In this document: positions 1 through 64,000 of the stretch, piece by piece
How the letters are laid out: each line of letters starts with the position of its first letter
How positions within the stretch are numbered: the stretch's first letter is position 1
Source of the DNA: Heterostelium album PN500
Taxonomy: Eukaryota; Evosea; Eumycetozoa; Acytosteliales; Acytosteliaceae
Assembly (NCBI RefSeq): GCF_000004825.1
Contig: NW_008805085.1
Span: 1 to 64,000 of the forward strand
DNA length: 64,000 nt
Direction of reading: 5' to 3'
Made by a program: the position numbers and the translations under genes
The notes under the pieces: model-generated
The model's database searches: none
What the model was told of the DNA's origin: nothing
What the model saw: only the letters and a program-made list of their open reading frames with translations

Positions 1-111
1 GAATCTTTCATAACATTGATAAATATGTCTGTCCCTGTATTCTTTGATCTCTCGGGTTTGTTGTAGCTTGCTCCGAACTCCGATGCAGATTGGAAAACTC
101 ATTTTACCCAT
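1..111 (-). CDS. Partial coding region running off the left edge
   Basis: Reading the minus strand leftwards from an ATG at 111-109 gives 37 codons without a stop to the window edge. The peptide begins MGKMSFPICIGVRSK and continues with a basic, Tyr-rich stretch. Base composition here is near 45% G+C, far above the flanking DNA from about 130 onwards, which is the usual contrast between exon and intergenic DNA in this window. The frame also stays open upstream of the ATG for about eight codons, so the true start or an exon border could lie slightly further right. I do not recognise the product. It would be the 5' part of a gene whose body lies outside the window. Confidence 0.4.
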   Translation of the reverse strand, partial: MGKMSFPICIGVRSKLQQTREIKEYRDRHIYQCYERF

Positions 112-942
112 CGAAAAACAGAGGCCAAACTCTTTCAAATTTTTTTTAAAGAATAAATCAAACTTTATATTCTAAATCTACTATAAAAATACTTTCTATT
201 TATCTAATTTTTATTAAAATCTAACAAGGTTTGATATTTTATTTTATTTTTTTAATATTAATCTCTATTGCAAAAACTTAGAAAAAAAAATTGTGAAAAA
301 CAGCCACAACCACTATCATCGAAAAAAATTTAACATTTAAAAAGTTAGATATTTTTTTGCAAACCTTTCTAAAATATTTTATTTTGGTGGTATTTTTTTG
401 ATATCATCTTTAAGTTATCTTGGATTTTATTGGCAACACCTATTTTAAACAAACAATTTAAATGGTGATTGTTAGTTTGTCTAATAACTTGTTGTTGTGT
501 GATGAATTAAAATAAATAAATATTATACTACTATTTTGACAATAAATATTAAGAATCTATTAGATGAATCATATTCACACTATTTCTGTTTCTTATTGTT
601 ACAAAAATAATAAATATTTCAATTTAAATAGATAGACATAAACCAAAATAATAATAAACAAACCAATTATCAAAATAAATAAATAAAATATCTAATAAGA
701 TTGTTTTTGTTTTTTAAAAAATAAATAAATAAATAATAACTATCATATCATACTACTATAGTATATATAAACAACATTGTTATGTTTATATTAAAATCAT
801 CAATATACTACGACCATAGCTGCTACTAGTTAGTTACATATTATAAATAATAATAATAATAATATAATAAATATTAAAAACAATAACTTTGTAAAAGTTT
901 AAAGTAATAATAATCTTAATTTATTAAATAATAGTAATAATA
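112..942. other. AT-rich intergenic stretch
   Basis: No open frame or RNA gene is recognised. The stretch contains runs of A and T and short AATAA repeats. It should hold the promoters of the minus-strand partial gene at the left edge and of the small membrane protein to the right. Confidence 0.6.
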
Positions 943-1398
943 ATGTTAAAAGCAAGATCATATAGCAATAATCTTTGTATATTACTAGTTTTAATATTAT
1001 CGTTTGTCGCTTGTAAGTTAAGATTTAGGTTTTTATTTTTTTTTTTCAAAATGGGAAATTTCATTAGTTGTTAACAATTTAATTAAATTAAAGGCACATT
1101 TGGAGAGAATGATAATTCACGTGATATACCCGGTCTAAGAAATTCAACATTCATTATAATTGGTATTATAGTTATTGTTTCACTGATATTATTATTGGTT
1201 TTATTCATCTTTTATTGTCGTGTTCAAGAGGAGAACTCGGTTGGTGCTGCTTTTGGAAGTGGTGGAGGTGCTTGGTCATCTGACCTACTCAAAAAGAAAG
1301 AAAGAAAAGATGGTTTAAAACCATTGTTGGATTATGATTCTAGTACCGATGAAGATGACTTTAACTCTACTAATTTTAATGATGAAAATATCGTATAA
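943..1398 (+). CDS. Small single-pass membrane protein, two exons
   Basis: Exon 1 (943-1012) encodes a signal-peptide-like start, MLKARSYSNN followed by a hydrophobic core of about 13 residues. A donor GTAAGT follows at 1013 and the acceptor AG is at 1092-1093. Exon 2 (1094-1398) restores the frame through a split Cys codon. The mature protein would have a short lumenal or extracellular part of about 18 residues, one strong membrane segment (about residues 43-65, Ile/Leu/Val-rich) and a cytoplasmic tail of about 60 residues. The tail has Gly-rich, basic (LLKKKERK) and acidic (DSSTDEDD) sections. This is a type I topology by inference. No known family is recognised. It is convergent with prpf4B, whose stop lies 416 bp downstream. 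Confidence 0.65.
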
Positions 1399-1814
1399 TC
1401 ATGGTGATGATCATTGCATCATCATCATCACATCAAATACAATACAACATTAAGTCAAGTAAGCAATCAAGCAATCAAGCAATCTAGCAATCAATTACAA
1501 TCATCAATCACAACATCCGAAATCATAGTTTGACAAACAATTAGATAGATTCAGTTAGAGTTTCTAACTCACAGATAAACCAATAATAGATAATTATTAG
1601 TTTATCATATTTATATTTCTGTTTTTTTTTTAATTATTATTATTATTGATAATTAAAAAGTTAATATTTATTTATGTTTCTTTATCTTAATTTTTTCAAG
1701 TGAATAAATAAATCAATTAATCTTTTTATTTAAAAATATATATTTATATATTTTATATTTGGATGTATGGTCACCAAATATGGTTATATGATTGTTTATA
1801 TTGATTTAAATGTT
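1399..1814. other. Convergent intergenic stretch
   Basis: It lies between the stops of two convergent genes. It starts with CATCA/CAATCA-type simple repeats and turns into T-rich DNA. Shared 3' UTR and polyadenylation sequence is expected; nothing else is seen. Confidence 0.55.
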
Positions 1815-4849
<3,035 letters not shown>

Positions 4850-5748
4850 TTTTGTTTTTTTTTGTTTTTATTAATAACAATAATAATAAAAAGCAAACAA
4901 AAAACAAAACAAAACAAAAAGTTTAATATAAATTATTTAATATTATAAACAGTAGTAGTAATAGTATATATATATATATATAATAGAAAGAATAATAAAT
5001 AATTGAATATGAAAGAATAATATATATACAAGTTTATTATTTACTCTTTTGTTTTTTTTTTTTTTAAAGTTATGTCTATTTGCTTAAAATTTATTTATTT
5101 ATTTTTCATACGATATCTAATCTTATTTATATCTATTAATAATGATTTGATTATCAACATCAAAAATGAATTGTTGCAATATTTTTTTTTGTAAAACTTT
5201 CAATAATCGTTTAACAAGATATTGAAAATTTATTTTTTCAATTATATTGTAAGTTAATTGCTTTCAATTCAATTTAGATTATAAAAAAATAATATATTAA
5301 AAAAGGGTGAATTCTCATTCAACAACACTTATCCTCAAACATGTTAGCAGTTTAATTAAAATATACATATTTAGTAATTTTGTTCTACTTCTCTCATTCT
5401 ATTTAACTATTTTAAATACCAGTGGGTTTAAATTGATTTGATTAATTAAATTTTTCCTTTTTAGGAGTAATCGTTGTAACAATAGTTTTTAAAACCCCAT
5501 CACTTACTTCCTCTAATTCTTTGTAGCATCAAATAAAAAATAAAATTTTATCTCTCCAAGAATTAATATCAAATTCTTTTAATATGGTTTTCATATAATC
5601 ATATTAAAGAAAAGTTTTAGAAGTTTATTTTTCTACTTTACCCTAGTGAGATGTAGATTGCAATTATTGGTTCAGTAATTCCTCATTAATTTTTTATTAT
5701 TAATGATTTTCTTAATGTTTGAAGTAGTATCAAATACTTTTTAATTAT
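4850..5748. other. Intergenic stretch between prpf4B and the FKBP array
   Basis: This holds the prpf4B promoter on its left side, with an A-rich leader, and the 3' flank of the first FKBP gene on its right. There are TA and T runs but no open frame with coding composition. Confidence 0.55.
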
Positions 5749-6339
5749 TTAATAGTCAGGATTTTGTTGAATGGATAAAACTTCGATTTCAAAAATCAAT
5801 GTGGAATTTGGAGGAATTCCTTGAGTTCCTTTTACTCCATAGGCCAAATCTATTTAAAAAAATATTTATTTAATTTTGAGGCACCCAATTATTTAAGTAA
5901 AAGAAATATTTACCAGAAGATATAGTTAATTGTGCAATTTCACCAGTTGACATCTGAGAAAGTCCTTGATCGAATCCTCTAATTACTTGACCTATTTTCA
6001 AGAATGAATAAATAAAACTATACTTTTAATAGACAATTGATTATCTAATAATAATACCTAATCCAATTCTAAAAGTAAATGGAGTACCTTTCTAAAACAA
6101 TTTTTAATAATTTAGTTATTTGACAAAAAAGAAAAAATATATTATCTAACTTACCATTACAGAGGAATCAAATATTGTACCGTTAGTCAATCTACCTGTA
6201 TAATGAATAGTCACAACATCACCTGTTTTAGGTTTTCTTCCATCACCATTTCTGATCACTCTTACCCTTATACCCTAAAAATAATGAATTAGAATAAATA
6301 GATTTCTTATCTTTTTTTTTAATAAATAAATAGTACCAT
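5749..6339 (-). CDS. FKBP12-type peptidyl-prolyl isomerase, copy A
   Basis: Small single-domain FKBP that would catalyse cis-trans isomerisation of peptidyl-prolyl bonds in the cytosol. Five exons: 6339-6337 (only ATG), 6274-6155, 6091-6058, 5991-5914, 5849-5749; 111 residues, against about 108 for FKBP12. The joined protein starts MGIRVRVIRNGDG and contains HYTGRLTNGT, IFDSS, VIRGFDQG, LAYG and IPPNST, which align with FKBP12 without gaps. The pocket-floor Trp (Trp59 in human FKBP12) is Phe here, the only one of the four copies with this change, so ligand affinity may differ. The first donor (GTACTA) is poor compared with GTAAGT in its sisters. Its stop is followed by no further FKBP copy, so it is the left end of the array. 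Confidence 0.85.
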
Positions 6340-6658
6340 TTTTAATAACAAAACTTTCGAACAGTATAATAATAATAATAAAGAAATAGTTAGATGATAA
6401 TTGTCTCTATCAAAAAATAGAATGAATGAATAACATTATTGATAATGGGTTGTGTGACCAGAAATGAATAAAAAATGTAGTGTGTTTTGTTGTGTTCAAC
6501 AATGAATGAATGAATAAGAGTAGGGTGTTGTGTTTTGTTTATAAAAAAAAAGGGTATCTTATTCACTAATTTCAATGCTTACAGCAATGTTTAATAAATG
6601 TTATGATTTTTTTTTTATTTATTTTATTTAAGCTGTTGATATGATGATATTTATTTAT
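6340..6658. other. Spacer between FKBP copies A and B
   Basis: About 320 bp of AT-rich DNA with A and T runs and GAATGAATGAAT-type repeats. It should include the promoter of copy A and the 3' flank of copy B. No conserved coding sequence is seen. Confidence 0.5.
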
Positions 6659-7394
6659 CTATTTGAATGAGATCAACTCGACTTCGAAGATCAAAGTGGC
6701 ATTTGGTGGGATGAGACCTCCAGCACCACGTGCACCGTATCCAAAGTCTGGGGAGATGGTAAGCTCAGAAACTTCTCCAACTGAATTATAATTTCATAAC
6801 GTTAGCAAAGAGTGTTCAATGATAAATGTTTTAAAACTTCTATTACTACTTACCTGACATCTTTAAAGTCGATTTCATATGAAAAAACAATAACGAGTGA
6901 CATTTCAAAAAAGATTGAATATTTTAAGATTAAAATAAAGTGTTAATACTGATAATAGATCTTATTTGTTATTTGTTAGATTATAAATGCAAACCTGAAG
7001 AACTCCTTCATCCCATCCTCTAATGACTTGACCTATATATATATATATATATATATAAATATTAGTTTATTATGATAATTTCTTTCATTTATAATGACAG
7101 AATACTTACCAATACCCAAAGTGAAATTGAAAGGAGTGTTTCTCTGAAATGTTCGATATATTCAATAAGTTAGTTGAAAAATTGGATATTCATATGAAAA
7201 TATAAACTTACCTTGTGTGATGAATCGAAAACGGAACCGTTTGTAAGTTTACCGGTGTAGTGTACAGTCACTGAATTTCCTTTGACTGGCTTTGAACCAT
7301 TACCTGGCTTAATTACTTTAATATCAACACCCTACAGATATCAACCATTAAATTGAATGAATACTATTGTTGTTTTGTAATATCAACTTACCAT
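6659..7394 (-). CDS. FKBP12-type peptidyl-prolyl isomerase, copy B
   Basis: Cytosolic FKBP, 107 residues. Six coding exons: 7394-7392 (ATG alone), 7331-7212, 7143-7110, 7032-6995, 6860-6854 (seven bases, ATGTCAG) and 6780-6659. The seven-base exon supplies Met-Ser and the first base of Val in LQMSVGE, a segment present in all FKBP12 proteins, so it is needed for an intact fold. Both its flanks have AG and GT signals, though the upstream intron begins with a weak GTTTGC. The pocket residues are conserved: [19 protein letters not shown] with the Trp, and FGYG. Copies C and D have the same segment without the additional intron, so this intron was either gained in B or lost in the sisters. Confidence 0.87.
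6854..6860 (-). other. Seven-base microexon of FKBP copy B
   Basis: The bases ATGTCAG are flanked by an AG acceptor at 6862-6861 and a GTAAGT donor starting at 6853. Including them restores the frame and the universally conserved QMSVG segment; skipping them would shift the frame. The intron upstream is 134 nt. Confidence 0.75.
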
Positions 7395-7929
7395 TATATA
7401 TTATAAATTTAGATTCTAAGGAAAATTGTTAATGATGTTCAAATTTTTCATGATGTTTAATTTTGCTGGGTGGTGTGTTGTTGTGACAAAAAATAAAAAA
7501 AAATAAAAAATAAATAAAATTTGCTTTCGGATCAACATGGTCTAACACTAAAATTATTAGCTTGTGATTATTAATTGAACTTTTTTTTATTTAGGCGATG
7601 ATTGATCATTTTATATCAAAGATAAGACTTGAGATTTCTTAAGTGTGTTGTAACACTCTTGTTTGATGATCACCGAGTGATGTTGATTTTGTGCCATTGG
7701 AAAGGAAGGTACAGGTACTACAAATCATCTACAGATACATAGAGGTGATTGATTAAGTCTGATTATTGAAGAAGACTTTTCAAATACATTTTCATTGGCA
7801 ACATTTTACTACTTTCTTTATTAACTATTCGATTGCAGCGTTGATTTAAATGTTTGGGTTGTATCTTCATGTATTAACACATTTTATTTAATTAATATTT
7901 GGTGACCAAAATGATGTTATGATGATTGT
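7395..7929. other. Spacer between FKBP copies B and C
   Basis: About 535 bp, mildly less AT-rich than other spacers between 7600 and 7850, but without a supported open frame. It should include the promoter of copy B. Confidence 0.5.
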
Positions 7930-8558
7930 TTATTTAAAGGTGATTAATTCAACTTCGAAGATCAAAACAGAGTTACCTGGAATGACACCTGGGATACCAC
8001 GAGCTCCATATCCAAGATCTAAATAGTTTAAAATGAAAACAAAAGTAGTTTTATAGATGATGAACCAAAAGTTATATTAGAAAAAATGAATATGAATTGA
8101 TTGATTGATTGAATAATGATAATTACCTGGGGTGATAGTAAGTTCTGCCTTTTCACCGACTAGAATAGATTTTCATAGTAGTAGAGTTAGTTATGGGTAT
8201 GTATGGGCATTCCAATGATAAAAAGATATCTATATATAGCTATTAATTACTTACCTGACATTTCTGCAACACCTTGATCCCAACCCTTAATTACTTTACC
8301 GAAACCAAGTTTGAATGTGTAGGGTACACCTTTCTTGATAGAGTTATCGAAAATGGTACCGTCCTTCAATTTACCAATGTAGTGAACAGTCACAGTGACA
8401 CCTTTTGGTGGCTTGATTCCATTACCTGCTTTAATAACTACCTTATCTACACCCTATAATGTTCATTTTCAAAAATAGAGATATATCTATTATTAATAAT
8501 CCAATCTAAAATATCTAACATATTTAACATATCATAAGATTTATTTATCACTAACCAT
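7930..8558 (-). CDS. FKBP12-type peptidyl-prolyl isomerase, copy C
   Basis: Cytosolic FKBP, 107 residues. Four exons: 8558-8556 (ATG alone, donor GTTAGT), 8453-8255, 8159-8127 and 8018-7930. The 199-nt second exon equals the sum of exons 2-5 of copy B (120+34+38+7), so the two genes differ only by presence or absence of introns there. The protein contains HYIGKLKDGT (the usual Thr after Tyr is Ile), IFDNS, VIKGWDQG with the pocket Trp, LGYG and VIPGNS (PG instead of PP). It is divergently paired with copy D; the two ATGs are separated by 160 bp, which must hold both promoters. Confidence 0.88.
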
Positions 8559-8718
8559 TTATATATATATAATTTATCTTTATCGAAAGAACACAAACTG
8601 AAAAAAATATTTTATTTTTATTTTTATTTTTTAGTGGTCACTCTCTGCTCTGCTGATCAAACAACCAAAAAAATAGTGTTGGTTTTTTGAAAAGCATTTA
8701 TCTAATTAATAAATATAA

Positions 8719-9423
8719 ATGGTAAATGATAATTATTTATAAATAGAAGGACTATGTTCACTAATTTTATTGATAATTTAATTGATTTGATTGAAATTGA
8801 TTTATTTCTTGTTGTGTTATTTGTATTTCAGGGTGTCAATATTGAAGTTCTCCAACAGGGTAACGGTGTTAAGCCACCACAAGGTGACATCGTCACAGTA
8901 CACTATACTGGAAAACTAGAAGATGGAACCGTTTTCGATACTTCCTATAAGCGTGGAGTTCCCTACGAATTTGTTCTTGGTAGAAATAGTGGTATGTTAA
9001 AATTTAACTCGTTATTCATCAATTTGATCTGTAATGTAGAATAAATAACTTACTAAACTATTCAATACCTAGTTATTAAAGGTTGGGAAGTTGGTATTAG
9101 TCAGATGAGCGGTAAGTAATAGAAAAACGCAAACAAACTCTATCATGATAAGAACATCTCTTATAACTAACTAATTTTATAATACCAGTTGGAGAAACTT
9201 CTATACTTACAATCAGCCCAGGTATGTAGTACATGTTATAGTTTATAGATTAAACTCTGCTCTATCTATATCTAACTCAAGTTTATCATCTATAAAAAAA
9301 CTAAATATAACAAATACAGATTTTGGTTATGGTGAGAGTGGATTCGGAGGTATCATTCCAGCAAACAGCACATTAATATTTGAAGTTAAATTACTTGAAT
9401 TTAGACCACTCAATAACTATTAG
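8719..9423 (+). CDS. FKBP12-type peptidyl-prolyl isomerase, copy D
   Basis: The only FKBP of the array on the plus strand; 112 residues. Five exons: 8719-8721 (ATG alone), 8832-8991, 9073-9111, 9189-9221 and 9320-9423. After joining, the protein starts MGVNIEVLQQGNG, very close to the start of human FKBP12. Motifs: HYTGKLEDGT, VFDTS, VIKGWEVG with the pocket Trp, FGYG and IIPANS, then a short additional tail ending LNNY. Reading through from ORFs alone would give a false longer N-terminus upstream of GVNIE; the ATG-exon structure shared by all four copies decides the start at 8719. Confidence 0.88.
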
Positions 9424-9849
9424 TAATAATAATAATAATAATCAAAGATAGATATTAATTAGGTTTAGGAATGAATAAATGTACGAATAAGAATAAACTA
9501 CACAACCTTTGCTAATAATAAGGTTGGTTGTACTATAACTAGAGAGAGAGAAAGAGAGCGCATCTCATGACTATTTAAAAGATTTATATTTATTTTTCTG
9601 TTTGTTATTGTTGTTTGTTTGTTTGTTTGTTTGTTTGTTTGTTTGTTTGTTTGTTTGTTTCGTTGTTATTAAAGTATAAGTTTGAAAGTTGATTGGTTGA
9701 TTGATTGATTATTGGTACCATACCAAGATTAAGGAATTTGATATAATTAATTCTACAGGTTTATTTATTTATTATTTTGTTTAATATTCTGGATTTAAAT
9801 ATGTGTTTCTATCTATTATTTGTCTATCTATTTATCTATCTATCTATTT
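9424..9849. other. Convergent spacer with GTTT tetranucleotide repeat
   Basis: It lies between convergent stops. It contains an AATAAT run, a GA-rich piece near 9540-9560, and a perfect (GTTT)n microsatellite at about 9612-9660. No gene is seen. Confidence 0.6.
9612..9660. repeat. (GTTT)n microsatellite
   Basis: About twelve perfect GTTT units, ended by CGTTG. It lies in the 3' flank shared by FKBP copy D and the SDR gene. Length polymorphism is likely. Confidence 0.85.
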
Positions 9850-10101
9850 TTATTTAAACCAAGTTGTTATAAATTTAACAAACAATATTAGCATAATAGA
9901 TGCAATAAACAATGGTGAAACAGGGTAATATGATATTCTATCATTCTCCATATACTCTTCAATGGTAACATTCAATCCTTGTTTGAAACTATATTGTGGT
10001 TTGAATCCTAATTCCTTCTTTGCTCTATCATTACTGAACAATCTATCTTCAGACATTCTAAATAAATATATATCGATATTAATATTCGAAAGTTAGTTTA
10101 G

Positions 10102-10132
<31 letters not shown>

Positions 10133-11438
10133 ATTAATGAATGATGTGATAAACATACCGAATTAAAGTATCAGATTTATATAAGAACTTCTTCTTTTTA
10201 AAGAGATAAAAGATCTTTCCTACGAAACCGATGACAGGCTGTACGATTACACCTGGCAGTACGAGTCTTGGTTTCATACGGTTGAGTTTCTCGTTGATGA
10301 ATATCAAGACGTCGCGATACGACATTCCCTTGTCCGGACAGATGACGTAGGTGTACGGAAGATGGTCTGGCTTGGTATCGTCTAGTGCGGTTCGCTTCTT
10401 CCTGATGGCGAGTAGCAGACTGCTCACGACATCGTCGATGTGTGTATACATGACACTACCGGTGGCAAACGACGGAATGAAGAAGATGAGACCGTAACTG
10501 ATAGCCTGTATCATCTCAAACACTGAAAAGTCATCGTCTTTACCGTAGATACCGGTTATCCTAAGAATGATCGTATCCAAACCGTAGCGTCGTTCCATCT
10601 GACGCACGGCATCCTCTGCCTCCAGCTTTGTCTCACCATAGTAAAAGTTTGGTCGACACTCGAAAGCATACTCGTTTCTCAGTACACCATTCGCCGGATA
10701 CACTCCACCCATTGCTTCCGTCGACGAACAATATATAAATCTTTTTATCATTACATTTCCATTTATTCTTTTATTACTACTATTATTTACATTACTATTG
10801 CTATTACTACTACTGCTACTGCTACTATTTACACTATTTTCATTATCACTATTGTTATTACTATTATTATCATCACTACTATTATTATTATCTTGATCTT
10901 CATCATTGTCTTCTACATCGTATTCATCTAGTGATGAATTGTAGATGGTCGATTCAAGTAGATTCTTGGTGGCGATGACGTTGGTTTTGAAGACAACGCT
11001 GTTGTCGTCCGGATAGAAATCCATGGCTGCAGCTAGATGCACTATGACATCGATGTTGTTAATGAATATCAGACGACGTAGATGTTCAACAACAGACTTC
11101 TGACTGTCCGATACCAGATCAACGATATCTCCATAGAGTACATTGAACGAAGGATTGGCAGCATACTCTTTAAATATATTTGGTACATTCTTCTTTGAAC
11201 TACCGCTGGCATCACCACTACCACCGCTATTCTTTGAAGCAGGAGCAGCAGCAGCAGAAGAAACACCAACACTTCTCGATCTCAACAAAGCATAGACATT
11301 ATATAATCCAGATTCAATTAATGGTTTAATACTGTTTCTACCTACAAATCCATTGGATCCAGTCAATAGTACATTTATCTTTTTCTTTTTACTTGTCAAT
11401 GATGTTATCATTGATGTTGAATGAATATTCTTATTCAT
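9850..11438 (-). CDS. Extended SDR, 3-beta-HSD-like dehydrogenase with C-terminal membrane segment
   Basis: NAD(P)-dependent dehydrogenase of the extended short-chain family, of the type acting on sterols or related lipids. Two exons: 11438-10159 and 10057-9850; 495 residues. Visible: the nucleotide-binding motif TGSNGFVG at about residue 28, IVHLAAAMDF, the catalytic Ser region IYCSSTEAMGG, and the active-site pair in YYGETK (YxxxK). Between the LAAA and SST parts there is a low-complexity Asp/Asn/Ser insert of about 60 residues, typical of dictyostelid proteins. The second exon ends in a hydrophobic helix (PLFIASIMLILFVKFITTWF), suggesting a tail anchor, probably in the ER as in sterol dehydrogenases. 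Substrate cannot be told. The intron contains a (GTTTA)n repeat. Confidence 0.8.
10095..10130. repeat. (GTTTA)n microsatellite inside an intron
   Basis: About seven GTTTA units in the single intron of the SDR gene. The same pentamer recurs in the 5' flank of the exportin-T gene around 33235-33256 and 33317-33340. Confidence 0.8.
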
Positions 11439-11799
11439 TATTTATCTATTTTTTTTTTAGTTTTTAATTGAATTCTAGAATTGATATTGTTTCTTTTTTT
11501 TTTTTTGTTTTTATCTAAATAGAATTAATTTAAAAAAAATAAATAATTATAATTACAAATATGAATATTTAATATGTTTTGTATCTATTTTAAACACTGA
11601 ATTATTTTTATTAAAAAAAAAAACATTCTCTTTTTTTTGTTAATTTTTTGTTACTGGAGCAACCCACAAATTTATGATCATTTTACAAAAAAAACTTCGG
11701 CATTATGATAGGTGTGCACTAAATTTATTGTGAATATCTTTGTTGGTAAATCTGATTGTTTTATAAAACTTTATTTTGTTTTGATTTTTTTTTATAAAA
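11439..11799. other. Divergent promoter stretch
   Basis: About 360 bp between divergent starts, with many A and T homopolymers. It should carry promoters for the SDR gene and for the F-box-like gene. No specific site is recognised. Confidence 0.55.
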
Positions 11800-13497
11800 A
11801 TGAATAATATTAGTAGTATTAGTAATAATAATAATAATAACAGGGATATAATTAATCTTTCAAATGTTATACAATCAAAGATTGTTGAATATTGTTTATT
11901 TGAAAAGTTTGATCATGTTCCTCTGCCTTTTGTTTTTAAATTAAAGTTAGCATTAGTTTCAAAATTTTGGTTTAGAGCAGTATCCAATACTTTGGCTCGG
12001 TACTCAAACGTTGGTGACAATCATAGAGAGAGTTGGAGTCACTACAACAATCCATGGTGCCTGATCAAAGGTCCTTCAATTTTCTATATATTCGAAAGAT
12101 CGATTAAAGATCCTTTATTAGATAGTTCTTCAGATTCTATCGACAACAACAATATCAATAGCAATAACAACAGCAATAATGAAAATGATAGTCAATTAGT
12201 TGGAATTTTAAAGTCATACTTCAAACAATTTACAGGTTTCCTACAAAAACCCAAAACAACTCAACTTTCAAACATTACAATTCCTGAGAGTATGAAACCA
12301 TTCTATTTCAATTCAGTAAAGATGGTTTATGTAAAGTGTAAAGGAGGTTCGCTATCCCAGTTTCAAATCGATTCCATAAGAAGATTCGATTCTCTAGATT
12401 TGAGCAAACCTATATTTAAAATAATATCTCCACTTTCGGAAAAGTTATTCGATTTCTCCAAAACATTGAAATCTAGAGTTCACCTTATTACACCAATTTC
12501 ATATGGTGGTCAAATGAATATATATAGTAATAATAATAATAATAATAGTAACAATAATAATAACAATAATAATAACAATAATAATATCAATAACATTAGT
12601 ATTCATTTACATTTGTCATCGACTACAATGGAAAATGTTAATGTTTTGATGGATCAGACGTGTAGCTATCTTAGATATTTAAGCATCAGTGATTTCATGG
12701 AGTATGATTACAAGTCATGTCTGCCAAGGTTGGTTCAACTCAGGAAAATTACAATACTGTGCTACGATTTCGATCTACCGGTTCACCAAAACATCAGAGA
12801 GTTCCTCATGGAGTCACAATCCATTAAGAAACTGATTCTCCATCTGAGAGAATTGAATCGTAATTGGATAAATCTAGTAGATCAATCTTTAATTGCAAAT
12901 ATTTCCATCAATTTAAAGTCAGACTCGACAGATTACCAACTAGACAACAACAACAACAACAACAATGGTTCCATTCCAAATAGAAATTTAAAGTATTTAT
13001 CACTTACGATGGATTCATCGAATGAATTACATAGTGCAGCTGAAAACATTTTTAAACATGGCAAATATGGTGGTCAAGTTTGTACAAAGTTGAGTTTAAT
13101 GGATATGGCCATTCCATCAAACTTCTCTCAACTCTATATTGTAAAGTTAAAGTTGAACCAAATCGTTTTTACATTCAATATGCTCACAAGTGTTGTAAAC
13201 AATAGATATCTTCGTAAATTAACTGTACTATTAATTAAGGATAAAGACATAGTATTTGATTTCATAGAGTATTTAGATAATACTGCTGAAACAACAACAA
13301 CAGCAATAAAAGCGACAACAACAACAATACCAAGTCAACAACAATTTTGTAATAACAATATCAATAGACATTCCGTTCAGCATGTTAAAATTTCAATATT
13401 GGATGTATTCTTTAAGGAAACAAAGTATTTCTTAGACAACTATGTAAAGAATTATCACACACATCTAGGTTCCATAATAACATTGTTTAAAAATTAA
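11800..13497 (+). CDS. Dictyostelid F-box-like protein, unknown function
   Basis: Single exon, 565 residues, ATG at 11800 preceded by an A-rich leader. After an Asn-rich start, residues ~20-60 (VIQSKIVEYC...KLALVSKFWFRAVSN) resemble an F-box-like helical start seen in large dictyostelid families, in which the rest often holds degenerate leucine-rich repeats. The middle contains leucine/isoleucine periodicities (SSTTMENVNVL, LRYLSISDF, LRKITILCYDF, KKLILHLREL) consistent with such repeats. Three Asn runs interrupt the protein at about residues 120, 245 and 385. The F-box reading is by pattern only; the protein could be just a lineage-specific family member of unknown job. Confidence 0.7.
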   Translation: MNNISSISNNNNNNRDIINLSNVIQSKIVEYCLFEKFDHVPLPFVFKLKLALVSKFWFRAVSNTLARYSNVGDNHRESWSHYNNPWCLIKGPSIFYIFERSIKDPLLDSSSDSIDNNNINSNNNSNNENDSQLVGILKSYFKQFTGFLQKPKTTQLSNITIPESMKPFYFNSVKMVYVKCKGGSLSQFQIDSIRRFDSLDLSKPIFKIISPLSEKLFDFSKTLKSRVHLITPISYGGQMNIYSNNNNNNSNNNNNNNNNNNNINNISIHLHLSSTTMENVNVLMDQTCSYLRYLSISDFMEYDYKSCLPRLVQLRKITILCYDFDLPVHQNIREFLMESQSIKKLILHLRELNRNWINLVDQSLIANISINLKSDSTDYQLDNNNNNNNGSIPNRNLKYLSLTMDSSNELHSAAENIFKHGKYGGQVCTKLSLMDMAIPSNFSQLYIVKLKLNQIVFTFNMLTSVVNNRYLRKLTVLLIKDKDIVFDFIEYLDNTAETTTTAIKATTTTIPSQQQFCNNNINRHSVQHVKISILDVFFKETKYFLDNYVKNYHTHLGSIITLFKN

Positions 13498-15047
13498 TAA
13501 ACAGATACTTTATGATTTTTTTATAAACTCTTCTTTCATTCTAAATTCAATACTTTATATATATATAAATGTATGAACAACACTAATATAGTCAATAGAT
13601 GTTTGTCTTTTAATAAAAGTAATAAGAAATGTTGATGAATTCATAATTATTATAGATTTCTATATATTTTTTAATAGTACAGTTAAAGTAAACTTTTTTT
13701 TTATTATTTTAATCTAAATTTTATACTACTTTTGTTTTATTATTAATTTGTCAGTACCCAATGATTGACACCCCATCAAAATAACCCAGAAAGAGTGTTG
13801 AATAAAAATACATCATATGAAAATTATTTGGTGGTTTGAATATCAAAGAAGATGTTGAGAATCTATAATCACATGTCGGGGTGATTAATAGATTTTGGGT
13901 GTTCTCCAAACTTTTCTACTACTAACACAATCAATTAAAAACAGTCTATTTATATATGAATTTAGTATTTTTTTCAAATTATCATGTGGTGGGGGTAAGA
14001 TGTTTATGTTTAACATTTGGGTGTTTATGTTTATCATCAAATTTCGTGTTTGATTTCACTTGATTTTTTTTGATTTATATCTTGATCAATAAGAAAGGAG
14101 AGTGTTTTTGTAGAAAGAAAGTTTATTCTCTTGATCAACAGAAAAAAAAAACAAAAATTTAAACTTTGGATGAATAAAGATCGGAAGATTGAGAGGATTA
14201 CCAATAATTATAGGTTTTTTTGATGTAGAACTTAATAACTATCACCAAATACTCTGGTCTGATTGGCTGTCATAATGAAAGTGATATGTCAATATATGAT
14301 CATCTGTTGATGTTTGATGATGGTTGTTTAGTGTTGTTTATAAGGGTGTTTAAATTAAAGATGTTGATTACAACATTATGTTATTTTAAAAATCAAATGA
14401 AAAATTAGTGAATCAATCAAGTCTATCATCATTCCCCTTGAATATTAACAACCAAAATTGATAAACAAAAAAAAACTGGAAACCATTATCAATATTAAAT
14501 TTTAATTGAATACAATAAAACAATTGGTGGAAAACAAGTACTTTTCTCAATGGTTGCAAATCACTTTGCTCTGTGATCGTTAAAATTAGTTTAAGAATAA
14601 ATTTATTACAAATTTCAAATTTTTTTTTAACTTTTGCTAACATGATACAATATTATAGGTCACTAATTTCGAAAGTGTATATACAATTAATTTGATATAA
14701 TTAATATAATCCACATTCGATCATGAATCTTATAGTGTTTAACAATAATTGGGTACTTATTGTATTACAACAACTGCTTCATCCCATGTGTATTGAAAAA
14801 CTCCTTGTTATCAAATGGATAAATGACAGGAAATTGTAACCAAAGAGAAATAATCAAATTTATAGAAAGCTATTTAAACCTTAAATTGTTTATCATTATT
14901 CTACTCAGTCCGGAAAACACTCTTCTTTTATAAACCATAAACTAACTCTATTTAGTAAATATCTAAATTTAATTTTTTTAACCTATTAGATATTTTTTTT
15001 ATCCTACAGAATATTTAAAACAAACCAATATATTTATTTAATCAAAA
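13498..15047. other. Long intergenic stretch, no gene seen
   Basis: About 1.55 kb. Some parts (13740-13920, 14200-14330, 14750-14830) are less AT-rich than usual intergenic DNA, but all frames contain stops and no tRNA- or snRNA-like structure is recognised. A minus-strand frame at 14643-14413 exists but has no coding composition. The right end should contain the promoter of the first F-W-x-x-W gene. Confidence 0.5.
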
Positions 15048-15275
15048 ATGCTAATTCGTAAGTATTTCTCATTAAAATTTTATAGTTTAATTAAAATTAC
15101 TAATATATTTTTTTTAAAAATAGAATCTTTAAAAAACCTTTCATTCAACTCTTCTTCTGATTTACTAAGCTCTAGTTACTCTAAAAATGTTTCGCATTCC
15201 TCATCAGTAAATGGAAGCCAAACAACAACTCAAACTACTGCATCTTTTTCCAAACCATTCTGGGCAGCATGGTAA
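15048..15275 (+). CDS. F-W-x-x-W microprotein 1 (53 residues)
   Basis: Member 1 of a local family defined here. Exon 1 (15048-15057) is ten bases: ATG, CTA, ATT and one base; donor GTAAGT at 15058. Exon 2 (15124-15275) follows an AAATAG acceptor. The spliced protein starts MLIQSLKNLSF, is Ser/Thr/Asn/Gln-rich in the middle, and ends FSKPFWAAW. There is no signal peptide, no Cys and no predicted membrane segment. The intron is 66 nt, divisible by three and free of stops, so an unspliced transcript would also give a protein with a hydrophobic N-terminus; comparison with the sister genes, whose start and phase agree, favours splicing. Function unknown. Confidence 0.7.
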   Translation: MLIRKYFSLKFYSLIKITNIFFLKIESLKNLSFNSSSDLLSSSYSKNVSHSSSVNGSQTTTQTTASFSKPFWAAW

Positions 15276-15604
15276 TTTTAAAATAGAACTAAAATATAAT
15301 ATTTATCTTAAAAACAAAATTAAAATTTATTAAAATCAACGATTTATTTCATATGACTGGATAAATTATTAATAAAATATTTATTTATTTAATTTAATCA
15401 TATAAATGTTTTTTTATATAATAAATCTTACATTCTAAACAAATATTATGATGAAACTTTATATTTCTTTAATATTAAAAAATATTAATTAATGATTTTA
15501 TTATTAATAAATAAAATTAATTTACAAAATTCATATTGATACTTTGTAGAAATCGAATCTTTTGTTTTAATACAAAAAATATATTAAATGTTATTTTTTA
15601 GATT
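15276..15604. other. Convergent spacer between microprotein genes 1 and 2
   Basis: Very AT-rich, 330 bp; shared 3' flanks. Nothing else seen. Confidence 0.5.
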
Positions 15605-15834
15605 TTACCAACATGTCCAAAAAGCTTGTGTCCATGGAGTTTTAGTTAATTGAGTATTGGTTTGATTAGTTGCGCTATTTATTGATTGATTAAAAGAGGA
15701 ATTCAACTTATCGCTATTATTGTTTGGTTGAACTGAAAGATTCATAATAGATTCTATTTAAAAGAAAAAAAAATAATTAGTTCTAAAATTTTAAAAAATA
15801 ACTAAGAGTTAAAAAATTACTTACTGATTAACAT
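15605..15834 (-). CDS. F-W-x-x-W microprotein 2 (52 residues)
   Basis: Second member of the family, convergent with the first. Exon 1 (15834-15825) is ATG TTA ATC plus one base, with a GTAAGT donor; exon 2 (15753-15605) follows an AAATAG acceptor. The spliced protein begins MLIKSIMNLSV, has an Asn/Gln/Ser/Thr-rich middle, and ends WTQAFWTCW just before the stop. The N-terminal block aligns residue for residue with member 1, and the intron lies at the same place and phase (phase 1 of codon 4). Only members 2 and 4 have Thr after F-W. Function unknown. Confidence 0.72.
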
Positions 15835-16986
15835 TTTAGAAAGATTAAGTTTAGAGATATAGTTTTCTTGATTAAGTGTAGAGAAGTGATTGGATTTGGG
15901 TATGAAAAACTAGTATTTATATTTTTCTATTTGGACATGAAATTTGATGATCATCAATAGTCCGTTCAAGAAGTAAACATATCAGTTAATGTGGATGGTA
16001 TAGTAGTAAATGAGGATCTCATTTTTATTGAATTTTAATAGATTTCCAAACAACATTAAACAATTTTATTGAAACTGTTTATAATATGTCATTTGTGTTT
16101 TATTTAATCAATATTGGTATATTTCTATATATTGGTATTACCTATTTAATAATCAATTCTTCAACCCCATTCCAAAATCAAAAGAAAATTCACAATAATG
16201 GATATCTGTGGAGTGTATGTTCAACAAACACACATGTTCAAAAATCAACCACAATCTTGATCGTTGTTTTGGGTGTATTGTTTTTAATGATATTTTATAA
16301 ATTTAATCAATGATTTGATCATTTTAACAGTTCCAATTATATTGTTCATATACCAATAAACTATTCCAATATAACGATTGTTAAAAAATCCAAAAAACAA
16401 ACTTATTTATATATTTGATATTTGTTTTTAATAATAGTGGTTGAATTTAATTAGGAACCTAAATAAATATTGTTACTATTACACATTACTAGCTTGGTTT
16501 TTAATTCCAATATTGTAAGGATGGACAATAATAAGAATTTCTCAAAAAATTGATAATCAAATTACCATGTTTATCGCCAATGTTGTTCTATTTTACCCCT
16601 CAAATTGATTGGTTTACTTGAGAGGAATAAATGGTTTTGTGATGTCACAAATAGATTTAGATTTATTTAACCTAAATAATTCATTAATAAATATTTAATT
16701 CATTGCACAAATAAATTTGAAAAACAAATTAACATTTATTATTTATTGTTTTTGATTAAAATAGAAAAGGAAATAAATATAGAACTAGATCTATTTTTGT
16801 TTTATATTAGGATAATAAATAAAATAAAATAAATTAATTTTTATTTTAATTGTTTTTATGTTGTTTAGGTTGTACATTTTTTGATGATTTTGAATTTTAT
16901 ACAGGCTTCTATAATTAAATATTTTTGTCGACATAAATATTTAATTTTTAGATTATAAATGGAATCACATATATATATATAATGGG
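15835..16986. other. Intergenic stretch with one doubtful small frame
   Basis: About 1.15 kb. It includes the promoter of microprotein 2 on the left and a 75-codon frame described separately. An imperfect inverted repeat around 16330-16388 (TTTTAACA... and ...TGTTAAAA arms) follows that frame and could fold as a hairpin. The rest is AT-rich without visible features. Confidence 0.45.
16086..16313 (+). CDS. Doubtful small two-helix membrane protein
   Basis: A 75-codon frame beginning with a real ATG. It would have a hydrophobic segment at residues ~5-24 and another at ~56-71, separated by a polar loop with a Cys. Composition is only weakly coding-like, no intron is needed, and no family is recognised. 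Frames of this length occur by chance in such AT-rich DNA, so this may be nothing. Confidence 0.25.
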   Translation: MSFVFYLINIGIFLYIGITYLIINSSTPFQNQKKIHNNGYLWSVCSTNTHVQKSTTILIVVLGVLFLMIFYKFNQ

Positions 16987-17227
16987 TTACCAAACGGACC
17001 AGAATGGTTTAGAGAAGCTTTGAGCTAGAATTTGATTGGATGTCTCAATACTTGTATTGGTATTACTACCTGATGTAGTGTTGATTTTAATTTCACCACC
17101 ATTTTGGGTAGATGATTTGAACGAAATATTTTTTAAAGCATCTAGATAATTTTGTAAAACAAATTAATAATTCAATTTTTTTTATGTTGACATTTAATTT
17201 ATATCTCAATCACTTACTAATTAACAT
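16987..17227 (-). CDS. F-W-x-x-W microprotein 3 (54 residues)
   Basis: Third member. Exon 1 (17227-17218) is ATG TTA ATT plus one base with donor GTAAGT; exon 2 (17141-16987) follows acceptor ATCTAG. The protein starts MLINALKNISF and ends SFSKPFWSVW; the last ten residues are nearly those of member 1 (FSKPFWAAW). The middle is Asn/Thr/Ser-rich. About 150 bp upstream of the start the minus strand carries TATAAAAGG, a good TATA element. As in the other members there is no signal peptide or membrane helix, so a cytosolic or nuclear peptide exposing an aromatic C-terminus is the simplest picture. Function unknown. Confidence 0.73.
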
Positions 17228-18236
17228 TTTTGATAAAATTTATTTTGATTTTTTAAATTAAAAATAAAAAAATTTAATGATTCAACTTAAAATTTAAATT
17301 AAATTAATGTTTTTTAAACTAAAAATAGTAATTTATGATGTTTTTGATTGATTAATTAAACTGATGATTTAAACTGATTTCTCGGGTTTCCTTTTATAGT
17401 TGGATGAAATTGAAAAACTTAACAAAAATAAAAATAATTATTCATGTAGAATCAGTCATTTTTTTTATCAAATATAAAAACAACAGATTGTGAATCAAGT
17501 GGTTTTTGATTTTTTTATTTATCTCTTTGATTTCAAAATAGAATCAAAAATAGGTTTAAATAAAGATATAGAGTTCAATCCTATTAAATTAATTAAAAAT
17601 TATATAATTCAATGTTGATGTCATATGACTGTTCGATAGGGACACTCGACAGTTTATGATATTTTCATTGGTCTATTAATAATTAAAAGACTATACTAAT
17701 GACACCATCATTTTTGTCTCCTTTGAATTTTCTAGACCCTAACTACTTTACTATTATTATTGTTTTTATTAAATAAAATGTTGATGTCAACATTTATTCA
17801 ACCATCTCTATAGGTAAGAGATATGATAATACAAAACTATATGTTGATGTCAACCTAATAGATGGTGGGAGTGTTGATGTCATCAATTGATTTACTCTCA
17901 TTACTAAGACCAGATTATAACTGCTCACACTATAAATGTAAAAAATGTTGACGACATCAAATGATTAATTCTTTAATTAAATTAAATAATTATTTAATTA
18001 ATTATTTAATTAAACTTTATTAATGTTGTAATTAAGAGATATGACATCATATCTCTAGAACCTATAATATTTCCGAATTTGATGACAACATCATCTATAC
18101 ATTTAAATTTAATTTGTTTGATTTTTTTGATCATTTTTATTATTTTACATAAACTTTAGTTTATTGGTTGAAGTTAATTTGGATTGTTGATTGGATACTA
18201 TGGAATAAATAATAAATATATGTACCGTAATATATA
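17228..18236. other. Spacer between microproteins 3 and 4 with TGATGTCA-type repeats
   Basis: About 1 kb. The left part holds the promoter of microprotein 3. From 17610 to 18090 it contains many copies of TGTTGATGTCA and close relatives (listed separately). No coding frame is supported. Confidence 0.6.
17613..17882. repeat. Array of four TGTTGATGTCA motifs
   Basis: The exact 11-mer TGTTGATGTCA occurs at 17613, 17779, 17842 and 17872, all in the same orientation, and a variant TGTTGACGACATCA follows at about 17946. The core TGATGTCA is one base from the palindromic CRE/bZIP site TGACGTCA. Spacing is irregular, so this looks more like a regulatory cluster or decayed repeat than a tandem satellite. 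Confidence 0.65.
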
Positions 18237-18651
18237 TTACCAAGGTGTCCAAAAAGTCAAAGACTTTGACAAAGAAGATGATGAGGGACTATTATTGTGC
18301 TCCATAACACCGGAACTATTTAATGATATTGTAAAATTAACATTGTTATTATTTGTTTGAGTTGTATTTGAAGTAGTTGTTGTTTCTGGTAATGTAGGAG
18401 TTTCTTTATTAGTTGTTGTATTTTCATTAAAAGAAATATCCTCAATATTGGTTGGATTATTTTTTTTCTTTTTTCTAATAGTCAAATTTTTTATATTATC
18501 TATAGTTTTTCCAAGATATTAAATAGATAGAATTTATATTAATAAAAAATAAATATAATATTAATAATAAAAATAATTAATTACCTATTAAGTTTATTTT
18601 GGATTTTGATCTAATTTTTAATTTGAATTTTGATTCTAATGGTTCAGTCAT
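18237..18651 (-). CDS. F-W-x-x-W microprotein 4, long form (109 residues)
   Basis: Fourth and longest member. Exon 1 (18651-18585) encodes 22 residues, MTEPLESKFKL... ending NLI, then donor GTAATT; exon 2 (18499-18237) follows ACTATAG. The junction is again phase 1 directly after Leu-Ile, and exon 2 starts DNIKNLTI, matching the block of the short members. A basic stretch (IRKKKKNN) and a Thr/Asn/Ser-rich region follow, and the protein ends LTFWTPW. Thus the two ends of the family are conserved while an N-terminal extension rich in Lys is added. The extension gives this member possible nuclear-localisation character (inference). Confidence 0.72.
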
Positions 18652-21087
18652 TTTTATATTTATTTTTGTTGAAATTAAAACAAAACAATGTTAGATATAA
18701 CAAATATTTATAGTATTTTTAATTAAGTGGCTTTTAATTGTTTTTTGTTTAATTTTATTTTGGAAGATGATTGATGTTGAAATGAATAGAATGGTTTAAA
18801 TAGATTTTTGAAACTACTAGCATTTTGGTTGTAAATTAAGTTACTTGCAACTACTAGATAGTGACCAACTCTGATTGATTATAAATCAATCTGATTTGGA
18901 AATTGGTAGTGCGGGGAAGAAGGGTGAGTTTGTTGACAGTGATTTCTGAATCATTTCCAATAAAATGACATAACCTTAGTGGTTAGGCATACCAAGTCGA
19001 TTGTTAAAATTAAAGTAAATAAGAAGAGTGAGTTAGTATCTCATTTCATTTTAATTAACAGTATATTTTTTAAATTGTTTCCTTTTAATATTATAAGAAT
19101 CAACTTTTTTAATGTGATAGCATGGCAGGGATAAACTGTTTATTGACCCGAGTAAAAATTAACAAAACAAACAATCGATTCTATCTCTGGTGATATTTAT
19201 TCATAAATCAAAAGGTTTGGTGCTTTATCGACATTAGAAAATGAGATTGAGATCGTGTTTGACAATTTTGATTATGATCAGCTGATCAAAAATAACCATA
19301 GCAAGGAATTGTTTATTTTATTTTTAATATATATATGTATATATCAAATTAGACAGAGTTGAAAAAGTATTATATTCACCTCCATCCACTTTTAATTAAA
19401 CAAAACATAAAGAACGACAGTTGACATTGATATCAAAGTTAGCACACCATCACTATTCTATCTGTTGGTATTTTTTAGAACACACTCAAATCAATCACAC
19501 ACTTTAGATATTCATACATCAAAATTAAAAAAAAAAAAACACAGGTAAAAAAAACAAAGATAACATATTTCATTGGTCAATAAATCACCCGACACTTCTT
19601 AATATATTATTATAACAATCAAAAAAGTACATTTGTATACAATCAAGTTTATTCTCACACCCCACTCCTTTCCAAACAAAAAACATTGATGTATAAAAAG
19701 TAGGTGTAAATTGTCTGTTTTTATTTACAAATCCTGTTGACAATTGACAATTGATATTAACAATTTAATACCACCACATCATATTTAATTAATATTTGTT
19801 TATATCTTAATTATTTGATCACACAAACAAACATAAACAACTAACTGATATTTTATTTCCTTTTATATTAATTATTTTAACAATGTGATTTAATAATTTT
19901 CTTAAAATAAATAAAATACCAGTATCTTGTTTATTTTTAGAATTGACTAACTTAACTTTTGTTTTTATTATTAAATATAACATGTTATACATTGCAATCG
20001 TTGCCTTTTATCAATTCTTGGTTTTTGTCTCTATTCTTTACAAATAAAGAATCAAACATTGAATATATTATTATCATTATATCCAATCAAGACCTCTTAC
20101 TTTACTTCAAACATATTTTTATTCTATTCAATATAAATACTTAAAGGAATATCAGTTTTAATTTAATATAAACTTGATTTCAGGTAGCATCGTTATTAAT
20201 ATATGTTGTATCTAAACATAACTTTAGTGAAAAAAAGTGTAGAAAGTAACTAACTAGTTAGTTAGCTGACGTTGTAAATGTGTTGGTTCATCTCTGATCT
20301 GATTGAGCTAAAAATCATTTCAATTCTTTGATTGAAAACAAAAGAAACAAAAAAGGTTTATATATATAATGGTTCTAAATAAGGAATCTATTGCTTTGAA
20401 TACAAATAATCAAATTTAAAAAAGAATATTTTAACAAAACTAATCTAAACTAAGATGATTAAAATAAATTAAAATCTAACTGACCTGTAATACATAAAAT
20501 TTACATAACATACCTACTTTTCAGTGATCATTCGTTTTTTATGTCAATCCATAAGATTCAAAATTGGAGACTTCGGTTTTTTTTAATTTTTCTTTTTTTA
20601 TTTTTAATTTTTTTGAGAAGTTCGGTTATTTGATAAAAAAACAACTCCATCATTATGCGCGAATCTACAATGAGTATTAATCATTGTTGGGGTTTTCACT
20701 TATTCAATGCTAATTTTTTATTAAGATTTAATACAAGAATAATTAATTTATACACGATAACAGAAATCTATAATAATAATAATAGTAACAATCAATCAAT
20801 GTTTAATATCTAAACATTAATATTCATACCTACACCAATAAATCTAGCAATCACTCACTCCCATTCCTAACATCATTCATTCATTCATTCAAATCACCCC
20901 CACACAATTTGTTGGAATTTTAATTATTGAACATCCATCAAATTATCAGTAGTAGCAGTGTTTTTGTTTTATTTTATTTTATTTTTATTTTATTTTACTT
21001 TTATTTTACTTTTTGCTTTTACTACTAGTAATAATCATATTGTTTATAAAGTAAATCACTTAGTTTGCAGATAAAGAGTAGAAGAAG
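18652..21087. other. Long AT-rich intergenic stretch
   Basis: About 2.4 kb without a supported gene. The piece at 18900-19020 is less AT-rich and superficially tRNA-like (TAGTGGTTAGGC) but lacks a T-arm. Homopolymers, TA runs and CATTCATTCATTC repeats near 20876 are present. The right end contains the promoter of the FHA-BRCT gene. Confidence 0.5.
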
Positions 21088-23998
21088 ATGAGGAGATCCT
21101 CATCGATCGCAAATAAGACATCATCTACTTCTGCTACGGAAAAAGAGCAGAAGCAGAAACAGTCATTCATACACAATGGTTTCCCACACTCTGTTACCGT
21201 CGACGATTTCCTAGAGAATTTATCAGAGTCTGAGAGTGATCATGATGATAATAATAATAATAACAATAACAATAATAAGAATAACAGTCAACAAAAACAA
21301 CAACCACCAAAGAATCAAGATATACTTTTAAAGTCAAAGTTACACAAATCATCGTTAAGCTGTCTCAACGAATTGAATAAGAAAAAGGAATTGGAAAGAA
21401 CTAGACTGAAAGAAATTAATAGAAACAATAAGAAATCGAAAACAAGCAGTATTAAAATCAACGAAACGCTTTCACCTCATATATCACCTTCAACTACACC
21501 TATACAATCACCTCTGATATCACCTTTAGTATCTTTATTTTCAACTACATCATCAACATCATCAAATTCAAATTCAAATTCATCATCTAATAACAATAAT
21601 AACAATAATAGTAATAATAAACGTAAATTTAGTCAATGTGAAAATGAAAATGAAAATGAGCAAACACGACAATCGAAAGAAACATGCTCATCGTCACAAC
21701 CATTGCCAACACGACAGAGATCTTACCGACATCCATTTCTTCATTATCCATCTGAACCTGAACTAAGCAGTGAGAGTGGAAGTGAACATTCAGTACAAAA
21801 GCCACTGCGAGGTTTCTTTCAATCGCGCTCACAACCACCAACTCCATCGAAACCAACTACCACCACCACAACAACAACAACCAATACTACAAAAACGAAA
21901 TCGAACAATAATAATAATATAATTCATAATAATCATGGTCATTTTAATAAGAATCATCATGATAATTTTAAACAATCACCTAACAGCCATCATCCTTTAA
22001 ACAACAACAATAATAATAACAATAATAACAATAATAATAATAATATAGATAATCAAACTTCAACAACTTCAACAACAAACAATCCATTCACAAACCATGT
22101 CAACCATTGTACAATGACACCAAGTAAGAACATAAAGTCGCCATCTATACAAAAACAACATCAGAATCAAACGTCACCAACACACGAGGGTTATGAGCAA
22201 TCATGTGGATCTTCAGAATCAACTGACTCATCAATAAAGAGTATCAGAAGAGAAGTAACCGAAACACCTTCAAAGAGATATATGTAAGTGATATACACAA
22301 ACTATCAACCCATACTGAAATCGATAATGTAAATATCTAATAATTGCTTTAATAATTACAGAAAGGCATATGCTAAACTTGTTTCCATGAATCAAAGTAA
22401 TGTCAAAGAATTTCTTATTTGTAAAAAGATGTATATTATTGGAAGGTATGTTAGAATTACTTATTTATTATAATAATAAAAGCATCTGCGTCAGATGGTT
22501 AAAACCAATAGATTATACTAAACTTTTAAATTGTTAACAAATACAATACTCTAGTAAGAAGATTAGTGATCTTGAGATTCTAGATAGGTTAAGAAAGAAC
22601 TACGCGATGATTCAATATCACAGACATGGTTTTATCACAGTTGAACCATTGACAGAAGCAACCATCAAAGTAAATGAAGTGGCCATACGACAACCAACTC
22701 TCCTAAAGTCTGGTGATCACATTAAGATTTTAGATAATTACTTTATCTTTCAATCAAGTAAGTTAATTATTTTCTTTATCAATATTCAAAGAAGTAACTA
22801 ACACTTCTCAAAATAAAGTTGAAACAAATAAAGATTCCTTTATGTTTCAAGGCTCCCAAGGCACAAATAATGAAGAAGATTACATAAATAATAACAATAG
22901 AAATAATAATAGTAAAAATAATAATAATAATCACAATAATAACAATAATAATAATAATAACAGCAAGGATAATAGTTGCAATTCTTGTCATAGTGAGGAT
23001 AATCAAGCGTCCACTGAAAGTGAATCCTCATCAATGTTCTCTACTCCTTTGGGATCACCTCTTTTCTCACAAGTGCATAATAACAATAACAACAGCAATA
23101 ATAACAATGAAGACAAGAGTAAAGCTGACAATGAGATGAATGATAACATTAACAACCACAAGAATGATATTGATCCACTCTCGATTATCGCTTCTCTATT
23201 TGATAAATACCATTTCACACTAAGTCCAATGTTGACTGATATCGGTATGTTACAACAACCATTAATAATAATCAAACAAATGATATTATAATACTAAAAC
23301 TATTTTTATTTTTAAATAGATTATTTAATTAAAATCATTTTATCAAATGGAGGAAGACTTGCAACAGATTTAAAAACTGATCAACTCAATTCTTTATATA
23401 TCGTTCCAGATATTGTTTTATATGTCAGCCAGATTCCAAAGGTTTACATGAAAAGATTCAAGTATGTAAAGGAATCATGGGTCAGATTATCATTTCAACA
23501 GGTAAGTAAACCAATAGTGATATAATAAAATTGAAAATACTAAACTTTATTGTATTGATAAATATCAGCGTGAATTATTACCAGTCGAAGAATATATTTA
23601 TAAACCAAAGAAATTACATATTTACCGCACCATTTCTATATTTCCACCAAGTACAAGTGATCCAGAATATGTATGTAAATAAATATTTAACTATAACATT
23701 ACATCATCTAACTTTTATCAAGGATAAACTTAAGGAATCTTTTGAAAAAGAATTAAGATTTCATGGAGCAACTATTGAAGATTTTAGTAACAGATCAAAG
23801 AAAACAGGTTCTCTTATTCTATCACTCAACGATCTTATACCCACAGATATTAAGAGGTATAGCTTAAGTGGTAATGTCGTTAAAATGGATTGGTTTCACC
23901 ATTGCGCACATCATCAAAAGTTTGTTTCCCCATCGTCAGACCCTGATCAATTCCTATATAATTTGCCATTGATGTTGTTAGAAGCACCACCTCGATAA
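21088..23998 (+). CDS. FHA and tandem-BRCT domain protein
   Basis: Likely nuclear phospho-dependent scaffold of the DNA-damage type. Seven exons: 21088-22283, 22362-22445, 22555-22757, 22819-23244, 23320-23501, 23569-23670 and 23723-23998; 822 residues. Residues 1-400 are disordered with SP/TP sites and Asn runs. An FHA-like domain lies at about 405-495: FLICKKMYIIG, SKKISDLEI, NYAMIQYHRHG, TIKVNEVAI, LKSGDHIKIL. A second Asn-rich linker separates it from a BRCT pair at about 620-810. BRCT1 has ILSNGGRLA and KESWVRLSFQQ...LPVEEYIY, the classical WV..S....LPE.Y ending; BRCT2 has LRFHGATIE and MDWFHHCAHHQKFV. Domain order differs from NBS1, where FHA is N-terminal. Assignment rests on motif reading; orthology to a named gene is not shown. 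Confidence 0.75.
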
Positions 23999-24700
23999 AC
24001 ACCAAAAAAGGTTAGAGTAAAATCTTTCCTTTTTTTTATTTTAATTTAATCACATCATAATTCAAAGATATAATTATAATAGAAACAATAAATTTAAACC
24101 ATCTTTTATAATAAGTGTTGTATTCTTTTCTTACCTTTTCATTTTTTATCTTATATATAAAGATACAGATCTTTGGATGCAGTTCAATGCGATTACTCAT
24201 GTTCATCTTTGAAATTTACTTTACTTTATCCATGGTATTGCATTCTCGGATTATTCAATATCCAATTTTTTCTATCTACTTTTCAAGAAGATTGAAGTTT
24301 CAATACCATCTATCCCAGGATAATATTCTCGCTAAATCTTTTCGACTGACAGTGAAATTTGAATTTTTATTGAGATCAAAATAATGATTAGATTTTTTTA
24401 CAAAAAATAGTTTCAAAAAGTCGAAAAAAAATCTAGATTTTTTGAAAAAACATCAAAAAAAAGCCCCTAAACAACTATTTTGGCGAGGTACTCTTTTAAT
24501 CCTCCAATTTTTTAAGGTTGTTTTATCAATCTACTTTTTTTTCTTGATTTTTTTATTTTGCTTTTTTTTTAATTAAATATTTTATTTTAAAACTTGTTTC
24601 CTTGCATAATAGCCAACAATAATAATTTTTTTTTTTGATTATATTTTCTTCTCATATTTATATTGTTTAGTTATACAATTAAATAAATAGTAGCAGAAAA
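23999..24700. other. Intergenic stretch
   Basis: About 700 bp. A plus-strand frame at 24115-24384 has no coding composition. The rest is T- and A-rich and includes the promoter of the secreted protein at 24701. Confidence 0.5.
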
Positions 24701-26168
24701 ATGAAATTAGCATTTACTTTATTTTTAGTTGCTTTGAGTTACTCTTTGGTCAGTGCTCAAGATGGTGTTTACAATAACACTCTCGCCATTGGTCCAATCA
24801 CCAAGGGTAAGATTTTGACCAAGACATTCACTTCAATCCCATTGCCAGTTTCATCATTTGCACTTGAAGCCATTCAAGTCGCCATCGTCGATGACACCAC
24901 CAACTCTCGTTTCAACCACGATTTACTCTCAGTCTCTGCTGTCGATATCACTGTCGGTGGAAAGAAAGTAGTTTCATTCACTGCTTCCAACATTCTCAAC
25001 CCATTATATTTCCCATCTCCATATGCTCTCCCAATTTCGTAAGTATCAATAATAATTAAATCAGTTAATTTAAACAAATACACATCTTAAGATTGAGGTC
25101 CATCTCCACATTTTTTTTGCCAATCAAAAACAAAACGAGAAAAAAAAATAATCGTTAATCAAAAAAAATCGTGTGAAAAAAGCAATCAATCATTTCATAT
25201 AAATAATCATATGATTATATTCATTTATTAATCAATTCTTTTAAATTATTAAATAACATTTTATTTTTAGTGGAGCTGTTGATTTAACTGTTTCACTTTT
25301 CACTACTGCTGCTACTACTCATACTTTGTCAGTTCAATACTATCTTAAGTACTCAACATCAGCAAATGTTGTTAGTTTGACTCGTACTGCTACTAGCTGT
25401 GTTGCAAACTACTCGAGTTTCATTGTTCCAGGTACTGGAGGTGTTTACACTGTTCAAAATCCAATTACATGGCAACAAAACATTGATGCTATGGCATTCC
25501 AAGCTGCCGCCTCACAAGGTGTCATCTCCATGCAAATCGCCGACTCTGCAAACAATGTCGTCTGCAAGTCGAACGCTATCTACAGAAACAACATCTTGCA
25601 ATCGATGACTCCATGCACCACTATCATTCCATTGCTTAAGGGTACCACCTATATCACCTCTGCCACCTACAACAACAGCAAGCCAATTAAGGGTGTTTTT
25701 GGAAACTTTGGATTCTACGTTGGATTCCCACGTCCAACCACCACCGGTAGCTCTGCTTCCTCCACTCACACCACCAGCGGTCCAGCCGTAACCAGTTCAC
25801 ATTCATCCACCACCGGTCCAGCTACCTCTGGTCCATCATCATCCGGTCCATCTTCATCGGGTCCATCCACTGGTGGTCACTCTTCATCTTCACACACTGG
25901 TGGTTCTTCTGCCGGTGGATCATCGGCTGGTGGTTCATCTGCCGGTGGTTCATCCTCCGAAGGTTCAACCTCATCAAACCCAACCTCATCCAACCCAACC
26001 TCATCACAATTCACCACCACTGCCGACTCTACTTCATCGAACCCAACAGCAACCTCCTCGAATCCAACCACCGCTTCACCAACAGTCTCACCAACCGGTT
26101 ACACTGTAGGTACCGGTATGGCTTCATTCCCAGGTTGGGAACCAGCTAGAAGAATTCAAATCTATTAA
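24701..26168 (+). CDS. Secreted protein with mucin-like Ser/Thr/Pro/Gly tail
   Basis: Two exons: 24701-25038 and 25271-26168; 411 residues. A signal peptide (MKLAFTLFLVALSY..., cleavage near VSAQ) is followed by a beta-rich domain of about 260 residues with few Cys (TSCVANYSS, VVCKSN, TPCTTI) and several N-x-S/T sites. From about residue 290 the protein is built of GPSSS, GGSSA and SSNPT units, a pattern for dense O-glycosylation or phospho-GlcNAc modification. It ends in a non-hydrophobic peptide (GWEPARRIQIY), so it is not GPI-anchored. The coding sequence has high G+C for the region, as in strongly expressed dictyostelid genes. Probable extracellular matrix, spore coat or slime protein (inference). 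No named family recognised. Confidence 0.78.
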
Positions 26169-26412
26169 ATAATTAAATAATAATAATATATTTGAAATAC
26201 ACAACAAATAATAAATCCTCCAATTAAATAATCGTTTTTTTCTAAAAAAAAAAAAAGTTAATCTTTTTCTTTTGTTGTTGATTTTTTAGTTTGTAGTATT
26301 TTCGATTTATTCCACCTGTACAAAGTGTAAAGTTTGTTTATAACCTAATTATTATATTGTTATAGGTTATTTTTTAAATGAATGAATGTTGATAAATTAT
26401 TAATAATTTGAT

Positions 26413-27461
26413 TTAAAGTTTTTCAACACCTTGTCTTCTCATTGCACTGATCAATGTATTCTTTAAAAGCATAGCGATTGTCATTGGTCCAACACTAAAT
26501 AAGATGTTAATGTTAATATCAGATATCAAAGTCTGTTTTTGTTTTAAAGTAAATAAAACATACCCTCCTGGAACAGGTGTAATTTGACTTGCAACATGTT
26601 TAACTTCATTAAAATCTACATCTCCACAGAGCTTGTTGTTTTCATCGGTGTTCATACCGACATCGATAACGACAGCACCCTTCTTGACCCAATCCTTCTT
26701 TACAAACTTGGCAACACCGATAGCAGCCACCAGAATATCGGCTTGAGCAACAACCTCTTTGAGATTGGCAGTCTTACTGTGACAGATGGTAACGGTGGCA
26801 TTGCGATTCATCAGCAACATGGCTACTGGTAAACCGACAATGTTTGAACGTCCGAGCACAACGGCATTCTTTCCTTCGATGGTGACACCCGATTGCAGTA
26901 GCAACTCAATGCAACCCTTGGGAGTGCATGGCTCAAACAGTGGGACTCTACCACGCATCGCCAGCTTACCGATGTTGATCGGGTGGAATCCATCGACGTC
27001 TTTGGTGATGTCGATCTCATTGAGGACAGTCTCTTCATTGATGTGTGATGGCAGTGGCAATTGCACGAGAATACCGTCGATCTCTGGCATTTGGTTGTAC
27101 TTTCTGACGATTTCGATCACCTCTTCCTGCGATGTATTGCCTGGTAAGATGCAATCGATAGAAACGAATCCCATTTCAGTAGCTGTCTTTTTCTTATTTC
27201 TAACATATGTCTATAGATAAATATATTCCCAAACAAATTAAAAAGTTGATTTACAAAAAGTTTGAATGAACTTCAACATCATTTCATTTCTTCAATACAT
27301 ACATGTGAATCTTGACGATCTCCAACCAAAATAACAACTATTCCTGGAGCTCTCTTTCCAGAGGCAACTAATTTATCGACATCCTCCTTGATTCCAGTAC
27401 GAATATTGGCAGCAATAGTCTTACCATCAATAGTTTTAGCAATATTCTCTTCAGTTGACAT
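26413..27461 (-). CDS. Methylenetetrahydrofolate dehydrogenase/cyclohydrolase (FolD type)
   Basis: Bifunctional one-carbon enzyme interconverting 5,10-methylene-THF, methenyl-THF and 10-formyl-THF using NAD(P). Three exons: 27461-27303, 27210-26564 and 26494-26413; 295 residues, the usual FolD length, so there is no formyl-THF synthetase domain. Diagnostic motifs: [10 protein letters not shown] then TYVRNKKK (catalytic Tyr and Lys), [39 protein letters not shown] (cofactor site), [21 protein letters not shown] and [15 protein letters not shown]. The last motif is split by the second intron and is whole only after splicing. No mitochondrial targeting sequence is evident, so it is likely cytosolic. 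A TATC microsatellite lies just upstream of the start. Confidence 0.93.
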
Positions 27462-28166
27462 CTTTCTATCTATCTATCTATCTATATCTCTATATATTTG
27501 TTTTATCTCTTGATAAATCGTTAAAATTAAAATAGTTGAATAGTAATACAATACTGTTTTATAAATTTAAAATGATTTTAATTTAAAAGGGTTTCCAAAG
27601 AAAAATTAATCAATGTTTTTTGAATCATAAACAACAGAGGTATTAAAGCTTTCTGGGGGTGTTGTTTTTGGTTTGAACCAGTAAAAATTGATGAATCACA
27701 AAAAGTTTTGTTTTTTAATTTGCACTTCTTTAAAAAGTTGTTTTTTTTTTTAAATTTTATTTTCATTGCCATTGCCATTCATTACATATAGATATTAACA
27801 CTTTGAGATATTCAATTATTTCGTTTATCGGTAATATTATTTTTAGTTGTTTTGCAAAAAAAACAAAAAAAGACCGAAAAAATTCAAATTTTTAAATTAA
27901 ATTTGTCAGAGTACAAAAAAAACACTAATTTTGTAGAACCGATTCATTTGCAGATATCAATTATAGATGAATGAATTGTTTCTACCGATGGTTTAAAACA
28001 ACATAATATAACGAATCATTGGATTCAAATTTTAGGCGATTCATTTATAAATAAGATTTAGATTTATTTTAATTATAATAAATTTTAATTTTTTTACTCA
28101 AAAAAAATGAAATAAATAAAAATTTTTGGAAACACCTCAATGAGGTTAAGATACAATTTTTATTCA
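27462..28166. other. Intergenic stretch
   Basis: About 700 bp. A TATC/TCTA repeat at 27462-27490 sits directly before the FolD start. The rest has A and T runs; no gene seen. Confidence 0.5.
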
Positions 28167-28766
28167 TTAATAATTATTTCTAAGCAATCTGTCAATTCCT
28201 ACACCATTGACATTGACATTGTAATCACCTGGAGTTGTAAAAGTCATTTGGATGCTTATAGATATTGGTCTCTGATTATCATTGGCTATAACCTCTTGTC
28301 GAACTGGGATGAAGTGAGGAACAGCTCGAGGGACATGTAATTGTGGAATGGCTCGTATTGGAGCAGTTTGAAATGGAGTGGTTTGAATTGGAGAAGCCAG
28401 CATTGGATCGGTTTGAATTGGAGCAGTTAGAGTAGGAGTAGCTTGTGTTGGAGCGACTTGTATTTGGGTAGCAGAGGCCGGTTGAGGAGTACTTTGAGGG
28501 GCATTTTGGCTTCTAGTATTCTTGGAGGATTTTTTATTATACGGTAGGTCTTCCTTATCTAAGCGATGAGTTGCTTTAAATTTACCATGATAAAACCGTA
28601 AATGATTATACAAAACAATTGTAGTTGCACTAAGATAACAATATTCAGTTGTATATTCACACAATCTACACTTTACTTTGGTAGTAATACCATTTCTATT
28701 TGCAGATTTTATCTTAAAGTGGTCCCAAATATTATCTACATCTGCATTATCTCTTTTCTTCCACAT
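28167..28766 (-). CDS. BED-type zinc finger protein
   Basis: Single exon, 199 residues. Residues ~12-65 form a BED finger: an aromatic start (IWDHFKI), the pair CRLC, and LYNHLRFYH giving the H-x4-H ligand pair. BED fingers bind DNA and are shared by hAT-type transposases and by host proteins derived from them. Residues ~85-150 are repeats of about nine residues of the APIQT-type, rich in Pro, Thr, Gln and Ala. The C-terminal 45 residues have no recognised domain. No transposase catalytic region or terminal repeats are seen around it, so it is more likely a host DNA-binding protein than a live element. Confidence 0.7.
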   Translation of the reverse strand: MWKKRDNADVDNIWDHFKIKSANRNGITTKVKCRLCEYTTEYCYLSATTIVLYNHLRFYHGKFKATHRLDKEDLPYNKKSSKNTRSQNAPQSTPQPASATQIQVAPTQATPTLTAPIQTDPMLASPIQTTPFQTAPIRAIPQLHVPRAVPHFIPVRQEVIANDNQRPISISIQMTFTTPGDYNVNVNGVGIDRLLRNNY

Positions 28767-29517
28767 TATCTATTTAGCCTGGAGAATAAAGTAAAAGTAA
28801 AAGTAAAAGTATACTTACTTTTGATTTTGTTTTTTGTTTTTTTTGTTATATTTACCATTTGTATTAGTTTTTATTATTCATTGGTGTTTTTTTTAACAGT
28901 TACAATTCACTTTAATCTTACTAATAGTTCTCTATAAAAAAATCCTTTTAGAATTTGTGGTTAGGTTTGTTTTGTATCCTCACATTATTTTTCAAAACAA
29001 ACACAAAACTTTGTTTATTATATTCTTTTCTTCTTATTTTTATTTTTATTTCCAATCTCCATATTTAAAAGTAAAAAAACTTTTATTTTATAAATGGATT
29101 ATAGACTATTGAAGATGAATCAATGGACTGGCTTTAATTGAACTAATGGGTAACCTCTATTTTCTGGTAAAATAATTAAGTCATGACTTTGCTATGTAGT
29201 ACCCAAAATATAAAAAATCATTTGATACAATCAATCTATACTAGGAATAACAATAACTTTAAAAGTTTAAATAAAAAATAAAATAGAGTAATCATATTAA
29301 TAAATAAGTATACTAGTTGGCTATAGATTAAGATCACTTACCACGAATTTGTTTACAAAAAACATCTCTCCACACACTTTTTGGTAAAAAAAAACAAAAT
29401 AATATTTTAAAAAATAATATATATTGTAAAAAATATTATTATTTTTAAAAATGAAACACATGAAATATAATTTGTTTTAATATTCATTGCTTCAATAGAT
29501 CATAATAATATTAATAA
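28767..29517. other. Divergent intergenic stretch
   Basis: About 750 bp between the BED-finger start and the first BP74-like gene. AGTAAA repeats lie at 28785-28810. Around 29145-29215 a GGGTA...TACCC pair could form a stem. No gene seen. Confidence 0.5.
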
Positions 29518-29943
29518 ATGAAATCAATTCTTTTTATTTTGGTTTTAATATTAGTAATAGTTACAACTAGTATTGCTAGTACCTCTTACTTTGTTTTCTC
29601 AGATGTTAGTGATGAGTTTATTATCGAACTTTCCAATAATGAAACTATTGCAGAAGCTCGTGATATCATCAAGAATAATATTACTAAAAGTGTAATGGGT
29701 ACCATTGTAAAAGATAAAGCTTGGTATAATCCAAAATGGAGTTTTCATCTAGATCCAAATACTATTTCATTCTTTGAATTTGCAATCGAAGTTTGTGATG
29801 CCAGTATAGTATATGTCGAGGAGCATCTGGCTGAAGCTGGTGGAGCTTTCCTCCCTGGTAACCATTGGTGTCCATGGAGTTCAAAGTTAGTAAGAGAACT
29901 TTCTCAATTTGACTGTCAGAAAATTGGAGATATTGTTATCTGA
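29518..29943 (+). CDS. BP74-like secreted protein, copy 1
   Basis: Single exon, 141 residues. A signal peptide (first ~20 residues, MKSILFILVLILVIV...) precedes one domain that resembles the N-terminal domain of the Dictyostelium calmodulin-binding protein BP74, also present in some actinobacterial proteins. Conserved blocks: [64 protein letters not shown]. The domain pair C...CPW suggests one disulfide. The tail of about 14 residues after VREL is absent in the two sister copies. Biochemical role of the domain is not settled; secretion is inferred. Confidence 0.78.
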   Translation: MKSILFILVLILVIVTTSIASTSYFVFSDVSDEFIIELSNNETIAEARDIIKNNITKSVMGTIVKDKAWYNPKWSFHLDPNTISFFEFAIEVCDASIVYVEEHLAEAGGAFLPGNHWCPWSSKLVRELSQFDCQKIGDIVI

Positions 29944-30123
29944 AGCATATAAGATATACCTCACTACTCTATATAAATCATAAAATAATTATAATTTTTG
30001 TAAATCCTTTTTAAAACTCTTTAAAAATAAAATAATGATTGTTTCTTTCCTACACCAAAAGATAATTATCTATTTATTTTAAAAATCTGAATTGATTCTT
30101 TCAAGATAGTTTTGTTTCCAGAT

Positions 30124-30397
30124 TTAGAATCCAAAACCACCACAACCACAACCACCATTAAATATATTGACATCTCCAAAGATGATAGCGTTAGTTCTTC
30201 TTCTTCCTCCTCTACATTGTTCTTGGTTAAAAGAATCTCCAATAATCGAACCATCAGAGATATTGATATCCTTGTTTGAAATGTTATTCTTTAAACAGGA
30301 AACATTGCCATGGGAAGAAATAGTTTCTATTTATAAAGTTAAAAAGATGTAGAATTTAGAATAAATAAATATTTTTTTACATACTGATAATAGTCAT
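30124..30397 (-). CDS. Small Gly/Cys-tailed protein with tiny first exon
   Basis: Exon 1 (30397-30385) is ATG ACT ATT ATC plus one base, donor GTATGT; exon 2 (30326-30124) follows an AAATAG acceptor. The 71-residue product starts MTIIKTISSHGNVSC and ends FNGGCGCGGFGF. The start and the Gly/Cys-rich end recall the very large dictyostelid families of small hssA/2C-like proteins, which are often prestalk- or development-specific. The exon design (short first exon, phase 1) is also the same as in the F-W-x-x-W genes at 15-19 kb, although the sequences differ. A longer shadow frame on the same strand in another phase is not supported. Confidence 0.65.
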
Positions 30398-30699
30398 TTC
30401 TGGAAATTAAATAATAATGGTTTTTTTATATTTAATGTATATTATTTGTAATATTTATAATGATTTAAATCAATAGGATTCAAGAGTATTTATTATAAAA
30501 TTTTTGTCTAAAATTTAAATTATAATAAAATTTTTATAGACTTTTGACATAACACAAACATGAAATCTATTCTTTTTTTAAAAAATGATAATTTAAGAAT
30601 TCTATTCCCTTTAAAGTAAAATATGATAAAAATGATTACATATTGTTTTTTATTTATTTCTGGTAAAGATTTTTAAAAAATTAAGTAGTATTAAATAAT
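30398..30699. other. Short intergenic stretch
   Basis: About 300 bp of AT-rich DNA, including the promoter of the Gly/Cys-tailed protein and the 3' flank of BP74-like copy 2. Nothing else seen. Confidence 0.5.
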
Positions 30700-31089
30700 T
30701 TAGATTTCTCTGACCAACTTTGAGCTCCATGGACACCAACGGTTACCAGGAAGGAAATCAGTACCGACTTCAGAGAGGTGCTCTTCAGTGTATGATACAG
30801 AGGCATCGCAAACTTCCATAGCCATCTCGAAGAAGGTGATTGAAGCTGGATCGAGGTAATAGTTCCATTGGAAGTTGTACCATACTGGTTGTTTGACAAT
30901 AATACCCATGACACCTTTGGTTGCGTTGGTTCTGATGATTTCGCGAGCTTCAGCAATTCTTGATGGATCGGTGAGTTTAATAACGAATTCATCATGTCCA
31001 TCGGAGAACACAAAATATGCATTACGGTGTGCAGTGCTGACTGCAATCATGGCCAAGAGCATAACGGCAACGAATTGAATAGATCTCAT
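30700..31089 (-). CDS. BP74-like secreted protein, copy 2
   Basis: Single exon, 129 residues, with signal peptide ([20 protein letters not shown]) and the same domain as copy 1: [59 protein letters not shown]. The protein is identical to that of copy 3 on the opposite strand. At DNA level the first ~340 bases are the same, and six synonymous differences are packed into the last ~50 bases. The upstream flanks are not alike. High G+C and such codon choice suggest strong expression. Role unknown; secretion inferred. Confidence 0.82.
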
Positions 31090-32173
31090 TGTTTTAATTG
31101 TTGAATAAAGATTTAAGATTTTAAATATTTATTGTATTTGTAGTTGATTTAAATATTTAGTTGATTTGATAAAAAAACTCTGAAATATTGTCTATTTATA
31201 CTTTTAAAGAATACATTTATTCTTTTAAAAATATTTTTAAAATGAAATAATTATTTTATTCAAACAGGAAATGATTGGATAGAACCTAGTTGATAAAATA
31301 TTGGGTTACAAAATAGTTTAGTTTAAGAGTTTAAGTGTTTGTTCTAGACTTATGAAAAATATTTTAATATTTTCCTTTCTGTTCTATACAGAATTTACAA
31401 AGTATATTTATAAACTAAACATTTCTATTAAAGTCCTCCTTTTGAAAATGTCAAAAGTGTGGTTGATTTAAAGGTTACAAAACTTCAAAAAAAGAAATTA
31501 TCTTTGCATCTTCGTTTTGAACTTTAGTTGATTGGTTTTACAAAAAATAATGTAAATAATGTTTTTAGTTGATTTTTTTCAAATTTGCATTTGTTACTTT
31601 CGGGGAGATTGCGAATTTTTTTGAACTTGATTTACATTGATTCTGACACTTTTAATTGACATTGATAAAATAATGTGGGGTTGTTTTTTGTTAATTGGTT
31701 TTTTCCTAATCCCTCGTTGGTACAATCAATTTGATTACTTTCTTTACCACAAAATGAACTGTTTATTTTGATCAAAATATCTAATGAAATTTCAAACAGA
31801 CAAGAGTAAACATTAAGTTGTAACCCACAACTTCTTTACACTGTTTAGTGTTTAAGTGTTTGGATGAAAAAAGTTATTTAAAAGTTTCTAGTCTAAAATC
31901 TATAAACATAGGTATTTTTTTTAGAAACCACAAATTTTCTTAAATTATTTGTTGTAAGGTTTGGGATACATGTAGGGTTATATCCAATCATTTCTTTAAT
32001 ATGAATCAACTCTTTTCAAAAATTAAAAAAAAATCGAAATATGGATTCAAGAAAGTATAAATAGATAATTTCTTAGTTTTTGAATCATCAAATCAAAAAC
32101 AATAAAATAACAAAATTACAAAATAAAGATTAATATTATCTGCATTTATTACAAATTTCAACAAATTTAAACT
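31090..32173. other. Spacer between inverted BP74-like genes
   Basis: 1,084 bp containing both promoters of the divergent pair. TATA-like elements occur on each side (TATAAATAG before copy 3, TATAAATAG on the minus strand before copy 2), and the centre is a unique AT-rich sequence. The two halves are not mirror copies, so the duplication does not extend into the spacer. Confidence 0.6.
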
Positions 32174-32563
32174 ATGAGATCTATTCAATTCGTTGCCGTT
32201 ATGCTCTTGGCCATGATTGCAGTCAGCACTGCACACCGTAATGCATATTTTGTGTTCTCCGATGGACATGATGAATTCGTTATTAAACTCACCGATCCAT
32301 CAAGAATTGCTGAAGCTCGCGAAATCATCAGAACCAACGCAACCAAAGGTGTCATGGGTATTATTGTCAAACAACCAGTATGGTACAACTTCCAATGGAA
32401 CTATTACCTCGATCCAGCTTCAATCACCTTCTTCGAGATGGCTATGGAAGTTTGCGATGCCTCTGTATCATACACTGAAGAGCACCTCTCTGAAGTCGGT
32501 ACTGATTTCTTGCCAGGTAACCGTTGGTGTCCATGGAGTTCAAAGTTAGTCAGAGAGATCTAA
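32174..32563 (+). CDS. BP74-like secreted protein, copy 3
   Basis: Single exon, 129 residues, identical in protein to copy 2 and inverted relative to it. The six base differences from copy 2 are silent and lie in the codons for Leu-Pro, Ser, Leu and Glu near the end. Signal peptide and domain as in copy 2. The pattern of perfect identity over most of the gene with a cluster of silent differences at one end is what gene conversion leaves behind. Function unknown. Confidence 0.82.
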
Positions 32564-33430
32564 ATCATCAACCAACCTTCATTCTTGGCAGTTTTTCAAA
32601 ACTAATTCACCAACTATTAAATAAATAAATCTTTTTTTTTTTATCAAAATTATATTTCTTAGATCAACAAATTCCGATTTTACAAAAAAAAAATAAAAAA
32701 TAGAAAAAAAAAAGTTTGGTCAAAATCAAAAAGATATTATACTTTTCAAGGACATTCAATTGTTGAAAAAAAATGATCATTTTTAATTAAAAATTTTTTT
32801 AGGTGTCTTTTCAAAAAAAAAACATGAAGTTTCAAAAAAAAAAAAAAATTGCTGTGTTCTTTTTTTTTTCATAAAAACGTTGTATCGACGAGTGCTAACA
32901 GACCAACTAAATAATTGAGGACTGTCAACATCAAAGAAAACTTCACGAATCATTATATAACCAGCAACAAACTAATCTACTTTAATTCAAAATTAATATA
33001 TATCTTTTATTAATCTAACAACCAACACGTCCTTTTTTTTTTGTTTTTTTTTTATTTTATTCAATACCATTATTATTTTAAATTCAGACTTTATAAATAA
33101 TAAGATTGATTTTAAAATTGGTGTTTTGTTCGATTATAAATAATAAAAGTAATTAGTTGAATCAAGTTAGTTATATAGTTAAAGTTTATTTATATATAAT
33201 ATATATAGGATGTTTTAGATAGACTTTAAAAAGTTAGTTTAGTTTAGTTTAGTTTTAGAATAATAATAATATAGTTAGTCATCAGTTATAGTTTGTTTAA
33301 TATACATATATATAGTTAGTTTAGTTTAGTTTAGTTTAATTCAGTTAGTTAGTTAAGTTTATTTAATTTTGTTTGTTCTGTTACGGTAGGGTAGCAGAGA
33401 TACAGAAGTAGAAAGTAAAAAATAGTGGGA
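32564..33430. other. Intergenic stretch with AGTTT repeats
   Basis: Long A and T runs at 32630-32870, then the 5' flank of exportin-T with TATA runs and AGTTT/TTAGT repeats at 33235-33256 and 33317-33340. No gene seen. Confidence 0.55.
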
Positions 33431-36400
33431 ATGGATGACTTTGAAACAGCGGTCATCTACAGTTTTGATCCGCTAATTGGAGATGATCTCAAGCAAAAGG
33501 CATTGGCACTGACCAACAGCGTCAAAGAGTCACCCGACGGCTGGAAGTATTGCACCGAGAAACTGTTTCAAACTAAATCAATACATGTCAAGTTCTTTTG
33601 CTTTCACGTCTTCCAAGATCTTCTCTTACACAAATACGCACAGCTCAACGATGATGACAAATTCAAATTAAAATCGACTCTGATCAACTATTTGAAAATG
33701 GTACTCGCAGTTCAAAATGAAGAAGCAGGTATGTCTCAAGCAATAAGTTGATAATCGTTATACTCTTTTTTTTTTTTTTTTAATATATTTCTTAATATAT
33801 TTATCAAAACGCTCATTTATTTACTAATTAAAATCATTATAATACATATATAACTATCTATCTATAGCTGTTAAGAATAAATATGCACAGATTGTAGTAT
33901 TGCTGTTTAAACAAGAATATCCAGAGAACTGGTCATCGTTTTTCCAAGAGTTCTTATCGTTGCTATCGAACGGTCCCAATCTTATCGATATATTCTTAAG
34001 AGTATTGAAAGCGATCGATGAAGAAGTAGTTTCGTATGACGTACATAGATCAACTGCCGAGTTGGCACATAACACATTTATCGTAAGTAATCGTTAACTA
34101 TTCAATCATACCTTTGAATACTAACAATGTTATTATAATATTTATAGAAAGATACAATGAGAGATAGTGCAATCAAAGATATCGTTTTATCGTGGTACGA
34201 GATATTAGTACATTATCATCAATCTAATCCACAATTAGCCAATATGACACTTCAGAATATTAAATATTATGTTGGTAAGTATATCGATACATTTATATAT
34301 ATATATATATATATTTATTTTGAATTTGATTATTAATATTTGTTATTGCTGTTGTTTTTGATTCTATTGATGATATTAGGTTGGATCGATATCAATTTGA
34401 TTGTTAATGATAAGTTTATACCATTGTTTTTCAAGTTGTTGAATAACAAGGCATTACGCGAAGAGGCATGCGATTGTTTCAAAGAGATTGTCAATAAAGG
34501 AATGGATTCTAGTGCAAAACTATCATTGATTAAACAACTTCAGATTACAGAGATTGTCAATGTCGTTGCACTCGATGACTTGGACTTTATTATCAGAGTC
34601 GGTAGTTTAGTGAATCTAACCGGTATGGAAGTTTTAAGAGGTTTAGAATCTGTTGTAAGTACTATTTCAATACAAACAATGTGTATTATCAACCTATAAT
34701 TAGTTATAACCAACTAACATTCTACATAATTCATAAACACTTACAGTCACAATCACAAGATAAGAAATTTGAAGGTGGAGATCAACTTTTAGAGCAGATG
34801 CTGGCATTGTTATTAAAGTTTATGAATAACGAGCATAATGATGTTTCCGTTTCTGTTATGAATTTCTCTGCATTATATATTACAAAAGTAAGTAAAGTTT
34901 GATGTTGTTAACAGATTGGTTGGTTGGTTGGTAGGTTTTTATTAACAAAATAATATTGTTTTGTTATCATGTTTAGTTAAAGAATACGAAACCGTTAAAC
35001 GAAAAACAAATGCAACATATAACATTTTTGGTACAGATCATACGTAATAAGATGAAATACAGTGCGGATTTCGACTTTAAGAATATCGATGGCGAAGAGG
35101 AACAACAGTTTACAGAGTTTAGAAAGGATCTATCGACACAGTTCAGAAATATCTTTCGTATCTGTCCAGAGATGGTCGGTTCGTTCGTGCACAACATCCT
35201 CACCAACATTGTGCAAGATCCTTCAAAGTACTTTTTCACCGACATTGAAGTTGCCATCTATCTCCTCTTCCAAATGGGTGAAGGAATCTCTGCCACCCCC
35301 GAAGACACTATGAAATCATTTGAACGTTTCTTTGGTGCAATGGTTGTACTATTGTCATCTAGCAGTATGTATCCTTATCAATCAGAATCAATCCGTTACT
35401 TACTTACTTACTCTTTTTTTTAATTAAACTATCTTATAGAAATCGTAGAGAATGAATTACATCAGATTGTAGCATTGATTTACTTTGAGACGGTGGTACG
35501 TTATGCAAAGTATATTCCTGCAGATGCACAACAGTTGAATTCAATCTTGATGACATTCTTGGATATACGTGGTGTTCATAACCGTAATCCAGTGGTTCGC
35601 AGCCGTGCCGGATATTTATTAAATAAATTGGTTAAACAATTAAAGGTTCAACTCTTTCCATTTATTAATAAGATAATTGAATCTCTAAAGGTAAGATAAT
35701 AACAGAACTAATCTATCTCAAATTTTAACAAACCCTATTGACTAATCAATCAATCAATCAACAATCAATCTATTTAGAATCACCTCATTATATCATATGA
35801 AATTCAAAAGGAAGTACCATTCGATGAACAACTAAACTTTTACGAATCACTTGGTGTTTTGATTGGTGGTGCATCTTTATCACCACAAGAAGAACAAAAC
35901 TATGTAGAAGTATGTATTATTAAAACAAACCAATCCATTTCTAATTGTGTATATATTAATATTGTATCATGTTTAAACAACTTGCAGAAAATACTTACAA
36001 GTCCATATCAAAAGATGGAGGAAATCATCACCAAAGCACTCTACAAAAGCGATACTAAAGAGAATCCTTTCTATACAACTCAATTAGTTCAATTGATTAG
36101 TGTAATAGGTACCTTTAGTAAAGGTTTCACACCTGTCAATAACTCGACAGGAACTCTTAAACCTGAACCACACTCCTATAAAATCTACTTTACAAAATCA
36201 CTTTTACTTATCATACAATTACCGAATCTTATTCAACAAAACGAAGAAATTAAATCAAGAGTATGTGTTATTATTATTACTACAATCTATTTTTGTTTGT
36301 TAAACAAACTTAAAACTAACAAACAAACAAACAAATAATATTATTTTTTATTAGACATTTTTTTATATGCATAGAATGGTCGATTGTTTGGGCGTTGACT

Positions 36401-37255
36401 TGAAACCAATGTTGCCAGAGATATTACCAACCATTTTGAGCTATGCCAACAACATTCCAACTTTGATCGAATTCATAGTGTTTATCAATCAGTTGATGGC
36501 GAAATACAAAGACGAGTTACACCCGCTCATCAACGAGTCATTGCAGCAGATCATCATCAAGATCTACAAGCTGTTGCAACCCACCACCCAACCAGAGCCA
36601 AACAGCGACGAAGAGCGCGCTCTATTCGAACTCCAAAAATACTATTACACATTCCTCCAGATGATACTCAACAACTCACTCTCCTCAACATTCACCTCAC
36701 CCAAAAACATCAATATATTCGAACAAATATTATCAACTATCATCGCTGGTTGCACTCTTTCAAATGAAGGTGTAAGTTATACCAAGTTTAATTTTATCCA
36801 TCCAAAATAATCGATTAATTCAATCTTATTAATAACTTTGTTTGTACTTATATTTGTAGATTCAAAAGACATCATTTTCAATCATTAGAAGATTAATCGA
36901 AGAATATGGTCAAGGTGGAAACAAACCTGTAGAAGGATTCGTAAAGTTTATTTATAATCAGATTCTCCCGATTTGTTTGCAGGCACCATTGCAGCCACAG
37001 TTCAACATTGCCGACGTAGCATCAAACCAGGTTTTAATGGAAATCGCTAAATCATTGAAACTTATTGCTCAAAAGTACGGCGATGAATTCATCAACTATG
37101 TTGGTAGTGCATTCCTACCATCGATTCAAATCCAATCCACAGAGATTATCCAACGCTTCACTCAACTACTTCTCCCAACAGCACCACTAAAGGATTTCCA
37201 AGAGTTTTTCAAACTATTTATAAAGAATATAAAACAACAATCAGTCAAAAAATAA
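33431..37255 (+). CDS. xpot: Exportin-T (tRNA export receptor)
   Basis: Karyopherin-beta family protein that exports tRNA from the nucleus with Ran-GTP. Eleven exons: 33431-33728, 33868-34082, 34148-34274, 34380-34654, 34747-34887, 34977-35364, 35440-35690, 35778-35909, 35988-36260, 36355-36771 and 36860-37255, all in phase and summing to 970 residues; human XPOT has about 960. The start MDDFETAV, the importin-beta-like N-terminal region (KYCTEKLFQ...VKFFCFHVFQDLL), the helix pair QEYPENWSSFF and HRSTAELAHNTF, the segment YYVGWIDINLIVND, and VRSRAGYLLNKLVKQLK all agree with XPOT. HEAT-type helices run to the end. The ATG at 33431 is preferred to a GTG two codons upstream. It is a single-copy housekeeping gene. 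Confidence 0.92.
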
Positions 37256-37270
37256 CTAAAATAACACTTT

Positions 37271-37302
<32 letters not shown>

Positions 37303-38065
37303 GATATATATTATAATAAATAACTAAATAACGACATTCACACATCCAACATCATCACCATCAACTCACTTTCATTACACACAATTTCACTTTATACTCA
37401 TCAATCAAGTCGATCACTTATTTAACACTACATCAACTATCAATCACCATTACTAATAAATAGCTTAAACTTAAAGCAATTCTTATGAGTCCACTTTAAA
37501 ATTTATGACTACTCTAATGATTAACTTTTAACTATTGAATTTTCGCAATTTGTTTTTATTAACTGCTAATAATAATGGTGAATTTGTCAAATATAATTCT
37601 TTAGAATATATTCTAAGAAAAAATCCGACACAAATTTGGATATAATTTTGAGCTATTCTTTTATTTTAATATTATTTATTATTGTGGCTTGTTATCAAAA
37701 TGGTTAAATTTGATTACAATAGATTAAAACGGTAATACAAATATTATCTCATAGTAGTACTTCTCTAACTTCAAGTATTGTTTGATTAGTTATCTATCTT
37801 ACCAACCATCAACAACAGGAAAGGTATTAATTTTTGCATAAAGCTACCCTATTTTGAAAAAAAAAATTTAGATTAAATACAAAAGGAAGAAGGTGACTTC
37901 TTTTATTTTATTAATATTTAAAGGTTGTTTTGTAAGAGTGGAAAGCCCCTCCAAGAAGAAATAGTTCCTTATAATTTACTTGAGGTATTTAAATACTGTA
38001 AAAGTAAAATTGTTAATTATTAAAAAAAATAAATTTATATATTTTAATAGAAGAAAAATCAGAAG
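37256..38065. other. Intergenic stretch
   Basis: An (ATA)n run at 37272-37302 follows the exportin-T stop, then CATCA/TCAATCA-type simple sequence. Further right is AT-rich DNA. No gene seen. Confidence 0.5.
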
Positions 38066-38410
38066 ATGAACAATCAAAACCATCAAAATAAGAAACAAAA
38101 ATTGGGTAATGAAAATTATATTTATCAATATGATATTTCTCCTGACAATAATGATAGGAAAGATCCAGTTCCCAAAAATAATTTTAATTTGGACTATAAT
38201 TCATATATGGAGCATATGTTCAAAAATGTTAAAGAAATGGAGTATATTCAAAAACTTGAAGAGGAAATAGAACAGATGAAAATAAAAGAAAAAGAATACC
38301 TCTATCTTTTGGAGGAATCAAGAAATCAATATAAATTGAAAAAGGAAAAGAGTCAAATATTGAAATCTATCATCAAATATATTGAGAATTTATCCCAAGA
38401 ACAATATTAA
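38066..38410 (+). CDS. Small coiled-coil protein, unknown
   Basis: A single-exon frame of 114 residues with an ATG start. The first half is polar (MNNQNHQNKKQKLGNEN...), with a basic KKQK patch. Residues ~55-110 have the heptad-like pattern of a coiled coil (YIQKLEEEIEQMKIKEKEY..., LKKEKSQILKSIIKYI). Codon use is AT-rich, so coding status is less sure than for conserved genes. The next gene on the same strand is also Lys/Glu/Gln-rich and lies 213 bp downstream; the two may be related but alignment is weak. Confidence 0.5.
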   Translation: MNNQNHQNKKQKLGNENYIYQYDISPDNNDRKDPVPKNNFNLDYNSYMEHMFKNVKEMEYIQKLEEEIEQMKIKEKEYLYLLEESRNQYKLKKEKSQILKSIIKYIENLSQEQY

Positions 38411-38623
38411 TTTTTTTTTTTGATTAATTATTTATTCTTTATTAGAATACATTTTAAAATTTTTTAAAGTTTATTTGATTATTTAAAATATTTTTATTAG
38501 GTATCAGACTAATCAAATTATTTAATATAATAAAAAATAATAATTTTTGAATAAGTAGTCTTAAATACAAAGATATACACTATTACTATTCACAAACAAA
38601 CTACTAGAATAAAAACAAGATAA

Positions 38624-39555
38624 ATGAATACTGATTCTGATTTTATATATGTAATTAAATAGATTAATCCTTCTTTCTTTCTTCTTAGAATTCTAATCTT
38701 AATCAAATATCCTTTTAGCAATTTGAAAAACTGTATAGGTTTGCACCGAAAGGAGAAAATGGTATTTGATTTTCAGAAATAGAAGAATTCTGTAAAGATT
38801 ATAATTTCAAATTGAATGCTTACCAGATTCATAGAATAATCAACAATGTAAACTTCAAAAATTCAATACAGAAAGAAAAGTTTCTGAAATACTCTATCTC
38901 TTTGAGGTAAATATATTTTATAAAGATATTTTATTAAAAGGTAGACTAATTTAAAAGAATAAATAAGAGAAAATATGATAGTAAAAATCAATTCTATCAT
39001 ACTGGAAGCCGTCGAAATTCTAACTATAATCATGATTATAAACAACCGTATCAACAAAATCAAGGTGACCAATATCCACAACATTATCAATACCCACCAG
39101 TAAAACAAGAACAACAACAACAACAACAACAACCTTTTAAACAAAACCAAGACGCACAATATCCACAGCAATACCAACAAGTAAAGCAAGAACAAGTGAA
39201 AACAAATCAGCCAAAGAAAGAACAGATGATACCAGATCGACAATCACCACAACAAAAGCAACAACAAAGATATCCATTTGAAGAAGCATGCAAGGAACTA
39301 GAAGAACAGCTGAAACAAAAAGAGAAAATGTATCAGAAGCAGATTGAACAGAACATACAAGCATTGAAAAAGGTAGAAGATAAGGAGGAAAAAATAAAGA
39401 AACTCAAGAAGGAGAAATCTGAAGTAAAGAAAGAATTGAATTGCTCAAAGCAAAAGTTAGAATCAACAATAGCAGAAAAAGAAGCATTAAAGAAAAGAAT
39501 GGCTGAAATACATAAATTAGCAACTGCAAAAAGAATGAGAATTAAAAAGATTTAA
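38624..39555 (+). pseudogene. Interrupted or unusually spliced Gln/Lys-rich coiled-coil protein
   Basis: Three exons are visible: 38624-38650 (MNTDSDFIY), 38719-38906 and 38958-39555. Exon 2 reads QFEKLYRFAPKGENGI, then a TGA at 38767, then FSEIEEFCKDYNFKLNAY and onwards in the same frame. Exon 3 continues in phase into a Tyr/Gln/Asn-rich region and a C-terminal coiled coil (EEACKELEEQLKQK...). Either the TGA is a nonsense change in an otherwise intact gene, or the 15-nt segment 38762-38776, which has GT...TTTTCAG ends and keeps the phase, is removed as an extremely short intron. If not a pseudogene, the protein is about 265-270 residues. Function unknown. Confidence 0.5.
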
Positions 39556-40005
39556 ATTAATGAAAGACCTAGGGTGCTTTTTTATTAAATATATATATAG
39601 GTGTATATTTTATTTGTAGATAGAAATAGCAATAATATTATGCAATAAAAATTATAGAATTGTAACGTTAAAAAAAAACTCTTTAAATTATTCAATTTTT
39701 GCAAAAAAAAAAAATGATCCAAAGACTTTTTTTGACTAAATATACTGATGTGTGAAGTCGAGATAAAAAACTAAAATTTTTCAAATTGTTTTTTTTTGTT
39801 GATGATCAATGAGCACTCAGTGTGGTCAAAAAAGTCATGACCTCCTCTTAATTTTAACAAAAAATATTTTTAAAACATCAAACCAAATCAAAAACAAAAA
39901 AACAACATTTATTGTTGATTGTATTCATATAATATATATATTCTAAAAAACACTTATTTATTATTTAATATATAACTAACTAATAATAAAACAAACAATA
40001 TAAAA
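39556..40005. other. Intergenic stretch
   Basis: 450 bp of AT-rich DNA with A runs, holding the promoter of the TRAP-gamma gene. Nothing else seen. Confidence 0.5.
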
Positions 40006-40951
40006 ATGGTTGCTACAGATACACTCGATGATGAATTCGCTGCCTTCCGTAACGAATCAAACGTTTCAACAGAGCAACGTGTAGTTTATTTCATCAATGC
40101 CTTGATTGTTTCAATGGTTCCAATTTGTATGTGATCACATAATACAACTTCTTAACTTTCTATTTCTATCAAACAGATAAAAACAACAACAAAAAGTCAA
40201 TCCATAGTTAAACCAACCAATTCAACCATTTGGGAATTATTTTATTTGTTAATATTCAACTCTATATTTCAATCATAGTAATCATTTTGGAATTAGATTT
40301 AACATTGATTTTTTAGTATATAATATTAATTAATCATTTACTTTTATTGATGTTTAAATTTGAACATTGGTTGAAGTGGATTTTTGCTAACAAAACAAAT
40401 ATGATATTTGATGTTCAGATTATTATCTGATTGACCAAATATTGACTTTTTCATTCCTTCACACACTTTTACATTTTTCAACAATCAACAATTGATGATT
40501 ATATGCTAACAAGATTTTTCTTCAAACAAATATTGTAGATTTATATCATGCAATCTTTTTCATGTCATTCGATACCTACGTTATTGTCTATGGATCAGTA
40601 ACTTTATTTGCCGCAATTGTTTTGACATTTGCCTATAATAATATCTACAGAATCAAGAGACTAAAGTTGTCTGCCGCCAGAGATCACACCATCACCATGT
40701 CCAAGGGTAACAAGTCAGTCGTCGACAAGAAGGCTGTCTATGCCGCCAAGAAGGAGCGTCAATCAGTCGTCACCTCACACGAGGCCATCGCTCTCTCAAT
40801 CATGCACAACAACGCCATCTTCCTCATCAGCACTTTGGTATTCTCATTCGTCATTTTCAAGAATGTACCACTTGTATACAACTACATCACCTCTGTCTCT
40901 TTGGCTGCCGGTGTAACCACCTTTTTGTCCACTGGTTCAAAGCACAACTAA
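40006..40951 (+). CDS. ssr3: Translocon-associated protein subunit gamma (TRAP-gamma/SSR3)
   Basis: Subunit of the TRAP complex in the ER membrane, which assists insertion of some proteins at the Sec61 channel. Two exons, 40006-40126 and 40539-40951, giving 177 residues, close to the 185 of mammalian SSR3. The order of features fits the family: a short N-terminal part (DEFAAFRNES), helices at about residues 28-45 and 54-72, a cytosolic basic loop (YRIKRLKLSAARDH, AAKKERQSV), and a second helix pair at about 125-142 and 146-165. The Tyr of PIYLYHAIF is made at the splice junction. The 412-nt intron is by far the longest of this neighbourhood and could hold a regulatory element. Coding G+C is high, in keeping with strong expression. 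Confidence 0.88.
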
Positions 40952-41233
40952 AAAAATAACAAAATCAAAACAAAAACAAAACAAATTGATTTAAAAAAAA
41001 ATAAAATAAAATGATAAAATAAACAAAATCAAAAAAAATAACTAACTAACTAATCTAATACAATTAATACCAACAACAACAACTTAAAAATTATACTCAT
41101 TCTTTTTGCGAAAAAAAATTAAAGTTGTTAGAAATAATGGGGTTGACAGTGAAGATTAAGCTTGTGTGAAGATCATAAAAAAATTAGATAGTGTTTGTTT
41201 TATTTTTTTATCCTTTTAATAATTCTATAATAT

Positions 41234-42757
41234 ATGATAAATATAAATAAATTATCTGTTTATATTATTAAAGCTATATGTTGTTTTTTGGAATCTAATA
41301 TCGATAAGATATGTTTTTCATTATGTTGTAAATATTTATATTTAAATAGAAATAGCTATTTGATATTCAATGGCGATCCTTTGCCAAGTGAAGATGAATT
41401 TCGGATGCAAGAGTTGCGTAATCATTGGAGATCATATAACGAGATAATATTACAATCGATCAGGTTAGCACCGATTCACTTGTTGATAATCAATCAGAAC
41501 GGTGAGAGCTCTCGTCATTACAGCTATCAATATAAGTATATTGTGAAATGTGACCAACTACCACAGTTAAACAGTCCGCAACAGACTGCTACTAGTGCTC
41601 GGGTTATTCCTGATAATTGTATACATCTATCGTTTGGAAAGATCTCCAATATTCCTTTGCAACCTAATACCATACCTCCTCAGATTCGCAAGCTTTCACT
41701 TGGTCATTGCTACAATTACCCGATGTTTCCTGGTGTCATTCCCGAGGGTATAGAAGAGCTGCATCTCGGGCAGAACTTTAACCAGATAATCCCAGCGAAA
41801 TGGCTACCTAGCACTCTGAGAAAGATTGAATTCTCATTGCTCTTCGATCAAGAGCTGCTGCCTGGATCGATACCGGCGAGTGTTGAGCATCTTATATTCT
41901 ACCGGTACAACCAAGAGCTGAAACATGGAGTTCTACCGGCGGGATTGAAAAAGTTAGAGTTTATTCATAATTTCAATCATCGTATTGTGGAGGGTGATCT
42001 TCCCGATGGTTTGGAATCACTCACTCTCAGCACCAATTTCAAGTCAATCATTGCTCCCGGTGCACTTCCACCGACTCTAACCTATTTGGACATGACATGC
42101 GCAACTGTACAACCGGATATAAATTGTTTTCCAGCTTCTCTCAAAACGATTGCCCTGCGATATGAACCAAAGCTGCCAGATGGCTTACCTCACTCCATTA
42201 CCAACGTTACTCTCGGTGACTATTGTCGTGTGCCTAGCATACTGGAGCGTTTGCCAACCGACACCATCCGAGTGTTGACTCTTGGTCAGAAATTCAATGC
42301 ACCTGTGTATCGTGGTGGACTCACCGCTAAATCAATTCAATCGATATTGCCCCGGCAGCTTGAGGGGTTGACATTTGGTGAGAGATATAATCAGTTCTTA
42401 CCGGCAGGCAGCCTACCACTGACACTGAAGAAGCTAACGTTGGGCGAACAATTCAACAGTGGTTTGGTGTTACACGAAGGAATTACACATCTATCACTGG
42501 GAAGTATGTTTGGCCAGCAAATTAAATATCCGAAATCACTTGAATACCTATCATTCCCACGTGGAACGTGTAGCATAAAGATTGAAACACTGCCACCAAC
42601 TATCGTACACCTGGAGATTCTTCTGATAGGACGTCTCTATAAAATCAAAAGAATATCGAATGACAGCTATCTTGCAATCAATGAATCACTTTATGCTGGT
42701 GGATTTATGAGTAAATCATTACTATCCAAACTATCTATAATACCAACCGATAAATAG
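41234..42757 (+). CDS. FNIP-repeat (leucine-rich-like) protein
   Basis: Single exon, 507 residues. The N-terminal ~50 residues (IIKAICCFLESNIDKICFSLCCKYLY) look F-box-like. From about residue 135 the protein is a row of FNIP-type repeats of about 22 residues with the theme LP..L..L.LG..FNQ...PG.IP; examples are IEELHLGQNFNQ, LKKLEFIHNFNH, LKKLTLGEQFNS. FNIP repeats are almost confined to dictyostelids and giant viruses and are thought to bind proteins. An F-box plus FNIP arrangement suggests a substrate adaptor for ubiquitin ligation (inference). The gene has no Asn runs, unlike its neighbours. Confidence 0.82.
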   Translation: MININKLSVYIIKAICCFLESNIDKICFSLCCKYLYLNRNSYLIFNGDPLPSEDEFRMQELRNHWRSYNEIILQSIRLAPIHLLIINQNGESSRHYSYQYKYIVKCDQLPQLNSPQQTATSARVIPDNCIHLSFGKISNIPLQPNTIPPQIRKLSLGHCYNYPMFPGVIPEGIEELHLGQNFNQIIPAKWLPSTLRKIEFSLLFDQELLPGSIPASVEHLIFYRYNQELKHGVLPAGLKKLEFIHNFNHRIVEGDLPDGLESLTLSTNFKSIIAPGALPPTLTYLDMTCATVQPDINCFPASLKTIALRYEPKLPDGLPHSITNVTLGDYCRVPSILERLPTDTIRVLTLGQKFNAPVYRGGLTAKSIQSILPRQLEGLTFGERYNQFLPAGSLPLTLKKLTLGEQFNSGLVLHEGITHLSLGSMFGQQIKYPKSLEYLSFPRGTCSIKIETLPPTIVHLEILLIGRLYKIKRISNDSYLAINESLYAGGFMSKSLLSKLSIIPTDK

Positions 42758-43186
42758 CATAGAATCTATTTTATCAACTCCATTTCCTCTTTATCAATGT
42801 AACATATAACAAATAGTTTTATATCATACATACAATCCACTAAAAAAATGATCATCAATAAAAACTTGGATTATTTAATTTGGTTTTTTAATTTAAATTA
42901 TTTTCCATTACCTTAATATTATTGTGGATCAAATTGCTCAGATCTATTAAACTTAAATAAATTTAATAGATGAAAAAAATCTTACATATAAATATAGTAT
43001 TACTATGTTTAGTAACTGCTTTACATAATCTTTTTAAAAAAAGATATGTTTTTTGGCGCAATCATCAAAAAAAAAAAATATTTAAAAACATCATTTGATA
43101 AAGGCGCCAAATCAAATTTAAATATATGTATCATTATTGTTATTATTATTATTATTAAGATTTTATCAATATTTATTATAATAACT
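42758..43186. other. Promoter stretch of mcmbp
   Basis: AT-rich DNA carrying two isolated G+C-rich E2F-type sites about 50 bp apart (separate entry). A frame extending upstream from the mcmbp ATG to 43046 runs through both sites and is judged non-coding. Confidence 0.6.
43051..43111. promoter_or_regulatory. Inverted pair of E2F-type sites before mcmbp
   Basis: TTTTGGCGC at 43051-43059 and GGCGCCAAA at 43103-43111. Each contains the E2F/DP consensus TTTSSCGC, one on each strand, in DNA that otherwise has almost no G or C. They lie 75-136 bp upstream of the ATG of a gene for an MCM partner. E2F homologues are known in Dictyostelium. Confidence 0.65.
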
Positions 43187-45321
43187 ATGGATATCATTAA
43201 TAATCCAATCAAGAAAATAGATGAATTATTTCTAAAAGGATATAAAGAGACTCTGGAGAGAAGAAGTGGTGCTGCGGAGCATGTTTACGATGAACTAGAT
43301 CATTCTGATGAGATTGAAAAGTGGGGAGTCTACAAGTGTTTCAATGAGTTACTCTCAACTCCAGAAATAAATAACTCGATTCCCTATATCAATACACTGT
43401 TGGATTCTGATTTACATCTTGGTAAGCTTGTTAGAATCAGATGTATGATACAAGATGTTTTCGATCCTCAATTCTACCAAGGTGTCTTTAGAGTTAGAAA
43501 TATCAAAACAGATCAATATGTAAGTAGTTAGTTAGTTAGCACTTATTGGTTTTGAATATTTAACTTACCAAACTATCTATAGAGATATGATACTGTAGCA
43601 TTCAAGAGTCATGGTCATATTGCTGAAGATGAAGAGTTTGACGATACCTACGATGGTCTAACATTTGAAAGAAATCAATTCTATTGTATACCTGTGCCAT
43701 GCGAGAATCAATGGTCATTAAACAATAGACTATCATCCAATAATCGAAAGAATGAATCTAACAACAACAAGAGATCAAACAACAAAAGATCAAATGAGAA
43801 TGATAATAATGACAATGATAATGATATAAATATGACTGATAGTGGTAACAACAATAACAATAACAATAATAGTAATAATAATAATAATAGTAATAAGAAA
43901 TTAAATAGTAGTAGCACTGGTAATAATAGTAGTAAAGTAAATAATGATAATAGTGAAAGTTTTGATAATTATGAAAAAGATACGGATTTAAAGAAGGTTT
44001 ACAACTACCCAATACCAAGTTCAACTAATATGTGTCCGTTTGTTGTTAGTGTCTATGATCATAGCGATCTAGATGCTCTTAGAGTGAATGAAATCGTAGA
44101 GTTTGTAGGTATAGTGTCTAGATTCACTGCTCAGTCTATACCGGATAACACCAACAAGGGTTACAACATGGACGACGACATGGCTTACTATTCATCGATG
44201 ATGGAGATCGACGACAACGAACAAACTAGATCAACTCCAGAGTCAATGGTACCAAGATTTCATGCAATTTCACATCGTATCTTGGATCCATACAAATTCG
44301 AACAACAACAAAAATCATCAACAACAACTACTACACCTAACCAACAAAACATAGTTGAAATTAGAACAAAGTTAATCAGTTACTTACTACGATATTGTTT
44401 ACTTGGTGATTCGATTGCTGCCGAGTATCTGTTGTGTCATTTGCTTTCCAAGGTCTATACAAGAGTGGCCGGTCTGTGCTTGGGTAACTTCCCTTTGAAT
44501 TTCGTGTTGCCAGAGACACAGAGTGCCAAGTCCGTCTCGCTGCAGCTGGAGAGATTCATGTCGAGTGTGGTGTGTCGTTCGCATCTCTTGAGAGTCACAG
44601 TTGAAAACTTGAACGACGGTGACTTTATTCCATACAAAGACTATGAGAACAATAGAATCATATCGGGTCTACTCCAACTTCCGAAAAACACCAGTGTCAT
44701 CGTTGATGAAACCTGTCTCAACGAAGGTAAACTACACAAACAAGGTATCAAAAACATAGCGGCTCTCAAAGACATCACCATGTTTCAGCGTTTGGAATAC
44801 GACTTTCAATATCATCCAATCGAAATTGAAACAGATATTCAGCTATTAATATTATCACATGGAAAATCATTATTACCTGTAATCTATTAACTATTAACTT
44901 TTAACTATTTAGAAAGAAGTAATACTAATTATTTTATTTTTATTATTTATTTTACTAAAACAAATAGGGATTGTGTAATATATATGTTAAAGAACAACAA
45001 CTACAACAACAACAAGATATACAATTAGATGATAGTTCCTTGATAAATCAGTTTAGAGAGTATGTTGGTTGTTTAAAGAGTGCAACTATGTCATCGTCGA
45101 ATGAGATGGTTACCAAACACATTGAAGATGATTTTGTAAGCACCAGACAAAGAGATCCAGAGACATCACAAGAGATATTCCACTATTGGTTGACATTGGC
45201 ACGTCTTCTAACCATCTCCTACGGTGAACAAGAGATCTCTATTGAGCGTTGGAACTACATGAAGAATCTAGAGTCAACAAGAGAACAACAAACAACACTT
45301 AAAACAACACAAAACAAATAA
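43187..45321 (+). CDS. mcmbp: MCM-binding protein (MCMBP)
   Basis: Partner of the MCM2-7 helicase that helps assemble and unload MCM complexes in the nucleus during the cell cycle. Three exons: 43187-43519, 43583-44878 and 44968-45321; 660 residues (human about 642). The start MDIINNPIKKIDELF is typical, followed by the conserved LGKLVRIRCMIQDVFDPQFY. An Asn/Ser-rich insert lies at about residues 160-235. Later blocks: VYDHSDLDALRVNEIVEFVGI, LLGDSIAAEYLLCHLLS, VAGLCLGNFPLN, LLQLPKNTSVIVDET, FQYHPIEIETD and the C-terminal FHYWLTLARLL...ISIERWNYMKNLE, all as in MCMBP. The start at 43187 rather than an in-frame ATG upstream is chosen by family alignment. Confidence 0.92.
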
Positions 45322-45406
45322 TAGATATTTTTTTTTTTTGAACGGTTGGAAAGTTTTTTAGATTTTGTATAAAATTTCTTCAATTATGATTGTGTTGACA
45401 ATAATT

Positions 45407-45670
45407 TCCATAAATAAAGCAAGTGTTAAAGTTAGAGATAAGAAAGTAAGTTACAATCAATCAAATCAGTTACGACATTCAAATAATATTATTTAATTTA
45501 TTTAATGTAAATATCTCAAAGAGGTATCGCAACCATACGAAATGTATGCATTGATTGTGTTCTCTTACTTCGATTAACCAATTTGCAGAAACCGTTGCGT
45601 CAAATGCAATGGGGATTCCCAGCCCCATCTGTGTTTGTACCAACACCCCAATTAAATAAAGATAAAAAAA
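45407..45670. repeat. Direct repeat copy 1, putative structured RNA
   Basis: Begins with TCCATAAATAAAG, followed by AAGTGTTAAAGTTAG and a ~75-bp AT-rich block nearly identical in copy 2. The right half has hairpin-forming segments: CATAC-GAAAT-GTATG at 45534-45548, TTGC...GCAA near 45594-45608 and ATGGGG...CCCCAT at 45609-45628, then GTGTTTGTACCAACAC. TCCATAA resembles the upstream element (CCCATAA) of Dictyostelium small RNA genes. No protein frame is shared by both copies. Confidence 0.6.
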
Positions 45671-46393
45671 ATACATACAAATTTGATTTGATATCAAAAA
45701 TTAGATTTAAAAAAAAACTATGAAATTATAAAATTTAGGCAACAGCTGCGTAATCTGAATATTAATAAAGACCAAGAATCGTGCACTTGTTTTTGATGTA
45801 AAGGTATAAAAGATACTATTGTGAGAAAGGAAAGCAAATACTTAGTAGAAAATATATATATATATGTTATAGCTATGACATAAAGATATATCAAGAATAT
45901 GTCTATTTTAGTAGATTGAAATCGAACAGAGCCAATCGCATCGACTCTGAAAACCAAGTACAAACAAGTAAATCTATCAGTCTTCTTCACAACAGACATA
46001 ATCAAAAAAAATCTAGTTCACTATACTTGAAATCAAAGAAACCAGACGTAGTGTTGCCAAAAAAGGTGATTCAAGTCACTACACTATGCGGCCATCAATT
46101 GCGACTCACATAACCTGTAAATATACTTATAGCTCATTACCTCATGTGTGGTATAAGTATCTAGTATTGAAGTAAACCTATAATGCTATTCACTTCCGAA
46201 TATCACCTTGTAATTCCAATTTAAATAATAAAATATTGTTCATCTTAATACATATAAAGAAATACATGTGATAAGAAAATGTTTTGAAAAACACTTTACC
46301 AATTGGTTTTCTATTAATGAAATTTCCAACAATTTATAAGTTTAAAATCCAATATATTTTGGAAATTTTTTTTAAAATTTCTTATGATTGTTC

Positions 46394-46660
46394 TCCATAA
46401 TTAAAGGAAGTGTTAAAGTTAGAGATAAGAAAGTAAGATTCAAACAATCAAATCAGTTACGACATTCAAATAATATTATTTAATTTATTTAATGTAAATA
46501 TCTCAAAGAGGTATCGCAATCATACGAAATGTATGCATGATGTTCTCTTACTTCGATAACCCATTTTTGTAGAACCGTTGCGCACAAATGCAATGGGGCT
46601 TGGCATCCAGCTCCATCTGTGTTTGTACCAACACCCAATTAAATTAAAGATAAAAAAAAA
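46394..46660. repeat. Direct repeat copy 2, putative structured RNA
   Basis: Lies 987 bp from copy 1 in the same orientation, about 90% identical, with the same leading TCCATAA. The hairpin CATAC-GAAAT-GTATG is unchanged. The stem corresponding to ATGGGG...CCCCAT is ATGGGGCT...AGCTCCAT (46593-46616), lengthened by two pairs and with one G-T pair, so pairing survives sequence change. Indels that are not multiples of three separate the copies, which argues against protein coding. Confidence 0.6.
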
Positions 46661-47310
46661 AATGTAATTACATATAACAATAATGTATATGTACGTACTT
46701 CTAATATGATATCAAAAATAATAAGTTGCAACATAAATTCATTTACAATTGAAGTGTACTAACAAATTGGTAACATTTATTATAAATGAAATTAAATGGA
46801 ATGTGTGCATGTTCTTTTATTAATCACCCAATTGAATAAAAGTTAAAAATAAATAAAAAATAAAAAAAAATATTGTTGTTGTAATAATGATTTCTTTATA
46901 AATAAAAATATATTAATTAAATATTCAAATTTTACAAAAATAGAAATTTTTTTGATCTTAAGTCAACAGTTTTTAAAAAAAAAACAAAAAAAACACCCAA
47001 AAAATATTTGAAAAAACTAAACAAACATCATTAGTATCTGTCAATATGAGTTGTTTCATTTGTTTGTAATTTTTATTTTATTTTATTGACGATTCATTCA
47101 CTTCAAATTACTAAGTTTAATAATATATATTTGTGTATTAATAATTATAATATAAAAAAAATAAATAAATCACAAGATAGAATAGATAGATAATATTATA
47201 TTAATTATTATAATAGTAAAATAGAAAGATAATTAAAGTTTGATTATTTTGTGTAATAGATAGATTGATTGAAAGTAAAAGTAAAAAGTAAAAAGAAAAA
47301 GAACAAAAAG

Positions 47311-49023
47311 ATGAAATTGTTACACTTGGAAGAGGAGTTCAATATATCGGTAGAGACATTCTTTACATTCTTTTTTGAAAATCCTGGATTCAAATTAAGA
47401 TATCATACAACTAGAGTATGTAGAATCATTGCATAATAATAGATACCTAGGTAATCACTCTAATTAATCTATAAATCAATATAACTATATATATAATAGG
47501 GTGATAATACAATCGATGTAAAACCGTGGTCACCTCTACCAGATGGAAGATACACAAGAGAGATCACCTTTTCTTCATTCATTTCAAATAATTCACTCAT
47601 CAAGAAATTGGTCGGTGACAAAGCAAAAGTTAGAGAAGTACAATATTATAGATTTAAAGATGACAGGTAATATTATACTTTTTTTTTAAAACAACAAATT
47701 ACATTTAAATATTAATAATTATTTATCATTTAAAGCGTTTTAAATGTTTTATCAGAAACGTTCTTTGAGGGTTCATCTATTGGAAAGAGTTTTTCTTCGG
47801 TATCGGAATGGAATGTTACACCATCTAGCAATATGTCACCAGGTTGCAATGTAGTGATCGATGTAAAGAACAACTACGATGGTACAATGTTTAAGAGTGC
47901 ACTTGAAAGCTGGGTGCATGACACCACGGAAGCATCGTTCAAACACTGGCTGAGTCTAGTTCGTTCGCAAGTAGAAGAGTATGAACAAAGTGAGAAACTA
48001 AAGAGATCCGCACCACCTACACCTGTCAAATCACAACAACAACAACAACATCAGCATCAACAACTACAGCAACAACAACAAGGTGTCGTATCAAAGAGAT
48101 CAACAACTACAACTACAACAACAACTACAACCTCCAGTCATATGAATGGTAATCATTCGAGTCACAATCATAGTAATCATAGTCATAGCAATGGTATTAA
48201 CAAATCAAATGGTAGACATAGTAATAATAGACATTCCTCGTCGTCTGTGATGGAGAGCGATGATGAATCGATCGATGACCACTCTCACAATCTTGACGAG
48301 AATCACTCAAGAGTCAGAGAGAACGATCGCAACAACAATATATTGCAGTCACTCCAACAACACCAACATCAACAGCAACATCAAATGGAAGAGGATTTCG
48401 AAGACGATATGTCAGATCTTTCGGGCGGACCTCCTTCTATTCACGATGACTTTACCTCGGACGAGGAAGACAATCGTTCGAGCTCCGAGGATCAGTTCTT
48501 TGACTCGAGCGACGTCTGGCAGCAGAACGGTGGAAACAACAACGACGTCAGAAACTACATGGTAAATTTGACCAACGAGTTGAGCTCGATGAAGAGCATC
48601 ATCGAGGTGAATCACACCCGTTTGCTGGCACTGGAGAACTCGTTCTCACAACTACAACACTCGCGAGTAGCATCGGTTCTACCACAGCCACAACTCCTAC
48701 CAAGACACCACCAGCTGACCGGAGGAGAAGTTATCACCGCCGGCAACGATATGACCGGAATGAATTTAAGTACATACATTGCAAAACTAGAGGAACTCGT
48801 AAAGAGTCAACAAGAAGAGGAGCTGCGATCAAGAGAGAAACAAAGAGAATGGGAAAGCAAGGTTGCAGAACTCGAGAGCAGACTGCGAAACGTCAAGAAC
48901 TCTTCAAACGCAACTCTATGGTTCAATGTTATGGCATTATTATTTTTCATTGTAGGTTGGCCTATCATCTCAAGAAAATTATGGAAGTTCGTTATACCTT
49001 TAATAAATTTAATCAAGAAATAA
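47311..49023 (+). CDS. VASt-domain membrane protein, putative sterol transporter
   Basis: Three exons: 47311-47415, 47500-47666 and 47736-49023; 519 residues. Residues ~8-190 form a VASt domain, the StAR-like lipid-binding fold of the Lam/Ysp2 and Aster (GRAMD1) proteins that move sterol at ER contact sites: FNISVETFFTFFFENPGF, IDVKPWSPLPDGRYTREITF, GDKAKVREVQYYRF, VVIDVKNNYDG and SFKHWLSLVRSQ. A disordered part with Gln, Thr, His and acidic runs follows, then a coiled coil (residues ~410-465) and a C-terminal hydrophobic segment (LWFNVMALLFFIVGWPIIS) for ER anchoring. No GRAM domain precedes the VASt domain, unlike Aster proteins; the ATG at 47311 leaves no room for one. Confidence 0.8.
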
Positions 49024-49492
49024 TAATATATTTCAAAAATATTATATTTTATATCTTTATATAAATATGGAAAATTATATATATGTATACATAAATTGAT
49101 TTAATTCGAATTTCGATTGTACACACAACCCTATTTATTTTTTATTTTATTTTTGTGAGTGTGTTTATTTCATTCTTTTTTTTAATATTGATACTGACAC
49201 ACACACTATATATATTCACTCACACAATTAATTAAAAGATAAATAATACAAAAAGTTATACAAATGTGTTAAAATATTTAAAGTAGAACGGTTTTTAAAA
49301 GTAAAACTAGATTAGGAATTGTGTATCTTGAATACCCACAATAAAGGATTTTGCTTTGAAATAAAGGATGGTATAAATAATCACTTTTATAAACCATTCC
49401 TTTAAAGATATACAATTTTTTTGTTATAATATTATATTTATTTATTTATTCTTTTTCTTTTTTATAAAAATATATAATTATAATATAGAATA
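49024..49492. other. Intergenic stretch
   Basis: 470 bp of AT-rich DNA with TA and T runs. Between 49310 and 49395 the segment AATACCCACAATAAAGGATTTT is followed by a related AAATAAAGGATGG piece. Contains the promoter of the next gene; nothing else seen. Confidence 0.5.
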
Positions 49493-50449
49493 ATGAAATT
49501 TTTTTATACATCTCTAATTGTATTATTAATTGTACAAATTTCTTTTGGATCAGATGAATGTCAAACTTTTATTGAAAAAGTATTTGATAATTCAATCGAT
49601 CTTTATTGTACAAGTATGTCATTGGTTGGTTTTGAAAACCGTTTTGACAATATTGTAACAGCAAAAGGTAATTTGTACTATAACAAATTAGTAGATGGAT
49701 TGTCACAAAAAGATAAATTTCTCAAAAAATTATCAGATGAATCGGTTGCGTGTGAACCGTCTTTGTTGGTCCACCAACCATTTTCAGTCAAAACAATCCA
49801 AAAGATATCGAACTTTGCTATTCTTAGAAACTCTAGGTAATATTTAATTCCTTTTTCGAATTTACATTTTTACTAACTATTTATTATTCTTTCTTTTTAA
49901 AGTGTATTACTTGACACAGAGAATGTTCCATTGCTTTGTAACTCTGATGGTAGTTTTTCTTTTAAGACCTCAATTGGAAATTATTTAATTTCTGTATGTA
50001 TTATACTTTTTTTTTTTGAATTTTAAATATCAACAATGTAAATTAATTTATTATTTTATTCTTAGATTAAACAAACCAAAGGTCAATGTGGAGAGACTTA
50101 CTTTGCTTCTCATTGTGGTGGAAATACTGCAGATCCAACACCTATTAAAAAGTCAGAGGGTTTGAAGGTGAGTGCCGCTATGGTTGAGAAGTGGAATGAA
50201 ACAAACAATCTCTATCAATATGAAGGAATGATTTTAAATGACAACACCTACCCTGTTGGCGATGTACAAATTTCAACAAAGAACTTCCTTCCACTCTCTG
50301 TTTGGGGATTGGATCTCACTAAAGAATCTATTCTTAGAATGCCACTGTACAAGAGTATTTTACTTCCAGGTGAGAAGTTCATTTTTGGATTTGTACTCGA
50401 CGATCCACATTTCAAATTGGACATCTATAATTACCAAGATCTCTCTTAA
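49493..50449 (+). CDS. Secreted protein with CBM49-like C-terminal domain
   Basis: Three exons: 49493-49836, 49903-49993 and 50066-50449; 272 residues. A signal peptide (MKFFYTSLIVLLIVQISFG) is followed by a Cys-containing N-terminal domain (DECQTF, LYCTSM, VACEP, PLLCNSD, GQCGETYFASHCGG) of unknown type. The last ~100 residues (LKVSAAMVEKWNETNNLYQYEGMI..., LPLSVWGLDL, LLPGEKFIFGFVLDD) resemble the cellulose-binding CBM49 fold common in dictyostelid secreted proteins of the sheath and spore coat. The assignment is by overall pattern (WNE...YQY, LSVWGL, PGEKFIFGFV) rather than a sure motif. Carbohydrate binding in the extracellular matrix is inferred. Confidence 0.65.
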
Positions 50450-50730
50450 AGATAAAAAAAAACTTGTAAAATATTAAATAAAATACAACTAAAATATGGT
50501 ATTTGCTAAACTATCTACATATATTTTTAAATTATATGTCTTTTAATTGCTATTTGATTATACATTTTTAGGGTTATTTTTTATTTTCAGTGTTTTTCTT
50601 TTAATACATTCTGTCAGCATATAGGATGATGATAAGATTTCATTCGTTATTATTAATAAGAGGATTTTCATATGATGGAGATGAAGTAAAAATAAATAAA
50701 TAATAAAGTGGAGCCAAGAAGGAAAAAAGA

Positions 50731-52547
50731 TTAGTTTACCTGCTTAAGCTGCTTCCAATAGTTAATGATCTCAGTGTTGGAGTCTGGGGATTTTCGTTTC
50801 TTATCGTCATCATTCAAAAGATCAATTACTCTGATTTGGTTGTCTCTTCTCGGTGTTTCAGAGGTGTTGTTAAGATTGTTGGTCGTTGTTGTGGTTGTTG
50901 TTGAAAAATGTGAGTGTGGGTGATGTTCATTGTCGTAGCTTTCGATGTTGTCGTTGTAGTGGTTATTACCATTATTATTATTATCACTATGTTGGCCACC
51001 GTGATTACTATTAAAGTTTTGGTCATTACCTATAAATCCCAAATTCAGGTCCTCTCCACTCTCATCAGATAGATTGTCTTCATCGGAGTCATTCTCTTGG
51101 GAATCTCCATAATCATCCTCATCGCTATCGATATTCCAATAAACCCTTGAACAACTATTAGTTTTTAAGTTTATAGTAAGTAAAAATAACTATAATAATA
51201 ATTATATAATTTAAAATTATAACATACATATTAACAACTTTTATCAGCTCTAAATCAGTTTTAAATTTATTCTGAATAAGTGAATGAATTTCATCAGGTT
51301 CCATGCCTTTGGCATATTGCTCTTTTATAAAGAATTTCTGTTCGGATGAAATTGACAATCTATTTACAATGGATCTATAAAGATATTGAGGAATGTTTGA
51401 GTCAAAGTTAAATATTTTTTAACATTATTGTTATAATATTACCTTCTATATAATCTAAATATTAATTTTTCGTCTCTTTTCAGATGACTTTTCTGTACAG
51501 CATTGAACTCTTTAAAAATAGAGGACCATTCTGGAGATCCCATAGGCAAATGGCTAGCGTTGTGCTTGTTGACGAGTTCCACAAGTAGCACTTCTTCTTC
51601 ATCGTTGAACTTGGTAAGTTGGCACTGTTGTTTTATTTGAATAGGTGATCGAGTAGTACCGAAGCTCTCATACACCGCTGGCATATGTGTAATACCATTA
51701 AAGGTATGTTTGGCCACGATAGCCCATAATCTCTCCTTCTCTTCTTTTGACCATGCACCTTTTTTTGTTTTTGCGAAAAATAAACAATTATGACTATTTT
51801 GAAAATGTGATAATTTTTAAAGATAAATATGATTATATTAATAAATATATAATAATTATAATATATAGAATAATATTCTACTTACTGATTTCTTAATTGT
51901 TCACTTGTACGTTGGTCCTCTTTATCAATTCCAGAATTGAATTCTTTTTCAATATCATTCCATTTACCGTTGTACTTGGAGTAAAGTTGAGCCAACTTTA
52001 AATTCTCTTCCTGAGAGAAATCTTTTCTATTGGTAATAGAAACTTTTCTTGTCAAATTACCGTACTGTCCGACCAACTGGCTCTTGCTTCTGGTATTTCC
52101 AAACTCCTTGGATACCTTTTTAAAATTAATTCGACTCTCACCATTTGGAAACACCTTGGAGTGCTTGGCAACCAGAGAAAACAATTTGGTCAACTCCTCA
52201 TTAGTCCATGGTTGTCTATAATTACTTGATACCTTTGATCTTTCTATATCCTCAAGGCATCCAATTCTTTTTTATTTGATCAATATTTTTTGTTTAATTA
52301 TTAAATTATAATATAAAGAAATAATATCTTAATATTTTTAATATACCTACTTTTTTAATATTTGTTTTGTTTTAAATTGTCTAAGACATTCGTATCGACC
52401 ATAAATTAACTCCCAATCCAATATACGCTTGGAAGGTGCTTCGATTACATCTGTGCCAGGAACTCTTCGTTTGAAAGAATCAATATTTTTCAAAATCTCT
52501 ACCACTGCCTTGGTTTGTTCGGAATTAAATGAGGTCTTTCCTCCCAT
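50731..52547 (-). CDS. Protein with four SANT/Myb-like repeats
   Basis: Five exons: 52547-52351, 52266-51886, 51793-51443, 51374-51228 and 51154-50731; 499 residues, all joins in phase. Four Trp/Phe-led helix repeats are visible: YRQPWTNEELTKLFSLV, KDFSQEENLKLAQLYSKY, KGAWSKEEKERLWAIVAKH and TKFNDEEEVLLVELVNKH, each with the acidic first helix typical of SANT/Myb domains. The region after them is acidic (SDEDDYGDSQEND) then Asn/His/Thr-rich, with a basic DDDKKRKSP near the end. A chromatin or transcription factor role is likely. The last codons are followed by a GTAAAC that could be a further donor, so the C-terminus is not certain. No named orthologue is recognised. Confidence 0.72.
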
Positions 52548-55135
52548 ATTTTGATAAAACAGAAATCCTTTAAATTATTTCCGGGTTGAGGATGTGAAAT
52601 ATATAAATATATAAAAAACTACACCTGATTATAGCTCTGCCGACCACAAATGTTGATGAAAAAATTCATTAACCTAATAATAAAATAAATAATAAATAAA
52701 TAATAAATAAATAATAAATAAATAAATAATTATCTAATCACAAATTAAGTGGAGAGGTGTATGCCCGATAAATATTTCTAAAATAATAAATAATTGTGCA
52801 AAGTGAAAGTTGACTTGTGTATTTTTGTTTTTTTTGGGATGATATAAAAAAAATATAAATAAAAAAATTTTGCTAAATACGACTGAGCACTTTGTGATAC
52901 GAACTATTCAAATACGGTGTGTGAAAACTAAACAAAACAAGATTGATAGACCAAAGAAAACAATAAAAGATGATAAAAGCAATTTAATCTAGTGTTGACT
53001 CAGTTGAACAACAACAACAACAAATAACACTAATATATATTATTTGTGATTATGATATTGCTATATTGTTATTGTATAGGGGGTTAGTGTTCAAAAGTTA
53101 GTTGAAAGTGAAAGTGAAAGTGATTGATATTTATATGAACAGTTCTATCGGTATATAGAGGAAAGAAAGAGTGAGAGGGTGAGGGATAGTGGGATATTTT
53201 TCTGTTATAATAAAAAATATGAAATATATATATATAAATATATATTTATATAACAAAAAAAACCTTTGTATATAATAATAAGTAAGTTACTTTCTATCTT
53301 TGATTGATGTAGATGAAAATTAAAATTAAAGGCACATCTCTTTGTATTTTTTTTTTTTTTTTTTTGAAAGAAAGTAAGCAAAAATTATCAATTTTTAGGG
53401 TTGAACAAAAACAAAAACCAAGTTTTTACACCGCAATATGAAAATTCGTAAGGGTTAAAAAGAAAAAATTTGTTTTTTTTATCAATAAACACACACAATC
53501 CAATGTATACTTTGTTTTTTTTGTTTTTTTTCTTTTCAGAATGACACCATAAACCCACATCAATCTCCCCTAACCATATCCACCTACTTTTGCATTATCC
53601 TTAGTAGTAGTATTGTTCCACTGCTACCACCAACCACGAATTTTACTATGATATCATCATCATAAACATCAACACAAATAGAGAGAGTATGATATTATTT
53701 TATTTTTATAGCAGTGTAATATTAATAATAATAGTTTTAAATTATTTTTTAAATTTTTCTAAAAAGGTGAAATTACTATTTTGTCTCGTTATTCTTTTAA
53801 ACACAATTTGAAAGAATGAATAAAGAACTTTTTATATGATAAAATAATGACAACTTGCAACATTAAACAAAATAACAACTACCACTAACCACAGCCATTC
53901 TCCAACCTCAATCAAAAATACATACATAAGCAAAAAATACAAAAAAAATAGATCAACAACACACACAGATTTTTGATTTTAACGCAACTTGAATCACAAA
54001 AAAATTAAAAAAATCGTGACGACAATTAGAGTTAATGATAGACAAAAAACAAATTTTTTTTTTGAAAAACCGCGGAGTGTGGTTGAATTTTTCTATTTTG
54101 GGGTTTTTTGTTATTTTTTTTTTTGAGCAATTTTTTTTGTATGAACAAAAAGTGATTACCAAACAAATCGACCATAGAATTGTTATTTGGTTTCTATTTT
54201 TTTTAATGGCTCAATATTAGGTCTGAAAGTGCAATCTAAGAAACATAAATAGATTCGAATTTTTAATAAAATCAATCAATGTGTCAAGATCTTAAAAAAA
54301 AAAAAAAAAAAGTGATTAAAAAAATGATCACAAAATACAAACTGTAAGTATACTTATAAGTTATAACTTTTTTGATCAATTTGTATTGGAATTTTTGTAT
54401 CATAATAGTTATATGAATACAATCGTTGTTTTTCAAACTAGTTTATCTTAAATACCATTTTTATTTGTTTTTTTTTTTTGTTTTTTTTTTTTTTTTTTTT
54501 TTTGGGTATCACAAAAATTTGCAAAAAAATCAGTAAATAAAAAAACTTGATTATAGCACCCTATAACCGCAGGACACCTGGTCTTTTAATTGGCGACCCC
54601 AAAATGCACCTTTAAAATCCAATACCGAAAAATATTTTATTTAACTATTGCAATAAATCATATGACCTCTGACTCATTTTACACTGCATTCCCGGGCTTA
54701 CTTTAAGTTGAAAAAAGGTAGAGTTTGCAGAACCATTGCCATCAAACAACAACACACCCACACCGCAATAGTTGAGGTAAATCTACTTAAACTTTTTTTT
54801 GTTTTTTTTTTTTCTATTCTAACCATCTACTACTATTGTCACACAACAACCCAACGTTTATCAAGTATAATTGAGCTCATACCTAAATTTTAGTTGTTGT
54901 TTTAATTAATATAAAAATTAAAACAAAACATAGTGATCTTTCATACTCGATCTATACACAAAGGAGGTCTCGTTGTTTCGTTTATTTTTGATTTAATTGT
55001 TGTTGCTGTTGTTGTTTGAGCAGAAATGAAAGTGGGACCGAATTGATTGAAAATGAGACTCTTTTCTGAAAATCATTTCATTTCATTTTTGTGTTTAGTC
55101 CTTACTCAACCTACAGATAGAATAACATTGAAATC
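52548..55135. other. Gene-free AT-rich stretch of 2.6 kb
   Basis: Contains an AATAAATAAT minisatellite (52681-52730), GAAAGT triplets near 53105, a G-rich piece at 53160-53190, long poly-T tracts (54471-54503) and a less AT-rich island at 54540-54620 with no gene-like structure. Frames of about 60 codons here lack coding composition. The right end should hold the promoter of the PBP-like gene. Confidence 0.5.
52681..52730. repeat. AATAAATAAT minisatellite
   Basis: Alternating AATAAATAAT/AATAAATAAATAAT units in tandem, about 50 bp, upstream of the SANT-repeat gene. Confidence 0.75.
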
Positions 55136-56561
55136 ATGTACAAGTATATCTTGGTATCAACTCTATTACTTTTAACCATCCAATACTCATTGGGTGCTTC
55201 AAACCTCAAGGGATGTATCCCAGAGGATCAATACAATCCACAAACTGATTATTTCCCAGATAAAGCTCAAGGTAATAAATCAATCTACATTTTTAAACTA
55301 AAAATCAATCAATCAACTTATTATTAATCATTAATCAAATGGTCATCTGACAGTTTTAAATTCAACTTTATTCAATGTAACATATTCAAAGTCATACAAG
55401 GTAATTACCACTGTCAGCAATAATATGCAATATGTTCTCTATCAGTGTGGTACACCAAAGCCAGATGCTGCACAGTTTCCAAATACCACCAAGTTCTTCT
55501 CTGTTCCAGTGAATAGCAGTGCTGTCACCGGTACTACCCCACTCTCATACTTCTTATTGATGGCAATTACCAATAAGATGACATACACCGGTTCAGCCAA
55601 GTTGATCGCCGCACCATGCATCCTCCAAGGCATCGAAGACGGTGAAATCAAGGAGTTGTCAAGCAACGCCACCATCAAAGCACAACAGCTCGCCTCGGTA
55701 GACGTCGTCTTCCAAGGTAGCTTCGACAAGTCCACCAACAACTCTGTTGCCTCCTACGAAACTCAAGATCCAGGACCCTTGCACCGTACCGGTTGGGTCA
55801 ACTTCTTCGGTATGTTCTTCAATGCTGAGGCCGATGCCAACCGTGTCTTCTCAGAGATCTCCTCGAACTACCACTGCTTCGCCAACACCTCGCAATCCAC
55901 ATTGAGACAACGTCAAATCAAAACCAAGTCTGTTGCCTGGACCACTTACAACGCACCATCGAGCTACAATCAAAACACTGCATCTTGGTCTATTTCCAAC
56001 GCCGCCTACAAGTCAAAGTTGAGCACTGATGCCGGTGCCAACTTCCTCAATCTCGCCAACTCCACCACCGACGTCACCGTTTTCCACGAGTTGATCAAGG
56101 ATGTCGATGTCATCATCGACGAAACCTATCAATTGAACTCATTCGATGATTTCCTCATGGCCTACCAGATCAACACCACCGAGATGCAAGCGAAATTCAA
56201 GTTTGTAGCCAACAAGGTTGTCTTCCGTCAAGACGGTTTGGAGAATATTTACGATGGTCGTGATTGGTTCCAATCTGCCGTTGCCTTCAACGATGCCGTA
56301 CTCCAAGACGTCATCCGTGCAGTCTACCCAGAGGTATTGCCAAAGAGCACTCTTCCATTGTGGTTGCGTAACATCGCCACCAACGAACCAACTCTCAGAA
56401 TGACAGCGGACAACTGCACAACCGAAGTACGTCCACAGATCTACGAAGACAGAGTACTCGAGTGTTCAACCATGTTCGACGACAGCAGCAATTCCGCTTT
56501 CACCTTACTCCCAGCCATCTTTACCATCATCATTTCCGTAGCAATCACTTTCTTCTTTTAA
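55136..56561 (+). CDS. GPI-anchored periplasmic-binding-protein-like protein
   Basis: Two exons: 55136-55271 and 55354-56561; 447 residues. A signal peptide (MYKYILVSTLLLLTIQYSLG) is followed by a fold that resembles the substrate-binding proteins of ABC Fe3+-siderophore (TroA-like) systems: FNVTYSKSYKVITT, YVLYQCGTPKP, FFSVPVNSSAV, then the middle segments PLHRTGWVNFFGMFFNAEADANRVF and VDVIIDETYQ. The C-terminus is a polar Asp/Ser patch followed by a hydrophobic tail (AFTLLPAIFTIIISVAITFFF), as for GPI attachment. Such proteins exist in amoebae, fungi and oomycetes without the bacterial transporter partner. Many N-x-S/T sites and high coding G+C fit an abundant cell-surface glycoprotein. Ligand unknown. 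Confidence 0.7.
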
Positions 56562-56711
56562 ATAAAATAGAAGAGAACTATTTATATATATAAAATTAAT
56601 AGTTATTTAACAATTTGTTTTATTACTATTACTATTTACAACTTTAACTTTTGAAAACAATTGATTAAATAAATGAATGTTTGTCTATTGTAATCAGTTT
56701 CATTACTTTCG

Positions 56712-58838
56712 TCATGTACAAACTTTTTTAGTTTGATTGTACAGATTGTAGTTGATTGGTGATTCTAACTTGCTAAAGAGATAGTCGACTATTCTTGTAT
56801 CACCAAGACTGACCGAACGAAACAAGCAAGGAAGCATCTTTATATTGTCAAACTTTAGATTGTATTTGTCAAACAAATAGATGATTGCATCGATATTACC
56901 TTTATCAGCAGATTGTTGAAGTATTAGATCGATAAAGTTATCGAGAAGTGGGGGACCATTCATCAACTTTGTGAAACGCTCCGATACTATCAACTGAAGA
57001 TGTGTAAGGTGACCAGAATAATCTCTAAAATCATATAGTACAGTTGGATTGTCTTTGAGAAGATGGTCATTTCGCTCCAGATAATCCAAAACGATATCTG
57101 TTAGCTGTATGTTGGTCAATCGGAATCTAAAACTATCGAGAGTAAATGACATCCTCGGTAACAGCAACTTGATAATTTGATATGGATATTCGTTCTTAAA
57201 GATCGACAGTAAATCAATGTTTGGACGACGATCACACAGTAGTTCAACCATCTTTGTTTTACCTCTGTGACAAGCTGTTGTTAACGCCCGACAATAGAAA
57301 GCATCGGAGATGTTCACCTCGTTATCGGGTCGAGTTGCTTCATCGACAAACGAATAGTGGTCAAGCTGCACTGCTGCCTCCAAGTAGTTAACGGTGTGAT
57401 TCTGACGGTGTCGATAGAAATAATCAAACAACTCTATAGAATAGTTGAACTTGTGAGGTGATCCTTTTCTTATTATTTCACTGTCGTATCCTAATCCCAC
57501 CAGCTGCTCGAGGTAATAGATGATATCGACACTCGACATCTTCTTGACGATCGAGCGCACAAGTGCACTATCGATATTTGTCTGTGTGATCCGTTGGTCT
57601 GTGGACTTTGCCAGGTAAGCAAGAGTATCGAGGTTACAATGATTGGCAGCGGTTTGTGTTACTAGGTTCTCGTAGACATCTCTGGCAGTCTGTTTATCCC
57701 TAAAGCGATGATGTTCCTCCAACAGATACTTTATGATTTCTAAGTGTCCCGACAATGCAGCGTTATAAACCATATCGGCATGTCTCTTTGGCTCCAGATA
57801 CTTTAGTAGTTTAAGTCCCGACGCTTCATTCAAGTTGGACCATGTCGATAGCGTCGTGCTGTAGGTCTTTGGCTTGAGAAACTCCAGTATCTCAATGTGT
57901 GCGTGTGACATTGCTACGTTCTGTGCAATATTAGCAAAGCTATTATCATAGTTTGCACATATCTCTTTCTCGTGCTGTAGCAGCAGCTTTACGATTTGAA
58001 TGTTTCCCAGTGCGGTAGCTCCTATCACCGCGTTGAATGTACACTTTATCGGGTCACCCTTGAATCTACTACCATTGAATTGTACTGCTTGCTGTATTAG
58101 ATATCTAACGACTTCCAAATGCCCATTGGTTGCACTATCGTCAATCGCACGAACCGTGCAACTCTCTGTCCTGTTTTCAAGCAAGAATTTCACTATATCG
58201 AGATGGCCGGCACCGGCGGCACCATCTACCGCCACAATTGAAAAGTGTGATCCACGACCATGAAGATATTTAACGATTGGTAAACTCCCAGACTTCGCAG
58301 CTTCGAAAACAGTCAGACTATTCGGTTGTATCAAACTGTAGAATCGTTCGATAACATCCAATCGGCCATGAGTAGCAGCCACCTGGTGAAGTTGTGAAGT
58401 GACAATCAGTGGATAACGTTGAACTACCGATTCGATCAAGGATAATGGTGAATCCTTCAATGAAACCAAAGCAAACAGTGTAGATCTCGAAAAATGCAGA
58501 TTACTTCTGCCATCTTCTGGCGAGCGAGGATCTTGATGATCTTTATCCAGAAGCGATTGTAAAATGTCAAGAGTTGAAGTAGACGAAGCCAAATCTGTCA
58601 ATGAATGAGATGACCATACAACTGTAGAGCAATCACCAATCAAACGCTTCCTCACATGATTATATAGCTTTTGCTTAACAAGCCAATTGATATCTATAGT
58701 GGCATCTTGAGAAGCGAGATATCGACATGTGTATAAAGTACATCTCTGATGATTAAATAAACATATATATTTAAATATGAATGCATTCTTTATAATCTTT
58801 CTAAAGAAATAATCTATACTATTGTTATTTTCACCCAT
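56712..58838 (-). CDS. Dictyostelid ankyrin-repeat protein
   Basis: Single exon, 708 residues. The first ~80 residues (FRKIIKNAFIFKYICLFNHQ...) match the start of a large dictyostelid family in which an N-terminal helical, F-box-like part precedes ankyrin repeats. Repeats include VAATHGRLDVIERF, AAKSGSLPIVKYL, GAAGAGHLDIVKFL, SATNGHLEVVRYL, AALSGHLEIIKYL and ACHRGKTKMVELL, most of them degenerate. The repeats run to near residue 690. There is no low-complexity insertion. A protein-interaction adaptor is the likely role; the exact one is unknown. It is convergent with the PBP-like gene, with 150 bp between the stops. Confidence 0.82.
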   Translation of the reverse strand: MGENNNSIDYFFRKIIKNAFIFKYICLFNHQRCTLYTCRYLASQDATIDINWLVKQKLYNHVRKRLIGDCSTVVWSSHSLTDLASSTSTLDILQSLLDKDHQDPRSPEDGRSNLHFSRSTLFALVSLKDSPLSLIESVVQRYPLIVTSQLHQVAATHGRLDVIERFYSLIQPNSLTVFEAAKSGSLPIVKYLHGRGSHFSIVAVDGAAGAGHLDIVKFLLENRTESCTVRAIDDSATNGHLEVVRYLIQQAVQFNGSRFKGDPIKCTFNAVIGATALGNIQIVKLLLQHEKEICANYDNSFANIAQNVAMSHAHIEILEFLKPKTYSTTLSTWSNLNEASGLKLLKYLEPKRHADMVYNAALSGHLEIIKYLLEEHHRFRDKQTARDVYENLVTQTAANHCNLDTLAYLAKSTDQRITQTNIDSALVRSIVKKMSSVDIIYYLEQLVGLGYDSEIIRKGSPHKFNYSIELFDYFYRHRQNHTVNYLEAAVQLDHYSFVDEATRPDNEVNISDAFYCRALTTACHRGKTKMVELLCDRRPNIDLLSIFKNEYPYQIIKLLLPRMSFTLDSFRFRLTNIQLTDIVLDYLERNDHLLKDNPTVLYDFRDYSGHLTHLQLIVSERFTKLMNGPPLLDNFIDLILQQSADKGNIDAIIYLFDKYNLKFDNIKMLPCLFRSVSLGDTRIVDYLFSKLESPINYNLYNQTKKVCT

Positions 58839-61800
58839 ATTAGCATGTGATTATTTCTATTAAGATAAAAACCATACATATTTTTGTTGTTCAGTAAAAA
58901 AAAAAAGAAATTAACACCAAAATTAATCTACTAAAATCTTTCCAAATTTTTAAACTGAACCAATTCAAAGAATACCAAAAAAAAAATATCTTGTTGGATC
59001 TTATAATAACAGTTTTGATTAAAATTTATTTTTTGTTTTTTAGATATTTATTTTTATATATTATTAATCTATTTTTTATTATTTCTCAACCAATTTTTTA
59101 AAACGACCAACGGACAAATGCAGTTGATTTAATTGACTTTCGAAATACGAATTTAAGTAAATGTGGAAAAGCACTCGGCAATAGGAACTAAAATATATTT
59201 TTTTTACCCATGGTATTCCAGGATTCTTATTTGTAATGTCGATGGTGTATATAAAAAAACATTGAAAAAAAAAAATAAAGATTACAAAGACAGATCTAGT
59301 TAGAAACTCAGTGTGTGGGGTATTTTTTTTTTTTAAGATGTGCACCAGGTATCAATATCGATAAAATAATGCCTGTTTATTCTTCTTGTTCTCGATGTTT
59401 GCAAAACTATAAACATGGTGTCATTCAAATTAATATTGTTATTAATATGTCCTAGTTTTGGTGTTTGGCTCAATCCTTAATTGTGGCATTTGACACTCCA
59501 GGTTGACCATTAAACAACCATTATCCATTCGGAAACCACACAAAATCGAGGACCCAATAAAAATCTTTAAAATAAAAAAAACAAAACATCAAAAAAAATT
59601 TAAAAAAAACCTTCCTTTGTACAAAAATAAACCCTTGTAAAAAAAAAAAGTCAAAAAATTTAAAAATATAGAGATATTTTTTGATCGATCTATCGCCACA
59701 TGTTCTTGTGAAAAAAAATTAATCAAACCCCATTGATTTGTAAAAAAAAAAAAAAAAAAATATTAAATAAAAAAAGGTCCTTTTGAATATCTTAACCTGC
59801 ACATTAATAATACGACCATACAACTATTTTTTATTATTAAATCAAGCTCAACAACAAAATAGAAACAAACAAATAATAAAAACAACAATTGTACATTTAT
59901 CAAAAAAAAAAAACAAACAAACAAAAACAAACAAGAAAAGAAAAGAAGCAAAATTAAAAAGAAGAATCATCAGTAATTTTTTTTAACAATTTTGTATTTG
60001 TAATATTACTTTATAATTTATTAATTAGTCTAGAACAGACCATACATTAGTTATCGAAATCAAATCAACTTAAAAACAACAAAACAACAATATTTATTCA
60101 CACTAGGTTTATAATCTATCAATTTAAGAATTTTAACGTTAATGTAAGACTTGTTTTTATTTTTAAACAATTTCTACCTTCTATTATTCAAAATATGTCA
60201 TTGCCAAATCAATTCTTTAAACACGTTAAGCAATAATAACCATTCATTTCAGTGTTAATAAAATATACAATATTTCCAATAATAATTGTAATATTATTAC
60301 AAATATCACTGGAATAAACATTTGAATGTTCTTTTACTCTCAACCTGTTTACCAAAGAATAACTGTTTCTTTCAAACTCCCACAAATTTGAGGGGAGATC
60401 CCACATAAACTAATATCAATTGTGTGCAAAAAAAAAAATTGTGTGTATTTTGTCTTTTTTTTTTGTGTGCCATTTCATGACTATTTTTTTTTAAATAAAC
60501 AAACCACATCATGCTCCACCCCATTAATTTAACGATCAGATTAATCAATATGGGTCACCAGTCATTGGTTCGAACCAAACCACTCCAACAATATTTAAAA
60601 TCAATCCTCGGGTGACGCCAGCAGTTAAGGATTTAAATTTAGTTTTCCCTATTTCGACACAAGTGAGAAATGGTTGTTTATTAATCACAAATGTCAATCC
60701 ATAATATTTGCGATGATCATAGCAGTGTTGTTCAAGTAAATACGAACCATAAAAGAATATGTGATTGATTTGTGATTGTGTGTTATTTTTTTTTTTTTCT
60801 TCATTTTTGGTTTATTGTGATGAAGTGGTGGTGTTGTGTTATGAGATTTTGATTAACCACAAATGGTTAACTTAATAATCATATCCAAAAAAATAAAATA
60901 AAATAAAATAAAAAACATTGATAATAACGACATTATCTCATTCATATTATATTTCGATCATGGACATGACAACATAACATAAGATAAAACAAAAAGCAAA
61001 ACAAAACAAAACATATATGTTCACAAAATTTGGTTCAAACTATATATTTTGAACAGTCACATCTTGTCAACTTACTATAAGAAGAAAAGCTGTCTGATTA
61101 TAATTAGATTTAATGTTTTTTTTTTTAATTATATTTAAATTGACAATAACATAAATATTTATAAAAAGGTAATTAATTTGTTGACATTAAAATGTTGTTT
61201 GTATATTAAATTAATATATACCCATCATATGCACACTGTTTTTTGTGTTTAGTAAAAACTATAATAACAACAAAAAATCAAACACCAACATCAACTTCAA
61301 ACAGACAAAAACTACCCAATCAAACAGTATAGTGTCAATATTTAAATATTGTTGTTTATGGAACAAACACATTACATAATATTATATTTAAAATATAAAA
61401 TTAGTATAGTATTATTATTTATAAACATTGTTACCATATTAAATTAAGTTTAGTTTAGTACGAAACAAAACTACTGAATTGAATCAAATAATGTATTTTA
61501 TATATAAGAGGCAGCCTCATTTCAATCAATCCAATCAAGAAATAATAATATTTAAACTTTTTATTTCTCACCATTATTATTATTATTATTGATCGTGTTT
61601 ATTAATTGTTTCATTTTGTGTTGTCTATCTCTACCTCTACCACCCACAATCACCAATACCACCACATCACAAATCTCTCTTTAAACACCTCTTATTGATC
61701 AACATCACATCACACATTTAATATTGGAAAAGCTTGGTGCTACTACTAGTACTCCTGCTGCTAATAGATAATAATATTATGAGAAATTTTAACCATAAAT

Positions 61801-62173
61801 CAATTTATATAATTTAATTCGACCCGAAACCATATCCAATCATATCTTATCTTTATTAAATTTCTATTTTATCTATTAAATTTTTCTATACATAATATTT
61901 CAACAACTTTGTTAGAAAATCATAATAATAATAAAATAGAACAATAATCTCTTCTTCCTCTTCTTGTTGTTCTTCTTCTTGTTTTACAACTTTAAGAAAA
62001 TCTATTTCTTTATTTAATTTTTTAATTAATTTAAATTTATAAACTAAATCTCTTTTCTTTTCTTTTTTACCATTTATTTATAAATTTTGGTTGTTTGAAA
62101 TCATCGTTTTGATTTTAAAAAACTGGAATTATATAACAAACCAATCACTGAAAAAATAGATAAAGAAGCCAAA
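58839..62173. other. Gene-free AT-rich stretch of 3.3 kb
   Basis: The longest gap in the window, between divergent starts. It contains many A and T runs, AAAAT repeats near 60895-60912, a 14-bp palindrome at 60565-60578, a less AT-rich island at 59340-59560, and a C-rich piece at 61630-61680. Short frames (for example 59079-59345 minus) are not coding-like. Upstream control of the G-alpha gene is probably spread over the right half. Confidence 0.5.
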
Positions 62174-63490
62174 ATGAATTGCGTTGCCAGAAGAACAGAG
62201 GAGTTGAAAATATCGATCGATATAGATAAAGAACTTAGACATGACGAGAGACGTATGAAGAAGGATATTCAAATCTTATTGTTGGGTGCTGGTGAATGTG
62301 GAAAATCAACAATCTTCAAACAATTGAAAATCTTGCAAGATAATGGTAAATGGACCGAAAAAGAACTCTTGGAATTTCGTAACAGTATCTATGTAAATAT
62401 TACCTCGCAACTCTTAGTATTGATTCTTGCAGCTGAACAATTAAATATATCAATATCACCTGATCTTAATGTATGTGTAAAAAATAATAGAATGCTCAAT
62501 TATATAAATCAACAACTAACCAACTTGTTGATTTCAAATATTTCAGGAAGCAATAGAGAGAATTAAAAATCGTCAACATCTGACAGATGAATGGAATGAT
62601 CAGGTTTCAGAAGATGCGCAAAAAATATGGGCTGATCCAGGTATTAAGAAAACCTATGAAAGAAGAGATAGAGATTTCCAATTAAATGATTCAGCTAAAT
62701 AGTAAGTGCAAACATTTTCCAAAAGTGTATCAATCATTTCATTCATTTATTAATTAATTCATTTACTCAATTTTAAACAAATAAATTTATATAGTTTCTT
62801 TGATAATCTTCAAAGAATTTCTGATCCTAAATATTTACCAACACCACAAGATGCATTGAGATCTAGAGTGATGACAAAAGGAATTGTAGAGGCAGAGGTT
62901 GTCTTTGACGGTATCTCAATGAAGATCATCGATGTCGGCGGACAGAGATCTCAACGTCGTAAATGGATCCACTGCTTCGATGGAGTATCTGCAGTTATTT
63001 TTGTTGCGTCACTTTCAGAGTACGACCAGATGTGTCGTGAGGTTGCCGTCAATCGTCTCGATGAGTCCATCAACCTATTCTCAGAGATCTGCAACAGCCA
63101 GTGGTTCGTAGAGACACCAATGATTCTCTTCCTCAACAAAAAAGATCTATTCATCGAGAAATTACAACGTGTACCATTTAATACTTATGATAAAAATTAT
63201 ACAGGTAACTATCAAACTAACTTTCCATTTATTTCCATCCAAGAGAAGATTCCAAAGAATATTTAATTAACTTTTTTTTTCTATTTCTCCTTTTCTTTAA
63301 TAAAAATTTAGGTGATAATTCTTACAATGATGTATCCAATTTTATTAAAAAGAAATTTGTTAGTACCATGAGAAACATACAGAAGGATGTATATACCCAT
63401 CTCACTATTGCCATCGACACCCAGAATATTGATTTTGTATTTAAAGCTGTAAAAGAAATTCTACTAAGAAAAACAATCAACGAATTTTAA
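62174..63490 (+). CDS. Heterotrimeric G-protein alpha subunit, divergent
   Basis: Membrane-associated GTPase coupling receptors to effectors. Four exons: 62174-62470, 62547-62701, 62795-63204 and 63312-63490; 346 residues, normal for G-alpha. G1 is LLLGAGECGKSTIFKQ; the switch I region is RSRVMTKGIVEAE, with the catalytic Arg and the Mg-binding Thr present; switch II is DVGGQRSQRRKW; G4 is FLNKKD. The G5 motif, normally TCAT in (F)TCATDT, reads TIAIDT here, so the Cys and the second Thr are replaced. The start MNCVARR lacks Gly2, so there is no N-myristoylation, but Cys3 could be palmitoylated. The C-terminus INEF has no Cys for pertussis-type modification. It is one of the diverged dictyostelid G-alpha paralogues; which one is not decided. 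Confidence 0.9.
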
Positions 63491-63675
63491 AATACCAACA
63501 CATATTAAAGTACCCATATATTGTTAAATAAAATATATTATTATTTTTTTGCATTATTCTTCATTCATTGGATTTCAGCACCGATGCCAATCAACTTTTC
63601 CAGGAAAATGATATGATAACAACATGTTTGACATTCATTTTTTATTTTATTTTTCAAATTAATATTATGTATCTA

Positions 63676-63693
63676 TTTTTTCCGCGGAAAAAA
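63676..63693. other. 18-bp perfect palindrome before the last gene
   Basis: TTTTTTCCGCGGAAAAAA, with a CCGCGG core in very AT-rich DNA, lies 27 bp upstream of the ATG at 63721. It could be a dimeric factor site or a small hairpin in the leader. It resembles but does not match the E2F consensus. Confidence 0.6.
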
Positions 63694-63720
63694 AACAACA
63701 CAAAATAATAACATAATAAT

Positions 63721-64000
63721 ATGATTGATGATAGGGAGATAATACTATCATCGAACTCTTCTCCACCTATTTCATCATCACCCATCAACAATGATAATCT
63801 AGTGAAGAGAGTTAAAGTTGAACAACAACAACAACTGCAACAATCGATCTCTCTAGATAGTAGTGGTAGTTGTAGTAATAAAAATAGTAGTGTTTGCGAT
63901 GACGATCAAGATAGATCTACACCTACACCACCATTATTATATAACGATAGAGTTCAATCTTCACCCATTAAGTTATTAAAAAGAAATACAAGTTTTAATA
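63721..64000 (+). CDS. Partial low-complexity protein running off the right edge
   Basis: From an ATG at 63721 the frame is open for 93 codons to the edge. It starts MIDDREIILSSNSSPP and continues Ser/Asn/Gln-rich with SP and TP sites (SSPPISSSP, STPTPP, QSSPIKLLKR) and a basic KRVKVE patch. The composition is that of the disordered N-terminus of a dictyostelid regulatory protein (kinase, transcription factor or cell-cycle protein). The diagnostic part is outside the window, so no product is named. Confidence 0.6.
   Translation, partial: MIDDREIILSSNSSPPISSSPINNDNLVKRVKVEQQQQLQQSISLDSSGSCSNKNSSVCDDDQDRSTPTPPLLYNDRVQSSPIKLLKRNTSFN

What the first reader, a model, noticed from the sequence alone, without database searches (positions are those of the whole stretch)
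15048..18651. Cluster of four microproteins with MLI-x start, phase-1 microexon and F-W-x-x-W end
Seen: four small genes within 3.6 kb, on both strands, all split by an intron in phase 1 right after Leu-Ile. In three of them exon 1 is just ten bases. Block 1 is MLI-x-[SA]-[LI]-[KM]-N-[LI]-S-[FV], and block 2 is the C-terminus FWAAW, FWTCW, FWSVW or FWTPW directly before the stop, with FSKP before it in two members. The middles are unrelated Ser/Thr/Asn-rich sequence. Keeping both ends and the splice site while the middle drifts means selection on the ends. I know of no named family with this signature. A free aromatic C-terminus suggests a docking motif for one common partner (inference).
Basis: partly seen in the sequence, partly recalled or inferred. 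Interest (0 to 1): 0.78.

Follow-up and report, generated by a model that had tools for sequence, protein, structure and literature searches.

The report
Slime-mould microproteins with aromatic tails
Four tiny neighbouring genes of a social amoeba belong to a family of at least 22 genes that keeps a known dictyostelid gene layout (a ten-base first exon) but ends in a new F-W-x-x-W tail, so they look like a new branch of a known but poorly understood class of small proteins rather than something wholly unknown.

Summary
All four spliced genes are at the stated junctions, and GenBank models of Heterostelium album PN500 match two of them letter for letter. The genome holds at least 22 such genes: 21 of 22 have a 10-base exon 1, 22 of 22 a phase-1 intron and a TAA stop, and 18 of 22 a strict F-W-x-x-W end. 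Eight recent copies show protein-level constraint (dN/dS 0.25).

The layout is not new. It is that of the sigN/hssA small-protein superfamily, where 89 of 96 D. discoideum genes have a 13-base exon 1 (PMC2257962). In H. album, Pfam-recognised hssA-type genes use 13 bases (7 of 12) or 10 bases (4 of 12). The middles are not wholly unrelated: a weak, collinear [QED]-S-x-N block is shared with hssA-type and other micro-exon proteins.

The FWxxW tail is new here; three protein searches returned it from H. album only. Best reading: a lineage-specific branch of the superfamily with a kept head and an exchanged tail, probably disordered developmental microproteins whose aromatic end binds something. 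Expression and function are inferred.

The parts
15048..15057 (+). gene W1 (PPL_03651), exon 1, 10 bases: MLI + 1 base
15124..15275 (+). gene W1 exon 2; 53-aa product ends SFSKPFWAAW-TAA
   Evidence: identical to GenBank model P0004
15825..15834 (-). gene W2 (PPL_03652), exon 1, 10 bases
15605..15753 (-). gene W2 exon 2; 52-aa product ends FWTCW-TAA; a relative on contig C9 (PPL_07994) also ends FWTCW
17218..17227 (-). gene W3 exon 1, 10 bases
16987..17141 (-). gene W3 exon 2; 54-aa product ends SFSKPFWSVW-TAA; holds the ETSNQ middle block
18585..18651 (-). gene W4 exon 1, 67 bases; ...INLI before a phase-1 intron; Met-Leu start absent
18237..18499 (-). gene W4 exon 2; 109-aa product ends LTFWTPW-TAA
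17616..18049 (.). five TGATGTCA/TGACATCA words upstream of W3 (candidate control element)
   Evidence: word picked after a k-mer scan
30385..30397 (-). fifth micro-exon gene in the window: 13-base exon 1 (MTII + 1 base)
30124..30326 (-). its exon 2; 71-aa product MTIIKTISSHGNV...GDSFNQEQC...GGCGCGGFGF: hssA-like head and Cys/Gly end, with the DSFNQ block also seen in FWxxW genes
   Evidence: no Pfam match

Best explanation
The four genes are members of a family of at least 22 genes in Heterostelium album PN500, and that family is a divergent, lineage-specific branch of the dictyostelid sigN/hssA (2C/7E) small-protein superfamily. The branch keeps the superfamily's micro-exon, phase-1 intron, short N-terminal head and, in many members, a [QED]S-x-N middle block. 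It has an F-W-x-x-W C-terminus, usually after Pro, where hssA-type proteins have a Gly/Cys-rich tail. Shown: gene structure, family size, protein-level constraint, shared gene architecture, weak collinear sequence similarity. Inferred: common descent rather than convergence; expression during multicellular development; and the mechanism, in which a short disordered peptide presents an exposed C-terminal aromatic clamp (F-W...W-COOH) to one partner or to an aggregation-prone surface, the head being the family-common part and the tail the specific part. A precedent for such a division of labour is SRCP1, an 88-aa protein of the same broad class in D. [quoted passage not shown]
For: Twenty-two members; exon 1 is 10 bases in 21 of 22, phase 1 in 22 of 22. 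Of 12 PF05710 (hssA-type) genes in the same genome, 7 have a 13-base exon 1 (MTIL|x), 4 a 10-base one (MLI|x) and 1 was not resolved (exons picked by me among candidate acceptors), so the two lengths interchange within one family. 89 of 96 D. discoideum sigN-like genes have the 13-base exon (PMC2257962). Profile comparison of 15 of the 22 FWxxW proteins with 10 hssA-like ones (7 of them the strict PF05710 set): E 7.7e-5, probability 62%, residues 1-43 against 1-38 in register. 0 of 100 column-shuffled controls reach the score in each of four set-ups, including against the 7 strict PF05710 sequences alone. In 7 of 7 further micro-exon proteins tested, [QED][STG]-x-N lies in residues 25-48 (shuffled mean 0.6, max 5 in 20000); [QED]S-x-N in 6 of 7. 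Protein-level selection: dN/dS 0.25 over 28 pairs of 8 recent copies; 0.46 for W2 with its C9 relative, 0.26 for W1 with W3.
Against: None of 9 FWxxW proteins scanned matches PF05710 at E <= 10; 7 match nothing, and W4 and L086 have only unrelated hits below cut-off. Against strict PF05710 sequences the profile match is weak (E 0.0034, probability 9.5%), and against the 13-base subgroup weaker (E 0.045, not reaching the first 9 columns). Ser/Asn-rich sequence favours spurious matches, and the middle block was chosen after seeing it. One diverged pair (L082/L083) has dN/dS 0.97. Expression and function were not seen. AlphaFold2 gives no fold (mean pLDDT 58, pTM 0.12, 3 sequences). In D. discoideum, six genes of the class knocked out one by one (PMC8554618), and deletion of all sigN Group 1, Group 2 or both groups (PMC2257962), gave no developmental phenotype.
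Confidence: 0.7

Rival explanations
1. An unrelated, newly arisen H. album family that acquired promoter, micro-exon and first residues of an hssA-type gene by duplication (exon capture); the rest is de novo sequence.
For: No PF05710 match; tail and most of the middle are alike only inside the family; no relatives returned from other species; profile match to strict PF05710 weak.
Against: The similarity extends past exon 1 in register, including the middle block; with block 1 removed the score against the hssA-like set still exceeds all 100 middle-shuffled controls (16.2 against a maximum of 11.2; this set includes three proteins outside the strict PF05710 set).
Confidence: 0.18
2. Same superfamily, but secreted or vesicular cohesion peptides rather than docking or anti-aggregation peptides.
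For: SigN antibodies stain small vesicles in mound cells, and Group 2 antibodies make mounds disaggregate (PMC2257962, section 16).
Against: The FWxxW heads are short and show no obvious signal peptide (by eye, untested); sigN deletions have no phenotype.
Confidence: 0.2
3. The conserved ends serve the RNA rather than the protein: hssA was reported to work even when frame-shifted, so these may be regulatory transcripts.
For: PMC6198379 reports that frame-shifted hssA still suppresses a culmination defect (passage).
Against: dN/dS 0.25 in recent copies and near-saturated synonymous sites in both end blocks; tail codons vary synonymously.
Confidence: 0.05
4. The F-W-x-x-W end is not the C-terminus: TG|GTAA is a splice donor and a third exon follows, as some GenBank models have it.
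For: GenBank proteins PPL_06302, PPL_06307 and PPL_11874 read FWAVC..., as if spliced at TG|GTAA.
Against: G follows TAA in 0 of 22, against G at that place in 20 of 22 first introns. The model extensions are unrelated to each other. L042, L048 and L083, which lack Trp before the stop, end at the same place. PPL_03651, PPL_03652 and PPL_07994 stop at the Trp.
Confidence: 0.04
5. Head and tail are membrane-interface anchors rather than a docking motif.
For: Aromatic C-termini suit membrane interfaces (general knowledge, not from a call).
Against: As a helix the head is no more amphipathic than shuffles of itself (19-62% of shuffles reach it, over all 22 members). AlphaFold2 shows only a 4-residue helix.
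Confidence: 0.1

Closest known systems
sigN / hssA / 2C / 7E small-protein superfamily of Dictyostelium (Pfam PF05710 'Coiled'; PMC2257962, PMC6198379)
   Same: Two exons with a micro-exon 1 (13 bases there; 10 or 13 in H. album), phase-1 intron, clusters on both strands, similar short head, Ser-rich middle, [QED]S-x-N block, group differences at the C-terminus
   Different: No PF05710 match; 52-61 aa in 21 of 22 (W4 109) against 87-89 aa for the 13 closest sigN genes; no Gly/Cys tail; ends in F-W-x-x-W; returned only from H. album
SRCP1 (88 aa, D. discoideum; placed in the same large class of small proteins by PMC8554618)
   Same: Short, Ser-rich, no identifiable chaperone domain, C-terminal domain said to be the working part (PMC8741877, passage)
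   Different: Its sequence was not compared here; its tail is described as pseudo-amyloid; activity on aggregates untested for FWxxW proteins
57-59 aa prestalk small proteins of D. discoideum (DDB_G0283421 to G0283519 group, PMC3640940, passages)
   Same: Size; reported as not similar to hssA; neighbouring gene numbers
Other micro-exon small proteins of H. album (L036/L098, L037, L054/L055/L102, L089, L094, L097; the MTIIKTISSHGNV type in the window)
   Same: Same kind of micro-exon head and middle block
   Different: Other ends: ...KPTTRFF / KPSTHFF, ...PRWYN, Cys-rich, ...AWCIW, ...SLWWF, ...GGCGCGGFGF

Membership tests
sigN/hssA superfamily (architecture sense, PMC2257962) | Two coding exons, first one a micro-exon (13 bases in 89 of 96 D. 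discoideum genes), phase-1 intron | tested here: met
   10 bases in 21 of 22, phase 1 in 22 of 22; H. album PF05710 genes themselves use 13 (7 of 12) or 10 (4 of 12), 1 unresolved. Length is 10, not 13
sigN/hssA superfamily (architecture sense, PMC2257962) | Small protein (<120 aa), genes clustered | tested here: met
   52-109 aa; 4 genes on C24 within 3.6 kb, 11 of the 13 on C30 within 261-284 kb; the other 5 lie on five other contigs
sigN/hssA superfamily (architecture sense, PMC2257962) | Sequence similarity to hssA-type proteins | tested here: inconclusive
   hhalign E 7.7e-5 to the hssA-like set, 0.0034 to the strict PF05710 set; 0 of 100 shuffles reach either
PF05710 (Coiled) | Score above Pfam gathering cut-off (21.4 bits) | tested here: not met
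   No PF05710 match for 9 of 9 FWxxW proteins scanned, of 22, at E <= 10
PF05710 (Coiled) | Gly/Cys-rich C-terminal half | tested here: not met
   22 of 22 end in FWxxW (18) or a one-residue variant (4)
sigN/hssA superfamily (architecture sense, PMC2257962) | Developmental, mostly prestalk or cup-cell expression | not testable with these tools
   No RNA data held; six PPL_ locus names occur in no paper of the library
SRCP1-like anti-aggregation protein | Suppresses polyglutamine aggregation through its C-terminus | not testable with these tools
   Needs an assay

The most novel reading that the evidence does not exclude
H. album runs a constant-head, swapped-tail repertoire: one micro-exon head plus [QED]S-x-N block has been joined to at least six tail types (FWxxW, AWCIW, SLWWF, TRFF/THFF, Cys-rich, Gly/Cys), several converging on aromatic C-termini. 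FWxxW would then be a new C-terminal binding motif read by a dictyostelid partner, for instance the client-recognition tail of SRCP1-like mini-chaperones.
Probability: 0.3. Interest if true: 0.72.

Novelty: new variant of a known kind. Interest (0 to 1): 0.45.

Why it matters
The hssA/sigN class has nearly 100 genes in D. discoideum, with some of the most highly expressed late cup-cell genes among them (PMC6198379, passages), yet its function is unresolved and deletions of single genes or whole groups show no phenotype (PMC8554618, PMC2257962). A review speaks of Group 4-specific small peptides of this family (PMC8067170, passage); here Pfam-recognised hssA genes and an expanded sister branch occur in a Group 2 species, so the class may predate the Group 4 cell types. 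The branch shows which parts are kept (head, middle block) and which are exchanged (tail). A defined five-residue C-terminal signature turns an open question into a direct pull-down or aggregation test.

Tried and rejected
Amphipathic-helix head: rejected, hydrophobic moment no better than shuffles. Structure: AlphaFold2 gave an unstructured low-confidence chain, so no fold search was made. PDB profile search: 0 matches at E <= 10. Pfam: no PF05710 match for 9 FWxxW proteins. Third-exon reading of TGGTAA: rejected. A match of W1's intron region to contig C25: no ATG with a 10- or 13-base exon and a GTAAGT/GTATGT donor in the 3 kb locus, taken as AT-rich chance. Of the 6 hits outside the family, two (C3:2795, C33) were read and are not members; the other four (C6, C7, C10, C32) were not fetched. 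GTTGATGTCAWY is not enriched genome-wide (63 against 58 in the control), although the core TGATGTCA lies within 1 kb upstream of 13 of 17 FWxxW genes examined (5 of 22 with short flanks left out) against 2 of 13 other micro-exon genes. That word was chosen after a k-mer scan, so Fisher p = 0.0025 is flattering. L041/L052 was saturated at synonymous sites and gave no ratio. First exon-2 starts were off by one base and were corrected. No gene tree was built: 50-residue sequences hold too little signal.
Full report
WHERE IT IS. The window lies on contig C24 of a 32.93 Mb, 39-contig genome. A protein search returned W1 and W2 as PPL_03651 and PPL_03652 of Heterostelium album PN500, identical letter for letter to my spliced products. 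PPL_ genes are those of Polysphondylium pallidum (passage of PMC8808424), a Group 2 dictyostelid (passages of PMC5114724; taxonomy of H. album PN500).

CHECKING THE OBSERVATION. Splicing at the stated junctions gives W1 MLIQSLKNLSF...SFSKPFWAAW, W2 MLIKSIMNLSV...FWTCW, W3 MLINALKNISF...SFSKPFWSVW and W4 ...INLIDNIKNLTI...LTFWTPW. The introns are 66, 71, 76 and 85 bases and phase 1. W4 departs: its exon 1 is 67 bases, it lacks the Met-Leu start, and its donor is GTAATT. Genome-wide, the exon-1 pattern and the tail patterns are each well above their reversed controls: 24 against 5, 12 against 0 and 24 against 7.

THE FAMILY. Patterns, one protein search (18 matches, all of them members) and short fetched stretches gave 22 members: 4 in the window, 13 on contig C30 (11 of them within 261-284 kb), and one each on C3, C9, C14, C35 and C38. 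Eighteen of 22 end strictly in FWxxW. The variants are FWNVC, FWAVL, FYAVW and FWTIF. All 22 stop at TAA. First introns are 64-85 bases, one 127. A TATAAA word lies within 250 bases upstream of the ATG in 21 of 22, in AT-rich sequence and without a control. Eight recent C30 copies give pooled dN/dS 0.25 (28 pairs). Four more distant pairs give 0.46, 0.26, one saturated and one 0.97 (L082/L083). Across 14 diverged members the two end blocks have near-saturated synonymous change with low non-synonymous change. So it is mainly the protein that is kept, and the ends most.

IS THE TRP-STOP A SPLICE DONOR? TGGTAA looks like one, and GenBank proteins P0001, P0002 and P0005 read as if it were used. 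G follows TAA in none of 22, whereas 20 of 22 first introns have G at that place. The model extensions are unrelated to each other, and members without Trp before the stop (L042, L048, L083) end at the same place. I take the stop as real.

LINK TO A KNOWN CLASS. In D. [quoted passage not shown] the two studied groups differ mainly at their C-termini (PMC2257962, sections 13 and 16 and passages). hssA genes are described the same way (PMC6198379, passages). PF05710 finds 12 hssA-type matches in H. album, all over the cut-off, and none in 14 control genomes. Seven have MTIL|x with 13 bases, four have MLI|x with 10 bases, and one (L080) was not resolved. [quoted passage not shown]

MIDDLE BLOCK. 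Fifteen of the 22 FWxxW proteins and 10 hssA-like proteins align in register from the start through [QED]S-x-N (E 7.7e-5, probability 62%). Three of those 10 are not in the strict PF05710 set: L033 and L055 score below the Pfam cut-off and L054 was not scanned. With only the 7 strict PF05710 sequences the match is weaker (E 0.0034), with the 10-base subgroup 0.0012, and with the 13-base subgroup 0.045. In each of four shuffle controls 0 of 100 reach the observed score, and with block 1 removed the score is above all 100 shuffles. The block is present in 9 of 15 non-redundant FWxxW members (6 of 15 in a strict form; shuffled means 1.2 and 0.6); absences include L042, L081, L083 and L086.

A LOOK BY EXON 1 ALONE. 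The pattern ATGYTNWTHVGTAWGT has 45 sites (control 21). I assign by eye 19 to FWxxW, 5 to hssA-like, 9 to other small proteins and 12 to chance; C24:620335, counted as chance, is doubtful. Of the 9 others I tested 7, leaving out two near-copies of one: 7 of 7 carry [QED][STG]-x-N in residues 25-48, 6 of 7 [QED]S-x-N (shuffled means 0.6 and 0.3, maxima 5 and 4 in 20000). Their ends differ widely. In all 9, aromatic residues in the last five positions total 12 against 3.6 in shuffles (P 5e-5), but L036/L098 and L054/L055/L102 are paralogues, and I had seen both patterns before testing them. The window itself holds a fifth gene of this kind at 30397-30124 (minus strand), with a 13-base exon 1, a DSFNQ block and a Cys/Gly end. 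It has 21 further genomic matches at E <= 1, not inspected, and no Pfam match.

OTHER SPECIES. Three searches of 5.8 billion proteins returned only H. album (8, 6 and 8 proteins at E <= 1, 10 and 1). The search needs shared 5-residue words and depends on annotated small proteins, so absence elsewhere is suggestive only. I found no mention of these genes in print: six PPL_ names gave 0 papers, and searches on hssA, sigN, small proteins and Polysphondylium listed none on this signature among the titles and passages that I saw. Supplementary files were not searched.

HOW IT MAY WORK. No fold is predicted and the head is not a convincing amphipathic helix. A short chain, probably disordered, with a kept, free F-W-x-x-W end suggests binding through the tail. 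[quoted passage not shown] review passages, PMC8578527). A second precedent points elsewhere: SigN antibodies stain vesicles and one set disperses mounds, while deleting whole sigN groups does nothing. Expression is unknown; relatives are prestalk or cup genes in part, but 7E and 2C are called non-cell-type-specific and one of six studied genes was prespore. A TGATGTCA word upstream of 13 of 17 FWxxW genes examined, against 2 of 13 other micro-exon genes, may be a shared control element, but it was picked after the fact.

VERDICT. A true and well-seen pattern; the signature is half known (head and micro-exon) and half new (tail). New variant of a known kind.

Noticed in passing
window 30124-30397, minus strand: A 71-aa hssA-like gene with a 13-base exon 1 and Cys/Gly end; 21 other genomic matches of this MTIIKTISSHGNV type at E <= 1, not inspected.
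   Followed up: partly
G000 contigs C2, C4, C7, C16 (L069-L080): Twelve PF05710 (hssA-type) matches over cut-off in a Group 2 dictyostelid, where a review speaks of Group 4-specific peptides of this family.
   Followed up: partly
window 17616-18049: Five TGATGTCA/TGACATCA words in about 430 bases upstream of W3; the word is also within 1 kb upstream of 12 of the 16 other FWxxW genes examined.
   Followed up: partly
L094 (C9:1260100-1260800): 48-aa micro-exon protein ending QQSTNNIAWCIW: hssA-like middle block running straight into a W-x-x-W end; may be an intermediate.
   Followed up: no
GenBank models PPL_06302, PPL_06305, PPL_06307, PPL_11874, PPL_06254, PPL_02306: Gene models that run on past, or splice out, the family's conserved tail; probably annotation errors.
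   Followed up: partly
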